In this document: positions 1-64,000 of the stretch, piece after piece
Numbering within the stretch: position 1 is the stretch's first letter
Layout of the letters: every line of letters starts with the position of its first letter
From: Rikenellaceae bacterium
GTDB lineage: Bacteria; Bacteroidota; Bacteroidia; Bacteroidales; Rikenellaceae
Length of the DNA stretch: 64,000 nucleotides
Direction of reading: 5' to 3'
Assembly (NCBI GenBank): GCA_015059925.1
Contig: SUZL01000001.1
Location: 362,093 to 426,092, forward strand
Program-made: the position numbers and the translations under genes
Notes under the pieces: generated by a model
The model's database searches: none
Seen by the model: the letters and a program-made list of their open reading frames with translations, nothing else
Told to the model about the DNA's origin: nothing

Positions 1-213
1 ATCATCATCCGCTGGCATATCGACGAGGGTTTCTCGGTAATCCCGGGCGCAACCAACCCCGACTACATTAAGGAGAATATCTCGATTTTCGACTTTAAGC
101 TCGATGCTGAGGATATGGCAGTAATGCGCTCGCTCGATAAGGAGAAGCGATTCTACAATATGTCTATCGAGCAGTTGGAGAGTTTTGTGCTTAACCGCGC
201 AATCGACAGATAA
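1..213 (+). CDS. aldo/keto reductase, C-terminal fragment (5' truncated by window edge)
   Basis: Open frame 1 from base 1: IIIRWHIDEGFSVIPGATNPDYIKENISIFDFKLDAEDMAVMRSLDKEKRFYN..., typical AKR C-terminus; stop TAA 211-213. Confidence 0.85.
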   Translation: MIIRWHIDEGFSVIPGATNPDYIKENISIFDFKLDAEDMAVMRSLDKEKRFYNMSIEQLESFVLNRAIDR

Positions 214-244
214 TAAATATTTAACTTAACAAATACACACTACT

Positions 245-739
245 ATGAAAAAGTTTATTGCAATCGTAGCTCTTATTACAGGAGTACTCTTCTCGAATAA
301 CATTATGGCTCAGGGCCCCGAGGGTGGTCAGCGCCCCCAGCGTCCTGAGATGGTAAATCACAGCGACACGCCTGAAGGCAAGCAGATGTTGGCACTCTCA
401 ACGCAGATGTGGCAGTGGATGGCCGATAAGGATGCCGACAAGTTGGCCAATCTCTACCACGACAGCGCCGTATTCGTTCATATGGGAGGTGCTTGGGGCA
501 AGCAGCAGGAGGTAGGCATCATCGGCGGCGGTATGATCCACTACAAGAAGGCCGATATGAATAGTGTATCGGTACGTTTCGCGGGCGAGGATTCGGCCAT
601 CGTATTGAGCGACTTGAACCTGCTGGCTGTCGTTGGCGGCAATGAGGTAACCAACCACTTTATGGTAACGGAGAACTATATCAAGGTTGGTGGCGAGTGG
701 AAACTCACCGTGCTGGCATTCACAAAGCTGAATAACTAA
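245..739 (+). CDS. secreted SnoaL/NTF2-like (DUF4440-type) protein
   Basis: Signal peptide plus NTF2-like pattern (MWQWMADKDADKLANLYHDSAVFVHMGG...ENYIKVGGEWKLTVLAFTKL). Confidence 0.7.
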   Translation: MKKFIAIVALITGVLFSNNIMAQGPEGGQRPQRPEMVNHSDTPEGKQMLALSTQMWQWMADKDADKLANLYHDSAVFVHMGGAWGKQQEVGIIGGGMIHYKKADMNSVSVRFAGEDSAIVLSDLNLLAVVGGNEVTNHFMVTENYIKVGGEWKLTVLAFTKLNN

Positions 740-743
740 CCCT

Positions 744-2006
744 ATGTCACATAACACTAATCTTGCACCTGCACAAGGTGCCCGTATAACCGTCATCGAT
801 GCACTACGAGGCTTCTCTCTGTTGGGAGTTATTTTGGTGCACTTCCAGCAGCATTATAGCGTTCATTCAATGGGCCCGTTCAATGAGCACACCCCCATTT
901 TAGCACAATTTAATGATGCAGTATTTTGGTTTGTGCAGAATGTCCTGATGGGTCGATTTATCAATATCTTCGCCTTCCTGTTTGGTATGAGTTTCTTTAT
1001 TCAGATGGATCGTGCCGCAAAGAAGGGCATTGATTTCAGAGGTCGTTTCCTATGGCGAATGGTTATTCTGTTTGCAATAGGCATCATCGGTTCGGCATTC
1101 TATTCAGGCGATATTCTGTCGCTCTATGCAATCTATGGCGTGGTGTTGCTCCTGATTAATCCGCTCAAAAATTGGATGCTGACGGCTTTGGCCGCCCTTA
1201 TATTGTTGGGTACACCCAAACTCACAACCTTTGCATACGACAAGATTACAGCACCTCCTGCTGTTGAACAGGTTGTAGAGGCTCCCGAGCGTCCTCGTAT
1301 GCCCGAGAATATGGGCGAGCGTCCTCCGTTTGTACCTGAGAAAATCACCTTTACGAAGAGTGTCGAGAACAATCTCACGCGCGGTGCGATGGAGAAGATT
1401 AATTATCAATTCCAAGCAACCAATCGCGGTTATATCACGCTGGCTATATTCATCTTGGGCCTTATCGTCGGACGACTGCGCTTCTTCGAGACCGCTCACT
1501 TGTATATGCGCCGCAACCTGATCCTGTTCGCACTCTTCATCGCAGGTAATCTAATCTTCGGGTGGCTGGCCAACATCGTAGCGCCGGGTATGGATCCGAG
1601 TATGTGGTTCTTGCGCTCAGGGCCTCCGACACTGCAAACCATTATTGGCACAGCGCTCTTTGATGTAGAGTTGGTATTCTCATCGGCATCGCTGCTTATG
1701 GCATTTGTTATCCTCTATAACATCCCCGCCATCGGTAAGGTACTCGATGTGTTGGCTCCTTACGGCCGTATGGGTCTGACGAACTACGTTTCGCAGAGTA
1801 TCATCGGCGCTTGTCTCTTTGCGATGTGGGGACTTGGCTCTACGTTTGGAGCGTGGGGATATGCAGAACTTATGATAGTCGGATTGGGTCTTTACATCTC
1901 ACAGATAATCATCAGCACTATATGGTTGCGCTACTTTAAGTATGGTCCTCTGGAGTGGTTGTGGCGCTCGGCTACATATCTTAAGTGGCAGCCATTCAAG
2001 AAATAG
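744..2006 (+). CDS. DUF418 domain-containing multi-pass membrane protein
   Basis: RITVIDALRGFSLLGVILVH... start and C-terminal NYVSQSIIGACLF... / YGPLEWLWRSATYLKWQP motif typical of DUF418. Confidence 0.85.
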   Translation: MSHNTNLAPAQGARITVIDALRGFSLLGVILVHFQQHYSVHSMGPFNEHTPILAQFNDAVFWFVQNVLMGRFINIFAFLFGMSFFIQMDRAAKKGIDFRGRFLWRMVILFAIGIIGSAFYSGDILSLYAIYGVVLLLINPLKNWMLTALAALILLGTPKLTTFAYDKITAPPAVEQVVEAPERPRMPENMGERPPFVPEKITFTKSVENNLTRGAMEKINYQFQATNRGYITLAIFILGLIVGRLRFFETAHLYMRRNLILFALFIAGNLIFGWLANIVAPGMDPSMWFLRSGPPTLQTIIGTALFDVELVFSSASLLMAFVILYNIPAIGKVLDVLAPYGRMGLTNYVSQSIIGACLFAMWGLGSTFGAWGYAELMIVGLGLYISQIIISTIWLRYFKYGPLEWLWRSATYLKWQPFKK

Positions 2007-2038
2007 AAATTTCGCTCATAATTAATACAGATTTTGTC

Positions 2039-2075
2039 AAGACTACCCGATGCAAGCGTTGGGTAGTCTTTTTCT
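2039..2075 (+). terminator. rho-independent terminator
   Basis: AAGACTACCC-loop-GGGTAGTCTT followed by T-run. Confidence 0.8.
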
Positions 2076-2177
2076 TTTGGTGTAAATCGACCAAAAATTT
2101 GGCACACAAGAAAAAAATATCTAATTTTGAATGATATTCTACACCCAAAAGCTAAGAATCTTAAAAAATAATACGCT

Positions 2178-3608
2178 ATGAAGAAATTCAACCTCCTGAT
2201 TTCGCTCTGCGCAGCGCTCTTTGCGTGTGCTGTGATGCAGAGCTGCGGCAATACGGCGACAAACTCCATTGCCGGCGATAACTACCACTATTGCAACGAG
2301 AAAGGGATGATCGTCTTCGACGAGCCTGCTCGTGTCGAGGGCCAGCAGTCGATGTTGGGATTTGCAGCCGAGCCTATTCCCGTTATTCGCGTCGGCTTCA
2401 TCGGTCTTGGTATGCGCGGCCCGGGTGCTGTAAATCGTTTTACGCATCTCGAGGGCGTTGAGATCAAGGGCTTGTGTGATCTGGAGCAGAGCAATGTCGA
2501 TAAGTGCCAGAAGACGCTGGCCGATGCAGGTCTGCCCGCTGCCGAGGGTTACGTTGGCCCCGAGGCTTACAAGCAGCTCTGCGAGCGCGACGACATCGAC
2601 CTGATCTACATCGCTACCGACTGGGTTAATCACACCCCCATCGCAGTCTATGCTATGGAGCACGGCAAGCACGTTGCTATCGAGGTACCCGCCGCAACCT
2701 CTATCGAGGAGTGCTGGCAGCTGGTTGATACTTCGGAGCGCACACGCCGCCACTGTATGATGCTCGAGAACTGCGTATATGACTTCTTCGAGCTCACCTG
2801 CCTCAATATGGCACAGCAGGGTCTGTTCGGCGAGATTCTCCACGCCGAGGGTGCATATATCCACAATCTGTCGGACTATTGGAACGACTACTATGGCAAC
2901 TGGCGTCTGGACTTCAACCAGAAGCATCGTGGCGATGTATATGCTACGCACGGCTTCGGTCCCGTTTGTCAGGCTTTGAATATCCACCGCGGTAACCGTT
3001 TGAACTATCTGGTATGTATGGACACCAAGTCGGTAAATGGTCTTGAGTGGGCACAGAAGAAGATGGGCTCGACGGAGTTTGCCAATGGTGATCACACCAA
3101 CACGCTTATTAAGACTGAGCTGGGCCAGACCATTGAGCTTCAGCACAACGTCTATACTCCGCGTCCCTACAACCGTCTGTATCAGCTCACCGGCACGAAG
3201 GGCTTTGCCAATAAGTACCCCATCACGGGCTTCACGTTTATGCCCGGTCAGGTGTCCGACGAGGTTCTGCCCGCAGGCACAACGATCAATCCTCACGGAT
3301 TTGTATCGGACGAGGTGAAGGAGGCCGTGCTGGCCGCATACAAGCACCCCATCCATCAGGAGATCGAGGAGAAGGCAAAGACCGTAGGTGGCCACGGCGG
3401 TATGGACTTCGTTATGGACTATCGTTTGGTTTACTGCTTGCACAACGGTCTGCCGCTGGATCAGGATGTGTATGATGCAGCCGAGTGGTCTTGCATCGGC
3501 GAGTTGTCGGCAACATCGGCCAAGCACAACAGTACTCCCGTTGCTGTTCCCGACTTTACACGCGGCGAGTGGAATAAGTTGCAGGGTGTGAAGTTCCACA
3601 CAAAGTAA
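2178..3608 (+). CDS. Gfo/Idh/MocA-family oxidoreductase, GH109-like (alpha-N-acetylgalactosaminidase-type) lipoprotein
   Basis: Lipobox (AVMQSCGN), Rossmann VIRVGFIGLGMRGPGAVNRF, HGKHVAIEVPAATSIEECW. Confidence 0.85.
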   Translation: MKKFNLLISLCAALFACAVMQSCGNTATNSIAGDNYHYCNEKGMIVFDEPARVEGQQSMLGFAAEPIPVIRVGFIGLGMRGPGAVNRFTHLEGVEIKGLCDLEQSNVDKCQKTLADAGLPAAEGYVGPEAYKQLCERDDIDLIYIATDWVNHTPIAVYAMEHGKHVAIEVPAATSIEECWQLVDTSERTRRHCMMLENCVYDFFELTCLNMAQQGLFGEILHAEGAYIHNLSDYWNDYYGNWRLDFNQKHRGDVYATHGFGPVCQALNIHRGNRLNYLVCMDTKSVNGLEWAQKKMGSTEFANGDHTNTLIKTELGQTIELQHNVYTPRPYNRLYQLTGTKGFANKYPITGFTFMPGQVSDEVLPAGTTINPHGFVSDEVKEAVLAAYKHPIHQEIEEKAKTVGGHGGMDFVMDYRLVYCLHNGLPLDQDVYDAAEWSCIGELSATSAKHNSTPVAVPDFTRGEWNKLQGVKFHTK

Positions 3609-3624
3609 TTTATAGTAATTAAAT

Positions 3625-3660
3625 AAAAAAGGTGTCCAACTGCATTGGACACCTTTTTTA
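3625..3660. terminator. bidirectional rho-independent terminator
   Basis: AAAAAAGGTGTCCAACTGCATTGGACACCTTTTTT: perfect stem, A-run and T-run on both sides. Confidence 0.85.
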
Positions 3661-4083
3661 TTTAGGTCTATTCAACGGGAATGACAGCACCTCGGCCGAT
3701 GGATAATCCTCCGACGGATATGGCGAAAACGGCGACGCCTGCCCCGTAGAGAATGTTATGCCCCACAGAGTTATCGACCGCCGATATACATCCCAGAGGG
3801 GAATCTCATACTCAAATCGGATCTTCTCATATCGCGGCCGCTCGGGCGAGGTATCGAAATTTCTGTCGTGCAGTGGATCGGGCAGCGCAAGCCAACGGTA
3901 GGCCATTGAGTCGAACGCCCATCCCTCGGATGGCATCGTGGGCAGGGAGTCGATCTCGTACCACAACGTATCGCCACTCACCCATCGGCGCGGCTCCTGC
4001 GCCACGACCTTGGGCCGATTACAGAGAATAAAACAGATGACGGCAGCTGTCGCCACAAATAAAGAGGTAAGAAAATATTTCAC
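3658..4083 (-). CDS. hypothetical protein with N-terminal membrane anchor
   Basis: ORF with hydrophobic N-terminus, adjacent and co-directional to recO. Confidence 0.55.
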   Translation of the reverse strand: MKYFLTSLFVATAAVICFILCNRPKVVAQEPRRWVSGDTLWYEIDSLPTMPSEGWAFDSMAYRWLALPDPLHDRNFDTSPERPRYEKIRFEYEIPLWDVYRRSITLWGITFSTGQASPFSPYPSEDYPSAEVLSFPLNRPK

Positions 4084-4092
4084 TTCACTGAC

Positions 4093-4815
4093 CTAAAACA
4101 ACTCTTGCAAAATCCTAATCGATTGCACGGAGTTGATCGTGTCGAGATGGTAAGAGTAGTAGGCCATCAGAGCCGACAGAAAATCTACTCTCTGGTGGCG
4201 ATTGAGTCCCACTTCGGCCAAATATCGCACGTCGCACTCCAGCATATCGCGCAGAATGAGAGCGTTTTCTTGTGAGATGCGATATTCGCGCGGGGGGCAC
4301 TCGCGTGTGAAATGGCCCTCGGCAATGTTAAACCACGCCTCGGGCATATACTCGTTTCCGGGCGAGAAACCCAGAAAACGGCACAGATGCGACAGAAACC
4401 AGAGATGGAAATTGGCCACACCCTCGGTTGCTGCATCGAGCGCCTCGACAGAGCCCCAAACGAAGTCGAAGAGCATCTCATTCGCCTCACTCTCCTTGAC
4501 AAGACGGTGCAAAACCTCTGCCATAAAGAGTGCTATGGTCGATTTTTTCACATCGAACGGGATAGACTGCAGCACCAGCCCCGCGTGGACCTCGCCAAAG
4601 CGATGCATATCCATCTTCGTGCTGGTCAGGCCCTCGAATTCGAGAGCGAACATAGGCTGAAACAGAGCGAGTTTGGCGTTGCGCGAACGACCACCCAACC
4701 CCTGCACCATATAGCTCTGACGGCCGTGCGAGGAGGTGAGCATCTGCACGATAAGGCCCTTTTCGCCATACTTCAGCGTGCCCAGCACAACGCCCCGCGC
4801 CGTATATCGTTTCAT
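4093..4815 (-). CDS. recO: DNA repair protein RecO (start reassigned to MKRYTARG...)
   Basis: MKRYTARGVVLGTLKYGEKGLIVQMLTSSHGRQSYMVQGLGG...LFQPMFALEFE, characteristic RecO N-domain. Confidence 0.9.
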   Translation of the reverse strand: MKRYTARGVVLGTLKYGEKGLIVQMLTSSHGRQSYMVQGLGGRSRNAKLALFQPMFALEFEGLTSTKMDMHRFGEVHAGLVLQSIPFDVKKSTIALFMAEVLHRLVKESEANEMLFDFVWGSVEALDAATEGVANFHLWFLSHLCRFLGFSPGNEYMPEAWFNIAEGHFTRECPPREYRISQENALILRDMLECDVRYLAEVGLNRHQRVDFLSALMAYYSYHLDTINSVQSIRILQELF

Positions 4816-4835
4816 CGCCTGACCCGCCATCCTAC

Positions 4836-6317
4836 CTATGCATCTTGCCAATCGCCGTTGGCCTTAATCAGTTCTATGAGGCGATCGATTGCCTCCTCCT
4901 GCGGAATGTTGCGCTCGACAATCTCGCGGCCCTTGTAGAGCGTAATGCGCCCTGCGGCAGCGCCCACATATCCATAATCGGCATCAGCCATCTCGCCCGG
5001 GCCATTGACGATGCAACCCATAATTCCGATCTTGAGATTCTTCAGATGCGACGTGCGGCTCTTGATGTCGGCCAATGTCTTCTCAATATCGTACAACGTG
5101 CGACCACAACTCGGGCAGGCGATATACTCCGTATGCGAGAAGCGCACGCGCGCCGCCTGCAGAATCATAAGTTCAATATCACGAATCTCGTCAGATGAGA
5201 GCGCGGGAGCATCCACCCAAATGCCATCGGCCAAACCGTCCAAGAACAACACGCCCAAATCTGCCGCCGCCTTAACAGCCACTACCTCGACATCCTCGTC
5301 GTCATAACGACGCTTCACGACAACGGGTTGCGTCTGCTCCATATTAAGGATTGCGGCACGCAACTCGGCCGTAGGATTGTTGCTGACGGCCTCGACAACG
5401 CAGAACTCATCGGACAGTTCATCGTGCGTAATGGGAGTCATCACATCTGTGCGGCGCACAAACTCCGTCGGGTGGTAACGCTCGGGATGCAGCACCTCGA
5501 ACACGCCCTCGCGCGAGGCATAATGTTCGACAAGCAGCTTTGCCACAGGCACTTCGTTCTCGGGAGCCTCGGTGAGCGAGACACGAATCGTATCGCCTAT
5601 TCCGTCCGAGAGCAGCGCGCCGATACCCACAGCGCTCTTGATACGACCCTCGAGGCCATTGCCCGCCTCGGTTACTCCGAGGTGGATGGGATAGGTCATA
5701 CCCTCGCTCTCCATCGCCTCGACCAGCAGGCGGTAGGCGTGCACCATCACGCGCGTATTGCTCGACTTCATCGACACGACCACCTGATCGAAATCCTCGC
5801 GGCGGCAAACCCTCAAAAACTCCATTGCCGAGTGAACCATACCCTCGGGCGTGTCGCCCCACTCGTCGAAGACACGCTTTGCAAGCGAGCCGTGATTAAC
5901 ACCTATGCGCAACGCTACGCCGCGCTCGCGGCACTGGGCGATAAGCGCCTCCAGCTCGCCATTCGAGGTGCGGTAGTTACCCGGATTGATGCGCACCTTA
6001 TCAACATAACGCGCTGCGATTGAGGCTACTTCGGGAACGAAGTGAATATCGGCAACAATGGCCGTATCGTAACCATCCTCGCGGATCTTTGCCACGATCG
6101 ACTCCAAATTCTCACCCTCGCGACGCCCCTGCGCCGTCAGGCGAACGATGGGCGCACCGGCATCGGCTATGCGCTTGATCTGCTCGACACTCTTCTGCGT
6201 GTCGGCCGTCGGGGTGTTGGTCATCGACTGCACAGCTATCGGATGCTGCGATCCTATTTTGGTCTGCCCGATACGCACCTCGTGCGCCTCGCGGCGAGAA
6301 AATTCGTTTAGATTCAT
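4836..6317 (-). CDS. ispG: 4-hydroxy-3-methylbut-2-en-1-yl diphosphate synthase (IspG/GcpE) with an insert between barrel and Fe-S domains
   Basis: IGSQHPIAVQSMTNTPTADTQKSVEQIKRIADAGAPIVRLTAQG...; Fe-S domain CPSCGRTLYDIEK...GIMGCIVNGPGEMADADYGYVG. Confidence 0.97.
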   Translation of the reverse strand: MNLNEFSRREAHEVRIGQTKIGSQHPIAVQSMTNTPTADTQKSVEQIKRIADAGAPIVRLTAQGRREGENLESIVAKIREDGYDTAIVADIHFVPEVASIAARYVDKVRINPGNYRTSNGELEALIAQCRERGVALRIGVNHGSLAKRVFDEWGDTPEGMVHSAMEFLRVCRREDFDQVVVSMKSSNTRVMVHAYRLLVEAMESEGMTYPIHLGVTEAGNGLEGRIKSAVGIGALLSDGIGDTIRVSLTEAPENEVPVAKLLVEHYASREGVFEVLHPERYHPTEFVRRTDVMTPITHDELSDEFCVVEAVSNNPTAELRAAILNMEQTQPVVVKRRYDDEDVEVVAVKAAADLGVLFLDGLADGIWVDAPALSSDEIRDIELMILQAARVRFSHTEYIACPSCGRTLYDIEKTLADIKSRTSHLKNLKIGIMGCIVNGPGEMADADYGYVGAAAGRITLYKGREIVERNIPQEEAIDRLIELIKANGDWQDA

Positions 6318-6400
6318 ATTTTAATTTTTGAGGCTCACGAGCCAAATCTTCCTACAAAGATAACGAAACGGAGTGAGTTTTATCGCTCTGCGATAGAAAA

Positions 6401-6433
6401 TTTGGCATATCTCGCAAAATTGGCTTACCTTTG
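6401..6433 (+). promoter_or_regulatory. Bacteroidetes-type promoter upstream of GH125 gene
   Basis: TTTG (6401-6404) - 21 nt - TACCTTTG (6426-6433). Confidence 0.65.
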
Positions 6434-6464
6434 AGCCAAATAAAAACCAAATTATCTTACGATT

Positions 6465-7961
6465 ATGAAATTTTTAACCCATCTTCTCACTCTGGCTACG
6501 GCTATTATGCTCATCGGCTGTGCCGAATCGCAAAATAACAGCGCAACTGTGTCGGAGCCCCTTACCGACTACTCGGCCATAGCTCCCGCAGCTGCTCCCA
6601 TCGTCGATGGCGAGTATGTATGCCAGCGCCCCGCAGCGGAGGATCGTCTCTTCACCTCGCAGGCCGTAGAGGCCGAGATCGAGCGCGTCAAGAGCCTGCT
6701 TACAAATCCCCGTCTGGCGTGGATGTTCTCGAACTGCTTCCCCAACACGCTCGACACCACCGTACACTACCGCAAGGACGAGAACGGCGAGAACGACACG
6801 TTCGTATATACGGGCGACATTCACGCTATGTGGCTGCGCGACTCAGCGGCTCAGGTGTGGCCCTACGTTCAGTATGCCAACGACGATGCCGAGTTGAAGG
6901 CTATGCTGGCAGGCGTTATCAATCGCCAGTTCAAGTGCATCAACATCGACCCCTACGCCAACGCATTCAACGACGGCCCGACGGACGGCGAGTGGCAGCG
7001 AGATTACACCGATATGAAACTCGAGTTGCACGAGCGCAAGTACGAAATCGACTCGCTCTGCTACCCCATCCGCTTGGCCTACCACTATTGGCTCACGACG
7101 GGCGACACGTCAATCTTTGGCGAGGAGTGGATCGAGGCTATCACAAACATTCTCAAGACTTTCCGCGAGCAACAGCGTAAGGATGGCAAGGGCCCCTACA
7201 CGTTCCGCCGCGTAACTGATCGTCAGTTCGACACCCTCTCGAACGATGGCTACGGCGCACCCGTCAATCCCGTAGGACTGATCGTATCGAGCTTCCGTCC
7301 CTCGGACGACGCTACCGTTCTGCAGTTCCTCGTACCCTCTAATTTCTTTGCCGTATCGGCTCTGAACAAGGCTGCCGAGATTCTGACCAAAGTAAATAAG
7401 AACGAGCAGCTGGCCGCAGAGTGCACCGCACTCGCTTCGGAGGTGAGCGCTGCGCTTGAGGAGTATGCCATCTACGACCACCCCACCTTCGGCAAGATCT
7501 ACTCGTTCGAGGTCGATGGCTTCGGCAACCACCACCTGATGGACGATGCCAACGTACCGAGCCTGCTGGCGATGGATTACCTCAACCCCGAGGTTATCGA
7601 CAGCGAGATCTATGCTGCTACGCGCCGCTTCGTATGGAGCCAGAGCAACCCCTACTTCTTCCGAGGCAAGGCTGGCGAGGGCATCGGTGGCCCGCACATC
7701 GGCTACGATATGGCTTGGCCTATGAGTATTATGATGAAGGCCTTTACGAGCCACGACGAGGCCGAGATCAAGTGGTGCATCGAGATGCTGATGCGCACCG
7801 ATGCCGGTACGGGCTTTATGCACGAGTCGTTCAACGTGGATGATCCCAGCAACTTCACCCGCAAGTGGTTTGCTTGGCAGAACACGCTTTTCGGCGAGTT
7901 GATCGTAAAGCAGATCGCAGAGGGCCGCTTGGATATGCTCAACTCGATCGAGATTAAGTAA
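6465..7961 (+). CDS. glycoside hydrolase family 125 (exo-alpha-1,6-mannosidase-type)
   Basis: TGDIHAMWLRDSAAQVWPYVQYA...RQFKCINIDPYANAFND...; lipoprotein signal. Confidence 0.93.
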   Translation: MKFLTHLLTLATAIMLIGCAESQNNSATVSEPLTDYSAIAPAAAPIVDGEYVCQRPAAEDRLFTSQAVEAEIERVKSLLTNPRLAWMFSNCFPNTLDTTVHYRKDENGENDTFVYTGDIHAMWLRDSAAQVWPYVQYANDDAELKAMLAGVINRQFKCINIDPYANAFNDGPTDGEWQRDYTDMKLELHERKYEIDSLCYPIRLAYHYWLTTGDTSIFGEEWIEAITNILKTFREQQRKDGKGPYTFRRVTDRQFDTLSNDGYGAPVNPVGLIVSSFRPSDDATVLQFLVPSNFFAVSALNKAAEILTKVNKNEQLAAECTALASEVSAALEEYAIYDHPTFGKIYSFEVDGFGNHHLMDDANVPSLLAMDYLNPEVIDSEIYAATRRFVWSQSNPYFFRGKAGEGIGGPHIGYDMAWPMSIMMKAFTSHDEAEIKWCIEMLMRTDAGTGFMHESFNVDDPSNFTRKWFAWQNTLFGELIVKQIAEGRLDMLNSIEIK

Positions 7962-7980
7962 ATCGTCGTACCATACAAAC

Positions 7981-8014
7981 AAAAAATCCTGCTCTTGCGG
8001 AGCAGGATTTTTTC
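7981..8014. terminator. rho-independent terminator
   Basis: AAAAAATCCTGCTCTTGCGGAGCAGGATTTTTT. Confidence 0.85.
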
Positions 8015-8029
8015 TTATAAACCTATCTA

Positions 8030-8581
8030 TTACTTGAAGTAACGCTTGTAAAGACCCTGGAAGCCGGCACCGTGACGAGCCTCGTCCTTAGCCATCTCGT
8101 GGATGGTGTCGTGGATAGCATCCAGATTCTCCTGCTTAGCCAGAACTGCCAGACGGAACTTATCCTCGCAAGCACCCTCCTCAGCGTTCATACGCTTGTA
8201 GAGATTGGTCTTGGTATCCCATACAACCTCACCGATCAACTCAGCGATCTTCGATGCGTGCTCTGCCTCCTCCCAAGCGTAGCGCTTGAAAGCCTCGGCA
8301 ACCTCGGGATAACCCTCGCGGTCAGCCTGACGGCTCATTGCAAGGTACATACCTACCTCGGTACACTCACCCATAAAGTGCTCCTGCAAGCCCTTCCAGA
8401 GCTCCTCGCTCGCACCCTTACCATCACCTAACTTATGCTCAGTAGCGAACTCCAACTCGCCATCCTTCTCCTCTACCTCAACGAACTTCTCAGCGGGAAC
8501 CTTGCAAAGCGGACACTTCTCGGGAGCCGCATCACCCTCGTGAATATAACCACATACGGTACAACGAAATTTCTTTGCCAT
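8030..8581 (-). CDS. reverse rubrerythrin / NADH peroxidase-type protein (N-terminal rubredoxin, C-terminal diiron domain)
   Basis: [25 protein letters not shown] at N-terminus; ferritin-like helices with EEAEHASK and [17 protein letters not shown]. Confidence 0.92.
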
Positions 8582-8705
8582 AATCTTAAAGTTTTAATTG
8601 TTTGTTCTTATAGTTTGTTTTGTTTTTCTACTGCAAATATAGGCTGTTTTTCGTGCTTTGCAATAGGTTTTCGATAACAAATTTTTATCCAACCATAAAT
8701 CCTGC

Positions 8706-9668
8706 TTATGATACCTCGGCCTGAGATATCAACTCCTCGATGTAAGCCACATCGACACAATCCTTTGCCATCACGCGCTTTCCGCTATCGAGCAGATACA
8801 ACGACGGGATGGCCCGCAGATCGTACAAACGCTCACGCTCGATCACCTGTCCCTCATTGTAGGCACATATCCACGCCGAGGGGTAGTCGGCAAGATGTTC
8901 GCGCCACGCCTCAAGATCCGCATCGGGATAGATCACCAGCACCTTCAGCGTGCCGCGCTCGATAAGTTCGTTCATTAGGGGCGACGACTGAATCTGCTCG
9001 CTCACATCGCGGCACATCGGGCAGCCGGGGTTGCTTATAAATATAAGGAGATAGTCGGCCTTAATATCGTACATCTGCGCCGTACGGCCCGATGCAAGCG
9101 TATAACTAAAGTCGTTGGCCGCACGCCCTACCCTATTCTGGCGGGCAATCTCGAGGTCGTGTTCATAGGGCAGGCGCTCCAGCTCATCGTAGAAAGGAGA
9201 GGCCACAGCAGCCTCCAGTACGGGGATATACTTCTCATCGTCGCGCAGCGGAGAGTTAGGATCGTGCAGCACAACCTCGGCCAACATCATAAAATAGTCG
9301 AACATCCGCCGCGAAGTAGAGGCGCGCGACATAAGACGCGACATAGCCTTAGAGGCCAATGAGTCGGGAACATACCCCGCCGCATAAACGGCAAAGGCTG
9401 TTGCCATATGCGACGTGTCCACCTCGGCAATAAAGGTCGTATCGGCAAAGTCGAATCGATCCCAATAGTGCTCAACCATATAGGCCTGATGTTCACTCTC
9501 GGTGAGTGTTGCCGGCGGCAACGCAGGAATAAACGTGCGAGCGGTCATTGCGCGCGACTCTCCCATCGGCGGCTCCCCATCGCTCCTGCCTGCCCCCGCC
9601 TGCCGACCACAAGAGATGGCCAACAAAGCAACGGCCACTATAAATATATGTATTGCCTTATTCATCAT
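8706..9668 (-). CDS. DUF5106-type thioredoxin-fold lipoprotein
   Basis: Lipobox (LLAISCGR), helical DUF5106-like region and C-terminal thioredoxin fold with GCPMCRDV. Confidence 0.7.
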   Translation of the reverse strand: MMNKAIHIFIVAVALLAISCGRQAGAGRSDGEPPMGESRAMTARTFIPALPPATLTESEHQAYMVEHYWDRFDFADTTFIAEVDTSHMATAFAVYAAGYVPDSLASKAMSRLMSRASTSRRMFDYFMMLAEVVLHDPNSPLRDDEKYIPVLEAAVASPFYDELERLPYEHDLEIARQNRVGRAANDFSYTLASGRTAQMYDIKADYLLIFISNPGCPMCRDVSEQIQSSPLMNELIERGTLKVLVIYPDADLEAWREHLADYPSAWICAYNEGQVIERERLYDLRAIPSLYLLDSGKRVMAKDCVDVAYIEELISQAEVS

Positions 9669-10366
9669 TACGACTCTTTCTCCTCAATGAGTTGTTGTGC
9701 CAGCTCGGGCATTCCGACGGCGGCGCGGGCCTTGATGTGGGCCAAGGGGTTGCGGATCATCGAGGTGTCGGGATTGCCCGGATCGACTACGTAGATGGGC
9801 ACTCCCGAGCGGGCATAGCGCACCAGCATAGCCGCAGGATAGACGGCAAGCGACGTGCCCACGACAATCATAGCGTCGGCCTCGGCGGCAATCTGCGTGG
9901 CACGGTCGAACATCGGCACCGACTCGCCGAAAAAGACGATATGCGGGCGCAGCAGCGATCCATCCTCAGCTCTGTCGTCAAGATGTTGCTCCCACCCCTC
10001 GATCGGCACAATAAGCTCCGAGTTTCGCTCGCTACGCAGCTTGCGCAACTCGCCGTGCAGGTGTGTTACGCGCGTTGAGCCGGCGCGCTCGTGCAGATCA
10101 TCGACATTCTGCGTTACCACCTCCACATCGAAGTGCTGTTCCAGCTCGGCTATGGCGATATGTGCGGGGTTGGGTTTGGTCGAGAGAAGCTCCTTGCGGC
10201 GCTTGTTATAGAACTCAATGACCAGCGCCCTGTTGCGGGCCAACGCCTCGGGTGTGCAGACATCCTCGATACGATAATTTGCCCACAGACCATCGGCATC
10301 GCGGAAGGTCGAGAGGCCGCTATCGGCACTCACTCCAGCACCCGTAAAAACTACAATCTTTTTCAT
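9668..10366 (-). CDS. cobB: Sir2-family NAD-dependent protein deacylase
   Basis: KKIVVFTGAGVSADSGLSTFRDADGLW, TQNVDDLHERAGS, HLHGEL, HIVFFGESVP. Confidence 0.95.
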   Translation of the reverse strand: MKKIVVFTGAGVSADSGLSTFRDADGLWANYRIEDVCTPEALARNRALVIEFYNKRRKELLSTKPNPAHIAIAELEQHFDVEVVTQNVDDLHERAGSTRVTHLHGELRKLRSERNSELIVPIEGWEQHLDDRAEDGSLLRPHIVFFGESVPMFDRATQIAAEADAMIVVGTSLAVYPAAMLVRYARSGVPIYVVDPGNPDTSMIRNPLAHIKARAAVGMPELAQQLIEEKES

Positions 10367-10369
10367 ACG

Positions 10370-10852
10370 CTAATATACCATTTTTCTTCTGCGACGAGCC
10401 CTCAACTCCCGTTGCAGGAGAATATCCTTACACATCAAAATCTGCCTGCGCCAGCGCCACAAACTATAGAATCCGTAGCCTAACGAGAGAAGCATCATAA
10501 TGCCCAAAATCCACGCATCCTCACCAAGTGGCATCCGCCTTACGCCAAATCGCCATATCCCGAAGGCTGTGAACGTTACACCCATCAGCAACAGCAATGC
10601 GGCGAGCGCACCCCAACGTCGGCGGGGCAACTGCCTGTCGATTAGCCCGACACAGCACGTTATCAACATCGAAACGACAACCGCAAGCCAATCGGGAACT
10701 TCGTGGCCGAAGCATTTTACGATGACAATTACGGCCAGCAATGCCATTATGCATACAATGACCGACGAGCCGCTCATCGAACGCCTACGAGATCGTCGCA
10801 TAGTCCCTGCGACATTGACACGATTGCCAATTCTAATAAGTCGAAATCCCAT
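10370..10852 (-). CDS. hypothetical membrane protein (start reassigned to MGFRLIRIGN...)
   Basis: Several hydrophobic helices; start 4 bp after the stop of the upstream co-directional ORF. Confidence 0.55.
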   Translation of the reverse strand: MGFRLIRIGNRVNVAGTMRRSRRRSMSGSSVIVCIMALLAVIVIVKCFGHEVPDWLAVVVSMLITCCVGLIDRQLPRRRWGALAALLLLMGVTFTAFGIWRFGVRRMPLGEDAWILGIMMLLSLGYGFYSLWRWRRQILMCKDILLQRELRARRRRKMVY

Positions 10853-10856
10853 AGCA

Positions 10857-11258
10857 CTACTTTTTGCGTTTGTCCTGCAATTCGCTCTTTCGGCCGAGAC
10901 TCTCACGACGCCAGCGCACAATACATATCGCACCCAGCAGAATCAGCACCGACCCAACTGCCAACAGCGGCAAAACCCACTGCGGATAGGAGTTTGTACT
11001 ATCGACCATACGGGCGCAGAAAACAGCAATAGCACCCGCACCAGGCATAATGAACGATAGTATGCGCCACTTCTTGCGAGGCTCCATCCCAAAGACCTTG
11101 TGCATAACGGCCGCAACGAGCAGAGCGACACACAGCCCATTGAATACGAGCATTCCCACCGAGTCATACCACTCAAACACTGCAGCAACGGCATTACCCA
11201 CGCCGAGCAGCAGCAGAATCACATTTACGACTACATTTCTTATTTTAACGTCTGCCAT
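10857..11258 (-). CDS. hypothetical membrane protein (multiple predicted TM helices)
   Basis: MADVKIRNVVVNVILLLLGVGNAVAAVFEWYDSVGM..., hydrophobic segments and basic tail. Confidence 0.6.
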   Translation of the reverse strand: MADVKIRNVVVNVILLLLGVGNAVAAVFEWYDSVGMLVFNGLCVALLVAAVMHKVFGMEPRKKWRILSFIMPGAGAIAVFCARMVDSTNSYPQWVLPLLAVGSVLILLGAICIVRWRRESLGRKSELQDKRKK

Positions 11259-11293
11259 AGTCTCTATATTTCCCTAAAGTTACGAATTATTTA

Positions 11294-11338
11294 CAAAAAA
11301 CCGCCCTGCGAACAAAAATTTATTCTGCAAGGCGGCTT
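11294..11338 (-). terminator. rho-independent terminator of the SPFH transcription unit
   Basis: Minus strand: GCCGCCTTGCAG...CGCAGGGCGG then TTTTTT. Confidence 0.7.
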
Positions 11339-11343
11339 ATTAT

Positions 11344-11772
11344 CTACTCATCCCCGCGCCAAGACCTAAACTTATATCGCGCCAAGAACCATATAAGACC
11401 CGCCGCAGCAAAGGCACCCAAGAGGAGGGTACGGTCTCCTTCTTCGATTGCGGCCTTCTCGCCTTTGGCTAAATGCACCAGCACGACCAACAGCGCCGCA
11501 GCCGCCGCGCCGAATGCCAACGACGCACCCCAGCGTCGCCACTTTCGCCAGAACAATCGTTCGCTCTGTCGCCAATAGCTGATGCACATCCACACGAACA
11601 TCACAACGCTCAGGGGCAACATCACCCACATCAATACGCGATCCAGAATCTGCACAACCTCGCTATGCGCCCACAGCGCATCGGACATTCGCTGGATATA
11701 GGTTATCGAAATCGATGTGATCAAGAGGCAAGCCCAAACGATCTGAAACCACTTCTTATTCAATTCCTCCAT
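11344..11772 (-). CDS. hypothetical membrane protein of SPFH unit (start reassigned to MEELNKKW...)
   Basis: MEELNKKWFQIVWACLLITSISITY...; several predicted TM helices; GGAG-like sequence context near start. Confidence 0.65.
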   Translation of the reverse strand: MEELNKKWFQIVWACLLITSISITYIQRMSDALWAHSEVVQILDRVLMWVMLPLSVVMFVWMCISYWRQSERLFWRKWRRWGASLAFGAAAAALLVVLVHLAKGEKAAIEEGDRTLLLGAFAAAGLIWFLARYKFRSWRGDE

Positions 11773-11777
11773 AACGG

Positions 11778-11849
11778 CTACATTATCAAAAGTTCCCGAA
11801 ACCACATTGCCATCGTCGCAGCGACAACAACAAACATACTCACAATCAT
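11778..11849 (-). CDS. candidate 23-aa membrane micropeptide MIVSMFVVVAATMAMWFRELLIM
   Basis: Read by hand; ATG overlaps the TGA of the upstream RHH gene (ATGA), stop TAG 5 bp before the next start; hydrophobic composition. Not in the supplied ORF track. Confidence 0.45.
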   Translation of the reverse strand: MIVSMFVVVAATMAMWFRELLIM

Positions 11850-12052
11850 ACGCTCTCTCCCTTTTCGTTGTTTGATTCAGCCGATTTCTTACTCTTTTTC
11901 AGCCTTCCGCTACGGCGCAGAGCGTCGGCAATGATCCATTGCAGCTGGCCATTGATACTACGGAATTCATCCTCGGCCCAGCGCTCCAGAGCATCCATCG
12001 TCGCGGCATCGACGCGCAACACAAAACTTTTATTATCCGCCTTCTTTGCCAT
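11846..12052 (-). CDS. Arc/MetJ-like ribbon-helix-helix DNA-binding protein
   Basis: KSFVLRVDAATMDALERWAEDEFRSINGQLQWIIADALRRSGR, typical Arc-family RHH pattern. Confidence 0.8.
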   Translation of the reverse strand: MAKKADNKSFVLRVDAATMDALERWAEDEFRSINGQLQWIIADALRRSGRLKKSKKSAESNNEKGESV

Positions 12053-12061
12053 CGCGCGATA

Positions 12062-13009
12062 TTAATGGTGCATAGTTCCTGCGTTCACAACGGGCTGAGC
12101 CGACTCATCGGCACACAGCACCACAAGCAGATTGGTTACCATCGCCGCCTTGCGCTCCTCGTCGAGCTCGACGATCTCATCGTCGCCCAGACGATCGATA
12201 GCCATCTTGACCATCGACACAGCGCCCTCGACGATCTTCTCGCGAGCCGAGATAATCGCGTCGGCCTGCTGACGGCGCAACATCACGGCTGCAATCTCGG
12301 GAGCATAGGCAAGGTAGTTGATGCGTGCCTCCACAACCTCGATACCAGCGATCGCCAAACGCTCAGCCAGACGTTTCTCCAGCACGTCGTTGATCTCGTC
12401 GCTACTGCTTCGCAGCGTTACCTCGTCGCCCGAAGCGGTGTTGTCATCATAGGCGTAAAGACCTGCCACCTGACGCAACGCAGCGTCGCTCTGTACCGAT
12501 ACGAAGTTCTCCAGCATACGCATACGGCTGCTCTGCGTAACGATACCCGAGTTGTCGGCCGTAGCGTCAATATCGAATACCGAGCGATAGATCTCGTCGC
12601 GCTTCAGACGCCACACCAGCACCAGACCGATCATAATCGGGTTACCCGACTTATCGTTCACCTTGATAGGCTCGGCATTGAGGTTGCGGGCGCGAAGCGA
12701 GATGTTCTTCGACGACATCAGGAAATTAACCCAATAAAAACCAGTATTGTAGAACGATCCGCGATACTTACCGAAGAAGGTCAGTATACGCGCCTCGTTG
12801 GGCTCCAGCAGCATAAATCCCTTGCACGAAATAATTGCAAGCAACAGAACCAAGATACCACCCACAACCAAAATCGGGCCGGCGGGAGCGGGCAGCTCGG
12901 CACCCTTGACGATAAGCAGCACACCACCTACGATTGCCGCCAAAATAATTATCAACGCAACGAAACCGTTGATCTTCCAACCTGTGTACTCAAAATTCTT
13001 GTTCTCCAT
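12062..13009 (-). CDS. SPFH/Band 7 (stomatin/prohibitin-like) membrane protein
   Basis: Two N-terminal TM helices, FMLLEPNEARILTFFGKYRGSF...GFYWVNFLMSSKNISLRARNLNAEPIKVNDKSGNPIMIG, REKIVEGAVSMV. Confidence 0.93.
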   Translation of the reverse strand: MENKNFEYTGWKINGFVALIIILAAIVGGVLLIVKGAELPAPAGPILVVGGILVLLLAIISCKGFMLLEPNEARILTFFGKYRGSFYNTGFYWVNFLMSSKNISLRARNLNAEPIKVNDKSGNPIMIGLVLVWRLKRDEIYRSVFDIDATADNSGIVTQSSRMRMLENFVSVQSDAALRQVAGLYAYDDNTASGDEVTLRSSSDEINDVLEKRLAERLAIAGIEVVEARINYLAYAPEIAAVMLRRQQADAIISAREKIVEGAVSMVKMAIDRLGDDEIVELDEERKAAMVTNLLVVLCADESAQPVVNAGTMHH

Positions 13010-13050
13010 AATCTTACTATATTTATTGTTAATACTTTAATTGATTGTGG

Positions 13051-13185
13051 CTATTCGCCTCGCTTCGCATCGGCCTTACGAAGAGGAGTACGCACCCTCC
13101 AAGCCTCGGCCTTCCACGGCCAGATCCTCACTTTGCCCAGCGACCATCCGCCGAGTAGGTAGTTCCAAAGTGTTTTGTTTTTCAT
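13051..13185 (-). CDS. candidate 44-aa Trp/basic-rich small protein MKNKTLWNYLLGGWSLGKVRIWPWKAEAWRVRTPLRKADAKRGE
   Basis: Start reassigned to the internal ATG lying downstream of a consensus promoter; ends 41 bp before the SPFH start. Confidence 0.5.
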   Translation of the reverse strand: MKNKTLWNYLLGGWSLGKVRIWPWKAEAWRVRTPLRKADAKRGE

Positions 13186-13237
13186 AAGATAATTGTTGTT
13201 AATAGTTGGTATTTGAATTAATATCATTTTGATATCA

Positions 13238-13270
13238 CAAAGATATATCATTTCGCACTGAAATTCCAAA
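13238..13270 (-). promoter_or_regulatory. Bacteroidetes-type promoter of the SPFH unit
   Basis: Minus strand TTTG (13270-13267) - 21 nt - TATCTTTG (13245-13238). Confidence 0.7.
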
Positions 13271-13357
13271 TATTTCTGCAACTTTTTGCACAATTTTTCT
13301 GCAAAATTTAGGTTATATCGCCGCAAATAGGTACTTTTACATCAAATTTACTTCACA

Positions 13358-14116
13358 ATGAAACACCTTACCCTCATTCTTACGGCCGCTCTTGCCATCG
13401 CGCTGGCTTCGTGCTCGCGAGGCCCAATTACGGCCAACCTTATGTGCTACAACGTACACAACTGCGTAGGATTGGACGACTCGCTCTCGTGCGAGCGCAT
13501 TGCGCGCATTATAAACGATGCTGAGGTAGAGGCCGTTGCGCTGCAGGAACTCGACAGTATGACCACGCGCTACCCCGGCCACGATATGCTCTCGGAGGTG
13601 GCTGCGCTGACCGATATGTACCCCACATACGCCGCCTCGATCGACTATCGCGGAGGCAAGTACGGCATAGGAATTCTCACGAAGGAGAAGCCGCTCTCGC
13701 ACCGTCGCGTGCCCCTGCCGTGCCGCTCGGAGCCGCGTTCGCTGCTGATCGTGGAGCTGAAGGATTACTACTACTGCTGCACGCACCTCTCGCTGCACGA
13801 GGAGGATCGCGTAAAGTCGATTTCGATTATCGTAAATGAGCTCTCACAGCTCGATAAGCCCGCCATCATCGCAGGCGATTTCAACGCCCTGCCCAACAGT
13901 ATGCCGATGCAGTTTCTGGCGCGTCAGTTCCACATCTTCCCAAAGAGTGGCGTGCCATTCACCTTCCCCGCCAATGAGCCAGAGCGCGAGATCGACTACA
14001 TAGCGCTCTATACGGGCGGCGGTGCGACGGCTAACGTTCTCCGTCACGAAGTGCTCACGGCGCCCGTTGAGTCAGACCACGCCCCGATCGTTGCGCGGGT
14101 GGAGATCACAGAGTAA
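13358..14116 (+). CDS. endonuclease/exonuclease/phosphatase family lipoprotein
   Basis: NLMCYNVHNC, ALQELDSM, AIIAGDFNALPNS, REIDYIALY, SDHAPIVARVEI. Confidence 0.92.
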   Translation: MKHLTLILTAALAIALASCSRGPITANLMCYNVHNCVGLDDSLSCERIARIINDAEVEAVALQELDSMTTRYPGHDMLSEVAALTDMYPTYAASIDYRGGKYGIGILTKEKPLSHRRVPLPCRSEPRSLLIVELKDYYYCCTHLSLHEEDRVKSISIIVNELSQLDKPAIIAGDFNALPNSMPMQFLARQFHIFPKSGVPFTFPANEPEREIDYIALYTGGGATANVLRHEVLTAPVESDHAPIVARVEITE

Positions 14117-14240
14117 GCAGATCAACGCAAGAGCCTCCCTCGAAAAAAGTAACAAAAAACTTTGCTCGGAAGAAAAAAAGAGTGTATCTTTGCCCCACGA
14201 ATCGCGAAAACGATTTTTTCGTGCCACCGTATGGCATCGA

Positions 14241-14318
14241 CGGGATGTAGCGCAGTCCGGTTAGCGCACCTGCTTTGGGAGCAGGGGGTCACAGGTTCGA
14301 ATCCTGTTATCCCGACCA
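14241..14318 (+). tRNA. tRNA-Pro(TGG), encoded CCA
   Basis: Cloverleaf: acceptor CGGGATG/TATCCCG, anticodon stem CCTGC-TTTGGGA-GCAGG, T-arm ACAGG TTCGAAT CCTGT, ACCA. Confidence 0.95.
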
Positions 14319-14332
14319 TCACATATTATCAT

Positions 14333-14407
14333 CGGGATGTAGCGCAGTCCGGTTAGCGCACCAGCTTCGGGAGTTGGGGGTCGCAGGTTCGAATCCTGTT
14401 ATCCCGA
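14333..14407 (+). tRNA. tRNA-Pro(CGG), CCA not encoded
   Basis: Cloverleaf: acceptor CGGGATG/TATCCCG, anticodon stem CCAGC-TTCGGGA-GTTGG; 3' sequence ACAG. Confidence 0.95.
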
Positions 14408-14416
14408 CAGATGATG

Positions 14417-14448
14417 ACAGCAGAACTTCGGTTCTGCTGTTTTTTTTA
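14417..14448 (+). terminator. rho-independent terminator with TTCG tetraloop
   Basis: CAGCAGAAC TTCG GTTCTGCTG TTTTTTTT. Confidence 0.88.
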
Positions 14449-14490
14449 TTCGCGCAAGACCATCCGGTCTAAAAATTCTTCTAATTTAAT

Positions 14491-14521
14491 TTTGATTTTT
14501 AATAAGAGTCGCTTATCTTTG
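14491..14521 (+). promoter_or_regulatory. Bacteroidetes-type promoter of oxyR
   Basis: TTTG (14491-14494) - 19 nt - TATCTTTG (14514-14521). Confidence 0.7.
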
Positions 14522-14550
14522 TGTATGTAAAACCACGCAATCAGAATCCT

Positions 14551-15456
14551 ATGACAATCATTCAATTACAATACCTCATCGAGGTGGCCAACTGCGGCTC
14601 CTTTTCGGCCGCATCGGAGCATTGCTTCGTAACGCAGCCCTCTCTGTCGATGCAGGTTAAGGCTCTCGAGGAGGAGCTTGGCGTAGTGCTGCTCGACCGC
14701 TCGAAAAAACCCGTAATCCCCACCGAGGCAGGTGCCGTTGTGATAGCTCAGGCGCAGGAGACACTCAAGGCCTACAACACAATCCGCGAGTCGGTGGCCG
14801 AGCTCAAGGGCGAGACGGCTGGCAAGTTGCGTCTGGGTGTGATTCCGACCATCGCCCCCTACCTGCTGCACAAGTTTATCCCCGAGTTTGTGAAGCGCTA
14901 CCCCCGCGTGGAGCTTGAGATCCGCGAGATGGTTACGGCCGACATCGTCGAGTCGCTCCGCCGCGACAGAATCGATGCCGCGCTGGTAGCGAGCGGAACG
15001 TGCGGTGAGGGCATTCAGGAGCACGACCTGTTTAGCGACACGTTCTACGCCTACGTTTCGCCCTCGAATCCGCTGATCGAGCGCTCGAATATCCGCATCG
15101 AAGATATTGATATGAAGGATCTTATCCTTCTGAGCCGAGGCAACTGTATGCGCGACCAGATCATCGAGTTGTGTCAGGCCCGCCGCAATCTCCCATCGCA
15201 CTACTACTTCGAGTCGGGCTCGCTCGACACGCTGATGCGCATTGTCGATTGCACGTCGTGCCTGACCATCATTCCCGAGATGGCTTTGGAGTACATCCCC
15301 GCCTCGCGCAAGCGACAGGTCAAGACTCTGGCCAAGAGCGCTACCTCGCGCCGTATTGCGCTGGCTGTCAGACGTACCTATGTCAAGACATCGATAATCC
15401 GTGCCCTCGAAACCACGATTATGGAGCGTATGAAGATGGAGCTTGCAGCCAAATAG
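14551..15456 (+). CDS. oxyR: LysR-family hydrogen peroxide sensor OxyR
   Basis: MTIIQLQYLIEVANCGSFSAASEHCFVTQPSLSMQVKALEEELG; paired Cys in RGNCMRDQIIELC as in OxyR. Confidence 0.88.
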   Translation: MTIIQLQYLIEVANCGSFSAASEHCFVTQPSLSMQVKALEEELGVVLLDRSKKPVIPTEAGAVVIAQAQETLKAYNTIRESVAELKGETAGKLRLGVIPTIAPYLLHKFIPEFVKRYPRVELEIREMVTADIVESLRRDRIDAALVASGTCGEGIQEHDLFSDTFYAYVSPSNPLIERSNIRIEDIDMKDLILLSRGNCMRDQIIELCQARRNLPSHYYFESGSLDTLMRIVDCTSCLTIIPEMALEYIPASRKRQVKTLAKSATSRRIALAVRRTYVKTSIIRALETTIMERMKMELAAK

Positions 15457-15575
15457 CATAGAAAAATATCGAAAAGATTGCGGTTTGCGACAAAATAGCA
15501 GGCCGCAATTTTGCGTTATATGGCAAAGATGTAAACTGATGGGCGAAATGATTTCGCAGTCTCATAAAAAAACCG

Positions 15576-15583
15576 TATATTTG
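15576..15583 (+). promoter_or_regulatory. -7 element (TATATTTG) upstream of rsfS
   Basis: TATATTTG about 70 nt upstream of rsfS start; weak -33 (ATTTC) 21 nt upstream. Confidence 0.5.
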
Positions 15584-15650
15584 CAAAGTTATATGTATAT
15601 GTAAAACCCAAAGCACATTTTCCGCCTCGGCGGAGTGAAAATTTTAGAAT

Positions 15651-16001
15651 ATGGAAAAACTGATTGAAACCATAGTTACCGCTATTCAAGACAAAAAAGG
15701 TAAGGATATTGTATCGTTGGATCTGAGCGGCTTCGACGGAGCCATCTGCTCTCACTTTGTTGTCTGCAATGCCGACTCTACGGCGCAGGTTGCAGCCATC
15801 GCTGATGGCATCGAGCAGGAGGTGTATGAGAAGCTGGGCGAGAAGCTCTGGCGCATCGAGGGCCAGCAGAACGCCTTTTGGATTGCAATGGACTATGTGG
15901 ACGTTGTGGTACACATCTTCCAGACCGAACTGCGCGAGTTCTACCGTCTGGAGGAGTTGTGGGCCGACGCTCCGATAAAGAAATACGACTACGAATTGTA
16001 A
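15651..16001 (+). CDS. rsfS: ribosome silencing factor RsfS
   Basis: KKGKDIVSLDLSGFDGAICSHFVVCNADSTAQVAAIADGIEQ...WIAMDYVDVVVHIFQTELREFYRLEELWADA. Confidence 0.95.
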   Translation: MEKLIETIVTAIQDKKGKDIVSLDLSGFDGAICSHFVVCNADSTAQVAAIADGIEQEVYEKLGEKLWRIEGQQNAFWIAMDYVDVVVHIFQTELREFYRLEELWADAPIKKYDYEL

Positions 16002-16004
16002 AAT

Positions 16005-17942
16005 ATGGCAAAAAAGAGCAATAACATAAATATCAGATTCAACTTTATGTGGATCTGGGCCTTCATCATCACGGCCATTCTCGCCTACTCACTCTTTGGC
16101 GAGGGCCGCGCCGTTCCCGTCTCGGCGGATTGGAACACCGTCGAGGAGATGATCTCGCGTGGCGAGGTGGAGCGCATCAAGGTGATGAACAAAAATACTG
16201 CACAGGTCTATCTTACCGACGAGGCCATCGCAGCATACCGTGCGGGCGACGATATGAGCCGCTTCAAGAATATCCCCGAGCAGGGCGAGCAGCTCAACTT
16301 CACCATCGGATCGGTCGATATTCTGGACCGCGACGTGAAGCAGGCCGTTGCCGACTCGGGCCTCGAGGATAACCCCGTGACGTTGGAGTACTTCAACGAG
16401 AGCACAGGCTGGGGCGAGGTTCTGCTCAACATTCTGCCGTGGGTATTCCTCGTTGGCGTGTGGTTCTTCTTTATCCGCAGTATGTCGCGTGGCGGCGCTG
16501 GCGGCGGCAACATTATGAATGTGGGCAAGGCTCGTGCGCAGGAGTTCAATAAGGACAATCCCGCAAAGCGCGTAACGTTCAAGGATGTGGCCGGCCTGTC
16601 GGAGGCGAAGGTGGAGATTATGGAGATTGTCGATTTCCTCCGCAAGGCCGACAAATATCGTGAGCTGGGTGCCAAGATTCCCAAGGGCGCACTTCTGGTA
16701 GGCCCTCCGGGAACGGGTAAGACTCTGCTCGCGAAGGCCGTGGCGGGCGAGGCAAACGTGCCTTTCCTCTCGATTTCGGGATCGGATTTCGTTGAGATGT
16801 TCGTCGGCGTGGGTGCTTCGCGCGTGAGGGATCTCTTCGAGCAGGCCAAACAGAAGGCCCCCTGCATCGTATTCATCGACGAGATCGACGCCATCGGTCG
16901 CGCACGAGGCAAGAACGCAGGTTTCTCGGGCAATGATGAGCGCGAGAATACGCTCAATCAGCTGCTTACCGAGATGGACGGTTTCCAGACCAACGCGGGA
17001 GTTATCGTGCTGGCCGCAACAAACCGTGCCGACATTCTGGATAAGGCGTTGATGCGAGCAGGTCGTTTCGACCGTCAGATCGACGTAGGTCTGCCCGATG
17101 TGAACGAGCGCGAGGAGATCTTCAATGTCCACCTGCGCCACATCAAGCTCGACGAGAACATCGACCGCAAGTTCCTCGCAAAGCAGACACCCGGTTTCTC
17201 GGGAGCAGACATTGCCAACGTATGTAACGAGGCAGCGCTTATTGCTGCCCGCAACAATAAGTCAAAGGTTGAGCGCGCCGACTTTATGGCCGCCATCGAC
17301 CGTATCGTCGGCGGATTGGAGAAGCGCAACAAGACAATGACGCAGACCGAGCGCCGCGCAACGGCCATCCACGAGGCGGGACACGCTACGGTGATGTGGC
17401 TGCTGAAGGATTGCGATCCCGTGCTGAAGGTTACGGTCATTCCGCGTGGCAACAGCCTCGGAGCGACGTGGTCGGTGCCCGACGAGGAGCGCGTTCACGT
17501 TACCAACGAGGTGCTGGAGGCGAAGCTGGCAGGTATGCTCGGAGGCCGCATTGCCGAGGAGGTGAACTACGGTACGCTGGGGGCAGGCGCATTGAGCGAT
17601 CTGGAGCGTGCTACAAAGATTACCTACGCGATGGTTGCCTACTACGGTATGAGCAAGAAGATCGGCCCGATAAGCTACTACGATGCTTCGGGTACGCGCG
17701 ATACATTCACCAAGCCCTTCAGTGAGAAGACGGCCGAGGAGATCGACGGCGAGGTTAAGCGCATCCTTGAGGAGGCCTACGACCGCGCCCGCAAGATTAT
17801 CGAGCAAAACAACGATAAGATCAACCAGATGGCCGACCTGCTGTTGGAGAAGGAGACTATCTACGCCGAGGACATCGAGCCGATACTTGGACCTTCGGCG
17901 CAGCCAAAGAAAGAGGAGACCGACACCCCCAAAAACGAGTAA
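16005..17942 (+). CDS. ftsH: ATP-dependent zinc metalloprotease FtsH
   Basis: AAA+ [31 protein letters not shown], zinc motif HEAGH. Confidence 0.98.
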
Positions 17943-17945
17943 CCG

Positions 17946-18806
17946 ATGGGAAGTAAAATGAAGAACTTCGTAGTGCGAGCCCTGAGTGGCGCAGTCCTAC
18001 TTGTTGTAGTGCTGGGCGCAATCCTCTGGTCGAAGTGGAGCTTCGGCGCACTGCTGCTGCTTATCACGCTCGGCGGCGAGTGGGAATTCTACCGTATGGC
18101 GCAGAAGGCGGGCTACTCGCCTCAGCGCTTTCTCGGCTTGGCGGCTGGCGCGGCAATCGTAGCGGCGGCATATGTGCTGATGTGGCTTCTGAACGAGCAG
18201 TCGTTGCAGATGCAGTATGTCAGAGTTATGGTTGGCCTCCTGCTCTACTTTATGGTGCTTGTACCGACAATGTTCATCTGTGAGCTCTACCGCAAGAGTC
18301 CTACCCCCATCGCCAACATCGGCGCTACGCTTACGGGAGTGGTGTATGTGGCTATGCCTATGGCGCTCCTGTACTTCATTCCGCTCCTACTGAGCGGCGG
18401 CGAGTGGAAGCCGTGGGTGTTGCTCTTCTACATATTTATCATCTGGGCCAACGATGTCTTCGCCTACCTCTTTGGCGTTACGATCGGTCGCCATCGCCTC
18501 TTCGAGCGCATCTCGCCCAAGAAGTCGTGGGAGGGATTCTTCGGAGGTTTGATCGGCGCAATGGCTATGGGATATGTGGCGGCGCAAGTGGTCGATGGCA
18601 ACTGCGCAATGTGGATCGGAATGGCACTGATTGCCGCTCTGACGGGCGTATTTGGCGATTTGGTGGAGTCGCTTTTCAAGCGCTCGGTCGATGTGAAGGA
18701 CTCGGGAAATATCCTGCCCGGCCACGGCGGATGGCTCGATCGATTCGATGCACTGATTCTCTCGATTCCGTTCGTTTTTGTCTATCTCGTACTGTGGATG
18801 AATTAA
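17946..18806 (+). CDS. cdsA: phosphatidate cytidylyltransferase
   Basis: Multi-pass; SPKKSWEGFFGG...GDLVESLFKRSVDVKDSGNILPGHGGWLDRFDAL. Confidence 0.97.
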   Translation: MGSKMKNFVVRALSGAVLLVVVLGAILWSKWSFGALLLLITLGGEWEFYRMAQKAGYSPQRFLGLAAGAAIVAAAYVLMWLLNEQSLQMQYVRVMVGLLLYFMVLVPTMFICELYRKSPTPIANIGATLTGVVYVAMPMALLYFIPLLLSGGEWKPWVLLFYIFIIWANDVFAYLFGVTIGRHRLFERISPKKSWEGFFGGLIGAMAMGYVAAQVVDGNCAMWIGMALIAALTGVFGDLVESLFKRSVDVKDSGNILPGHGGWLDRFDALILSIPFVFVYLVLWMN

Positions 18807-18828
18807 GAAACCTTAAAACTATAAATAT

Positions 18829-19497
18829 ATGAAAATCAACAAAGAGGGTTATAAGATAATCGCCGTATCGGGCCTCGTATGCTTGGTACTATGGGGATTT
18901 CTTTACTATCTCCAGAGCCACGAAGAGGAGGTCGTATTGCTCATAACGAGTGCCGTTATTCTCGCCGTATTTTGGCTCTTCATCGTTGCCTTTTTCCGCG
19001 AGCCGCGCCGCGTGAAGATCCACGATCCGGAGCTGGTCTTCTCGCCTTGCGACGGTCGCGTGGTGGTAACGGAGGTGGTCTATGAGGATGAGTATCTGAA
19101 GCAGGATATGTTGCAAATCTCGATCTTTATGTCGATCACCAACATCCATATGAACTGGTTGCCCGTTGCGGGTGAGGTGGAGTACTACAAGTACCACCCC
19201 GGCCGCTTCCTTATCGCTTGGCACCCCAAGTCATCAACCGAGAACGAGCGCACGACATCTGTGGTAAGACTCGACGATGGCAACCGCGTTCTGTTCCGTC
19301 AGGTTGCGGGTCTCATCGCGCGCCGCATCGTGTCGTACATCAAGGTGGGCGACAAGGTTAAGCAGAACGATGTATTCGGTTTTATCAAGTTCGGTTCGAG
19401 AATTGATGTACTCGTGCCGAAGAATAGCGAACTATTGGTTGAGATCGGTGATCCTGTCGTTGGATCGCAGACTCCGATTGTAAGATTGCGTAAATAA
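18829..19497 (+). CDS. psd: phosphatidylserine decarboxylase-related protein
   Basis: FFREPRR, SPCDGRVVV, FMSITNIHMNWLPVAGEV, FGFIKFGSRIDVLVP. Confidence 0.95.
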   Translation: MKINKEGYKIIAVSGLVCLVLWGFLYYLQSHEEEVVLLITSAVILAVFWLFIVAFFREPRRVKIHDPELVFSPCDGRVVVTEVVYEDEYLKQDMLQISIFMSITNIHMNWLPVAGEVEYYKYHPGRFLIAWHPKSSTENERTTSVVRLDDGNRVLFRQVAGLIARRIVSYIKVGDKVKQNDVFGFIKFGSRIDVLVPKNSELLVEIGDPVVGSQTPIVRLRK

Positions 19498-19498
19498 A

Positions 19499-20605
19499 AT
19501 GGCAATAACACCGCAGAACATACTCCGCGTATCGGTCGGATTGATCATCACGGCTACCATCCTCTTTCTGGTGTGGTACTTCTCGTCGGTTGTGATCTAC
19601 ATCCTCGTCTCGGCCGTGCTGGCCATTATGGGGCGACCCGTTGTGAATTGGCTCTCGCGCCAGCACATCGGCCGATACAAGATGCCGCGCTGGGCGGCAG
19701 CCTCGCTGACGCTGGTTGTTATCTTGGCGGTGTTTATGGCTGTGTTCTCGCTTTTCATCCCGCTTGTGTTCAACAAGATATACGAATTTGCACATCTCGA
19801 CTTCCAGTCTGTTCTCGCATCGGTCGAAGAGCCTATCACGCGCACGCAGGAGTACCTGCAACGCACCTTCGCCCTGCCTGCGACGCACTTCTCGTTGTCG
19901 GACACGCTGGTTGAGAATCTGCGTCAGCTGATCAATTACAACACCATCAACAGCACCTTCACCTCGATCATCGGCACGGCGCTGTCGGCCTTGATTGCGC
20001 TGTTTTCGGTGGCGTTCATTACCTTCTTCTTCTTAAAGGAGGATGGCCTGTTCTACGCTATGGTGAAGGCGATGTTCCCCGAGCGACTGCAGATGAATGT
20101 CGAGCGCGCGCTGGACTCTATCACGGTGCTGCTCTCGCGCTATTTTGCAGGTATTCTGACCGAGAGTCTGATCCTGATGGTGGTTATCTCGACGGTGATG
20201 ATCCTCTTTGGAATGAAGACCGACAACGCACTGCTTATCGGCCTTATAATGGGCGTTATGAACGTGATACCCTACGCAGGCCCGCTTATGGGTGGTGTGA
20301 TCTCGGCTTTCGTCGGTATTGTTACGCCGATCGAAGGGATGACAGCAATACATACGGTCGTTATCATCTGCTGCACGCTATTCTGTATCAAGGGCTTCGA
20401 CGATTTCGTTCTGCAGCCCACGATCTACTCCGAGCGAGTGAAGGCGCACCCGCTGGAGGTATTTTTGGTTATTCTGCTGGCCGGATATATGGCCGGTGTG
20501 TTGGGTATGTTGCTCGCAATCCCGTCGTACACGGTGCTGCGCGTGCTGGCCAAGGAGTTCTTCTCGGAGTTCTCGTTGGTGCAGAAACTCACACAGAACA
20601 TATAA
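19499..20605 (+). CDS. AI-2E family transporter
   Basis: Multi-pass; NVIPYAGPLMGGVISAFVG, VLQPTIYSERVKAHPLEVFLVILLAGYMAGVLGMLLAIPSY. Confidence 0.92.
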   Translation: MAITPQNILRVSVGLIITATILFLVWYFSSVVIYILVSAVLAIMGRPVVNWLSRQHIGRYKMPRWAAASLTLVVILAVFMAVFSLFIPLVFNKIYEFAHLDFQSVLASVEEPITRTQEYLQRTFALPATHFSLSDTLVENLRQLINYNTINSTFTSIIGTALSALIALFSVAFITFFFLKEDGLFYAMVKAMFPERLQMNVERALDSITVLLSRYFAGILTESLILMVVISTVMILFGMKTDNALLIGLIMGVMNVIPYAGPLMGGVISAFVGIVTPIEGMTAIHTVVIICCTLFCIKGFDDFVLQPTIYSERVKAHPLEVFLVILLAGYMAGVLGMLLAIPSYTVLRVLAKEFFSEFSLVQKLTQNI

Positions 20606-20609
20606 TGCT

Positions 20610-20966
20610 ATGATTGTCAAGGGCGAAGTTATTCACGGTGCGCAGTTGGGTCGCAAGATGGGATTTCCCACGGCCAATATCGATGCCCGAGCTGTGGATG
20701 GCATAGAGAATGGAGTCTATTACTCGCAGGTGCGACTTGATGGCCACCTCTACAACGCTATGTCGAACGTCGGCACGCGCCCCTCGGTGGATGGGCAGAC
20801 GCGCCTGCTGGAGACGCATATCTTCGGTTTTGCGGGCAATCTCTACGGCCGCACTATCGAAGTCGATCTAAGGCTGAAGATCCGCGACGAGCGCCGTTTT
20901 GCATCGATCGAGGAGTTGCAACGACAATTGGAAAAGGATGCCGCGCTGTGCAATCCCGAACTATAA
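20610..20966 (+). CDS. stand-alone riboflavin kinase domain protein (RibF C-domain-like; start reassigned to MIVKGEVIHG...)
   Basis: GEVIHGAQLGRKMGFPTANI...NGVYYSQV...NVGTRPSV...LLETHIFGFAGNLYGRTIEVDLRLKIRDERRF. Confidence 0.9.
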   Translation: MIVKGEVIHGAQLGRKMGFPTANIDARAVDGIENGVYYSQVRLDGHLYNAMSNVGTRPSVDGQTRLLETHIFGFAGNLYGRTIEVDLRLKIRDERRFASIEELQRQLEKDAALCNPEL

Positions 20967-21000
20967 AAAAAGCCTGCCGAACATCGGCAGGCTTTCTATT
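20964..21000. terminator. rho-independent terminator
   Basis: AAAAAAAGCCTGCCGAACATCGGCAGGCTTTCTATTT. Confidence 0.8.
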
Positions 21001-21016
21001 TGTTGTTTAGCAAAGG

Positions 21017-21325
21017 CTATTTTGAGGCAACTTCCTTCACCTCAGCCTTTACCTTAACCTTCTTAAAGGCCTTCAAGAGTGCCTCGTCGTTGGTCTTGGC
21101 AACGTCGTAGGTAACGGTTACGGTCTGGGTTGAAACATCAACCTTAACCTCCTTAACACCCTTCTGGTAGGGGATCGAATTATCAACCTTCTTTGCGCAG
21201 TTCTCGCAATCCACGTCAGTCTGGAAAACGGTGGTCTTCAGCTCAACCTGCTTCTTCTGTGCCATAGCGCCACTCACGCCAAAGCCGATAACGGCCATAA
21301 GGCAAATCATAATAATCTTTTTCAT
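21017..21325 (-). CDS. secreted heavy-metal-associated (HMA) domain protein
   Basis: Signal peptide; TDVDCENCAKKVDNSIPYQKGVKEVKVDVSTQTVTVTYD. Confidence 0.9.
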   Translation of the reverse strand: MKKIIMICLMAVIGFGVSGAMAQKKQVELKTTVFQTDVDCENCAKKVDNSIPYQKGVKEVKVDVSTQTVTVTYDVAKTNDEALLKAFKKVKVKAEVKEVASK

Positions 21326-21348
21326 AGCGATATAAAGTTTTAAGTGAA

Positions 21349-23754
21349 TTAATACATATTAAATCTCAATCCGATGTAGAACTTGCGTCCCATCAGCGGA
21401 CCCCACACGCTCGACGAGTTGAAGGCGGGCGAGAAGGGATCGGCTGCGTTCAGGATAGGATCGTCCTGAATGTAGTTGGCGATATTCTCACAACCAACAT
21501 ACACCTCCCAATTACGGATCTTGTGGCTCACCTGCGCGTAGAACATCGGATATGCGGGCGAGAGCTCCGAGCGGGTGATGTCGCCATCGAGCGAAGGACG
21601 ACGCATCGGGCCGTTGTACTGCGCCGTAACGTCGAATACCCAACGGCGGTAGGGTGTAGCATACTGGATGTTGAGCAACGTCTTGTAACGGCTGGTCAAA
21701 GGACGCTCCACAAGATGTTGCACGCCATCGCGCTCAAGGCTAACCTTTGCGTTGGTGTAGCGGTACGTTGCGAAGATATCCAAACCGCGTGCCGCCGTCC
21801 ACTGGAAATCAACCTGATAGGTATCGGTGAAGGCACGGCCGTCGGTATTGTAGATCCAAATCTCATCGTCGGGCGTGATACCTGCTCGCCCCAACTCCTG
21901 ATCGGCCAGAACGGTGTTGTAGAGCTGCGTGCGGAAGTAATCGAAGCTGATTGTTGCGTCGTCGTAGCCGCCCCACTTGATGATCTGCGTCAGGCTGGCA
22001 CCTGCCGTCAAAGCCTTCTCGATGTCGTTGTCGAGGCCCTTGTTCTTAATCATTCGACCTGTCGCGAGCATCCAGATGTTATCGGTAAAGATGCTTGCAC
22101 GACGATAGCCCAGACCTGCCGATCCGCGCAGGATTGTCGAGGGGGTGATGTCCCAGCGGATGTGCGAACGGGGAGTTATGACGAAGCTCTCCTTGGGAGT
22201 GTAGTAGGCTGCGTTGTATGCGCCAATCGTACCACCGTCAAACGTCATTGGATCGGTGTTCGATGCGCCCATCCAATCACCGCGAACGCCCAATACGAGC
22301 GAGAACTTCTCGGGGATGTTATAGGTGTACTCGGCATACGCACCCGGCTCGAAGTAGCGGATTGCATTGCGCGTGTGTCCCTGCTTGTATCTAAAAGGTG
22401 CATCAGAGGACATTGCATTAGGCTCTACGGGCAATCTGTTAAGTACGCTCTCGTCGCTATTCATCACCGATGCCGAAGCTCCCATAATGAGCGACGAACG
22501 GGGCGAGAAATAGTGCGTGTATGAGAAGTTGAACCACCACGCGTGGTCGTGGCCATCGTAGGTGTTAAGACCGAAGTAGGCATCCTCCTTGAAGTAATTG
22601 TAGTCGGCCACAAAGACGATATTCGAGCGATACTCCTCCTCCGTCTCGGCATCATAGACGGCCGCACCAACGGGCGTACCGAACTTGAAGTAGGCATTAA
22701 CGCCCGAGTTATTCATATGCGAACCGTAGGTCGAGAGCGAGCTCTCCATCTGCTCGCGCATCGACTTGCGGTAGTCGTTCTCTCCGCTCAAGCGATTCTC
22801 GTCCACATACTTCCAACCCCAACGAATCTGCGTGCCACCGAGCGACTGCCACAGCCAGCGGTTGGCGATGTTGATCTGCTGCGTCTCGGGAAGATCGCGG
22901 AAGCCATCGTGGTTACGGTCGTGCGACTGGGTATCCATCGAGCCGTGCGCCAAAATCACAGTCGAAAGACGCTTGTCGGCCGTCAGGGGAATGGCTGTCG
23001 AGAGGTTGAACTCGGGACGAAGCTCGCTATCGAAGTACAAATTAAGGAACAATCGCTCCTCATCCGTGGGCTTACGATACTCCATATTGATCTGGCCCGT
23101 GATAGCCTCGTGGCCCGCCGTAACGGATGCCACACCCTTCGATACCTGAATCGAATTGAGCCACATACCGGGCGTATAGTTAAGACCATAGGGGGCACTC
23201 AAGCCGCGCATAATGGGGCGATTCTCGTCCAGAATCTGCGTGTAAGTTCCCGTCAGTCCGAGCATCTTGATCTGGCGTGCGCCAGAGATTGCATCACTAT
23301 ATCCGACCGTTACCGAAGCCGAATTCTCGAAACTCTCGGCCAGATTACAGCACGCCATCTTACACAGACCGGCGAACGAGATCGACTCGCTCTTGATCAC
23401 GCCGTCGCGCTTAACGTAGTTACCCAAGTTACCCTCAACGACAACGGCCTCGATCTGCGTATCGCTCTCGAGCTTGAAGTCGATGTTCGTTACGCCCTCG
23501 GCAAAGGTGATCGTGTCATTCTTATAGCCAACATAGGTTGCGACCAGCTTGTCGAAACCCTTCACACGATAGAGCTCATAATCGCCCTCAACGGTGGTCG
23601 CTACGCCGATATTCGTACCAAGCCAATAGACCGAAGCACCGATCAGCATTTCGTCCGTCGAGGCATCGCGCACCGTACCCTTAACATTCTGAGCCACAGC
23701 ACCGAGGCTCAAAAGCGACATAATGCCGCAAAGTAAAATATTTCTGATTTTCAT
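21349..23754 (-). CDS. TonB-dependent outer-membrane receptor with CarboxypepD-regulatory-like N-domain
   Basis: VKGTVRDASTDEMLIGASVYWLGTNIGVATTVEGDYEL; plug and barrel; aromatic C-terminal strand KFYIGLRFNMY. Confidence 0.93.
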   Translation of the reverse strand: MKIRNILLCGIMSLLSLGAVAQNVKGTVRDASTDEMLIGASVYWLGTNIGVATTVEGDYELYRVKGFDKLVATYVGYKNDTITFAEGVTNIDFKLESDTQIEAVVVEGNLGNYVKRDGVIKSESISFAGLCKMACCNLAESFENSASVTVGYSDAISGARQIKMLGLTGTYTQILDENRPIMRGLSAPYGLNYTPGMWLNSIQVSKGVASVTAGHEAITGQINMEYRKPTDEERLFLNLYFDSELRPEFNLSTAIPLTADKRLSTVILAHGSMDTQSHDRNHDGFRDLPETQQINIANRWLWQSLGGTQIRWGWKYVDENRLSGENDYRKSMREQMESSLSTYGSHMNNSGVNAYFKFGTPVGAAVYDAETEEEYRSNIVFVADYNYFKEDAYFGLNTYDGHDHAWWFNFSYTHYFSPRSSLIMGASASVMNSDESVLNRLPVEPNAMSSDAPFRYKQGHTRNAIRYFEPGAYAEYTYNIPEKFSLVLGVRGDWMGASNTDPMTFDGGTIGAYNAAYYTPKESFVITPRSHIRWDITPSTILRGSAGLGYRRASIFTDNIWMLATGRMIKNKGLDNDIEKALTAGASLTQIIKWGGYDDATISFDYFRTQLYNTVLADQELGRAGITPDDEIWIYNTDGRAFTDTYQVDFQWTAARGLDIFATYRYTNAKVSLERDGVQHLVERPLTSRYKTLLNIQYATPYRRWVFDVTAQYNGPMRRPSLDGDITRSELSPAYPMFYAQVSHKIRNWEVYVGCENIANYIQDDPILNAADPFSPAFNSSSVWGPLMGRKFYIGLRFNMY

Positions 23755-23819
23755 TCTTCGAATTAGTTAATATAATTAAAGTACCTAAGGCTCGCACCCG
23801 GCGGGCCCTTAACTTAGAA

Positions 23820-24278
23820 TTATACCAACTGGGGAGGGGCGCGTAGCGCTCCCGCGTGAGCATACCCCGACGCAAGTGGGGGCAAGAGCAGAGGCTCGTA
23901 TTGAGTAGTAATGGCGGGTGCAATCTCCGCCTGCGTGAAGTCGAGCACATCCGTTACCACAGCCATCAGAACGCTCTGACGCTCCTGCTGATCGTCATCG
24001 GCACTGCGGGGTTGGGTGTAGAGTGCTATCGAATTTGAGTGGTTGTGGTTGCAGCACCTATGATCGGTGAGCTGCACCACATCGTGCGACTCGCCCTCGC
24101 CGTGGTGGCAATCCTCGTCGCAGGTGTGGACGTGAGCAAAATCGGTGTGTACGTCGGCCTTATGGTGGCGGCATTCGCACGTCAGGGCCACAACATCGCC
24201 TGCCGCCAATACCGAAACGTATAGCAGCAGCATAGTCATAGCCGCAAACATTCTGAATACCTTGTTAGCCATAATCAA
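23820..24278 (-). CDS. His/Cys-rich exported protein (possibly metal-binding)
   Basis: Signal-like N-terminus; CECRHHKADVHTDFAHVHTCDEDCHHGEGESHD...HRCCNHNHS. Confidence 0.65.
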   Translation of the reverse strand: MIMANKVFRMFAAMTMLLLYVSVLAAGDVVALTCECRHHKADVHTDFAHVHTCDEDCHHGEGESHDVVQLTDHRCCNHNHSNSIALYTQPRSADDDQQERQSVLMAVVTDVLDFTQAEIAPAITTQYEPLLLPPLASGYAHAGALRAPPQLV

Positions 24279-24545
24279 TTACTCAACCAATCCGCACTCC
24301 TTCATCTTGGCCACCCAGCGCTCTGCATCCTGCAGGGCAGTAGCCTCGTCCACCTCAAAATTATCGGTCAGAGCCTTGGCCGCATCCTCCACCGTGAACT
24401 CCTTGCCCTCGACGGCATTCCACAGCACTACGGCACTATCGTTAAGTGTGATGATCTGCGTGAAATCGGCACCCTGACGACCCTGCATAATCACAACATT
24501 CTCGCCTGCGATCTCGCGCAACTTACATCCCTGTTTAATCTTCAT
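24279..24545 (-). CDS. PqqD-family protein
   Basis: MKIKQGCKLREIAGENVVI...IITLNDSAVVLWNAVEGKEFTVEDAAKALTDNFEVDEATALQDAERWVAKMKECGLVE matches PqqD-fold pattern. Confidence 0.82.
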   Translation of the reverse strand: MKIKQGCKLREIAGENVVIMQGRQGADFTQIITLNDSAVVLWNAVEGKEFTVEDAAKALTDNFEVDEATALQDAERWVAKMKECGLVE

Positions 24546-24624
24546 TTTTTACGAACATTTTTTCTCTGGCACAAATATACAAAAAAAATAACAAATACAA
24601 CATTTTTTCTTAATTTTGCACCGT

Positions 24625-26547
24625 ATGAACAGCCCGAAAAACATAACCGCCACGACGCTGCAGCAAACTCTCGAACGATATTGGGGCTACGCCTCATTTC
24701 GCGAGGGCCAGATGGCTATAATCCAGTCTGTTATGGATTGCCGCGATACGCTCGCGCTGATGCCGACCGGAGGTGGCAAGTCGCTCACCTATCAGGTGCC
24801 CACGCTCGCGCGCGAGGGGTTGTGTATCGTGGTAACGCCGCTGATTGCCCTTATGAAGGATCAGGTCGATCGCCTTCGACGGATGGGCATCTCGGCTACG
24901 GCCATCCACTCGGGAATGTCATACACGCAGATCGACAATGCACTCGACAACTGCGTCTATGGCGACGTGAAATTCCTCTACGTCGCTCCGGAGCGTCTGG
25001 CTACCGAAGCCTTCCGACTGCGCGTGCAGCGTATGAAAGTATCGCTGCTGGCCGTTGATGAGGCACATTGTATCTCGCAGTGGGGTTACGACTTCCGTCC
25101 ATCGTATCTGCGCATTGCCGAGTTGCGTCAGCACCTGAAGGATGTCCCCGTTCTGGCACTCACGGCCTCGGCCACCGAGATGGTTGCCAAGGATATTATG
25201 CACCACCTCGACTTTCAGGAGCCGAACATCCTGCGTAGCAGCTTCGCACGCCCGAATCTCTCCTACGCAGTGCGTCATACGGATGACAAGCAGGAGCAGT
25301 TGCTGCGTATTATTAACAACGTCAGCGGATCGGGCATCGTCTATATGCGTTCGCGCGAAGGCTGCGAGCAGCTCTGCGAAACGCTTCGTAATCAAGGCAT
25401 TTCAGCTTCTTTCTACCACGCTGGTCTGCCGCACGCCGAACGCTCGATGCGTCAGGAGGAGTGGACGACGGGCAAGGTGCGCGTGATGGTTGCCACCAAC
25501 GCCTTCGGTATGGGTATCGACAAGGCCGACGTGCGTTTCGTTGTTCACTTCACGATGTGCGACTCGCTCGAGAGCTACTATCAGGAGGCTGGACGCGCAG
25601 GTCGTGACGGACAGCGCAGCTATGCCGTACTGCTCTCATCGTCGGACGACAGCAGCAAGATAACAAAACGCTTCGATGCGGAGTTCCCGCCACTGGAGGA
25701 GGTGAAGTCGATCTACGAGAAGATCTGCGACTATGTGCAGGTTGCCGTCGGCGACGGCCTCTACGCCTCGTTCATATTCAACATCCACGATTTTTGTCGC
25801 CGCGAGCGAATCTACATCGGCAAGGTGCGTGCCGCCATCAACCTGCTCGAGCAGAACGGCTACCTCACGCTCACCGAGGAGATGGAAAACCCCGCCCGCA
25901 TCCACTTCTGCATCAGCCGCGACGAGTTGTACCGCATCCGCGTCGGACGCAACGAGTTGGATCATATCATACGCATCATTCTGCGCCTCTACAATGGTGT
26001 TTTCACCGAGTTCCGCCCCATCGACGAGCGCACCATTGCCTCGACGAGCGGCTACACCATCGAGCGCGTGAAGGAGCTGCTGAAACGTATGTGGCAGCTG
26101 CGCATCATACGTTACATCCCCGCCAACTCCTCGCCGATGCTCTTCTTCAACGAGGAGCGCCTACCGACCAAGGATCTCTATATCTCGCCCGAGACGTACG
26201 TTCACCGCAAGGAGCTTATGGCCGAGCGATTCGAGAATATGCACCACTACGCCGAGCAGCAGACGGAGTGCCGCAGTGTCGTTCTGCAACGCTACTTCGG
26301 CGATCAGAAGGCTACGGCGTGTGGCACTTGCGATGTCTGCCTTGCGGCCAAACGACGCGAGAAGAGTGATGGCAAGGCCCTGTCGGAGAGCATTCTCGAT
26401 CTTCTCTCGCGCGAGGAGATGAATATCAAGGAGCTCTGCCGCGAGCTGAAACACTCGCCCGAGAAGGTGATTGCCGCGGTCGATAAGTTGAAGGCCGAAG
26501 GCAAAATTTCTGCCCAGATAAGCGGTAAACTGATAATTATTGAGTAA
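24625..26547 (+). CDS. recQ: ATP-dependent DNA helicase RecQ
   Basis: YASFREGQMAIIQSVMDCRDTLALMPTGGGKSLTYQVP, DEAHCISQWGYDFRPSY, QEAGRAGRDG, zinc-binding CGTCDVC. Confidence 0.96.
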   Translation: MNSPKNITATTLQQTLERYWGYASFREGQMAIIQSVMDCRDTLALMPTGGGKSLTYQVPTLAREGLCIVVTPLIALMKDQVDRLRRMGISATAIHSGMSYTQIDNALDNCVYGDVKFLYVAPERLATEAFRLRVQRMKVSLLAVDEAHCISQWGYDFRPSYLRIAELRQHLKDVPVLALTASATEMVAKDIMHHLDFQEPNILRSSFARPNLSYAVRHTDDKQEQLLRIINNVSGSGIVYMRSREGCEQLCETLRNQGISASFYHAGLPHAERSMRQEEWTTGKVRVMVATNAFGMGIDKADVRFVVHFTMCDSLESYYQEAGRAGRDGQRSYAVLLSSSDDSSKITKRFDAEFPPLEEVKSIYEKICDYVQVAVGDGLYASFIFNIHDFCRRERIYIGKVRAAINLLEQNGYLTLTEEMENPARIHFCISRDELYRIRVGRNELDHIIRIILRLYNGVFTEFRPIDERTIASTSGYTIERVKELLKRMWQLRIIRYIPANSSPMLFFNEERLPTKDLYISPETYVHRKELMAERFENMHHYAEQQTECRSVVLQRYFGDQKATACGTCDVCLAAKRREKSDGKALSESILDLLSREEMNIKELCRELKHSPEKVIAAVDKLKAEGKISAQISGKLIIIE

Positions 26548-26571
26548 CTTTGGGGCTCAAAATTATTACCG

Positions 26572-27288
26572 ATGATATTTCAATCTACCATAACCAACGA
26601 TCAGACGGCCGAACTCCCTTCGGCACGTTTCGACGGACACATCATTGTCGTCGATCGTGAGGAGCAGATTGAAGCCGCATATAGCGACCTTGCGTCGCAC
26701 CGCATCATCGGTTTTGACACCGAGACACGCCCCTCGTTCAAGGCCGGCGTTACGAACAAAGTGTCGCTTCTGCAGCTCTCCACCCCGACACATTGCTATC
26801 TCATACGCCTGTGTCGCACCAAGTTACACAGCCTCCTGCTGAAGATTTTGAGTAGCCCCGACATCATAAAAATCGGCGCCGACGTTGCGGGCGACATCCG
26901 CTCACTGCACGTCCTGCGCCACTTCAAGGAGCGCGGTTTTGTCGATCTGCAGCAGATCGCATCGTCGTGGGGAATCGAGGAGAAGAGCCTGCGCAAGATG
27001 TCGGCCATCGTACTCGGCAAGCGCGTCTCGAAGGCGCAACGGCTGAGCAATTGGGAGGCCTCTACACTCACGCCACAGCAGCAGATGTATGCTGCGACGG
27101 ATGCGTGGGTGTGTATCGAGATTTACAATAAATTGATGTCGGTCGAGCCTTTGCAGCCCATCCCGACCTATCTGTCGGAACAGGAGCGCGAGCAGGCCCA
27201 ACGCCAGCGCAAGGAGCAGAAGGAGCGCACAAAACCACGCCGTCGTCACCGCGGCCGCAAGAGAGAAAACAGAGAGAAACAAGAATAA
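26572..27288 (+). CDS. 3'-5' exonuclease (DEDD, WRN-exo/RNase D-like)
   Basis: RIIGFDTETRPSF, GADVAGDIRSL, YAATDAWVCIEIYNKL. Confidence 0.92.
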   Translation: MIFQSTITNDQTAELPSARFDGHIIVVDREEQIEAAYSDLASHRIIGFDTETRPSFKAGVTNKVSLLQLSTPTHCYLIRLCRTKLHSLLLKILSSPDIIKIGADVAGDIRSLHVLRHFKERGFVDLQQIASSWGIEEKSLRKMSAIVLGKRVSKAQRLSNWEASTLTPQQQMYAATDAWVCIEIYNKLMSVEPLQPIPTYLSEQEREQAQRQRKEQKERTKPRRRHRGRKRENREKQE

Positions 27289-27289
27289 A

Positions 27290-28486
27290 ATGATAGCACA
27301 AATTTATCTTCGACGCGGCAAGGAGGAGTCGCTCCTACGCCGCCATCCGTGGATCTTCTCGGGAGCCATCGAACACATCAAATGCGATGGCGAACTCACA
27401 GAGGGAGAGATAGTTGATGTATTCACTCGCGCGGGCAATTTCATCGCTCGCGGCCACTACCAGATCGGCTCTATCGCCGTTCGCGTACTGACCTTCGAGG
27501 AGAGTGAGCAGATTGACCAAAATTGGTGGAATCAACGCATCACCATCGCCTACGATGTACGCCATACACTCGACCTTACCGACAACGCCCAGACCAACTG
27601 CTACCGCCTCGTTCACGGCGAGGGCGATTCGCTGCCGGGCCTTGTCATCGACATCTACGACCGCACGGCTGTGGTGCAGTGCCACTCGGTGGGTATGTAC
27701 CGCTCGCGTATGGCTATTGCCGAGGCTCTGCGCACGGTCTATGGCGAGAAGTTGGAGGCTATCTACGATAAGAGCTCGCAGACCGTTCCCTTCAAGGCGG
27801 GGCTGAATGCTGTCGATGGATATATCTGGGGCCACTCCGACCATAAGACGCACGTTGTGGTGGAGAATGGCGAGAAGTTCCTCGTAAATTGGGAGGAGGG
27901 CCAGAAGACAGGCTTCTTCCTCGACCAGCGTCGCAACCGCGAGTTGGTGCGCCACTACGCCAAAGGACGCACGGTGCTAAATACGTTCTGCTATACGGGC
28001 GGCTTCTCGGTCTATGCCGCATCGGGAGGCGCTGTGGAGGTGTGCTCGGTGGATGCCTCGGAGCGTGCCGTGCAGCTGGCCGACGAGAATATGCGACTCA
28101 ACTTCGGCGAGGATTATAAGCACGATGCTGTCGCGGCCGATGCCGTTGAGTATCTGAAACATATCGGCGATAAGTACGACCTCATCATCCTCGATCCGCC
28201 CGCCTTCGCCAAACATCACAAGGTGCTGGGCAACGCTATGCAGGGCTACAAGCGAATCAACGCCCGCGCTCTGGCGCAGATCAAGAGTGGCGGTATCCTG
28301 TTTACCTTCTCTTGCTCGCAGGCCGTCTCGAAAGAGCTGTTCCGCACGACAGTCTTCTCGGCAGCTGCCATCGCAGGTCGCAAGGTGCGCATCCTCCACC
28401 AGCTCACCCAACCGGCCGATCACCCGATCAACATCTACCACCCCGAAGGCGAATACCTCAAGGGCCTAGTGCTGTATGTGGAGTAG
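27290..28486 (+). CDS. rlmI: class I SAM-dependent rRNA methyltransferase (RlmI-like, PUA domain)
   Basis: RRHPWIFSGAIEHI, NYEEGQKTGFFLDQR-like (NWEEGQKTGFFLDQRRNRELV), LNTFCYTGGFSVYA, DLIILDPPAFAK. Confidence 0.93.
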   Translation: MIAQIYLRRGKEESLLRRHPWIFSGAIEHIKCDGELTEGEIVDVFTRAGNFIARGHYQIGSIAVRVLTFEESEQIDQNWWNQRITIAYDVRHTLDLTDNAQTNCYRLVHGEGDSLPGLVIDIYDRTAVVQCHSVGMYRSRMAIAEALRTVYGEKLEAIYDKSSQTVPFKAGLNAVDGYIWGHSDHKTHVVVENGEKFLVNWEEGQKTGFFLDQRRNRELVRHYAKGRTVLNTFCYTGGFSVYAASGGAVEVCSVDASERAVQLADENMRLNFGEDYKHDAVAADAVEYLKHIGDKYDLIILDPPAFAKHHKVLGNAMQGYKRINARALAQIKSGGILFTFSCSQAVSKELFRTTVFSAAAIAGRKVRILHQLTQPADHPINIYHPEGEYLKGLVLYVE

Positions 28487-28510
28487 AGAAAAAATAACAA
28501 TCCTATGATA

Positions 28511-28545
28511 AAAGCCGCAGTTAACGCTGCGGTTTTTATTTTTCC
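28511..28545 (+). terminator. rho-independent terminator
   Basis: AAAGCCGCAGTTAACGCTGCGGTTTTTATTTTT. Confidence 0.85.
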
Positions 28546-28568
28546 CAAGCGAGGGCAGATACTTAATA

Positions 28569-28640
28569 ATATATGCGCGCGCGTGCGCGCGACGCGCGTA
28601 TATTACGCGTATGTTGCGCGCGCACCGTACGCGCATCGCG
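28569..28640. repeat. alternating purine-pyrimidine (GC)n-rich tract, Z-DNA-prone
   Basis: ATATATGCGCGCGCGTGCGCGCG (28569-28591 strictly alternating) followed by ACGCGCGTATAT, TACGCGTATG, TTGCGCGCGCAC, CGTACGCGCAT. Confidence 0.8.
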
Positions 28641-28752
28641 TTCCAAAATGTGTGCCAAGAGAGCAAAAACATCGGCCATAAATTGGTCTATTTAGGAAAT
28701 AATCATTGCTAAAAGCCCTTGGAAAAACAGAAAAAATATCTCCCACATCCTA

Positions 28753-28761
28753 CCCCCCCCC
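28753..28761. repeat. homopolymeric C9 tract upstream of pilus operon
   Basis: TACCCCCCCCCAATC. Confidence 0.85.
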
Positions 28762-28817
28762 AATCAATATGCTGAATATCAACAAATTACAAAAAGTACA
28801 TTTTTGTGATAAAAAAA

Positions 28818-28860
28818 TTAGTCTAACTATTGCATTTTTTAGTCTAAAAGTATATATTTG
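28818..28860 (+). promoter_or_regulatory. pilus operon promoter with tandem TTAGTCTAA operators
   Basis: TTAGTCTAA at 28818-28826 and 28839-28847 (21-bp period), then TATATTTG -7 element at 28853-28860. Confidence 0.55.
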
Positions 28861-28910
28861 CACATACGAGAATATAAAGATATAGATACCTTTTAGAACT
28901 TATTGAGAAT

Positions 28911-29498
28911 ATGAAAAAACCTCTTTTTTTATTGCTGCTGGCTATATGCGCATCAGGGTTTGCAAACAAACTCTCTGCTCAAGAGTGGGCCATTAAGACC
29001 AACCTCCTCTACGATGCTACCGCTTCAATGAATATTGGTTTGGAAACGGCTCTATCCGACAAATGGACATTCGACCTCTCAGGAAACTGGAATCCATTCG
29101 AGTTTTCCGAGAACAAGAAGTGGAAACATTGGCTCGTACAACCCGAATTTAGATATTGGACCTGCCGCAAATTTGGTGGCCATTTTTTGGCTATGCATCT
29201 CTGGGGTGGTCAATACAACGTAGGAGGCATTTCGGGACTCCCCGACTTCCTCGGCAACGACCTCTCTAAGCTCGAGCACTACCGCTACGAAGGATGGGTA
29301 GCTGGCGCTGGCGTTGGATACGGCTACGCTTGGATGTTGGGCAAGCACTGGAACCTCGAGGCCGAAATCGCTATCGGTTACGGCTATACTCGTTACGACA
29401 AGTTCGAGTGTGTCGTTTGCGGTCGTCGTCTGGGCGATGATAAGCACCACTACTTCGGTCCCACCAAGGCTGCCATCAATTTGGTTTATCTATTCTAA
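28911..29498 (+). CDS. DUF3575 domain-containing outer-membrane-like protein
   Basis: EWAIKTNLLYDATASMNIGLETALSDKWTFDLSGNWNPFEFSENKKWKHWLVQPEFRYWTCRKFGGHF. Confidence 0.9.
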   Translation: MKKPLFLLLLAICASGFANKLSAQEWAIKTNLLYDATASMNIGLETALSDKWTFDLSGNWNPFEFSENKKWKHWLVQPEFRYWTCRKFGGHFLAMHLWGGQYNVGGISGLPDFLGNDLSKLEHYRYEGWVAGAGVGYGYAWMLGKHWNLEAEIAIGYGYTRYDKFECVVCGRRLGDDKHHYFGPTKAAINLVYLF

Positions 29499-29510
29499 AT
29501 CCTACGCTAT

Positions 29511-30995
29511 ATGAAAAGACTTATATACACAGCATACACCATCATTGCATTGGCCGCAGCCTCTGCGGTTTCGGCCCAACCAATTATGGAGGGTCAGGCC
29601 GAGGTTAAAAACCTCTCGATAGGCCGCAATGGATCTCAGCTCACCATCGATTTCGATATCGACGTTACCAACCTCGAGGTTGGAGCCGACGAAACCGTCA
29701 TCCTTACTCCCACGATCGAGGGCGCCGGTCAATCTATCGAACTCCCATCGGTGGAGCTTATGGGCCGCCGCGCATATATGTATTACCGCCGCAACGACGA
29801 GCAGAGCATCACCTCTTCGCCCTACTACATCGACCGCGCCCCCAAGCGCGCCGAGCGCAAGAGTGGCGAGCAGACAATCGACTACACAACATCTACCGCT
29901 TTTGCCGATTGGATGCGCGAGTCTAAGGTCTCAATCAAGCAGAACAGCTGCGGTTGCGACCCCGAGCTTCTGGCGTTGGGCACAACTCCGATGATGCAAA
30001 TCACCCACGAGCGCCACAAGCCTCAATATGTTCTCTCGCTCATAACCCCCGAGCCCGAGCCTATCAAGACTCGTTCGGAGGCTATGTCAGCCTACATCAA
30101 CTTCGTTGTAAACAAGTACGACATTCTGGAGAACTTTAAGAATAACGCTTCGGAGCTTAGCTCTGTTATCGAGTCCATCAACAAAGTGAAGCAGGATGCC
30201 GACTTCACCATCACCTCGATTCACATCGACGGTTGGGCCTCTCCCGAGGGATCAATGTCGCACAACCAGCGCCTGTCGCAGAATCGCGCAAACTCGCTGG
30301 CCGACTACATCGCACAGAAGACCCACTTCGAGCGCTCTAAGATCGTTGTCGATGGCCGTGGTGAGGATTGGGATGGCCTGCGCGAGTTGGTCGTAAATGA
30401 GATCGAGGCCGAGACTCAGGCTAAGATTCTGGCTGTAATAGACGACTCAACCCTCTCGCTCGATGAGAAGGATGCACGTCTTAAGGCCCTCGTACCTCCC
30501 ACAATCTATCGTGGCCTGCTCAACGACCTCTATCCGCGTCTGCGTCGCAACGACTACCAGATCGAGTATAGCGTGCGCAACTTCAACCTCGAGGAGGCGC
30601 GTCAGGTGATTAAGAACGATCCAAGCAAGCTCTCTCTTGACGAGATGTATCGCGTAGCAGGCAGCTACCCCAAGGGCTCTGCAGATTACAACTACGCAAT
30701 GCTCGTAGCGGCCCGCATCTACCCCGCTGCCGTTGCGGCAGCTATCGATGCAGCCTCTATTCAGATCAATAATGGCGAGTGGGACGCAGCTCTGCAGACT
30801 CTTGCCAAGAGCGACACAAGCGATGCTCGCATTATCGCAACTCAGGGCTATGCTTACGCTGGCAAGGGCGACGTTGAGAAGGCTCGCGCGGCGTGGGAAA
30901 AAGCAGCCGCAATGGGTAATGCCGATGCCAAGCACAACCTTGCCGAGCTACTCAAGAGCCTCGAGGATAAGATGGTTACCAAACCCATCAACTAA
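29511..30995 (+). CDS. DUF3868/OmpA-like protein of fimbrial operon
   Basis: Signal peptide; N-terminal DUF3868-like region; OmpA-like ITSIHIDGWASPEGSMSHNQRLSQNRANSLADYI; C-terminal TPR-like repeats. Confidence 0.85.
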   Translation: MKRLIYTAYTIIALAAASAVSAQPIMEGQAEVKNLSIGRNGSQLTIDFDIDVTNLEVGADETVILTPTIEGAGQSIELPSVELMGRRAYMYYRRNDEQSITSSPYYIDRAPKRAERKSGEQTIDYTTSTAFADWMRESKVSIKQNSCGCDPELLALGTTPMMQITHERHKPQYVLSLITPEPEPIKTRSEAMSAYINFVVNKYDILENFKNNASELSSVIESINKVKQDADFTITSIHIDGWASPEGSMSHNQRLSQNRANSLADYIAQKTHFERSKIVVDGRGEDWDGLRELVVNEIEAETQAKILAVIDDSTLSLDEKDARLKALVPPTIYRGLLNDLYPRLRRNDYQIEYSVRNFNLEEARQVIKNDPSKLSLDEMYRVAGSYPKGSADYNYAMLVAARIYPAAVAAAIDAASIQINNGEWDAALQTLAKSDTSDARIIATQGYAYAGKGDVEKARAAWEKAAAMGNADAKHNLAELLKSLEDKMVTKPIN

Positions 30996-31047
30996 CATAG
31001 ATTATTAAGTTAAAGCAAAATAAGTAAAACAAAAAAAACAACAAACT

Positions 31048-32202
31048 ATGAAAAAGTATTTTTACACCGCATTGGCGCTTGTAGCAATGATAGGTTGCAG
31101 CAAGGACAGCATTGAGACTCCTTCATTTGATGATTCTGTACAGAGCATCGAGATTTCTATTGAGAATATCACTACCCCCACCCGTGCCGAGGGTGGCATT
31201 ACTCCTGCAGCAACCGAATTGGCTTGTGCAAATATGGAAGATTTGATCTTCTTGTTTGCCGATGCACAGGGAAATATTAAAGCTCATAAAGATCTTTCGG
31301 ATGGTGATTTGGATAATACCAAAAAGACTATCACATTCCACACAATGAGTGCTGAAATTGCACAAGTTGGTGTTATTGCAAATTACGCAGGCGCAGAGAG
31401 CCTTAACACATTAGCAGCAGCAGAGGTAGCTTGGAAGGATGAGACTGCAATGATCGACAATCCTTATCGCAACATCGCTGTTTCACTTGACGGCAGCACC
31501 ACCGAGTCTATTTCATACGGTGTTGTAGCTTATGGTGTTGACGATCTTGATGATGCTGGTACTTGCACTCACGACAATGTTCAGTATGTAAAAAAGACCG
31601 CTGCAGTAACCGTGGCACCCCATATGGCTCGTATTGAGATTGAGCATATTGGTTATAAAGATAATTTTGCCAATAAGGCTTATAAGAAAATTGGCGTTAA
31701 GTCTCTTTCATTGGAGGGTGGTATTGTAACTGGAGCAAACGGCAAGTCAACATTGGCTCCTTATGTTCACACATTGGGCTCATTCCACCACGACACTAAC
31801 TGGGATTTTGCACCTTATGTGTTGTCTGCAACACACGATCATAGCGCAAAGACCAATATGCTTGCGCCCACAGAAACAGGCAATGTATGGTCTTGGAATA
31901 TTCTCCCCCAGAAGGTCAGCAACCTCTCAACTTATTTGTATCTGTATTACCCCAACCATACAGCTGTTATTCACGACCGCAAAGTTACTATTAACGAATA
32001 TTTCAAGGTAGACGGTACAACAAATACAAAGATTGAGTCATTTGATAGTGGTAATATTTATCGTTTTGCCATTGATTTTACCGATGACAATCTTGATCCT
32101 GAGAAAACAGACGATTTCATTTGCGTAGAATGTACTGTATCAATCGCCAATTGGGTAATTAACGATATTACCGTAGACTTTGTAACTGGAGGAACTATCT
32201 AA
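31048..32202 (+). CDS. candidate major pilin, FimA/Mfa1-like lipoprotein (type V pilus)
   Basis: Lipobox (ALVAMIGCSK), Thr/Ala-rich pilin N-domain, C-terminal strand ECTVSIANWVINDITVDF. Confidence 0.75.
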   Translation: MKKYFYTALALVAMIGCSKDSIETPSFDDSVQSIEISIENITTPTRAEGGITPAATELACANMEDLIFLFADAQGNIKAHKDLSDGDLDNTKKTITFHTMSAEIAQVGVIANYAGAESLNTLAAAEVAWKDETAMIDNPYRNIAVSLDGSTTESISYGVVAYGVDDLDDAGTCTHDNVQYVKKTAAVTVAPHMARIEIEHIGYKDNFANKAYKKIGVKSLSLEGGIVTGANGKSTLAPYVHTLGSFHHDTNWDFAPYVLSATHDHSAKTNMLAPTETGNVWSWNILPQKVSNLSTYLYLYYPNHTAVIHDRKVTINEYFKVDGTTNTKIESFDSGNIYRFAIDFTDDNLDPEKTDDFICVECTVSIANWVINDITVDFVTGGTI

Positions 32203-32217
32203 CCCCTCTCATAATCT

Positions 32218-32332
32218 GTTAGGGTTATGGACCGCCCATAACCCTAACGATTCCCAATGCCGACAAGGCTCGTGCGCATAATAAAATAGCGACGAGCCGC
32301 CGACAACAAATTAACGGGCCCCACGGGGCCCC
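32218..32332 (+). promoter_or_regulatory. three successive hairpins in spacer between pilin and anchor genes
   Basis: GTTAGGGTTATGG-ACCGC-CCATAACCCTAAC (32218-32248); GGCTCGT...ACGAGCC (32267-32298); GGGCCCC-AC-GGGGCCC (32316-32331). Confidence 0.6.
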
Positions 32333-32346
32333 AAAACAATAAAACA

Positions 32347-33534
32347 ATGAAGAGACTTCTATACATATGTTTGCCGATCGTTGCATCTATCTTGCTCACC
32401 GGCTGCATCAAGGAGGAGTACGATGATTGCGAGAGATGTACGCTCACCTTCAGCTACACGGCTGATGGCTCGTACGACGTCTTTCAGAATCATATTACCG
32501 ACGTCAGTCTCTACGTATTCGATGCAGAGGATCGTTTGGTGCAGACCAAACAGATCAACAAGAGCGACCTGCAAGCATTCCAAGGCACGAAGCTCAACCT
32601 GCAAGGCGGTACATATCGTATCGTGGGTGTAGGTAACAACTTCGATAAAACCGAGATCAACAACACCTCGGCTGCCGATATGAGCCAGATTCATTTCAAC
32701 CACCCCAATGCTCTGAATGGCGGCAAGGTGGAGGGCAACGACTCGCTCTACCTCGGCACCAAGATCATCAACGTGCCCCACAACGATTGGGTTGAGGACG
32801 ACGTTCCCTTCCAGTCATCACACTTCAAGGTTTCGTACACCGTCGAGACCGAGGGTGCCGATTGGGATGCCGACTTGGACGAGGAGAAGACCCGCGCGCT
32901 GGTGGAGGGTTACTACGACCTTCAGGTTACCAATCTGCTCCCCAAGACCGATTTCAACAATCACGCTCACGGCGAGTATGCAACCTACGACCCCGCGCTG
33001 TTGCTCGATACGGAGGATGGCGAGCATAAGGCATATTTCAACATTATGCGCCACCCCTTCCAGAGCGACGTTACGTTCAATCTGATTTACAAGCAGACGG
33101 GCGAAGTTCTGCACTCACTCCGATTGGAGGACTTCCTCACGATGTTCCCGCAGGTAGATATCACCAAGCAGGAGGTGCTCATTCCTATCATTCTGCGAGT
33201 AAGATTCAGCCCGGGACCCGATCCTGACCCAGATCCTGACCCGGACCCCGATCCGGATCCTGATCCAGATCCCGACCCGGAGCCGGATCCCGAACCCGAC
33301 CCGGAGCCAGATCCCGATCCAGATCCAGAACCGGACCCTGATCCGGAGCCCGATCCTGATCCAGAACCAGACCCGGAGCCAGATCCCGAACCGGACCCCG
33401 ATCCCGATCCAGATCCTCCGTACCCGCCTTATCCGCCGGGACCGAGCTATGGCGACGGAAGTTGTATTACTATCACTGTAACCATCCCCGATTGGTTGCT
33501 CAATCAGGTTGATCCTGGTTATGGTAATAACTAA
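32347..33534 (+). CDS. FimB/Mfa2-family fimbrial anchor subunit with Asp/Glu-Pro repeat
   Basis: Lipobox (LLTGCIKEEYDDCERCTLTFSYTADG), ITDVSLYVFDAEDRLV typical of FimB/Mfa2; (D/E-P)33 repeat near C-terminus. Confidence 0.85.
   Translation: MKRLLYICLPIVASILLTGCIKEEYDDCERCTLTFSYTADGSYDVFQNHITDVSLYVFDAEDRLVQTKQINKSDLQAFQGTKLNLQGGTYRIVGVGNNFDKTEINNTSAADMSQIHFNHPNALNGGKVEGNDSLYLGTKIINVPHNDWVEDDVPFQSSHFKVSYTVETEGADWDADLDEEKTRALVEGYYDLQVTNLLPKTDFNNHAHGEYATYDPALLLDTEDGEHKAYFNIMRHPFQSDVTFNLIYKQTGEVLHSLRLEDFLTMFPQVDITKQEVLIPIILRVRFSPGPDPDPDPDPDPDPDPDPDPDPEPDPEPDPEPDPDPDPEPDPDPEPDPDPEPDPEPDPEPDPDPDPDPPYPPYPPGPSYGDGSCITITVTIPDWLLNQVDPGYGNN
33220..33417 (+). repeat. in-frame 6-bp degenerate tandem repeat encoding 33 Asp-Pro/Glu-Pro dipeptides
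   Basis: GAYCCN/GARCCN hexamer array, 198 bp. Confidence 0.95.
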
Positions 33535-33546
33535 TAACTTAAGACA

Positions 33547-35214
33547 ATGAAACGATTTTTTAGAATATTAACACTTGCCGCCATCTGTTGCACGAGCCTC
33601 CTTGTGAGCTCGTGCAGCAAGGAGGAGGTTGCAGGTGATCACACCCCCAAGTTCACCAAGGTTGAGATGAGCTTGGATACCCGCGCTACGCAGAGTCAGC
33701 AGCAGGGCGACCAGATCACCGATGTCAACATCTGGGCATTCGAGGTAGCCGCCGACGGCACTGTTGCCGAGCAGCCTTCGGGATGGGGTAAGAGAGATTA
33801 TAGTGGAGTATATCAGAAGACTCTCACCGAAGCTCCTGTGTATTTCGAGCTTCCCTACTCGGCCGAGGCCAAGAAGTATCGCTTCGTTGCTCTGGTGAAT
33901 CAGTCTGCGTTTGGCAATATCTATAAGCCAGCCTCAGCTACGGCACAGACTTTCACTCCGCAGACCACATACAGCGAGCTTACAAAGGCCATTTTCAAGG
34001 CTGAGCAGAGTATTATGGAGGCCGATCCCACCTCAATTGACGTTATGCCCGTATCACATTGGCAGGACTTCGTGATTGGTAGTGGCACAAATGATGGATC
34101 ATTTACCGCATCATCAAATGGCACTCCCGCATTGTTCGCAGGCACGATGATCGTCTATCGCGCGCTGGCAAAGGCTCAGCTTTCGGCAAAGCTCAGCAGC
34201 GATAGTTCGGACAATGCTGCATTGAAGATCACCAGCGCAACAATTCACGTTGCGAAGAATGCCCTTGTGCCCAATCAGGGTTATGTATTCTCTGGGTTGA
34301 AGGAAATCAACGACCAGATCACAGGCCCTATGGCTTTTGGCGAGTACTCTGATGTTACAAAGTCGCAGGTTAAAGAAGAAGGAATACAATTGCGAGGTAT
34401 GAATAATGGTATTATTACTAAAAGTTCAACCAACACTATTGTTGGTTCTACCTTCCTCTTTGAGAACCATCGTGGTATGATATACAACAATACAAACGTC
34501 AGCACCACTTCACCCGCAGACTACGACGCTGGTACGTTCTATATGAAGATCGAGTACGAGTATGGTCAGGATGAGAATGGCAATATTGCAACCAGCGGTA
34601 AGCAGACAGGCACGAACTACGTTCCCCTGCCGCCTACAGTGCGCAACGTTCTTCACAACGTCAATGCTACTTTCACAGTCGATACCGACGGCAAGGTAAC
34701 CCTCGCATACACTGTTGCTAACTGGGATAATGGCGGCGAGCACTCCTTGAATTTCACCTACCCGACATTCAGTGTTACGGCAGTAAAAACCACGACCAAT
34801 GGCCAACTCGATTATAGCAAGCCGACGGCTTACTATGATGGTACAAATAAGGAGGCAGGTGCATTTGAGTTTGAATTCACGGTAACCGCACCCGTTGATA
34901 CTAACAAGAAGTACACCATTACATTGAGTAATGCAAATGATTTTGCATACAAGGTATATCAAGGATCATCAGTGGTTACCAATATTGTTGCGTCTGCCAC
35001 GCCTTACCGCATTAAGATTTATCCTACGCAGTCGCTTAATCAGAACACGCCTCAAACAACATCGGTATCAATCACCCACCAAGCCTCTTGGACTGGTGCG
35101 AGCGAGAAGCTTTTGATCAATACCTCTGATGCTTGTACTCTTTGGCAGGATAGCGGCGGCGACCGCCACGCGATTCTGATTACTCAGATTGCAGCACCCG
35201 GCGGTAGCAACTAA
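33547..35214 (+). CDS. fimbrillin-like (Mfa1/FimA-family) accessory pilin lipoprotein
   Basis: Lipobox (LLVSSCSKEE), MSLDTRATQSQQQGDQITDVNIWAFEV; operon context. Confidence 0.75.
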   Translation: MKRFFRILTLAAICCTSLLVSSCSKEEVAGDHTPKFTKVEMSLDTRATQSQQQGDQITDVNIWAFEVAADGTVAEQPSGWGKRDYSGVYQKTLTEAPVYFELPYSAEAKKYRFVALVNQSAFGNIYKPASATAQTFTPQTTYSELTKAIFKAEQSIMEADPTSIDVMPVSHWQDFVIGSGTNDGSFTASSNGTPALFAGTMIVYRALAKAQLSAKLSSDSSDNAALKITSATIHVAKNALVPNQGYVFSGLKEINDQITGPMAFGEYSDVTKSQVKEEGIQLRGMNNGIITKSSTNTIVGSTFLFENHRGMIYNNTNVSTTSPADYDAGTFYMKIEYEYGQDENGNIATSGKQTGTNYVPLPPTVRNVLHNVNATFTVDTDGKVTLAYTVANWDNGGEHSLNFTYPTFSVTAVKTTTNGQLDYSKPTAYYDGTNKEAGAFEFEFTVTAPVDTNKKYTITLSNANDFAYKVYQGSSVVTNIVASATPYRIKIYPTQSLNQNTPQTTSVSITHQASWTGASEKLLINTSDACTLWQDSGGDRHAILITQIAAPGGSN

Positions 35215-35246
35215 GCAGGAATAGTGGACTAAAAAACTAAACGCGT

Positions 35247-37520
35247 ATGAAAAAATACATATCATATATGGCCTTTTGCCTGCTGGCCCTGCTGACAGCG
35301 TGCAACACAGCCGACCTTGTCGATCTTCCATCGCAGGGCAACGGCCGCATCACGCTCAGTTTCACCACGCAAGGCAATGAGACGCGAGCTGTGGATGTTA
35401 GCAGCGTCGGCGCCGAGGCCAAAGTTACGCATATCGATCTCTTTATCGTGAAGAGTGATGGCTCTACCCAGACCGTCAAGCACGAGCGCCTAACGGCCCC
35501 TGCTCAGGGTACTAAGGTTACGCTGACGAGCATCACCAAAAAGGATTTGCAGTCTGGAACGACCACAATCTACGGCGTTGCCAACAGCACCAAGTCGGCT
35601 GATGCGATGGCTGATCTTGCGACAAACTTCGACCTCGCAGTTTTGCAGAAGCAGATCGAGCAGACTGATCACATTCACCTTACGGGATCGGGTATTGAGG
35701 GCGTACCCGAGGCATTCCTTATGTGGGGACAGGCGGAGTATAACGGCAATGCCAACATCTCCGTTGCCACAGATGCTACTGGAGATGTAGATCTCGACAT
35801 TGAGTTGGTGCGCGCTGCCGCAAAGGTTACGATTAATTTCAAGCTTGAGACATCGAACAATCCCCAACTTCACGGTTTCGGTCTGCCATCGGCGTACGAT
35901 GCAACCAACAAGAAGATTACAGACCTAAGCACTATCACCTACACAGAGGCTGGTAGCTACTACTTGCGTAATATGCCCTACAAGTCGTATTTCGCAGAGT
36001 CGTTCTTTGTTGATAACTCAAAGGATAACTACCTTCGCAAGACCAACGAGATCGATTACGGCTACTACAATTGGCAGGATCAAAACACCGTTACCGTAAC
36101 GGCTTATGTTTACTCTTACGAGTGGGATCTCGGTGATTCGAGTTTCGAGAATGAGCCTACGATGATTGTCAACCTGCCCGCAGTGCAGATTGATAATGTA
36201 GCAAACAATGAAGGCACCTACCTCGACAACAACTACTATGAGATTCCGTTGCGAATGCCCAAAAGCGCCGATCCTAAATACGACCGCACTGATGGCTCTA
36301 ACAACTACCTTCAGCTGAAGCGCAACCACCACTACGTAATCAACGCCACGGTGAACGCTCCGGGCTCGAAGAGCAAGTTTGAGCCTATGGAGATCAAGAA
36401 TATCCACTACGCGGAGTACGATTGGACTACCACTACGGTTGATATCGGTGGCGACGGCGGTGCCGAGTACCTCTCGCTGAACACCTACGATTTTGATATG
36501 CGAAACATTGCAACTGATAATAGCACCCTAAAGTTCTATTCATCATCTCCGCTTACCAATATCGAGTTGCTCTCTGCGTCGTACATCGATAAGTACGGTC
36601 AGACCGTGCAGATGATAAATAATAGTGATTACAATAGTATTACAAATGTTATCAATGCGACATACACCAATGGCGCAATTACAGGCCCCATCACTATCAA
36701 CTCGCCTCTGCCCGAGAACGATGCTATCCGATCGATGCGATTTAGGGTGACTAATGAAGATGGTCTGACTCAGGAATTCACCGTTGATCAGTACCCCGTA
36801 ATCACTATCACTAATCAGCAGGCATACTTCTCATACCGTCTGGACTTTGAGACTTATTACACAAATCTTGTACGACACTCACAGAGCGGAAACTATCGCG
36901 TAACAGCATCTTGGGATAGTCGGGATCAAGAATGGTCTTATGGTAGCGGTAATAGTTACAATATGTTTGCGTCAAAGTATGCCGTAGAACGTAATAATGG
37001 CCGTTCGTATATCTACTACTATTATAGAAATAACAATAGATGGGTTACAAATGATAGCGCAGGCTTGGATAATGCACGAATTTACCACGTTACCATCAAT
37101 GCAACTTCTGCGGATTACATTGTAGCACGCCCCAAGATGACCTCTGACGGCTACACCGACGATGGTGCCGATAATGCAAAGTTGGTTTCACCATCATTTA
37201 TGATTGCATCACAACTTGGAGCAACCCTGTCGGGATACGATCACAAGAAGGCAAAACAGCACTGCAAGCAATACGTCGAGGTATATCTTAACGACGAAGG
37301 GAAAGAGGTGCATCTTACGGGATGGCGTCTGCCTACTGATGCCGAGATTAAGATTATTACCGAGCGTCAGTATCAGCAAAATGCTGCCGTCGATGAGGTT
37401 CTGAGTGGTCGTTACTACCATTCGGCTTCAGGTCGTGCTATCACGAGACAAACCAATGATGACGGTACTTACACCCGTTGCATCCGCGATCACTTCGAGG
37501 AGGTAGCACCTAAGAATTAA
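35247..37520 (+). CDS. DUF4906-type fimbrial protein with C-terminal FISUMP/FGE-like (WRLPTDAE) region
   Basis: Lipobox (LALLTACNT), ITLSFTTQGNETRAVD..., ARIYHVTIN, C-terminal LTGWRLPTDAEIKIITERQ. Confidence 0.7.
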   Translation: MKKYISYMAFCLLALLTACNTADLVDLPSQGNGRITLSFTTQGNETRAVDVSSVGAEAKVTHIDLFIVKSDGSTQTVKHERLTAPAQGTKVTLTSITKKDLQSGTTTIYGVANSTKSADAMADLATNFDLAVLQKQIEQTDHIHLTGSGIEGVPEAFLMWGQAEYNGNANISVATDATGDVDLDIELVRAAAKVTINFKLETSNNPQLHGFGLPSAYDATNKKITDLSTITYTEAGSYYLRNMPYKSYFAESFFVDNSKDNYLRKTNEIDYGYYNWQDQNTVTVTAYVYSYEWDLGDSSFENEPTMIVNLPAVQIDNVANNEGTYLDNNYYEIPLRMPKSADPKYDRTDGSNNYLQLKRNHHYVINATVNAPGSKSKFEPMEIKNIHYAEYDWTTTTVDIGGDGGAEYLSLNTYDFDMRNIATDNSTLKFYSSSPLTNIELLSASYIDKYGQTVQMINNSDYNSITNVINATYTNGAITGPITINSPLPENDAIRSMRFRVTNEDGLTQEFTVDQYPVITITNQQAYFSYRLDFETYYTNLVRHSQSGNYRVTASWDSRDQEWSYGSGNSYNMFASKYAVERNNGRSYIYYYYRNNNRWVTNDSAGLDNARIYHVTINATSADYIVARPKMTSDGYTDDGADNAKLVSPSFMIASQLGATLSGYDHKKAKQHCKQYVEVYLNDEGKEVHLTGWRLPTDAEIKIITERQYQQNAAVDEVLSGRYYHSASGRAITRQTNDDGTYTRCIRDHFEEVAPKN

Positions 37521-37551
37521 TTGAGTTTACGGACTAAAAACGCAAACTGAT

Positions 37552-40500
37552 ATGAAACGATTTTTTAATATAATCTGGGCCCTTGCGGCTGTGGCGGCTA
37601 TGCTGACCGCCTGCCACAAAGACGACGTCGTGGCTACCCAGCCCGACGCCCCCGAGGGATATATGGCCATAAGCGTGCCCATTACGATGCCCGATATGAG
37701 CGTGGTTGAGACCCGCGGAGTCGATCCCGACGGTCATAACATCCACCGCATTGCGCTCTTCTGCTTCGACCAGTTCGGTATGTTCATCTCGCACGTCAAT
37801 GATGTTGAGTTGAACACAACCTCTACCACGTCAGGCCAGATTGTCGAGGCTCTGATTCCCGACGCTACGCGCCGCATCCACTTCGTGGCCAACCAGAATA
37901 CGTCAACTTTCAACGATGCCGACAACAAAGGTAAGAGCGAGCTGAAGATAATGACCACTCTGGAGGGCTCGTCGGGTATGATGATCTACTGGGGCCGCTA
38001 TGCCACAGAAGCCAGCACCGCTGCCGAGTTTAAGGAGGGATTGCTCGCGGCTCACGGCTCAGCCAACAACCCCATCCGCTTGCTGCGCAATCAGGCAAAG
38101 GTGTCGGTGAATGTTGAATCTGGCGTAAGCTTCTCTGTTGCCGGTTTTGCCGTTGTCAATACCAACGCATTCGGCACAGTCGCTCCTCGCCACCCCGAGA
38201 AGGGCTTTGACTTCGATGTGCTGGGTACAGATTGGACAGGCAAGGACTTCGTTACCCTTCCCAAAAACAGAGCCAAGCTCACCCCTCCGGCCGATGTGGA
38301 CAACGCCGCCGAGACTTACGTTTTCGAGACCGAGAACACCGCTGCCGACCCCGTTAGTGTGATTATCAAGGGCAACGACGGCAAGTACTATCGCGCGATG
38401 TTGATCCTCGACGATGAGTACAAGATGGTGCGTCGTAACCACCACTACATCATCAACATCACCGGCCCGCTCTCGTACGGCAGCGCCTCATTTGCCGAGG
38501 CTCTGGAGGCTCCCGCGACCAACAACGTTTGGCTCTCGATCGACGACGAGGTGAACGAGGTGCGCAACGCCGATTACATCCTTGGCGTCGATCAGACCGA
38601 GGTTGTGATTTTGGCCGAGCCCGTGTCAGGCGGAAGTGGCTACAACTACTCCCAACTCGACGAGAATGGCAAGCGCACTGCTATCCAGAGCAACAGCATC
38701 ATCGAGCTGGGCTACACCTTCTCAAAAGCCGATGGAACAGCAGCTGGTGCTGATGGTCCCGAAGTAAATTGGGAGGATGGCAATACAGTCGCAACCGACT
38801 GGTTGGATAACCAATACAACGCAAGCGGCACAAAGCATTATATCGGTATTAAGCTTAACCCTATTGATGCAAACAACGCTGTCCAGAAAGCCGAGGGAAC
38901 GATCCTTATCAAGAAGGGTCTGTTGCAGCGCAAGATCAAGGTTATCGTGCTCAAGCAGCAGTCGTTCGTGCCGATGTGGGTTACCACGCAGATGTACGGT
39001 GGCGACACTACGCCCAATAACACCACATTCGACGGCAGCAACGTAACCGTTATGTTCACCGTTCCCGACGAGTGTCCCGACGAGATGTTGCCTTTCGAGG
39101 TGTACGTTTCGGTTGATCACCTCGACGTGCGTTCGGCCGCAGGTCAGCCCCTGCCCGTTATCCGCAAGGACGACCCCCGCTATGGCGAGGATGTGAAGAA
39201 GCACCCCAACGATAACAGCAATAACGAGGTTATCGGCTATAAGTATGTTTATACCGTAACCGAGAAGGGCGACCAGCGCATCTACTTCAAGAACATCTTG
39301 GATCAGACGGGCAATAACCCCACAAGCCACAATCACTCGGAGTACGTTACCGTCGAGTCGCCATACTTTAAAACGGAGCGTAAGGCTTATGTCTTTTCTA
39401 CGGATGATCACAATAGAGCAATAACTATTACCAACTTGAGCCATTACAATGCTTTGTCAGGAGTTGCTGGCGCAACCGAAACTGAGGATGTATATTATAT
39501 ACTCGTTCCTCAGAAGAAGGGTGCATACGTTGAGTTTGATATCCGATTGATGAATGGATCAACTTCAATGCCTGCCGCTAATGGTGATGAGTTCCTGCTC
39601 TACTCGGAGTATCTTGATCACGACACTCACGATGCAAATGCGGCTGATTGCTATGCAAACTTTACTGCCCCAATTAGCGAGGGCACTTATGGCACACACG
39701 CTCGCACCTTTGGAATGCAATTTACAAAGGCTCCGACAACCGTTGACAGCTATGATAACGTATATCCTGTCAAGATGCACACTAATAAGGCCAAGAGCGC
39801 CGAGGTAGTGCGTTTAGCATCTAATCAGACTGGTTCTCCCTCTGCATTTACTACGGGAAATTACGCTGGCAATACCTACCGTTCACGAATCTTCGAGTTG
39901 GCGAACTATCGTCCGTTCCGATTCGCTGCGCAGGTAGCAGGTGAAGGTTCATTCGTCGATCACGATGCTTCGGAGGAGAATGTTGATGCGCCCACCACTG
40001 CAACGTGGGCATACGGCAAGAACACAAAGGTGGAGGTTGCATTCGACATCACCTCGTTCACCGCAAATGCCCAAACGGGAGGCGGCGCAACGGTTGATCC
40101 CTTCGGCCGCTCGTTCAAGGTCTATATCGATGCTCCGATGCTGGATTGGGATACTGACCATAGTGTTTACCAAACTCTTAAAAACGCAAATAAGATTGGT
40201 ACTGAAAGCGATGGCAGATTCTACTATATTGTAGATGCTAATCGCGACACAGAAAAAAGCTTCTGGAGCGGATTTGAGACAATGCATAAATCTAACAAGA
40301 TTGCTGGCGAGCGCAAGGTATTGCCCTTCAAGGCAAAGGAGATCGTATCAACGGGTAAGATCACCATCTCGGCCGACCCCGAGGAGGTTACTTACGACGA
40401 GAAGGTATTTAATATCTCTAATAAGCCTATTACGGGCTCTATTACCTACGACGGAAAGAATGTCCCCGCTGGATCATTCGTTTCGTTCGCGCTGATCAGC

Positions 40501-40710
40501 AACAACAGCCGTATCGGTTCGATGACGATCACATCAGCAGGATCATACGAGTTGCGTCTGCGCCCCGAGTATGAGTTTGATTGGGCAACAAATGGCACAG
40601 AGGACACAATTACTATTGACTATCAGATAGGCAATGAAACTTACTCTGCGACTATTAAAGATCTCGCTACACTGTCAACAACTAAGGATATTGCTCTTGT
40701 AAAGCAATAA
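37552..40710 (+). CDS. large DUF4906-type fimbrial (tip?) lipoprotein
   Basis: Lipobox (AMLTACHKDD), ITMPDMSVVETRGVDPDGHNIHRIALFCFDQFG; 1052 aa, last gene of operon. Confidence 0.7.
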   Translation: MKRFFNIIWALAAVAAMLTACHKDDVVATQPDAPEGYMAISVPITMPDMSVVETRGVDPDGHNIHRIALFCFDQFGMFISHVNDVELNTTSTTSGQIVEALIPDATRRIHFVANQNTSTFNDADNKGKSELKIMTTLEGSSGMMIYWGRYATEASTAAEFKEGLLAAHGSANNPIRLLRNQAKVSVNVESGVSFSVAGFAVVNTNAFGTVAPRHPEKGFDFDVLGTDWTGKDFVTLPKNRAKLTPPADVDNAAETYVFETENTAADPVSVIIKGNDGKYYRAMLILDDEYKMVRRNHHYIINITGPLSYGSASFAEALEAPATNNVWLSIDDEVNEVRNADYILGVDQTEVVILAEPVSGGSGYNYSQLDENGKRTAIQSNSIIELGYTFSKADGTAAGADGPEVNWEDGNTVATDWLDNQYNASGTKHYIGIKLNPIDANNAVQKAEGTILIKKGLLQRKIKVIVLKQQSFVPMWVTTQMYGGDTTPNNTTFDGSNVTVMFTVPDECPDEMLPFEVYVSVDHLDVRSAAGQPLPVIRKDDPRYGEDVKKHPNDNSNNEVIGYKYVYTVTEKGDQRIYFKNILDQTGNNPTSHNHSEYVTVESPYFKTERKAYVFSTDDHNRAITITNLSHYNALSGVAGATETEDVYYILVPQKKGAYVEFDIRLMNGSTSMPAANGDEFLLYSEYLDHDTHDANAADCYANFTAPISEGTYGTHARTFGMQFTKAPTTVDSYDNVYPVKMHTNKAKSAEVVRLASNQTGSPSAFTTGNYAGNTYRSRIFELANYRPFRFAAQVAGEGSFVDHDASEENVDAPTTATWAYGKNTKVEVAFDITSFTANAQTGGGATVDPFGRSFKVYIDAPMLDWDTDHSVYQTLKNANKIGTESDGRFYYIVDANRDTEKSFWSGFETMHKSNKIAGERKVLPFKAKEIVSTGKITISADPEEVTYDEKVFNISNKPITGSITYDGKNVPAGSFVSFALISNNSRIGSMTITSAGSYELRLRPEYEFDWATNGTEDTITIDYQIGNETYSATIKDLATLSTTKDIALVKQ

Positions 40711-40730
40711 AACAAACCTCGCATAACAAG

Positions 40731-40759
40731 AAAAGCCTCGCTCAACGCGAGGCTTTTTT
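40731..40759. terminator. rho-independent terminator of pilus operon
   Basis: AAAAGCCTCGCTCAACGCGAGGCTTTTTT. Confidence 0.85.
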
Positions 40760-40774
40760 GTATCTCTTCCACCA

Positions 40775-42028
40775 CTATTTATTCCTATCAATCATCAGCG
40801 CCACAGATACATCGCCCGTGACATTTACCGATGTGCGGAGCATATCGAGCGGGCGGTCAATGCCGATAATCAGTGCCATACTCTCGGCGGGGATTCCGAC
40901 CGAGGTGAGCACCATCGCCAGAATCACATAGCTTCCGCCCGGAATGGCGGGCGTGCCGATGCTCGAGAGCGTGGTCATAACCACAATCGTGAGCAGCTGC
41001 GACAGCGTAAGGTCGATGCCGAGCGCCTGCGCGATAAAGAGCGTAGCAACGGTCTGATAACACGACGTGCCGTCCATATTTATCGTACAGCCGATGGGCA
41101 GCACAAACGATGCCGTCTCGCGCGATACGCCCAGCCGCTCCTGTGCCGTTGTGTAGGTCATCGGCAGCGTCGCAGCACTACTACTGGTCGTAAAAGCGAA
41201 TAGTTGCAGAGGATATACACGACGGATAAAATCGAAGTACCCCACCCTGCCGAACAACACAGCCAACGTAGGATAGAAGACAAATAGCAGGAAGCAGAGC
41301 GCCACAACCACATTCACCGCATAGACTCCCAGCGCCGCAAAGACCGACCCATCGCCATTGAAATCGACGACAAGTCCCGCCATCAGCGCCGCAACACCCA
41401 CAGGCGCGCAGGCGATAACGTAGCCCACGAGCTTCATCACAACCTCGTTCAGCGAATCGAAGAGCGTGATAATCGGGGCCTTCTTCTGCTGTGGAACAGC
41501 CAGCACAGCCACGCCAAAGAGCAGTGCGAAGAAGATGATTTGCAACATCTTGCCATTGTCGGTCAGCGCCGCAAAGATATTCGACGGCACTATATCGTCC
41601 AGAAAACGCAGCGGGCCGCCATCCTCCGCCGCGGACTGCTTTAGCTGTATCGTGCTGGTCGCATCGGCGTACTTCTGCCCCATCTCGGCCACCACATCGT
41701 CGCCGATAACATCGCCCGGGCGCATCAACATAGCCGAGCCCATACCCACAACGACTGCAAACACCGTAGTACACAGATATGTTACAACCGTACGTCCTCC
41801 CAGCCGCGAGAGCGACGAGGTATCCTTCAGCTCGGCCACGCCCTTGACCAAAGTTACAAAAACCAGTGGCACGGCCACCAGCACCAACGCCTTGATAAAG
41901 AGATTTCCGAACGGACGTATCCAATCATTGACCACCACCTCGCCGCCCGCAGCAATGGCCACAAAGCCGATGGCAATGCCGACAATGAGTCCGATGAGTA
42001 TTTGCAGATATAGCGGTATTCGCTTCAT
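40775..42028 (-). CDS. dicarboxylate/amino acid:cation (Na+/H+) symporter (start reassigned to MKRIPLYLQ...)
   Basis: DAACS family: FAFTTSSSAATLPMTYTTAQERLGVSRETASFVLPIGCTINMDGTSCYQ. Confidence 0.95.
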   Translation of the reverse strand: MKRIPLYLQILIGLIVGIAIGFVAIAAGGEVVVNDWIRPFGNLFIKALVLVAVPLVFVTLVKGVAELKDTSSLSRLGGRTVVTYLCTTVFAVVVGMGSAMLMRPGDVIGDDVVAEMGQKYADATSTIQLKQSAAEDGGPLRFLDDIVPSNIFAALTDNGKMLQIIFFALLFGVAVLAVPQQKKAPIITLFDSLNEVVMKLVGYVIACAPVGVAALMAGLVVDFNGDGSVFAALGVYAVNVVVALCFLLFVFYPTLAVLFGRVGYFDFIRRVYPLQLFAFTTSSSAATLPMTYTTAQERLGVSRETASFVLPIGCTINMDGTSCYQTVATLFIAQALGIDLTLSQLLTIVVMTTLSSIGTPAIPGGSYVILAMVLTSVGIPAESMALIIGIDRPLDMLRTSVNVTGDVSVALMIDRNK

Positions 42029-42127
42029 ATTTTTCAGTCTTTTTGATCGTGAAAACAAATTTTGATTGATAAAGATAGTTGTTTTCATCGTAATATACAA
42101 ACCCGACCGCCTGTGAGCCTCAACCTT

Positions 42128-43399
42128 CTACACGAAGAGGCTTCCGATGAGCAGGTAGGTCGCAACCGAGCAGATGGTCAGCACCAATCCCACAGCCGAC
42201 TCATAGGGAATCATCTTCAGGCGATCCTTGATACCCATCTCCACCGCGCCTCCCGTTGCGTGGAAGAACGATCCGTGCGGCAGATGATCCAGCACCGTCG
42301 ATCCGACATTCACCATCGCAGCACCCCACACAGCCGCCACGCCCGAGGCTAAGATAGCCTCCGAGAATGAGGCCGAGGCGATGGTTGCACCGGCCGTTGT
42401 CGAGGCCGTAGCTGCCGACATCGCGATTCCCGACAAGGGGGCCAACAACACGCGCGCCGACTCGCCACTGCCCAATGCCGCGATCAGCATATCGGTAAGC
42501 GTCGAGGCCTTGATAATTCCCGCAATAGCACCCGTACTGACCAAAAGTACGGCCACCACCGACATCTTCTCCAATCCGTAACTCACGCACTCGGCCGTAC
42601 GTCGCCACTGTCGCGTAGCGATGATCCCCACAACACCACCTACGGGCAGTGCAATAAGCGGATCGATGGCCACACCTGCCACAGGTCGTAACATCAGCAG
42701 GGCCATAACCACCACAGGGCCTGCGATACTCGCCCCGAACGATGGCAACGACTGCTCCTCGACTCTCTGCTCAACACGCGCCATAGCCACATCGTGTTTC
42801 ATCCTTCGTGCAAGCAGTGGCAGAATTAGATACACCGTAACAAATAATCCGACAACTGCCGCCGCCACGTTGGCCAACATCACCGACGAGAGTGGCGCAC
42901 CGAAATTCTCGGCCGCAATGATTGTATTGGGGTTGGGCGAGATGATATTTCCGCACTTACCTCCGCCAATCATAGCCAGCAGCACGCCAAAGCGCGACAC
43001 GCCCACGCGCTCCGAGATGATTATCGCAATCGGCGCAACGGTAATCACCGCCACGTCAATAAATACTCCTACGGCCGTTAGCAGCATCGTCGCTAACGCC
43101 AATGCCAAAAAGACGTGCCGCTCGCCCAGACGATTTACAATCGTGTGCGAGATAGATGCCGCCGCACCCGTCTTGATAAGCACGCCCGAGAGGACTCCTG
43201 CCGCGATGATGCGGATAATGGCAGGCGTAATATCCTTCACGCCCGAGATCATATTGGCCACCGTCGCATCCAATCCCATTCCTCCCATAAGACCGCCCAC
43301 AACGGCACCCAGCAACAGACTATATACGGGCGAAAATCGCCTCACAATAAGCACAATGGCCACGACCAAGCCTACAACAGCTCCTAATGCAGAATTCAT
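42128..43399 (-). CDS. GntP-family permease (gluconate/glycerate-type)
   Basis: Multi-pass; GGKCGNIISPNPNTIIAAENF, SGIAMSAATASTTAGATIAS. Confidence 0.9.
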   Translation of the reverse strand: MNSALGAVVGLVVAIVLIVRRFSPVYSLLLGAVVGGLMGGMGLDATVANMISGVKDITPAIIRIIAAGVLSGVLIKTGAAASISHTIVNRLGERHVFLALALATMLLTAVGVFIDVAVITVAPIAIIISERVGVSRFGVLLAMIGGGKCGNIISPNPNTIIAAENFGAPLSSVMLANVAAAVVGLFVTVYLILPLLARRMKHDVAMARVEQRVEEQSLPSFGASIAGPVVVMALLMLRPVAGVAIDPLIALPVGGVVGIIATRQWRRTAECVSYGLEKMSVVAVLLVSTGAIAGIIKASTLTDMLIAALGSGESARVLLAPLSGIAMSAATASTTAGATIASASFSEAILASGVAAVWGAAMVNVGSTVLDHLPHGSFFHATGGAVEMGIKDRLKMIPYESAVGLVLTICSVATYLLIGSLFV

Positions 43400-43404
43400 A
43401 AAAC

Positions 43405-44544
43405 CTATTTTATATTCAACATTCTACCTATCTGCCGCGCCGTGCGCTCCACATTTGCGGCCGCCACATCTTGTCGCATCGCCTCCTGCAGCGTCATCGG
43501 ACCGGATACGATTGGCAGTATCGCCGCGAAATCACTCTCGCTTAGCTCCTCGCACCATCGCACCCCACCGCCAATGGCTATGCAGGGAATACCCTCTCGC
43601 CGAGCAGCCGACAGCACACCGCTCGGAGCCTTGCCCATAACGGTCTGCGCATCCAATCGGCCCTCGCCCGTAATGACAAGGTCGCTGCCTGCGATTATTT
43701 CGTCAAAGCGCATCGCGCCCAACACCATCTCGATGCCTCGCTCCAGCCTCGCACCAAGCAGAGCCTTGAAGCCTCCGCCCAATCCGCCAGCCGCGCCCGC
43801 GCCCTGAAGCGTTGCCACATCCTCACCGTTATGCCGCTTGACTACCTCGGCAAAGAGTCGTAAGCCGCGATCCAACTGTTCAACCATCTCTACGTCAGCA
43901 CCCTTCTGCGGCGCAAAGACGTATGCCGCGCCCTCGGGGCCATAGAGCGGATTTGTAACATCACACGCCACGATAAACTCCGACTCGCGAAGGCCATCCA
44001 TCACCCCACTCTCATCGATCGACGCAATCCGTTGCAGGCACTCTCCGCCGCCCTCGATCTCACGCCCCTCGCTATCGAGAAAACGGAAACCCAGCGCTCG
44101 GAGCATTCCCACGCCCGCATCGTTTGTAGCACTTCCGCCTATTCCGATCAAAAACTTTCGGCAGCCTCGGCCCAGCGCATCGAGAATCATCTGGCCCGTG
44201 CCATAGGTTGTCGTCTTCAGCGGATTGCGCTCATCGGCACGGAGCAGGGGCAGACCACTTGCGGCCGACATCTCCATAACGGCCGTCCTGCCGCCATCGA
44301 TAATTCCGTAGCGAGCCACGATGGGACGCATCAGCGGATCGGCCACCTCAACGCTGACATACTCACCCTGCAGAGTCTCCACCAGCGCCTCGACCGTGCC
44401 CTCGCCACCATCGGCTATGCTCACCTTGCGCACTTCACACTGCGGCTGCTCACTCACAAAGCCACGCTCGAAAGCCTCGGCCACCTCGGCCGAGGAGAGC
44501 GAACCCTTGAACGAATCTACTGCTATTGTTATCTTTTTTACCAT
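43405..44544 (-). CDS. glycerate kinase
   Basis: KITIAVDSFKGSLSSAEVAEAFERG, VSIADGGEGTVEALV, LIGIGGSATNDAGVGMLRALG, GEGRLDAQTVMGKAPSGV. Confidence 0.97.
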   Translation of the reverse strand: MVKKITIAVDSFKGSLSSAEVAEAFERGFVSEQPQCEVRKVSIADGGEGTVEALVETLQGEYVSVEVADPLMRPIVARYGIIDGGRTAVMEMSAASGLPLLRADERNPLKTTTYGTGQMILDALGRGCRKFLIGIGGSATNDAGVGMLRALGFRFLDSEGREIEGGGECLQRIASIDESGVMDGLRESEFIVACDVTNPLYGPEGAAYVFAPQKGADVEMVEQLDRGLRLFAEVVKRHNGEDVATLQGAGAAGGLGGGFKALLGARLERGIEMVLGAMRFDEIIAGSDLVITGEGRLDAQTVMGKAPSGVLSAARREGIPCIAIGGGVRWCEELSESDFAAILPIVSGPMTLQEAMRQDVAAANVERTARQIGRMLNIK

Positions 44545-44757
44545 TGGACTTCGGTTTTATTGCGGCTCGCGAAAATTGAGCCACTACCAAAATTACAAAA
44601 AAAAACATCATCCTGCAAAAACGGGACACTATTTTCCCTTTTTCACCACTCATCCCCAATATCCGCACCACAGCCGATCGCAGAAAAAAAAGATTTTACC
44701 ACGAATTAATTAATAAAAAATCCTAACTTTGTATAATTGGTATAAAAATGTCTTGAT

Positions 44758-46935
44758 ATGAAATTCATTCATTCCCTCATTCTGGCAGCTGCTGCCTTCG
44801 CGTTTGCAGCCTGCTCTTCATCACCCCAACTCACCTCGTACGTCGATCCCAAGATCGGCACGGGCGATCACGGCCACGTCTTCGTCGGTGCCAACGTACC
44901 CTTCGGTATGGTGCAGGTCGGTCCAACAAGCATCCCGCAGGAGTGGGACTGGTGCTCGGGCTACCACGCCAGCGACTCGACACTGATCGGTTTCTCGCAC
45001 ACCCACCTCTCGGGTACGGGTATTGGCGATCTGTTCGACGTTACGATTATGCCTGTCGTGGGCGAGGTTACCTACTCGCGTGGCGATGGCGTTGATCCCG
45101 CAAGCGGAATGTGGTCATTTGCCGACCGCTCGCAGGAGATCGCGCGCCCGGGCTACTACTCTGTTCCCGTTATGCGCTACGGCATTAAGGCCGAGATGAG
45201 CGCCACCTCGCGCGTAGGCTACCACCGCTACACCTTCCCCGCAAGTGCGGAGGCTGCCCTCGTTATCGACCTCCAGAACGGAGGCTGCTGGGACAGCGTC
45301 AAGGAGAGTTCGATGCAGGTCGTTGGCGAAAACCGCATCGAGGGCTATCGCTACTCGTCGGGCTGGGCCAACAACCAGAAGGTCTATTTCGTGGCGGAGT
45401 TCTCGCGCCCGTTCGAGAGTTTCGAGATAAAGAACACACACTACGGTCGCGCCAACTTCACCACCTCAGCCAATGAGCAGATCCTGCTCAAGGTGGCTCT
45501 CTCGCCCGTCAGCATCGAGGGAGCGCGTGCCAATATGGCCGCCGAGATGCCCGCGTGGCCCTCGATTGAGCAGGTGGCCGAGCAGGCCAACGAGCGCTGG
45601 GAGGCCGAACTTCAGAAGGCCCGCATCGAGAGCGAGGATGAGAGCGTGAAGCGCATCTTCTACACCGCTCTGTATCACACGATGATCGCCCCCTCGGAGT
45701 TCTGCGACGTGGATGGAGCCTATCGCGGTGCCGACGGCGAGGTACACCCCAACCCCGGCCACACGACCTACACCACCTACTCGCTCTGGGACACCTATCG
45801 TGCCGCTATGCCTCTGCTTTCGATTCTCCATCCCGAGAAGATGAACGGCATAATCAACACTATGCTCAACATCCACGACGAGCAGGGCCGCCTGCCCGTA
45901 TGGCATCTGTGGGGCAACGAGACCGACTGTATGGTTGGTAATCCGGGCGTTATCTCGGTTGCCGACGCAGTGGTAAAGGGCGATACGGGCATCGACAAGG
46001 AGCGCGCCTATCGTGCAATCCGCTCCACCTCGATGAACGAAGGTCGCGGCAATGGTCTGCGTATGGAGTACGGCTACATCCCCTTCGATAAGATGACAAC
46101 CCAATCCGTCGCTTTCGATATGGAGTACGCCATCGCCGATGCCGCAGCTGCCGCAGCCGCTCGCGCCGTGGGCAACGAGGAGGATGCCCGCTACTTCGAG
46201 AATCGCAGCCACTCCTATCGCAACTACTTCGACCCGTCGGTCGGCTTTATCCGTCCGCGCAACAGCAAGGGCGAGTGGCGCGAGCCGTTCGACCCCTTCC
46301 ACTCGGACCACAACGCCGACGACTACTGCGAGGGCAATGCTTGGCAATACACTTGGCTCGTGCCGCACGATTGGCAGGGGCTGGCCGAGTGCTTCGGCTC
46401 ACGCGAGGCTATGATCGAGAAGCTCGATTCACTCTTCACGATCAGTTCGGAGGTTACGGGCGAGCGCAAGTCGTCGGATATCTCGGGCCTTATCGGTCAG
46501 TATGCTCACGGCAACGAGCCCAGCCACCACACACTCTACCTCTACGCTATGGCAGCCGAGCCGTGGAAGTGCGCCGACAAGGTGCGCGAGGTACTCTCGA
46601 CACTCTACTTCGATGGCGAGGCGGGTCTGTCGGGCAACGAGGATGTGGGACAGATGTCGGCGTGGTATGTGATGTCGGCACTCGGATTCTACGAGGTTGA
46701 GCCCGCATCGGCGCGCTACTGGTTTGGCTCGCCCATCATCTCGGAGGCTACGCTGCAACTTAAAGGCGGGCAGATGCACATCATCGTGGAGAACAACTCG
46801 GCCGAGAATCGTTACATCCAGCGCATCTGGCTCAATGGCAAGGAGTATCGCCAGCCTTGGATCTCGCACGCCGATCTCACCGCCGGAGGCGAGCTTCGCA
46901 TTGAGATGGGCACAGAGAAGAGACTTTGGTATTAA
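44758..46935 (+). CDS. glycoside hydrolase family 92 alpha-mannosidase
   Basis: SYVDPKIGTGDHGHVFVGANVPFGMVQVGPTS, GFSHTHLSGTG, YTTYSLWDTYRA, HGNEPSHHTLYLYA. Confidence 0.97.
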   Translation: MKFIHSLILAAAAFAFAACSSSPQLTSYVDPKIGTGDHGHVFVGANVPFGMVQVGPTSIPQEWDWCSGYHASDSTLIGFSHTHLSGTGIGDLFDVTIMPVVGEVTYSRGDGVDPASGMWSFADRSQEIARPGYYSVPVMRYGIKAEMSATSRVGYHRYTFPASAEAALVIDLQNGGCWDSVKESSMQVVGENRIEGYRYSSGWANNQKVYFVAEFSRPFESFEIKNTHYGRANFTTSANEQILLKVALSPVSIEGARANMAAEMPAWPSIEQVAEQANERWEAELQKARIESEDESVKRIFYTALYHTMIAPSEFCDVDGAYRGADGEVHPNPGHTTYTTYSLWDTYRAAMPLLSILHPEKMNGIINTMLNIHDEQGRLPVWHLWGNETDCMVGNPGVISVADAVVKGDTGIDKERAYRAIRSTSMNEGRGNGLRMEYGYIPFDKMTTQSVAFDMEYAIADAAAAAAARAVGNEEDARYFENRSHSYRNYFDPSVGFIRPRNSKGEWREPFDPFHSDHNADDYCEGNAWQYTWLVPHDWQGLAECFGSREAMIEKLDSLFTISSEVTGERKSSDISGLIGQYAHGNEPSHHTLYLYAMAAEPWKCADKVREVLSTLYFDGEAGLSGNEDVGQMSAWYVMSALGFYEVEPASARYWFGSPIISEATLQLKGGQMHIIVENNSAENRYIQRIWLNGKEYRQPWISHADLTAGGELRIEMGTEKRLWY

Positions 46936-46956
46936 AACAACAAAACCTTCCCAAAT

Positions 46957-48624
46957 ATGAAAAAGTATCTATTATCAGCATTGGCACTGATGGTGTCGCT
47001 GGTGGCCGTAGCTCAGCCTCAGCAGCAGAGCAATCCTCTGCCCAAAAATGTGGCTTACAACACCCGTTCGATGGGTGGCTCACAGGATGTAGGCCGCTCG
47101 TTCAACAACTCACCCACCTTCTTTATCTACCCCGACTCGCCACTTAACGAGGAAGCTGCGAAGGCTCTTGTTGTGGAACTTGGCGTAGATAAGGTTGCCG
47201 AGCAGACTCACGCCTCAACCTTTGTGATCAACCCCGTCGGCGAGAAGTACGACAACAAGGCCGACTTCGAGGCCTTCGTTGAGCTCTACAATCGCGCCCG
47301 CTCGGGTAATCTGAAGGTTATCGGTATCGGCAATGGAGCGACGTTCGTAAATACGGCTCTCGCTGCAACGGACGCAGCCGGCCACATTGCAGGTATCCTT
47401 ACCATCGGTGGCAAGACGTTCAAGGCCCCCGCCTCATCGTACGGCGTTCCCGCCTACGTTGCCGGCAAGACGGCCAAGAGCGTAGCCAAGCCCTACATCG
47501 CAATCAACAAAGCCACGAAGGATGGCAACCGCTACACCAACGCCGAGGAGCCACTGCTCTGCGTTGTTGTGAACGAGAATACGGCGGCACAGCTGGGCGA
47601 GATCTTCAGCGATGCGTGGGCCGAGGTGCTGGGCAAGAATTTCCGCTACAACAACTACAAACACACCCACTACGAGGGTATGAAATACGGCGAGTACGGC
47701 CCGGGCGAGCTGGAGCCCTACACCGATTGGGAGGCTCTCGGAATCAAGCGCAACGTCGTTATCACCGAGCAGCGTCAGGGCCTGCCTTGGCTCTGGTACG
47801 AGTATTGGCCCGAGGAGCTGATGGAGGGCGCACCCGCAAAGAGCGTTCCCGTGATGGTGCTGCTGCACGGCAATGCGAACGATCCCCGCACGCAGGCCGA
47901 GACTTCGGGATTCATTCAGGTGGCTGGCAAGGAGCGCTTCTTCGTCGTTGAGATGGAGTGGCAGGGCAGCCGCAACTACGGCGCTATGGGACACGACGGC
48001 GTGGAGCAGGTACTCTACCAGCTCTTGGCCAAATATCCCCAGCTCGATCCTTCGCGCATCTACGCCGAGGGTCTGTCGGCAGGCTCGATGACCGCTACGG
48101 CGCTCGGTATCAAGAAGTCGCACCTGTTTGCTGCCGTTGGAGGCCACTCGGGCGGTATCTTCAAGGGTGCGCGTGGACTCTTCTCCAACTTCGATGCTAT
48201 GTGGGACGAGGCTACGCAGAAACGTGGCGCTGTGGAGATGCCCTACTGCTCGGTTATCGGCACGGCCGACACGACGGTGCCCTACTTCACTCCCGATAAC
48301 TACAAGGACAACAGCTACCTCAACGCGTGGAACACCTACCAGCAGATGAACGGTATGCCCGTTGTGATGGATCTTAATTTCGACGTTGATCCCATCTTCG
48401 GCTTCGAGCTTAAGGATCGCCACGCCATCAAGACCAACAAGGGCGAGGGCATCCGTATGGAGATCGGCCAGCAGTATAAGGGCGAGAAGCCGCTGATCTG
48501 TATCGTCGCCGTTATGGACTACGGCCACTGGAACTTTATGCCTACGGCACAGGTTATGTGGGACTACTTCAAACAATTCTCCCGCGACCCCGAAACCAAA
48601 CAACTCATCTACAACGGTAAGTAA
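46957..48624 (+). CDS. secreted alpha/beta hydrolase (PHB depolymerase/feruloyl esterase-like)
   Basis: VPVMVLLHGNANDPRTQAETSGF, nucleophile elbow YAEGLSAGSMTA. Confidence 0.8.
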   Translation: MKKYLLSALALMVSLVAVAQPQQQSNPLPKNVAYNTRSMGGSQDVGRSFNNSPTFFIYPDSPLNEEAAKALVVELGVDKVAEQTHASTFVINPVGEKYDNKADFEAFVELYNRARSGNLKVIGIGNGATFVNTALAATDAAGHIAGILTIGGKTFKAPASSYGVPAYVAGKTAKSVAKPYIAINKATKDGNRYTNAEEPLLCVVVNENTAAQLGEIFSDAWAEVLGKNFRYNNYKHTHYEGMKYGEYGPGELEPYTDWEALGIKRNVVITEQRQGLPWLWYEYWPEELMEGAPAKSVPVMVLLHGNANDPRTQAETSGFIQVAGKERFFVVEMEWQGSRNYGAMGHDGVEQVLYQLLAKYPQLDPSRIYAEGLSAGSMTATALGIKKSHLFAAVGGHSGGIFKGARGLFSNFDAMWDEATQKRGAVEMPYCSVIGTADTTVPYFTPDNYKDNSYLNAWNTYQQMNGMPVVMDLNFDVDPIFGFELKDRHAIKTNKGEGIRMEIGQQYKGEKPLICIVAVMDYGHWNFMPTAQVMWDYFKQFSRDPETKQLIYNGK

Positions 48625-48644
48625 CCGAAAATTCAAATAGTCCA

Positions 48645-48690
48645 CAACCCGGGCCGGAGGCAAAGCACTTCGGCTCGGGTTTTTGTTTGG
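48645..48690 (+). terminator. probable rho-independent terminator
   Basis: ACCCGGGCCG...CGGCTCGGGT then TTTTTG. Confidence 0.6.
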
Positions 48691-48940
48691 GGGTAATGGG
48701 TGAAAAAGCGTTGTGGGCGAATGTGATTTGGGATAATCGGGTGTTTTCGACTTATTTTAGCGATGTAGAAAAGTTACAATTTCTGGCCGTGAAAGTAAAA
48801 ATTTTAAGATTTTTTACTTAACTTTATGACCAAATAATTATATTTTATGCTACATAAATAGTGAATTTTGCTTGTGGCAGAAGAGAAATTAACCCAAAAC
48901 CGCTACTACGCAAACAAATCTAACCTAAAACTTCCATAAT

Positions 48941-50818
48941 ATGAAATCCATTGCCAGAATCCTTGCTACGTTCATTTTGCTCGTGGCAGCGTTTACGCCT
49001 CAGCAGATGCAGGCGCAATCGAATTACAAAAATTTCAAGGTGGCGATTTACACGCGCGCCTATGAGGTGCAGAAGATGACCGACCGCGAGTGGTTGGAAT
49101 CGACGTGGAAGACCATCTCAAATCAGGTGAAGGTCGATAAGATCTATCTTGAGACTCACCGCGACCTGCTCATTATCAAGAAGGATGAGATGAAGAAGAT
49201 CATCAAGTTCTTCAAGGATCAGGGCATCGAGGTGGCTGGCGGTATCACCTACACCATCGACGAGAGCAACGACTTCGAGACCTTCTGCTACACCGACCCC
49301 AAGGAGCGTGCGTTGGCGCAGGAGATCATCGAGCTCTCGGCAAGTCTCTTCGACGAGGTTATCCTCGACGACTTCTTCTTCACCGACTGCAAATGCGATC
49401 TCTGCGTCGAGGCCAAGGGCGACCGCACTTGGACCGAGTACCGTCTGGAGTTGATGAACGAGGCGGCCGAGAATGTTATCTTGAAGCCCGCCAAGAAGGT
49501 CAATCCCAACGTGAAGGTGATTATCAAGTACCCCAACTGGTACGACCACTTCCAAGGCCTCGGATTCGATCTGGAGAATGGTCCGAGAGTATTCGACGGC
49601 GTATATACAGGCACCGAGACACGCGACGCTGTGCGTAGCAACCAGCACCTGCAGCCCTATTTGGGTTATCTGGTATGGCGTTACTACAACAATCTGGCAC
49701 CGGGCCGCAATGGTGGCGGCTGGGTTGATACGGGCGGTATGCGTACCATCGACCGATACAGCGAGCAGCTCTGGATCACGATGTTCGCAAAGGCTCCCGA
49801 GATTACTCTGTTCGACTATCGCCAGATGCTCTACCCCTTGCGCGAGAGCCATCGCGCCGCTTGGCAGGGACAGGGCACGAGCTTCGATTTCGATAAGATG
49901 ATGCAGCCCGTCAAGCTCCACAACGAAACTGTTACCCCCACCACGCTGGCACGCGCTGCGGGTTACAGCCTCGAGGTTGTCGATGAGGCCATCGGCTTCT
50001 TGGGTGAGCCTATGGGAATCAAGAGCTACAAGCCCTACCACTCAACGGGCGAGGACTTCTTGCAGAACTACTTTGGTATGATCGGTATCCCGATGGATCT
50101 TGTGCCAGAGTTCCCCGCCGACGAGGATTTCATCATCCTGACCGAGCAGGCGAAGGCCGACAAGGATATTGTTGCCAAGATCCAGAAGCAGTTGCAGGCG
50201 GGTAAGGATGTGATGATCACTTCGGGCCTGCTGCGCGCACTTCAGGGCAAGGGTATCGAGAAGATCGTCGATCTGGAGTACACCGACCGCAAGGCGCTGA
50301 TCAACGAGGTGATGTTCTCGGGTCAGATCATCCCCACCAAGAAACCGATCCTGATGCAGCAGGTGCAGTATCAGACCAACGACTCGTGGGAGGTGATCTC
50401 GGGTATGGATGCAGGTCTGGGATGGCCGCTCATCCACCGAGGCAACTTCTCGAAGGGTAATCTCTACCTCTTCGTCGTGCCCGACAACTTCGCCGATCTG
50501 TACAATCTGCCCGATGCAGCGCTCAATAGAATCCGCGATCTGGTGAGCGCCCGCACGCTGCCCTACACGATCGAGGGCCCGAACAACGTGAGTCTGTACG
50601 TTTACGACAACAACACCATCGTTGTGGAGTCGTTCCACGACAAGGAGATCACCATCAACGTCGTTGCCGCTCCCTCGGCAAAGAACTCGGCCAAGGATAT
50701 GCTCTCGGGCGAGGTTATCAGTGGCGAGAAGCGAGCAGCTGTGTATCGTACGCCCGAGAAGGTGGCTTACGCAGTAAATCTTAAGCCGCACTCGTACAAG
50801 GTGATACGTTTTGAGTAA
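48941..50818 (+). CDS. putative glycoside hydrolase, unclassified; TIM barrel + GATase-like + beta domain (GH42-like architecture)
   Basis: Signal peptide; barrel-like strands (VDKIYLETHRD, IEVAGGITYT, DEVILDDFFFTDCKCDLC, VKVIIKYPNWYD, FDGVYTGTETRD); downstream DEDFIILTEQAKADKDIVAKIQKQLQAGKDVMITSGLLRAL. Confidence 0.6.
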   Translation: MKSIARILATFILLVAAFTPQQMQAQSNYKNFKVAIYTRAYEVQKMTDREWLESTWKTISNQVKVDKIYLETHRDLLIIKKDEMKKIIKFFKDQGIEVAGGITYTIDESNDFETFCYTDPKERALAQEIIELSASLFDEVILDDFFFTDCKCDLCVEAKGDRTWTEYRLELMNEAAENVILKPAKKVNPNVKVIIKYPNWYDHFQGLGFDLENGPRVFDGVYTGTETRDAVRSNQHLQPYLGYLVWRYYNNLAPGRNGGGWVDTGGMRTIDRYSEQLWITMFAKAPEITLFDYRQMLYPLRESHRAAWQGQGTSFDFDKMMQPVKLHNETVTPTTLARAAGYSLEVVDEAIGFLGEPMGIKSYKPYHSTGEDFLQNYFGMIGIPMDLVPEFPADEDFIILTEQAKADKDIVAKIQKQLQAGKDVMITSGLLRALQGKGIEKIVDLEYTDRKALINEVMFSGQIIPTKKPILMQQVQYQTNDSWEVISGMDAGLGWPLIHRGNFSKGNLYLFVVPDNFADLYNLPDAALNRIRDLVSARTLPYTIEGPNNVSLYVYDNNTIVVESFHDKEITINVVAAPSAKNSAKDMLSGEVISGEKRAAVYRTPEKVAYAVNLKPHSYKVIRFE

Positions 50819-50843
50819 GGAAAAGCAATAACACACATACACT

Positions 50844-53375
50844 ATGAAAAAACTTATCTACTCACTTCTTGCCTCGGTCGCACTGCTGTTTGCTGTGGAC
50901 GGCGTGGCACAGGAGTTCAAGATTACCCCGTCGGGGTACTTTAAGAATCAAGGCATCGACGTGATGGCCTTCGACGACATCTACCCCGAGGGACATCAGG
51001 GCGGCGTCTGCATCATTATGAATGGCCACCGCGTGGCAACCAATGGCGATATTCGTCTTGAGGCAACGCCCGGTCAGTGGCAGCCCGTGCCCAAGCAGCT
51101 TGACCGCAAGGTTGAGGGGAACTCGATTACGGCAATGATGATGTATCCCGACTCATCGCGCCACCTGACGGGCTTCAACCCGATGATCTACCCCGAACTC
51201 AACCTTACATATAAGGTTCGCGTCGAGGCCAAGGGTCGCCAGATCGAGGTTACGGTGGATTTGGATTCGCCCATTCCCGACTATCTGATCGGCAAGGCCG
51301 GTTTCAACCTCGAGTTCTTCCCCGGCTCGCTCTTCGGCAAGCCTTGGCTGATGGACGATAAGAGCGGTATCTACCCTCAGCAGCCCAACTCGCCGCTGCT
51401 CACGACACAGCCCAACCATCTGCATACGGGCGACTACCACAACGGCAAGAGCCCGCTGGCCGATATGGAGCACCTGATCGACAAGGGCTTCAGCCCCATC
51501 GTGGCCGATGACATCATCGCCGAGCCTTATGCCGTAGGTCGCAAGTTCACGTCGCGTCCCGACGATCCGTATAGCAAGGTTACCATCGAGTCGCTCACAG
51601 GCGATTTGAAACTCTACGACGGCCGTATGAACCACAACAACGGTTGGTTTGTGCTGCGTAGCGAGATCGCTGCCGGCGCAACGAAGGGAGCTGTTAAGTG
51701 GATCATCACGCCCAACGTCGTTGAGGATTGGATCTACAAGCCCGTGATCCAGACCTCGCAGATCGGCTACCACCCCGCACAGGACAAGGAGGCGATCATC
51801 GAGCTCGACATCCGCGACAACAGCCGCAAGGCGGCTCAGCTGGTACGCATCGACGCCGAGGGCGAGAAGGTCGTAAAGACCATCAACCCTTCGGAGTGGG
51901 GCAAGTTCCTGCGCTACAACTATCTGAAGGTTAATTTTACGGACGTTAAGCAGTCGGGCATATATCAGATTAAGTATGGCGACTCATCGTCGCCCATCTT
52001 CCGCATCGACGAGACGGTCTATGATCGTGGCGTATGGCAGCCCGTGCTGGAGTACTTCCTACCCGTACAGATGTGTCATATGCGCGTTGCGGAGAAGTAT
52101 CGCGTATGGCACGATGCCTGCCATATGGACGATGCACAGATGGCTCCCGCCCACAACCACATCGACGGCTACGACCAGAAGCCGGGCCTGTCGAAGTATG
52201 AGGCTGGCGAGGTTGTGCCGGGTGTGAATATCGGTGGCTGGCACGATGCGGGCGACTTCGACCTGCGCATCGAGTCGCAGGCGGGCGAGACCTACATCCT
52301 CGCGCTGGCTTACGAGGCGTTCCGCCCCGATCTGGATGTAACCTCAATCGACCAGATCAACCGCGTAACGGAGATTCATCAGGCCGACGGCAAGAACGAT
52401 ATGTTGCAGCAGGTGGAGAATGGTGCGCTGAGCGTTGTCAGCTCATACTTGGCACTCGGCCGTCTGTATCGCGGAATCATCACCAACAACCTGCGTCAGT
52501 ACGTTCTGCTGGGCGATGCTGCGGCGATGACCGACGGCAAGATCGGCAACGAGGACGACCGCTGGATCTTCACCGAGGATAACCCCTCACGCGAGATGTC
52601 AACCGCTGCACAGCTCGCTGCCGCATCGCGCGTGCTACGAGAGTTCAACGACACGCTCAGCGTGCATTGCCTCAACATCTCACGCGAGATCTTTGCAACA
52701 ACGGGCCGAGGCAACGACCGCATCCTCAACCAGAAGATTCAGGCCGCTGTGGAGCTCTATCTTACAACGGGCGAGGATCAGTATCTGAATTTCCTCTACG
52801 ACAATCAGCAGGCTATCGTCGAGCGTATCGGTAGCGTAGCGTGGTTTACGGCTCGTGTCGAGCAGAAGATTGCAAAGCTGGGGGACAAGCGTGCAAAGGC
52901 CTTCTCGAAGGCGTTCCGCGAGGCTCTGCCCAAGGTGGAGAGCGATTTGCAGGTGCAGGTCAAGGAGACTCCTTATGGCGTTCCCTATCGTCCCCACATC
53001 TGGGGTGCGGGCTGGGACATCCAGAGTTTCGGCTATCGCCACTACTTCCTCGCATCGGCCTATCCCGAGATCTTCTCGAAGGCTCCGATCTTCAATGCGC
53101 TGAACTTCATCCTCGGTTGCCATCCGGGCTCTAATCAGGCTTCGTTTGCATCGGGCGTAGGTGCCGAGTCGGCAACGGTAGGTTACGGTTTGAACCGTGC
53201 CGATTGGTCGTATATCCCCGGTGGTGTGATTTCGGGTACGGCGCTCATTCGTCCCGACTTCCCCGAGCTGCTGACCTTCCCGTTCCTGTGGCAGCAGACC
53301 GAGTATGTGATGGGCGGAGGATCGTCGCACTATATGTTCCTTGTGCTGGCCGCCCAGCAATTCCTAAAGAGCTAA
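50844..53375 (+). CDS. glycoside hydrolase family 9 with N-terminal Ig-like (CelD_N) domain
   Basis: VIQTSQIGYHPAQDKEAIIE..., GVNIGGWHDAGDFDLR, late region FILGCHPGSNQASFASGVG. Confidence 0.9.
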   Translation: MKKLIYSLLASVALLFAVDGVAQEFKITPSGYFKNQGIDVMAFDDIYPEGHQGGVCIIMNGHRVATNGDIRLEATPGQWQPVPKQLDRKVEGNSITAMMMYPDSSRHLTGFNPMIYPELNLTYKVRVEAKGRQIEVTVDLDSPIPDYLIGKAGFNLEFFPGSLFGKPWLMDDKSGIYPQQPNSPLLTTQPNHLHTGDYHNGKSPLADMEHLIDKGFSPIVADDIIAEPYAVGRKFTSRPDDPYSKVTIESLTGDLKLYDGRMNHNNGWFVLRSEIAAGATKGAVKWIITPNVVEDWIYKPVIQTSQIGYHPAQDKEAIIELDIRDNSRKAAQLVRIDAEGEKVVKTINPSEWGKFLRYNYLKVNFTDVKQSGIYQIKYGDSSSPIFRIDETVYDRGVWQPVLEYFLPVQMCHMRVAEKYRVWHDACHMDDAQMAPAHNHIDGYDQKPGLSKYEAGEVVPGVNIGGWHDAGDFDLRIESQAGETYILALAYEAFRPDLDVTSIDQINRVTEIHQADGKNDMLQQVENGALSVVSSYLALGRLYRGIITNNLRQYVLLGDAAAMTDGKIGNEDDRWIFTEDNPSREMSTAAQLAAASRVLREFNDTLSVHCLNISREIFATTGRGNDRILNQKIQAAVELYLTTGEDQYLNFLYDNQQAIVERIGSVAWFTARVEQKIAKLGDKRAKAFSKAFREALPKVESDLQVQVKETPYGVPYRPHIWGAGWDIQSFGYRHYFLASAYPEIFSKAPIFNALNFILGCHPGSNQASFASGVGAESATVGYGLNRADWSYIPGGVISGTALIRPDFPELLTFPFLWQQTEYVMGGGSSHYMFLVLAAQQFLKS

Positions 53376-53380
53376 AACGA

Positions 53381-53415
53381 AAAAGCTGGTCCCCGACGGG
53401 ATCAGCTTTTTTTTG
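53381..53415 (+). terminator. rho-independent terminator
   Basis: AAAAAGCTGGTCCCCGACGGGATCAGCTTTTTTTT. Confidence 0.75.
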
Positions 53416-53437
53416 CGATATTACTCAAGTTTGTGTA

Positions 53438-53475
53438 TAAAAAAGGTTGGCCACTAAAGCCAACCTTTTTTATAC
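53438..53475. terminator. bidirectional rho-independent terminator
   Basis: AAAAAAGGTTGGCCACTAAAGCCAACCTTTTTTAT. Confidence 0.8.
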
Positions 53476-53488
53476 ATATCGCGGAGGA

Positions 53489-56400
53489 TTACCAACCCAG
53501 ATCCTTCATCGTGCGCGGTGCGGGAGTCTTGGGCAGAGGCTTGCGATCCTTGAGCTGCTCGAGGGCAACCTCGATCGCCTTGTTGAGCTGCTCATCCTCG
53601 CCAGCGAACTCCTTGATAGGATCGTTGTCGATCAGAATATCGGGATCAACGCCGTGATTCTCCACGATCCACTCGCCCGTTTTGGCGTCGTAGTTGGTGA
53701 AGAAGGGCACGCGAACGTCCGTACCATCGATATAGGGCAGCGAGCCACTGATACCTACGATACCACCCCAAGTGCGAGTACCGATAACCGTACCCAGATC
53801 GTTAGCCTTGAAGCTCCACGGGAACAGGTCGCCATCCGATGCCGAGTACTTATCAACGAGCAGCACCTTCGGGCCGTGATGCGTAGCGTCGGGAATCGTA
53901 CCGTTGCGCTCCTGACCGCGATACATCGTCATACGATAAGCCTGACGCAGCAGACGCTCGATGATCATCGGCGATACATTACCACCACCATTAGCACGGT
54001 CGTCGATAATCAACGCCTCCTTGTCGAGCTGCGGGTAGAAGTAACGGGCAAACTCGTTCAAGCCCTCGGCGCTCATATCGGGAATGTAGATGTAACCCAC
54101 GCGGCCATTGGTTGCCTCCGATACCTTGCGGATGTTCTCCTGCACCCAATTGTAGTGGTATAGCGGATACTCGTTATCGATGGGGCTTACGACAACCTTG
54201 CGAGCGCCCTCGGCTGAAGCCGATGAGCTGATGCTCAGCTCGGTCAGCACGTTAGCCTTGCCAACCAGAAGCTGGTAGATATTCTTAACGCTCGATGTGG
54301 GAATGCCGTCGATTGCAACGATATAGTCGCCCTCCTTAACATCCACTCCGGGCTCGGCCAGAGGTGAACGCAGCGTCTGGCTATATACGCCGCCGGGCAG
54401 GATCTTCTCGATGCGGTAGAAGCCACTCTTATCCTTCTTCAGCTCCGCGCCGAGCAAACCCATCGGGATGCGCTCGATGGCGGGCATCTCACCGGGATTG
54501 ACGTAGGCGTGGCCGCAGCCAACCTCCGAGATCATCTCGCCGATGATGTAGTTCAAGTCGAGGCGTGTCTTGGCATAGGGCAACAGCACCTCATACTTCT
54601 TCTTAATAGCCTTCCAGTCCAGACCGTGCATATTCTCCAGATAGAAACCATCGCGGAATGCGCGCCATACCTCGTCGTAGATCTGTGCCCACTCCTCGGC
54701 ATAATTAACCTCGGCTACCATATCCTTCGTGCTGATGGCATCTCTAAGGTTTGCCTTCGCGGTAGGGAAGTCGGCAACGAACATCTGACGGCCCTTCATA
54801 TAGAGAGCCTTCTTGCTGCCGGGCGTAACCGTAACAGATGCACCCTCGGCTACGGTCTCCTCCTTCTGTGTCTTGAGATCGAAGGCCTTCAGACCGCCCG
54901 AACCAGAGTAATAAACTTTCTTGCCATCCGAGTAGAAGTTACGATACATTCCTGCGGGCAAGGGCAGCTTGATGATGCGGCCGGGGAGGTTGTCGGTGTC
55001 GATCTGCACCTCAACGGGGCCCTCGGCGGGCTTCGGAGCATCAACAGCGCCGTCTGTGGGGAGCAGCGGCGAGGGTGTAGCCTTCGAAAGCATAGCCATA
55101 TATACGCCATTCATACGCGTATAGACGTGATTCCACTCGGTCTGGCTATAGGTAGAGTTAAAGTCGCGTGCCGAGGTGAAGATCAGATACTTACCATCGG
55201 TACTGAACGCGGGGGCAGACGATGAGTACCAACGCTCCGTTACGGGGTACTCCTTCTTCGATGCGAGGTTGAATACATAGACAACGCTCATATCGTTCTC
55301 GGCGCTCTTGGTATAGGTGATCCACTTGCTGTCGGGTGAGAACGAAACGCCACCGGGCTCGCCGTTGGGATTCTGCATCAGCGTCTGCTTGCTCTTCGAG
55401 GCGATTGTTACCTCCACCAGACGATTCTTGCGGTCGGTGTAGAGCAGAGTCTTTGAGTCGGGTGCCCAGATAACTTGACGGATGTAGGTGTCGCTACCCT
55501 TGGTGAGCTGCTGTGGCTCGCCATCCTCGCCCTGCAACCATACCTCAGTCTCGCCCGTGCGGTCGCTGATGTAGGCGATCCACTTGCCATCGGGACTCCA
55601 CTTCGCACCGCGCTCGTTTGCGCCCGAGGTTCGGGTGATGTTGCGTGTTACGCCCTTCTCTACGGGTACGTTAAATACCTCGCCACGAGCCGTTACGGCT
55701 ACGCGCTTACCATCGGGTGAGAGGCTCGCCGCGGTGAGGTTACTGGCTACATTCTTCAGCTCCTTGCGAGCGTAGATGTTCTCCGAGTTGAGCGTAATCG
55801 ATACTTTCTCGGCCTTGCGGGTGCGGGGGTCGAACTTGAAGATGTAACCGCCCTGCTCATACACGATAATCTCGCCGTTGGTCGAGGGGAACTTGATGTC
55901 GTAGTCGGTGTAGTTGGTTACCTTCTCGGTCTTCTTCGTCGAGGTGTTATATACGAAGAGGTTCATCGTGCGATCGCGGTCGCTGATGAAGAAGATCTCC
56001 TCGCCAATCCACATCGGGAAGATATCCTGCGATACGTTGTTTGTAACGTTCTCCACCTTCTTGGCTGCGGGATCGTAGATCCATACATCGTCGGCCATAC
56101 CGCCCTTATAGTATTTCCAAGTGCGGAACTCGCGCATCACGCGGTTGTAGGCCAACTTCTTGCCATCAGGCGAGTAAGAGCAGAAACCACCCTCGGGCAA
56201 GGGCAACTGCTCCGACATACCGCCATCCTTTGAGATCGACCACAGCTTGCCGCTGAAGCCGTCGCCGATGCGGTTGCGGTAAAGGATATCCTTACCGTCG
56301 CGCGTCCACGTCATCACGATGTTGTTGGGGCCCATACGATCGCCCAGATCGTCGCGGCTGTTGGTTGCCGTGTAGGTCAGACGCTCGGGCTCGCCACCAT

Positions 56401-56680
56401 TACGGGGAATGAGGTAAACCTCCGTATTGCCGTCATACTGGCCCGTGAAGGCGATAGACTCGCCATCGGGCGAGAAGCGAGCGAACATCTCCGTTCCGAC
56501 GTGCGAGGTAAGGCGCTGTGCCTCACCGCCTGCGAGCGGAGCGCGATACAGATCGCCTGCGTAGGTAAATACCACATCCTGACCATTGGTGGCCGGGAAG
56601 CGCAGCAGGCGGGCCTCGTCAGCCGAGGCGCTCAGGACTGCTCCCGAGAGGAGCAGCGAGAATAATAATTTCTTATTCAT
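53489..56680 (-). CDS. tricorn protease-like S41 peptidase (beta-propeller, PDZ)
   Basis: WD/PD40-like repeats (FSPDGESIAFTGQYDGNTEVYLI...), PDZ, LIIDDRANGGGNVSPMIIERL, DKYSASDGDLFPWSFK. Confidence 0.95.
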   Translation of the reverse strand: MNKKLLFSLLLSGAVLSASADEARLLRFPATNGQDVVFTYAGDLYRAPLAGGEAQRLTSHVGTEMFARFSPDGESIAFTGQYDGNTEVYLIPRNGGEPERLTYTATNSRDDLGDRMGPNNIVMTWTRDGKDILYRNRIGDGFSGKLWSISKDGGMSEQLPLPEGGFCSYSPDGKKLAYNRVMREFRTWKYYKGGMADDVWIYDPAAKKVENVTNNVSQDIFPMWIGEEIFFISDRDRTMNLFVYNTSTKKTEKVTNYTDYDIKFPSTNGEIIVYEQGGYIFKFDPRTRKAEKVSITLNSENIYARKELKNVASNLTAASLSPDGKRVAVTARGEVFNVPVEKGVTRNITRTSGANERGAKWSPDGKWIAYISDRTGETEVWLQGEDGEPQQLTKGSDTYIRQVIWAPDSKTLLYTDRKNRLVEVTIASKSKQTLMQNPNGEPGGVSFSPDSKWITYTKSAENDMSVVYVFNLASKKEYPVTERWYSSSAPAFSTDGKYLIFTSARDFNSTYSQTEWNHVYTRMNGVYMAMLSKATPSPLLPTDGAVDAPKPAEGPVEVQIDTDNLPGRIIKLPLPAGMYRNFYSDGKKVYYSGSGGLKAFDLKTQKEETVAEGASVTVTPGSKKALYMKGRQMFVADFPTAKANLRDAISTKDMVAEVNYAEEWAQIYDEVWRAFRDGFYLENMHGLDWKAIKKKYEVLLPYAKTRLDLNYIIGEMISEVGCGHAYVNPGEMPAIERIPMGLLGAELKKDKSGFYRIEKILPGGVYSQTLRSPLAEPGVDVKEGDYIVAIDGIPTSSVKNIYQLLVGKANVLTELSISSSASAEGARKVVVSPIDNEYPLYHYNWVQENIRKVSEATNGRVGYIYIPDMSAEGLNEFARYFYPQLDKEALIIDDRANGGGNVSPMIIERLLRQAYRMTMYRGQERNGTIPDATHHGPKVLLVDKYSASDGDLFPWSFKANDLGTVIGTRTWGGIVGISGSLPYIDGTDVRVPFFTNYDAKTGEWIVENHGVDPDILIDNDPIKEFAGEDEQLNKAIEVALEQLKDRKPLPKTPAPRTMKDLGW

Positions 56681-56726
56681 AAGATTGAATTATTGGTTAT
56701 TGTATTATCATCATATATACCTACCA

Positions 56727-56845
56727 AAGCGGCACTTTAGGAGCCGCTCGGCGGCGACCAAAGCCCCTGCCTGAGGCGGGGGGGTGGGGGTGGGTCAGAA
56801 ACTGTTAATGCGGCCAGCGGCCGCAAGGTAGGCCGTCAGGAGCAG
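56727..56845. repeat. G-rich, hairpin-containing intergenic element
   Basis: AGCGGCACTTTAGGAGCCGCT hairpin, GCCCCTGCCTGAGGCGGGGGGGTGGGGGTGGG, GCGGCCAGCGGCCGC. Confidence 0.5.
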
Positions 56846-56863
56846 ATTAACTTAAAGACTACT

Positions 56864-58051
56864 TTATTTCCAAAGATTAGGAAGGAAACTATAATAAAGC
56901 AGATGACGCCACGTCATAAAGTCGTGTGCCGAGAAGCCGCCGATGTAGTATTCGTGCTCGACACCCATCGCCTCCAACTGCTTATGAAGCAGTGTGTGGC
57001 GCGACTCGTCGTTGGTCTCGTACTTACCTGCGCCGATGAAGATGTAGTCGAAGTCGGCCTTCTCGAAAGCAGCCTTGTCGCGGCCCATTGCTACGTTATC
57101 CTCGCCAAAAGCCTTCTCGTCGGCAGCCGTCAGCGCGGCACTCAAGATTCCGAGCGACGAGAAGAGATCGGGGTTGCGGAAGCCGATATACTGCGTGTGG
57201 CGGCCACCCATCGAAAGACCTGCCAGCGCGCGGCCCTTGCGGTCGCGGATGGTGCTGTAATGAGAATCCACCCACGGGATGATGCTCTCCTTATACTCGC
57301 GCTCCATCATCTTGAACGAGAGGGCGCTATGGTTGGGCGTTGAGCGGTGAACGATCTGGTTGTTTACCATCACTACGATCGTAGGCTCGATCTTGCCCTC
57401 GGCAATCATATTATCCATAATCCAATTCACCTGACCGTACTTATACCACGAGTCGGTAGCCTCGCCCGAGCCACCCATAAGGTAGAGAACGGGGTACTTC
57501 TTCGTTGCATCGTACTTCGGGGGAGTATAGACCACGATCGCACGCAGGCCATTCGACACGGTCGAGTTGTAGTAGCTCGTGGTAACCGATCCGTGCTCAA
57601 CAGCGGGATTGGGATCGTAGTACGCGGGCTTGTCGCCGTGAACGTAGAGCATACTCGATGCGGGCATCGTGCCGTGATTGTGGAGCGTATTGGCGGGATC
57701 GACGAAGCTCACGCCATCGACGCTGAAGGTGTAGGTATAGACATCGGGCGTGAATGGGCCGGCCTTAACCGACCAGATGCCCTTGTCGTCCTTGGTCATC
57801 TCGGCACTGCGAACATCCATACCGCCCGTAAACATCGTACCGCGCACCACCACCTGCTCGGCGTTGGGAGCGTAGAGACGGAACGTAACGGTGTGGTCGT
57901 CGTGCACCTCGGGGGAGATCACGCGCGCGCCCATCGGGGCAAGGCCCTCGGTGTTTGCCTGTGGATTGTGAGTTTCGTTTACCCACGACTGCTGAGCCGC
58001 GGCCGACAGCGAAACAAATGTCGCTGCAAGAATAAAAATAACTCTCTTCAT
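56864..58051 (-). CDS. secreted esterase, CE1-like with N-terminal CBM48/E-set domain (start reassigned to MKRVIFILAA...)
   Basis: HTVTFRLYAPNAEQVVVRGTM; YPVLYLMGGSGEATDSWYKYG; RALAGLSMGGRHTQYIG. Confidence 0.88.
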   Translation of the reverse strand: MKRVIFILAATFVSLSAAAQQSWVNETHNPQANTEGLAPMGARVISPEVHDDHTVTFRLYAPNAEQVVVRGTMFTGGMDVRSAEMTKDDKGIWSVKAGPFTPDVYTYTFSVDGVSFVDPANTLHNHGTMPASSMLYVHGDKPAYYDPNPAVEHGSVTTSYYNSTVSNGLRAIVVYTPPKYDATKKYPVLYLMGGSGEATDSWYKYGQVNWIMDNMIAEGKIEPTIVVMVNNQIVHRSTPNHSALSFKMMEREYKESIIPWVDSHYSTIRDRKGRALAGLSMGGRHTQYIGFRNPDLFSSLGILSAALTAADEKAFGEDNVAMGRDKAAFEKADFDYIFIGAGKYETNDESRHTLLHKQLEAMGVEHEYYIGGFSAHDFMTWRHLLYYSFLPNLWK

Positions 58052-58251
58052 ATTGTTCGGGTTTAAGTATTTGGCTAACCTAACGGAGTGTTTGTCTTTT
58101 GACAAAGATAGCGAAAAATTGATAATGCGACTCCGAGAGCCGATTTTTCTTATTGATTTTGACACTTTTTTGCATCGTTATACATTATAATATGTAACAT
58201 TTTCGATTATAATTACTATTTTTGCTCCCAAAGACACCAAAAACAATGACT

Positions 58252-60357
58252 ATGAAATTCAAAAAACAGATTTTTATGGCAGCCATAGCAATCGCTGCCT
58301 GCGGATGTGGCAGCAACAACAAGTCCGACAATCCGCTCTTCAACGAGTTTACCGCTCCGTTCGGTATCGCTCCCTTCTCGGAGATCACGATCGATCACTA
58401 CCGCGAGGGTATGCTTCGTGGTATGGAGGAGCAGAAGGCCGAGATCGAGGCTATCGTAAATAACCCCGAGGCTCCCACCTTCGAGAACACCATCGCTGCG
58501 CTGGATCAGTGTGGCGCAACCCTGCGCAAGGTACGCAGCACGTTCAGCCCCCTGTCGAGCAGTAACTCAAACGACGAGATTCGCGCCCTGCAGAAGGAGC
58601 TCTCGCCCCTGTCGTCGGCTCACAGCGACGATATTAACCTCAATCCCGCTCTTTTCGCCCGCGTAAAGGCCGTTTACGAGCAGAAGGATAATTTGAAGCT
58701 CACGGCCGAGGAGCAGAAGGTGTTGGAGAACACCTACAAGCGCTTCGTAAATAGCGGTGCCGAGCTCAGCGACGCCGATAAGGAGAAGCTTCGCGCGCTG
58801 AATCAGGAGCTCTCGATGTTGCAGCTTACATTCTCTCAGAACCTCCAGCACGAGACCAACAACACCTTCGTTGTAGCCAACTCACTCGAGGAGCTGAAGG
58901 GTCTGCCGCAGGCAAACATCGACGCTGCTGCGAAGATGGCTGCCGACAATGGCCAGCCGGGCAAGTGGATGTTCAATATGCAGCGCCCCAGCTGCAACCC
59001 CGTTCTGCAGTATTGCGAGAACCGCGAGTTGCGCGAGAAGGTATATAAGGCTTACTACAACCGAGGCAATCAGGACAACGAGTACGACAACAAGGCTATC
59101 TCGGCCAAGATCGTAGCTTTGCGTTTGGAGAAGGCCAAGTTGATGGGCTACAACAACTACGCAGAGATGGCGCTGGAGGATCGTATGGCCAAGACTCCCG
59201 AGGCTGTTTACAACCTGCTGGATCAGGTTTGGGAGCCCGCCGTTAAGAAGGCTAAGGAGGAGATCGCCGACATCCGTGCCGAGATTCGCAAGGAGGGTAA
59301 GTCGTTCGAGCCCGAGGGTTGGGACTATATGTACTATCAGGACAAGGCCAAGAAGGCAAAGTACTCGGTTGATGAGCAGGAGATTCGCTCTTACCTCGAG
59401 ATCAACAACGTGCTGCAGGGTATCTTCCACGTAGCCAACAAGCTCTACGGCCTCACGTTCAAGGAGATCACCTCGGAGGTTCCCTCATACGAGCCTACCG
59501 CAAAGGCATTCGAGGTTATCGACCGCGACGGCACTACGCTGGCCGTATTCTATAGCGACTACTACCCCCGCGATGGCAAGAACGCAGGTGCTTGGTGTAC
59601 TTCGTTCCGCGGCCAGAGCTACGACGGCGAGGAGCGAGTGATTCCTATCGTTGTGAACTGCTGCAATATGACCGCTCCTACGGGTGATGGCCCCGCACTG
59701 CAGAGCATCGACAACGTGGAGACTATGTTCCACGAGTTCGGCCACGCGCTGCACAGCTTTATGCGCGACGTGCGCTACAATGGCGCAGGTGGCGTTGAGC
59801 GCGACTTCGTTGAGTTGCCCTCGCAGATCAACGAGCATTGGGCATTCGAGCCTGAGGTGCTGGCCGTATATGCAAAGCACTACCAGACGGGCGAGATCAT
59901 CCCTATGGAGTTGGTGAACAAGATTGTCGAGAGCTCGAAGTATGGTCAGGGCTTCGCTACGGTTGAGTACGTTGCCGCATCGCTGAGCGATATGGATCTG
60001 CACGTTTTGACCGAGATTCCCGCCAACCTGAACGTAATGGACTTCGAGGCCGAGAAGCTCGCCGAGCGCGGTATCCCCAAGCAGATTCTGCCCCGCTACC
60101 GTATGACCAACTTCTCGCACACGATGGGTGGCGGCTACACGGCCGGCTACTATAGCTATATGTGGGCCGAGGTGCTGGATGCCGACGCATTTGACGCATT
60201 TGCCGAGACGGGCGACATCTTCAATCAGGAGGTTGCCAAGAAGTTCCGCGACTACGTTCTCACGCCGGGCGGTATCGACGACGGTATGGTTATGTACAAG
60301 AACTTCCGTGGCCGCGAGCCTAAGATTGACGCTCTGCTGCGCAATCGCGGTTTGTAA
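58252..60357 (+). CDS. dcp: M3-family metallopeptidase (peptidyl-dipeptidase Dcp-like) lipoprotein
   Basis: Lipobox (AACGCGSN), zinc motif ETMFHEFGHALHSFM, Dcp-type N-terminus. Confidence 0.93.
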   Translation: MKFKKQIFMAAIAIAACGCGSNNKSDNPLFNEFTAPFGIAPFSEITIDHYREGMLRGMEEQKAEIEAIVNNPEAPTFENTIAALDQCGATLRKVRSTFSPLSSSNSNDEIRALQKELSPLSSAHSDDINLNPALFARVKAVYEQKDNLKLTAEEQKVLENTYKRFVNSGAELSDADKEKLRALNQELSMLQLTFSQNLQHETNNTFVVANSLEELKGLPQANIDAAAKMAADNGQPGKWMFNMQRPSCNPVLQYCENRELREKVYKAYYNRGNQDNEYDNKAISAKIVALRLEKAKLMGYNNYAEMALEDRMAKTPEAVYNLLDQVWEPAVKKAKEEIADIRAEIRKEGKSFEPEGWDYMYYQDKAKKAKYSVDEQEIRSYLEINNVLQGIFHVANKLYGLTFKEITSEVPSYEPTAKAFEVIDRDGTTLAVFYSDYYPRDGKNAGAWCTSFRGQSYDGEERVIPIVVNCCNMTAPTGDGPALQSIDNVETMFHEFGHALHSFMRDVRYNGAGGVERDFVELPSQINEHWAFEPEVLAVYAKHYQTGEIIPMELVNKIVESSKYGQGFATVEYVAASLSDMDLHVLTEIPANLNVMDFEAEKLAERGIPKQILPRYRMTNFSHTMGGGYTAGYYSYMWAEVLDADAFDAFAETGDIFNQEVAKKFRDYVLTPGGIDDGMVMYKNFRGREPKIDALLRNRGL

Positions 60358-60390
60358 TCCAAAAGACGTTTAACTTAAAACTTTGACAAT

Positions 60391-61179
60391 ATGAAACGCT
60401 TATCTTTCGCAACAATGTTTTTAGCCATCGTGGCTCTACTTGGCTCGTGCCAGAAGCCCGCGACGGTGGAGGTTGTGGCACTGCAGGATAATCTGCAACC
60501 GCGCCTGATGCAGGCGGCTCTTTTTGCCGAGACTGCCCCCGAGGGTCTGATCGAATCGCTCGGACTGCAGGAGGGTGTACCCGCATCGGTTTGTGCTTTT
60601 ATGGTTAATACGCAAGATAAGCAGATTCTATTCGATGCGGGCAACGGCAACGACGACTCGCAGCTGTTGCCTGCATTGACCAAAGCCGGCTACACGGCCT
60701 CCGACATCGACTACGTTATGATTACGCATATGCACGGCGACCACATTGGCGGTATGACGCGCGATGGCAAGGCTGTGTTCGAGAATGCTACGCTCTACAT
60801 CCCCAAGATCGAGTACGATGGTTGGATTGCTATGGGCGAGGAGCGCTCGGCGCAGATGCGTGCAATGATTGCAGCGTACGGCGACCGCGTTAAGATCTTC
60901 TCTGCAAGCGACACCCTGCCCTGCGACGTGGAGGCTATCGCGGCCGTAGGTCATACACCTGGCCACACGGCATATCGCGTGGGCGATGTTGTGATTGCGG
61001 GCGACGTGATGCACGGCGTGGCTCTGCAGTTGGAGCACCCCGAGATTTGCGCTCGCTTCGATACGGATAAGGTAAATGCCGTAGCTTCGCGCAAGATGCT
61101 TATCGAGAAGGCCCGCACCGAGGGGCTGAGGATGTACGGTATGCACTTCCCCGCGCCTTATTATCTGGATTTGAAGTAG
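60391..61179 (+). CDS. MBL-fold metallo-hydrolase lipoprotein (lactonase-like)
   Basis: ITHMHGDHIGGM, VGHTPGHTAYRVGDVVIAGDVMH. Confidence 0.92.
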   Translation: MKRLSFATMFLAIVALLGSCQKPATVEVVALQDNLQPRLMQAALFAETAPEGLIESLGLQEGVPASVCAFMVNTQDKQILFDAGNGNDDSQLLPALTKAGYTASDIDYVMITHMHGDHIGGMTRDGKAVFENATLYIPKIEYDGWIAMGEERSAQMRAMIAAYGDRVKIFSASDTLPCDVEAIAAVGHTPGHTAYRVGDVVIAGDVMHGVALQLEHPEICARFDTDKVNAVASRKMLIEKARTEGLRMYGMHFPAPYYLDLK

Positions 61180-61195
61180 CACAGCTTTCGGCACA

Positions 61196-61242
61196 ATAAT
61201 AAAAGAGCCTGTCTGCAATTTGCAAACAGGCTCTTTTATTAT
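61196..61242. terminator. rho-independent terminator
   Basis: AATAAAAGAGCCTGTCTGCAATTTGCAAACAGGCTCTTTTATT. Confidence 0.85.
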
Positions 61243-61245
61243 CTC

Positions 61246-61368
61246 AAAAATTGTATAACAAGAGGGATTTTCAGGCTTGCGAAGCCCGAGAAACCTGAGT
61301 TTACTTTGACGTAAATGAGGATTTCGAGGGCGAGTATAACGCAGAAATCACCTTGTTTGACAATTTTT
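61246..61368. mobile_element. candidate MITE/structured repeat with ~24-bp imperfect terminal inverted repeats
   Basis: Left AAAAATTGTATAACAAGAGGGATTT; right (reverse complement) AAAAATTGTCAAACAAGGTGATTT; internal palindromes GGCTTGCGAAGCC and TTTACTTTGACGTAAA; no ORF. Confidence 0.45.
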
Positions 61369-61370
61369 AA

Positions 61371-63356
61371 TTATTTCTTCACCAGCAGAACCGCATCCGC
61401 GCAAATCTGTCCCGTAACATTTCCACGGTTGGTGAACTCAACGTATCCCTTCTCTCCGGTACGCAGGTCGTACTCGCCGAGCGATACCCACTCGCCCGAG
61501 GTCTGGCCCTTGATGGTGATCTTCTCCGAATCGATCACAACATCACGATCCGACTTTCCGTCGTTTACAACGAGCTCCATAACCTTCGATGACTCGGCGC
61601 GGCGGATATGGTAGGTGTAGATCGTGTAGCGACCATCGTTCTTAACCTCAAAGGGATAGCGCAAACGCTTCTCCGCAGCGGTCTTATCCAGCACAAGATA
61701 CGAACGACCATAACCGTTGTTACGCACGATACGCTGCCATCCGTCGGGCACCTCGAAATCTGCATCATCGACAACAACATCGGCAGGCGTGCCATCGAGC
61801 AGGGGATCCTCTTCGTACATACGCTGAATCTCCTTAACATCAACCTCCTGCACCTTTACACCAGCATCAATTGCCAGACACGCAGCCTTGGCGGCACTCT
61901 GGCCCAGAAGCATAAATACGGGCTCCATACGGATCGAGCCGTAGGCGATGTGGCTCGCCGAAAGGCATACGGGAACGAGCAGGTTGTCGCACTCCTCGCG
62001 CTTGGGTGTGATCGAGCGGTACGATACGTCGTAGGGCAGACCGCCGTAAATCTCGACATTACCCTCGTTCTTAACCATCTTAACACCATCCTTCTCGATG
62101 ACAATGCGCTGGCAGTTGTGCGAATCCATCGTGTAGGCCGCCATACCTACGCCATCCTCGACCGAGGTTACGTTGTCGCAGTTGGCCTGCGTCGTTACAT
62201 ACTCGCCCACCATACGGCGTGCCTCACGGATGTAGAGCTGCGGTGTCCAGTGGCCATACTCGACATACTCATCCTTCGGAAGTCCCCACGACAGCATCTC
62301 CTTGCGCAACTGCTCGGGAACGCGCTCATCGTTGCCGATGAACCACAGCAGGCCGAGCGTATAATCTTTGTGCGCCTCGATGATCTGCTGACGCTCCTCG
62401 TACGTACCCTCGGGGTAGCCGTAGTTCATACCGATCATATCCGACGAGAAGGGGCCGCGATTGTTGATATCGGTCTTGTTGTTGGGCATCGGGCTGACGA
62501 TGAAGTAGTCGTTGAGTTTATACTTCTTCTGCGCCTCAATCACGCGCAACAGCAACTCATAGCGCGACGCATCGTAGTTGGCAGGCTTCTCGATGGGGAG
62601 CATATTCTCGGGATCGCTCGTCAGGCAGATGCGGTAGTTGTAGGCCTGCACCTTCCTATCGCCCGATCCCGTCGCAGCCATCGTCTCGGGCGAGATACCC
62701 CACAGCAGACCGCTCGTCGGGTCGCCCTTTACGACGTAGGGATCGACGCCATCGACGAACTGATGCAAGTGCTGCATCTGAACGCCGTTGTGATCCTCGC
62801 CATATACTTTATTATCCTCGCGACCAACGACATAGCTAACGCCCGCCGCTGCCATCAAATCGCCCTCATACGAGCAGTCGATAAACTGCTTGGCGTAAAT
62901 CTCGTTCAGAGGCTCGCCCTTGACCTCCTCGAGGAAGATCGACTTTATCGTCGCGCCCTGCTTCTGCGCGCCCACGATGCGATTGCCGTAGAGCACCTCC
63001 ACAGCGCCACGCTCGATGTAGCCCTTGAAAATCGCCTCGGCCACCTTGGGCTCGAAGATCCAGCTCTCCAAAGTGCCGTACTCGGCACCCGCACGACGAT
63101 AGAAGTCGAGCGAGAGGCCCTTGACGACCTGCTTGTTACCGATGTCGGTCTGTCCCAAACCGCCCGAGGTCATACCTCCGAGACGGTGTCCGGGCTCGAC
63201 GAGCAGCACCGTTTTACCCTGCTTGGCTACGGCATAGGCCGCAATCACACCAGCCGACGTACCGCCATAGACGCACACATCATACTCTGTCTGAGGTTTT
63301 CCGCACGAGGCGAGCAGCATCACCGCCGCCACTGCAAAACAGATAATTCGTTTCAT
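61371..63356 (-). CDS. FAD-dependent oxidoreductase lipoprotein with C-terminal golvesin/xanthan-lyase-like domain
   Basis: YDVCVYGGTSAGVIAAYAVAKQGKTVLLVEPGHRLGGMTSGGLGQTD; C-terminal DGWQRIVRNNGYGRSYLVLDKTAAEKRLRYPFEVKNDGRYTIYTYHIRR. Confidence 0.88.
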   Translation of the reverse strand: MKRIICFAVAAVMLLASCGKPQTEYDVCVYGGTSAGVIAAYAVAKQGKTVLLVEPGHRLGGMTSGGLGQTDIGNKQVVKGLSLDFYRRAGAEYGTLESWIFEPKVAEAIFKGYIERGAVEVLYGNRIVGAQKQGATIKSIFLEEVKGEPLNEIYAKQFIDCSYEGDLMAAAGVSYVVGREDNKVYGEDHNGVQMQHLHQFVDGVDPYVVKGDPTSGLLWGISPETMAATGSGDRKVQAYNYRICLTSDPENMLPIEKPANYDASRYELLLRVIEAQKKYKLNDYFIVSPMPNNKTDINNRGPFSSDMIGMNYGYPEGTYEERQQIIEAHKDYTLGLLWFIGNDERVPEQLRKEMLSWGLPKDEYVEYGHWTPQLYIREARRMVGEYVTTQANCDNVTSVEDGVGMAAYTMDSHNCQRIVIEKDGVKMVKNEGNVEIYGGLPYDVSYRSITPKREECDNLLVPVCLSASHIAYGSIRMEPVFMLLGQSAAKAACLAIDAGVKVQEVDVKEIQRMYEEDPLLDGTPADVVVDDADFEVPDGWQRIVRNNGYGRSYLVLDKTAAEKRLRYPFEVKNDGRYTIYTYHIRRAESSKVMELVVNDGKSDRDVVIDSEKITIKGQTSGEWVSLGEYDLRTGEKGYVEFTNRGNVTGQICADAVLLVKK

Positions 63357-63480
63357 AGAAAAAGGTTGTTGATTAGTATTAATTACAAAATTAAGAAAAA
63401 TTTTATCTTATTCCAGCAATGACAACCATTTTTCTATATAATATATATAAGGTATAACCTCCCTTAACCGAAATAATAAC

Positions 63481-63537
63481 AAGTCCTCCCTCACAGGAGG
63501 GAGGATTTAGGAGGATGGGAAACATAACTGTCGGCGG
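63481..63537. repeat. 57-bp direct repeat, copy 1
   Basis: AAGTCCTCCCTCACAGGAGGGAGGATTTAGGAGGATGGGAAACATAACTGTCGGCGG. Confidence 0.9.
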
Positions 63538-63584
63538 CTGCTACCAAAGGTAACAGACAACAAGGTACGTTTCTTTTTACATAT

Positions 63585-63727
63585 AGCACCAATCTTGCTC
63601 CTCTTAATTTTTGCATAGAGTGCCATAGATTTTGTGCAAAACGAAAAATTGGCTGTTAGGATAGTACTATACGTACAGCTCAACAGCCAATTTAAGTCTT
63701 GTGCAAAAGATATGGTGCTATATAAAG
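63585..63727. mobile_element. candidate non-autonomous element / IS remnant bounded by inverted repeats
   Basis: TATAGCACCAATCTT ... AAGATATGGTGCTATA outer arms; inner AATTGGCTGTT ... AACAGCCAATT; boundaries approximate. Confidence 0.35.
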
Positions 63728-63756
63728 AACAACCCAAATCCGACTCGGCTAAAACA

Positions 63757-63813
63757 AAGTCCTCCCTCACAGGATGGAGGATTTAGGAGGGTGGGTAACA
63801 TAACAGTCGGCGG
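63757..63813. repeat. 57-bp direct repeat, copy 2 (4 mismatches to copy 1)
   Basis: AAGTCCTCCCTCACAGGATGGAGGATTTAGGAGGGTGGGTAACATAACAGTCGGCGG. Confidence 0.9.
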
Positions 63814-63879
63814 TCGCCGCCGATTCAAGCCGAGCAAAATCAGCCCATCGACTGCACCTAACCACTGACATAAATATAC

Positions 63880-63912
63880 AAAAAAAACCGAGCCCTTATT
63901 AGGACTCGGCTT
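63880..63912 (-). terminator. rRNA operon terminator
   Basis: Minus strand AAGCCGAGTCCTAATAAGGGCTCGGTTTTTTT immediately downstream of 5S. Confidence 0.85.
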
Positions 63913-63914
63913 GA

Positions 63915-64000
<86 letters not shown>

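Follow-up and report, generated by a model that had tools for sequence, protein, structure and literature searches.

Background

Several kinds of short structured repeat are known from bacterial genomes. ERIC, RUP and Correia (NEMIS) sequences are palindromic, intergenic, MITE-like repeats of about 100-150 bp that occur in dozens of copies and are folded if transcribed; for RUP, movement by an insertion sequence (IS) acting in trans has been proposed. To our knowledge, these three are confined to a genus or a family, and the bacterial MITEs with conserved folds of which we are aware come mainly from single genera or families. The core of the element described here, in contrast, extends over an order, and almost all of its pairs covary (this comparison is by description, not by sequence). 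REP, BIME and REPIN sequences (PMC2817692, PMC3733652, PMC3116915) are also palindromes at the 3' ends of genes, with many copies and orientation rules, whereas the present element occurs in a genus without the Y1 (RAYT) transposase (0 of 25 genomes), is 123-146 bp long with a conserved interior, and has relatives with terminal inverted repeats (TIRs) and a probable target duplication. Of the two hairpins of the present unit, one (H1) looks like an intrinsic terminator of the bidirectional type and may function in that role. The other (H2) differs from such terminators: it is AU-rich at its base, its core is conserved, and it is dispersed within a repeated unit. A resemblance to ISNCY-family insertion sequences (NF033593 type, related to IS5) and their MITEs comes from the 146-bp units of one Bacteroidales genome (G150), of which the TIRs match those of a 1.65-kb ISNCY element and the flanks carry probable 6-bp TANNTA duplications. 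However, the interior of the present element is not derived from an IS but is a conserved covarying fold, and the Alistipes copies have other ends, with neither a duplication nor a partner IS seen.

The copy in the window

The window is the whole stretch of 64,000 nucleotides analysed here, from a Rikenellaceae bacterium (contig SUZL01000001.1); its relevant features are listed in Table 1. The element had been described, from the letters alone, as a 123-bp sequence with inverted ends, and the left arm does match the reverse complement of the right end (AAAAATTGTCAAACAAGGTGATTT) with 3 mismatches and one gap. Both of the interior palindromes read there (GGCTTGCGAAGCC and TTTAC..GTAAA) are present, and the element ends 2 nt from the stop codon of the FAD oxidoreductase gene (TTA, 61371-61373, minus strand). 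Two points of this sequence-only reading held in part. A terminator-like hairpin does stand beside the element, but an equivalent hairpin belongs to the repeated unit in recent copies elsewhere; that of the window may be specific to this locus. Likewise, the size of 123 bp holds for the window hairpin but is not always that of the whole element, the recent copies elsewhere including the terminator-like hairpin. The contig ends in a minus-strand 5S rRNA gene (window positions 63914-64000), which gives the local replication direction.

Table 1. Features of the element and its surroundings (positions in the window)
Feature	Positions	Strand	Remark
Structured repeat element (hairpin H2), 123 bp	61246..61368	+	Strand listed is that of the better-conserved fold
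5' arm (outer stem) AAAAATTGTATAACAAGAGGGATTT	61246..61270	+	Pairs 4-29 with 104-128 of alignment A1
Core (CAGGCTTGCGAAGCC...TTTAC..GTAAATGAG...TAACGCAG)	61272..61344	+	Sequence kept across Bacteroidales families; arms differ
3' arm AAATCACCTTGTTTGACAATTTTT	61345..61368	+	Complementary to 5' arm
Bidirectional terminator-like hairpin	61197..61241	.	Directly 5' of the element
Bearing gene: FAD-dependent oxidoreductase, Golvesin C-terminal domain	61371..63356	-	PF12831 and Golvesin_C
Convergent neighbour: metallo-beta-lactamase-fold protein	60391..61179	+	
End that a partner ISNCY/IS5-type element in this genome, G001, G065 or G046 would carry: GTGTCTAACAAG			

Copy number and distribution

A blastn search of the organism's own genome (2.09 Mb, Alistipes-type) gave 41 matches with 73-100% identity, so the element is not single-copy. 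A covariance model was built from 36 own-genome copies; it gave 65 matches in the same genome, 53 of them full-length at at least 89 bits, and the genome holds about 60 copies in all. With the same model, the copy number per congener genome ranged from 0 to 82 (82 in G001, 68 in G005 and 58 in G021, all of the same genus), and several close congeners had none. Matches at E<1e-7 were found in 34 of 149 sampled Bacteroidales genomes from about 30 families. In gut MAGs of Alistipes and Rikenellaceae, 112 stretches were matched, and the congener MAGs with exact matches were mostly from the ruminant hindgut. The earlier proposal of a MITE or dispersed structured repeat is thus supported by the copies in this genome, in congeners and in other Bacteroidales families: the element is short, non-coding and dispersed in many copies, and terminal inverted repeats are present in the window copy and in relatives. 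Filled and empty orthologous sites, closely similar copies at separate loci and, among relatives, TIRs that match those of a transposase element and have probable target duplications (all described below) also fit a MITE.

No match to the element was found in the phage, plasmid and viral-contig collections searched, no Rfam family scored above its curated threshold, and a limited search of the open-licence literature retrieved no description of the family. A match to Clostridiales-1 RNA (E=0.02 on a 301-base scan) was discarded, as it did not recur on 15 loci. A coding reading was also rejected, the apparent frame (..VNEDFEGERNAEITLLDNF and a stop) being broken by 1-2-nt indels in many copies.

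Some copies were rearranged. Four interior-deleted copies of the own genome (L138-L141, on C19, C19, C9 and C5) are 64-75 nt long, with the core gone and the paired outer arms kept. In four others (L135, L137, L142 and L143, on C4, C11, C2 and C23), an identical second structured repeat of about 70 nt (GGTTGCGTTTAAGCGAGGGCAGAGGGAGCTTGCTCACTTTGCCGAGCGTAGCAACC..) is nested at one position; sequences related to this repeat were found on both strands in many congeners (35 in G012). At L303 and L370, two copies stand in direct tandem, 2-4 bp apart and in the same orientation.

Fold and covariation

The fold is one long imperfect hairpin of 42 pairs. Among the own-genome copies, both sides had changed in 26 of the 42 pairs and 97.3% of cells were paired; covariation was 0.372 versus 0.159 after shuffling, and none of 500 shuffles reached the observed pairing or covariation. 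For a distant set (30 sequences from other Bacteroidales families), the figures were 40 of 42 pairs, 94.8% paired, and covariation of 0.650 versus 0.168 shuffled, all of which lean towards the model's structure, to which this alignment was fitted. Compensatory base changes were thus in excess of the controls. The kept core reads C.AGGC..CGAA....G.AGTTTACT....GTAAATGA....TAACG.AG, and arms of different types share no sequence. As the arms have been fully replaced yet still pair, with the core kept, a palindrome frozen by mere shared descent is excluded. The order-wide conservation of the core suggests that the fold itself is useful.

Such covariation might also arise without selection, by template-switch correction of a quasi-palindrome at replication: in a long palindrome, one arm can serve to correct the other, and the best match indeed lies in the outer arms. 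We consider this improbable. The hairpin retains conserved mismatches and internal loops, one of its G.U pairs is almost invariant (35 of 36), and there is a strong preference for G.U over A.C; correction would erase all of these.

The strand that carries the fold was judged by counting G.U pairs, tolerated on the folded strand, against A.C, their equivalent on the other, and the counts point to the strand that lies antisense to the abutting gene. The counts of G.U versus A.C were 38 versus 1 in the own genome (outer stem, geometric register), 73 versus 3 in congeners, mostly from two pairs, and 18 versus 5 in the distant set; with a Watson-Crick-only structure and no geometric register, the contrast was weaker (18 versus 7). 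An initial count of 111 versus 8 was discarded as inflated, because the folding program itself had chosen G.U pairs. The strand assignment is probable on these counts, and G.T pairs in DNA would give the same signal.

Placement and orientation

The stop codon of an opposite-strand ORF (at least 100 aa) lies near the 3' end of 41 of 57 own-genome copies, mostly at -7 to +1 nt. The bearing genes are mainly housekeeping genes, and on the other side of the copies there is usually a terminator-like hairpin. The type of stop codon was tried as a target and found not special (TAA 32, TAG 9, TGA 0; background 192/78/24).

On contigs with more than one copy, the majority strand of the contig carried 42 of the 45 copies (31.6 expected; 0 of 20,000 random draws as high). 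This orientation agrees with the rRNA direction at two contig ends and with AT skew, which together indicate that it follows replication, the bearing gene being co-directional; genes overall are split about evenly between the strands of this genome. On C13, C23, C15, C20, C11 and others, almost all copies of one contig faced the same way, tracking AT skew and rRNA direction and not gene strand.

Several mobile systems other than a DDE transposon have to be weighed here. Single-stranded-DNA elements of the REP/RAYT or IS200/IS605 kind are moved by a Y1 HUH transposase, and an element of this sort would likewise be palindromic, sit at gene 3' ends and take its orientation from replication. Y1_Tnp was, however, present in none of the 25 same-genus genomes, G001 with its 82 copies included, and the TIRs and probable target duplications of the relatives point to a DDE enzyme, so that this explanation is largely refuted and very unlikely. 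A retroelement that inserts beside terminators and depends on a reverse transcriptase, of the group II intron type or another, would fit the RNA-like fold, the adjacency to terminator hairpins and the replication-linked orientation. G001, G005 and G021, the copy-rich genomes, nevertheless lack any RVT_1 match, which refutes it there unless the enzyme lies outside PF00078, and reverse transcriptase content does not follow copy number; we give this explanation very little credence. The ends of Alistipes type 1 (GTCTAAC..GTTAGAC), which stand directly after stop codons, resemble the boxes of an integron attC site, on which a tyrosine recombinase would act. However, the AAC/GTT triplets vary (arms such as GAATAAAAAG and AGGGGACTTCTAAAAAT), the RYYYAAC / GTTRRRY boxes vary between subtypes, the stem runs on outside them, and no integron integrase scored over the cut-off in the 16 same-genus genomes searched; the attC reading is refuted and hardly deserves further weight.

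A more substantial rival concerns the function of the core. According to it, the core works as a structured RNA, whether as a 3'-UTR element, an antisense element or an insulator of transcription or termination. It would be selected at each gene end and would either be transcribed antisense to the bearing gene or act within read-through RNA, transposition only spreading it. The core is kept across about 30 families while the arms are fully replaced and still pair, several arm and TIR types carry the same core, G.U greatly exceeds A.C on one strand of the outer stem, and the copies adjoin housekeeping genes and terminators, all as such a function would have it. The distribution, on the other hand, is patchy, with absence from several close congeners and from most orthologous loci, so that the element is dispensable in those places; the strand preferred by the G.U count runs antisense to the bearing gene, in most cases behind a terminator, and no promoter was seen for it; the G.U count loses strength without the geometric register, and that of the congeners comes mostly from two pairs, as given above; and no Rfam family was matched above its threshold. 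We regard this explanation as a real possibility at somewhat less than even odds.

Mobility and extent of the Alistipes-type unit

Insertion polymorphism was seen at two loci. Of the 30 genomes read at the GPI locus, five have the element immediately behind the stop codon, with two unrelated arm types, and the remaining sites are empty; at the rnf/nqr-type locus, it is present in three genomes and absent in G010 despite 98% protein identity. The flanks of the empty sites are too diverged for a clean junction. G001, G065 and G046 carry near-identical units at different loci, which have the left hairpin and the 123-bp hairpin in common and unrelated outer flanks. The recent Alistipes-type unit is therefore about 165 bp long and consists of the terminator-like hairpin (H1) and the 123-bp hairpin (H2). 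In the Alistipes copies no target duplication was seen, and the fixed ends reach beyond the TIR box.

Complementarity between H1 and H2 (at least 8 nt shared) was at chance level in the own genome (1.9% versus 2.6% shuffled) and exceeded it only where a genome had recent units (33% versus 4%). A third Alistipes arm type (GAGGTTGAATAAAAAG..CTTTTTATTCAGCCTC) was found in G075, G056, G011, G003 and G044 (L124, L127, L275-L284), where the neighbouring hairpin has a matching box, GACTAAAAAG.

Ends and transposase in other Bacteroidales

Beyond the Rikenellaceae, the element has the form of a textbook MITE, about 146 bp in length: in other Bacteroidales the right arm occurs a second time at the start of the unit, which yields TIRs of about 20 bp (TAGTGTYYGTCYATAAWGTC). 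Sites of this TIR pattern numbered 91 in G150 and 79, 60, 59 and 57 in four other genomes, against 0 in the reversed controls of those genomes. The TIR-bounded units of G150 were 146 bp (13 units), 167 bp (4 units) and, in one case, 1,646 bp long; the last contains a 443-aa ORF for an ISNCY-family DDE transposase (NF033593, 332 bits versus a cut-off of 325; DDE_Tnp_1). An autonomous partner with the same ends was thus found in one other Bacteroidales genome. This ISNCY element has no core, and the MITE is therefore not a simple internal deletion of it. No ISNCY-type transposase was found in the roughly 0.84 Mb read of the 2.09-Mb own genome, nor, outside the single G150 copy, in 2.67 Mb of fetched loci. 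In still other genomes, the same core lies between different ends (AGGGGACTTCTAAAAAT, GTGTTTGCAAGAAAACG).

TANNTA was present exactly at both ends in 9 of 16 TIR-bounded units from other Bacteroidales (counted by eye), and these flanks are probably a 6-bp target duplication in the relatives. A duplication of this kind, often recreating a stop codon, may be what places the element next to stop codons.

Eight G150 contigs (C39, C57, C72, C77, C89, C101, C125 and C135) begin 40-100 nt inside the end TAGTGTCTGTCCATACAGTC..., suggesting that a second multi-copy full-length element may have broken the assembly at TAGTGTCTGTCCATACAGTC ends.

Interpretation

We take the window element, with a probability of roughly 0.7, to be one copy of a Bacteroidales-wide, non-autonomous MITE-type family with a conserved core and exchangeable arms, for which the transposase is supplied in trans. 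The arms would be the exchangeable, transposase-recognised ends of a long imperfect hairpin with a conserved core, and their TIRs would most likely be recognised by a DDE transposase of the ISNCY/IS5 kind acting in trans. Insertion would take place at AT-rich sites such as TANNTA, which would often overlap stop codons and the spacers between gene and terminator, where an insertion does little harm; the hairpin would then persist by selection for pairing on one strand. We infer mobilisation in trans both in general and in the lineage of the window, and adjacency to stop codons would presumably reflect the choice of target together with selection. It is our guess that the conserved core works at gene 3' ends, as an RNA or a single-strand fold.

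Several observations sit badly with the MITE explanation. No ISNCY-type transposase turned up in the stretches given above, the Alistipes units show no target duplication and have fixed ends that reach beyond the TIR box, the ISNCY element has no core, and the order-wide conservation of the core exceeds what a hitch-hiking MITE needs. The one-way orientation is unaccounted for by a simple DDE transposon. A bolder reading is that the core would be an undescribed, order-wide structured RNA or single-strand DNA module, taken up repeatedly by transposons with different ends and held in a fixed replication orientation at the 3' ends of genes on the leading strand, with selection acting on its fold there; it would then be a mobile regulatory 3'-end element and not a passive MITE. 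This is a tentative proposal, against which we would at present wager.

For the Bacteroidales, the element is an unannotated repeat at which MAG contigs break. One folded core is found across about 30 families of the order, carried between different transposon ends and with nearly all of its pairs covarying, and this makes testable the questions of whether the fold is of use to the host or to transposition, why it keeps to one replication orientation and why it stands beside stop codons.
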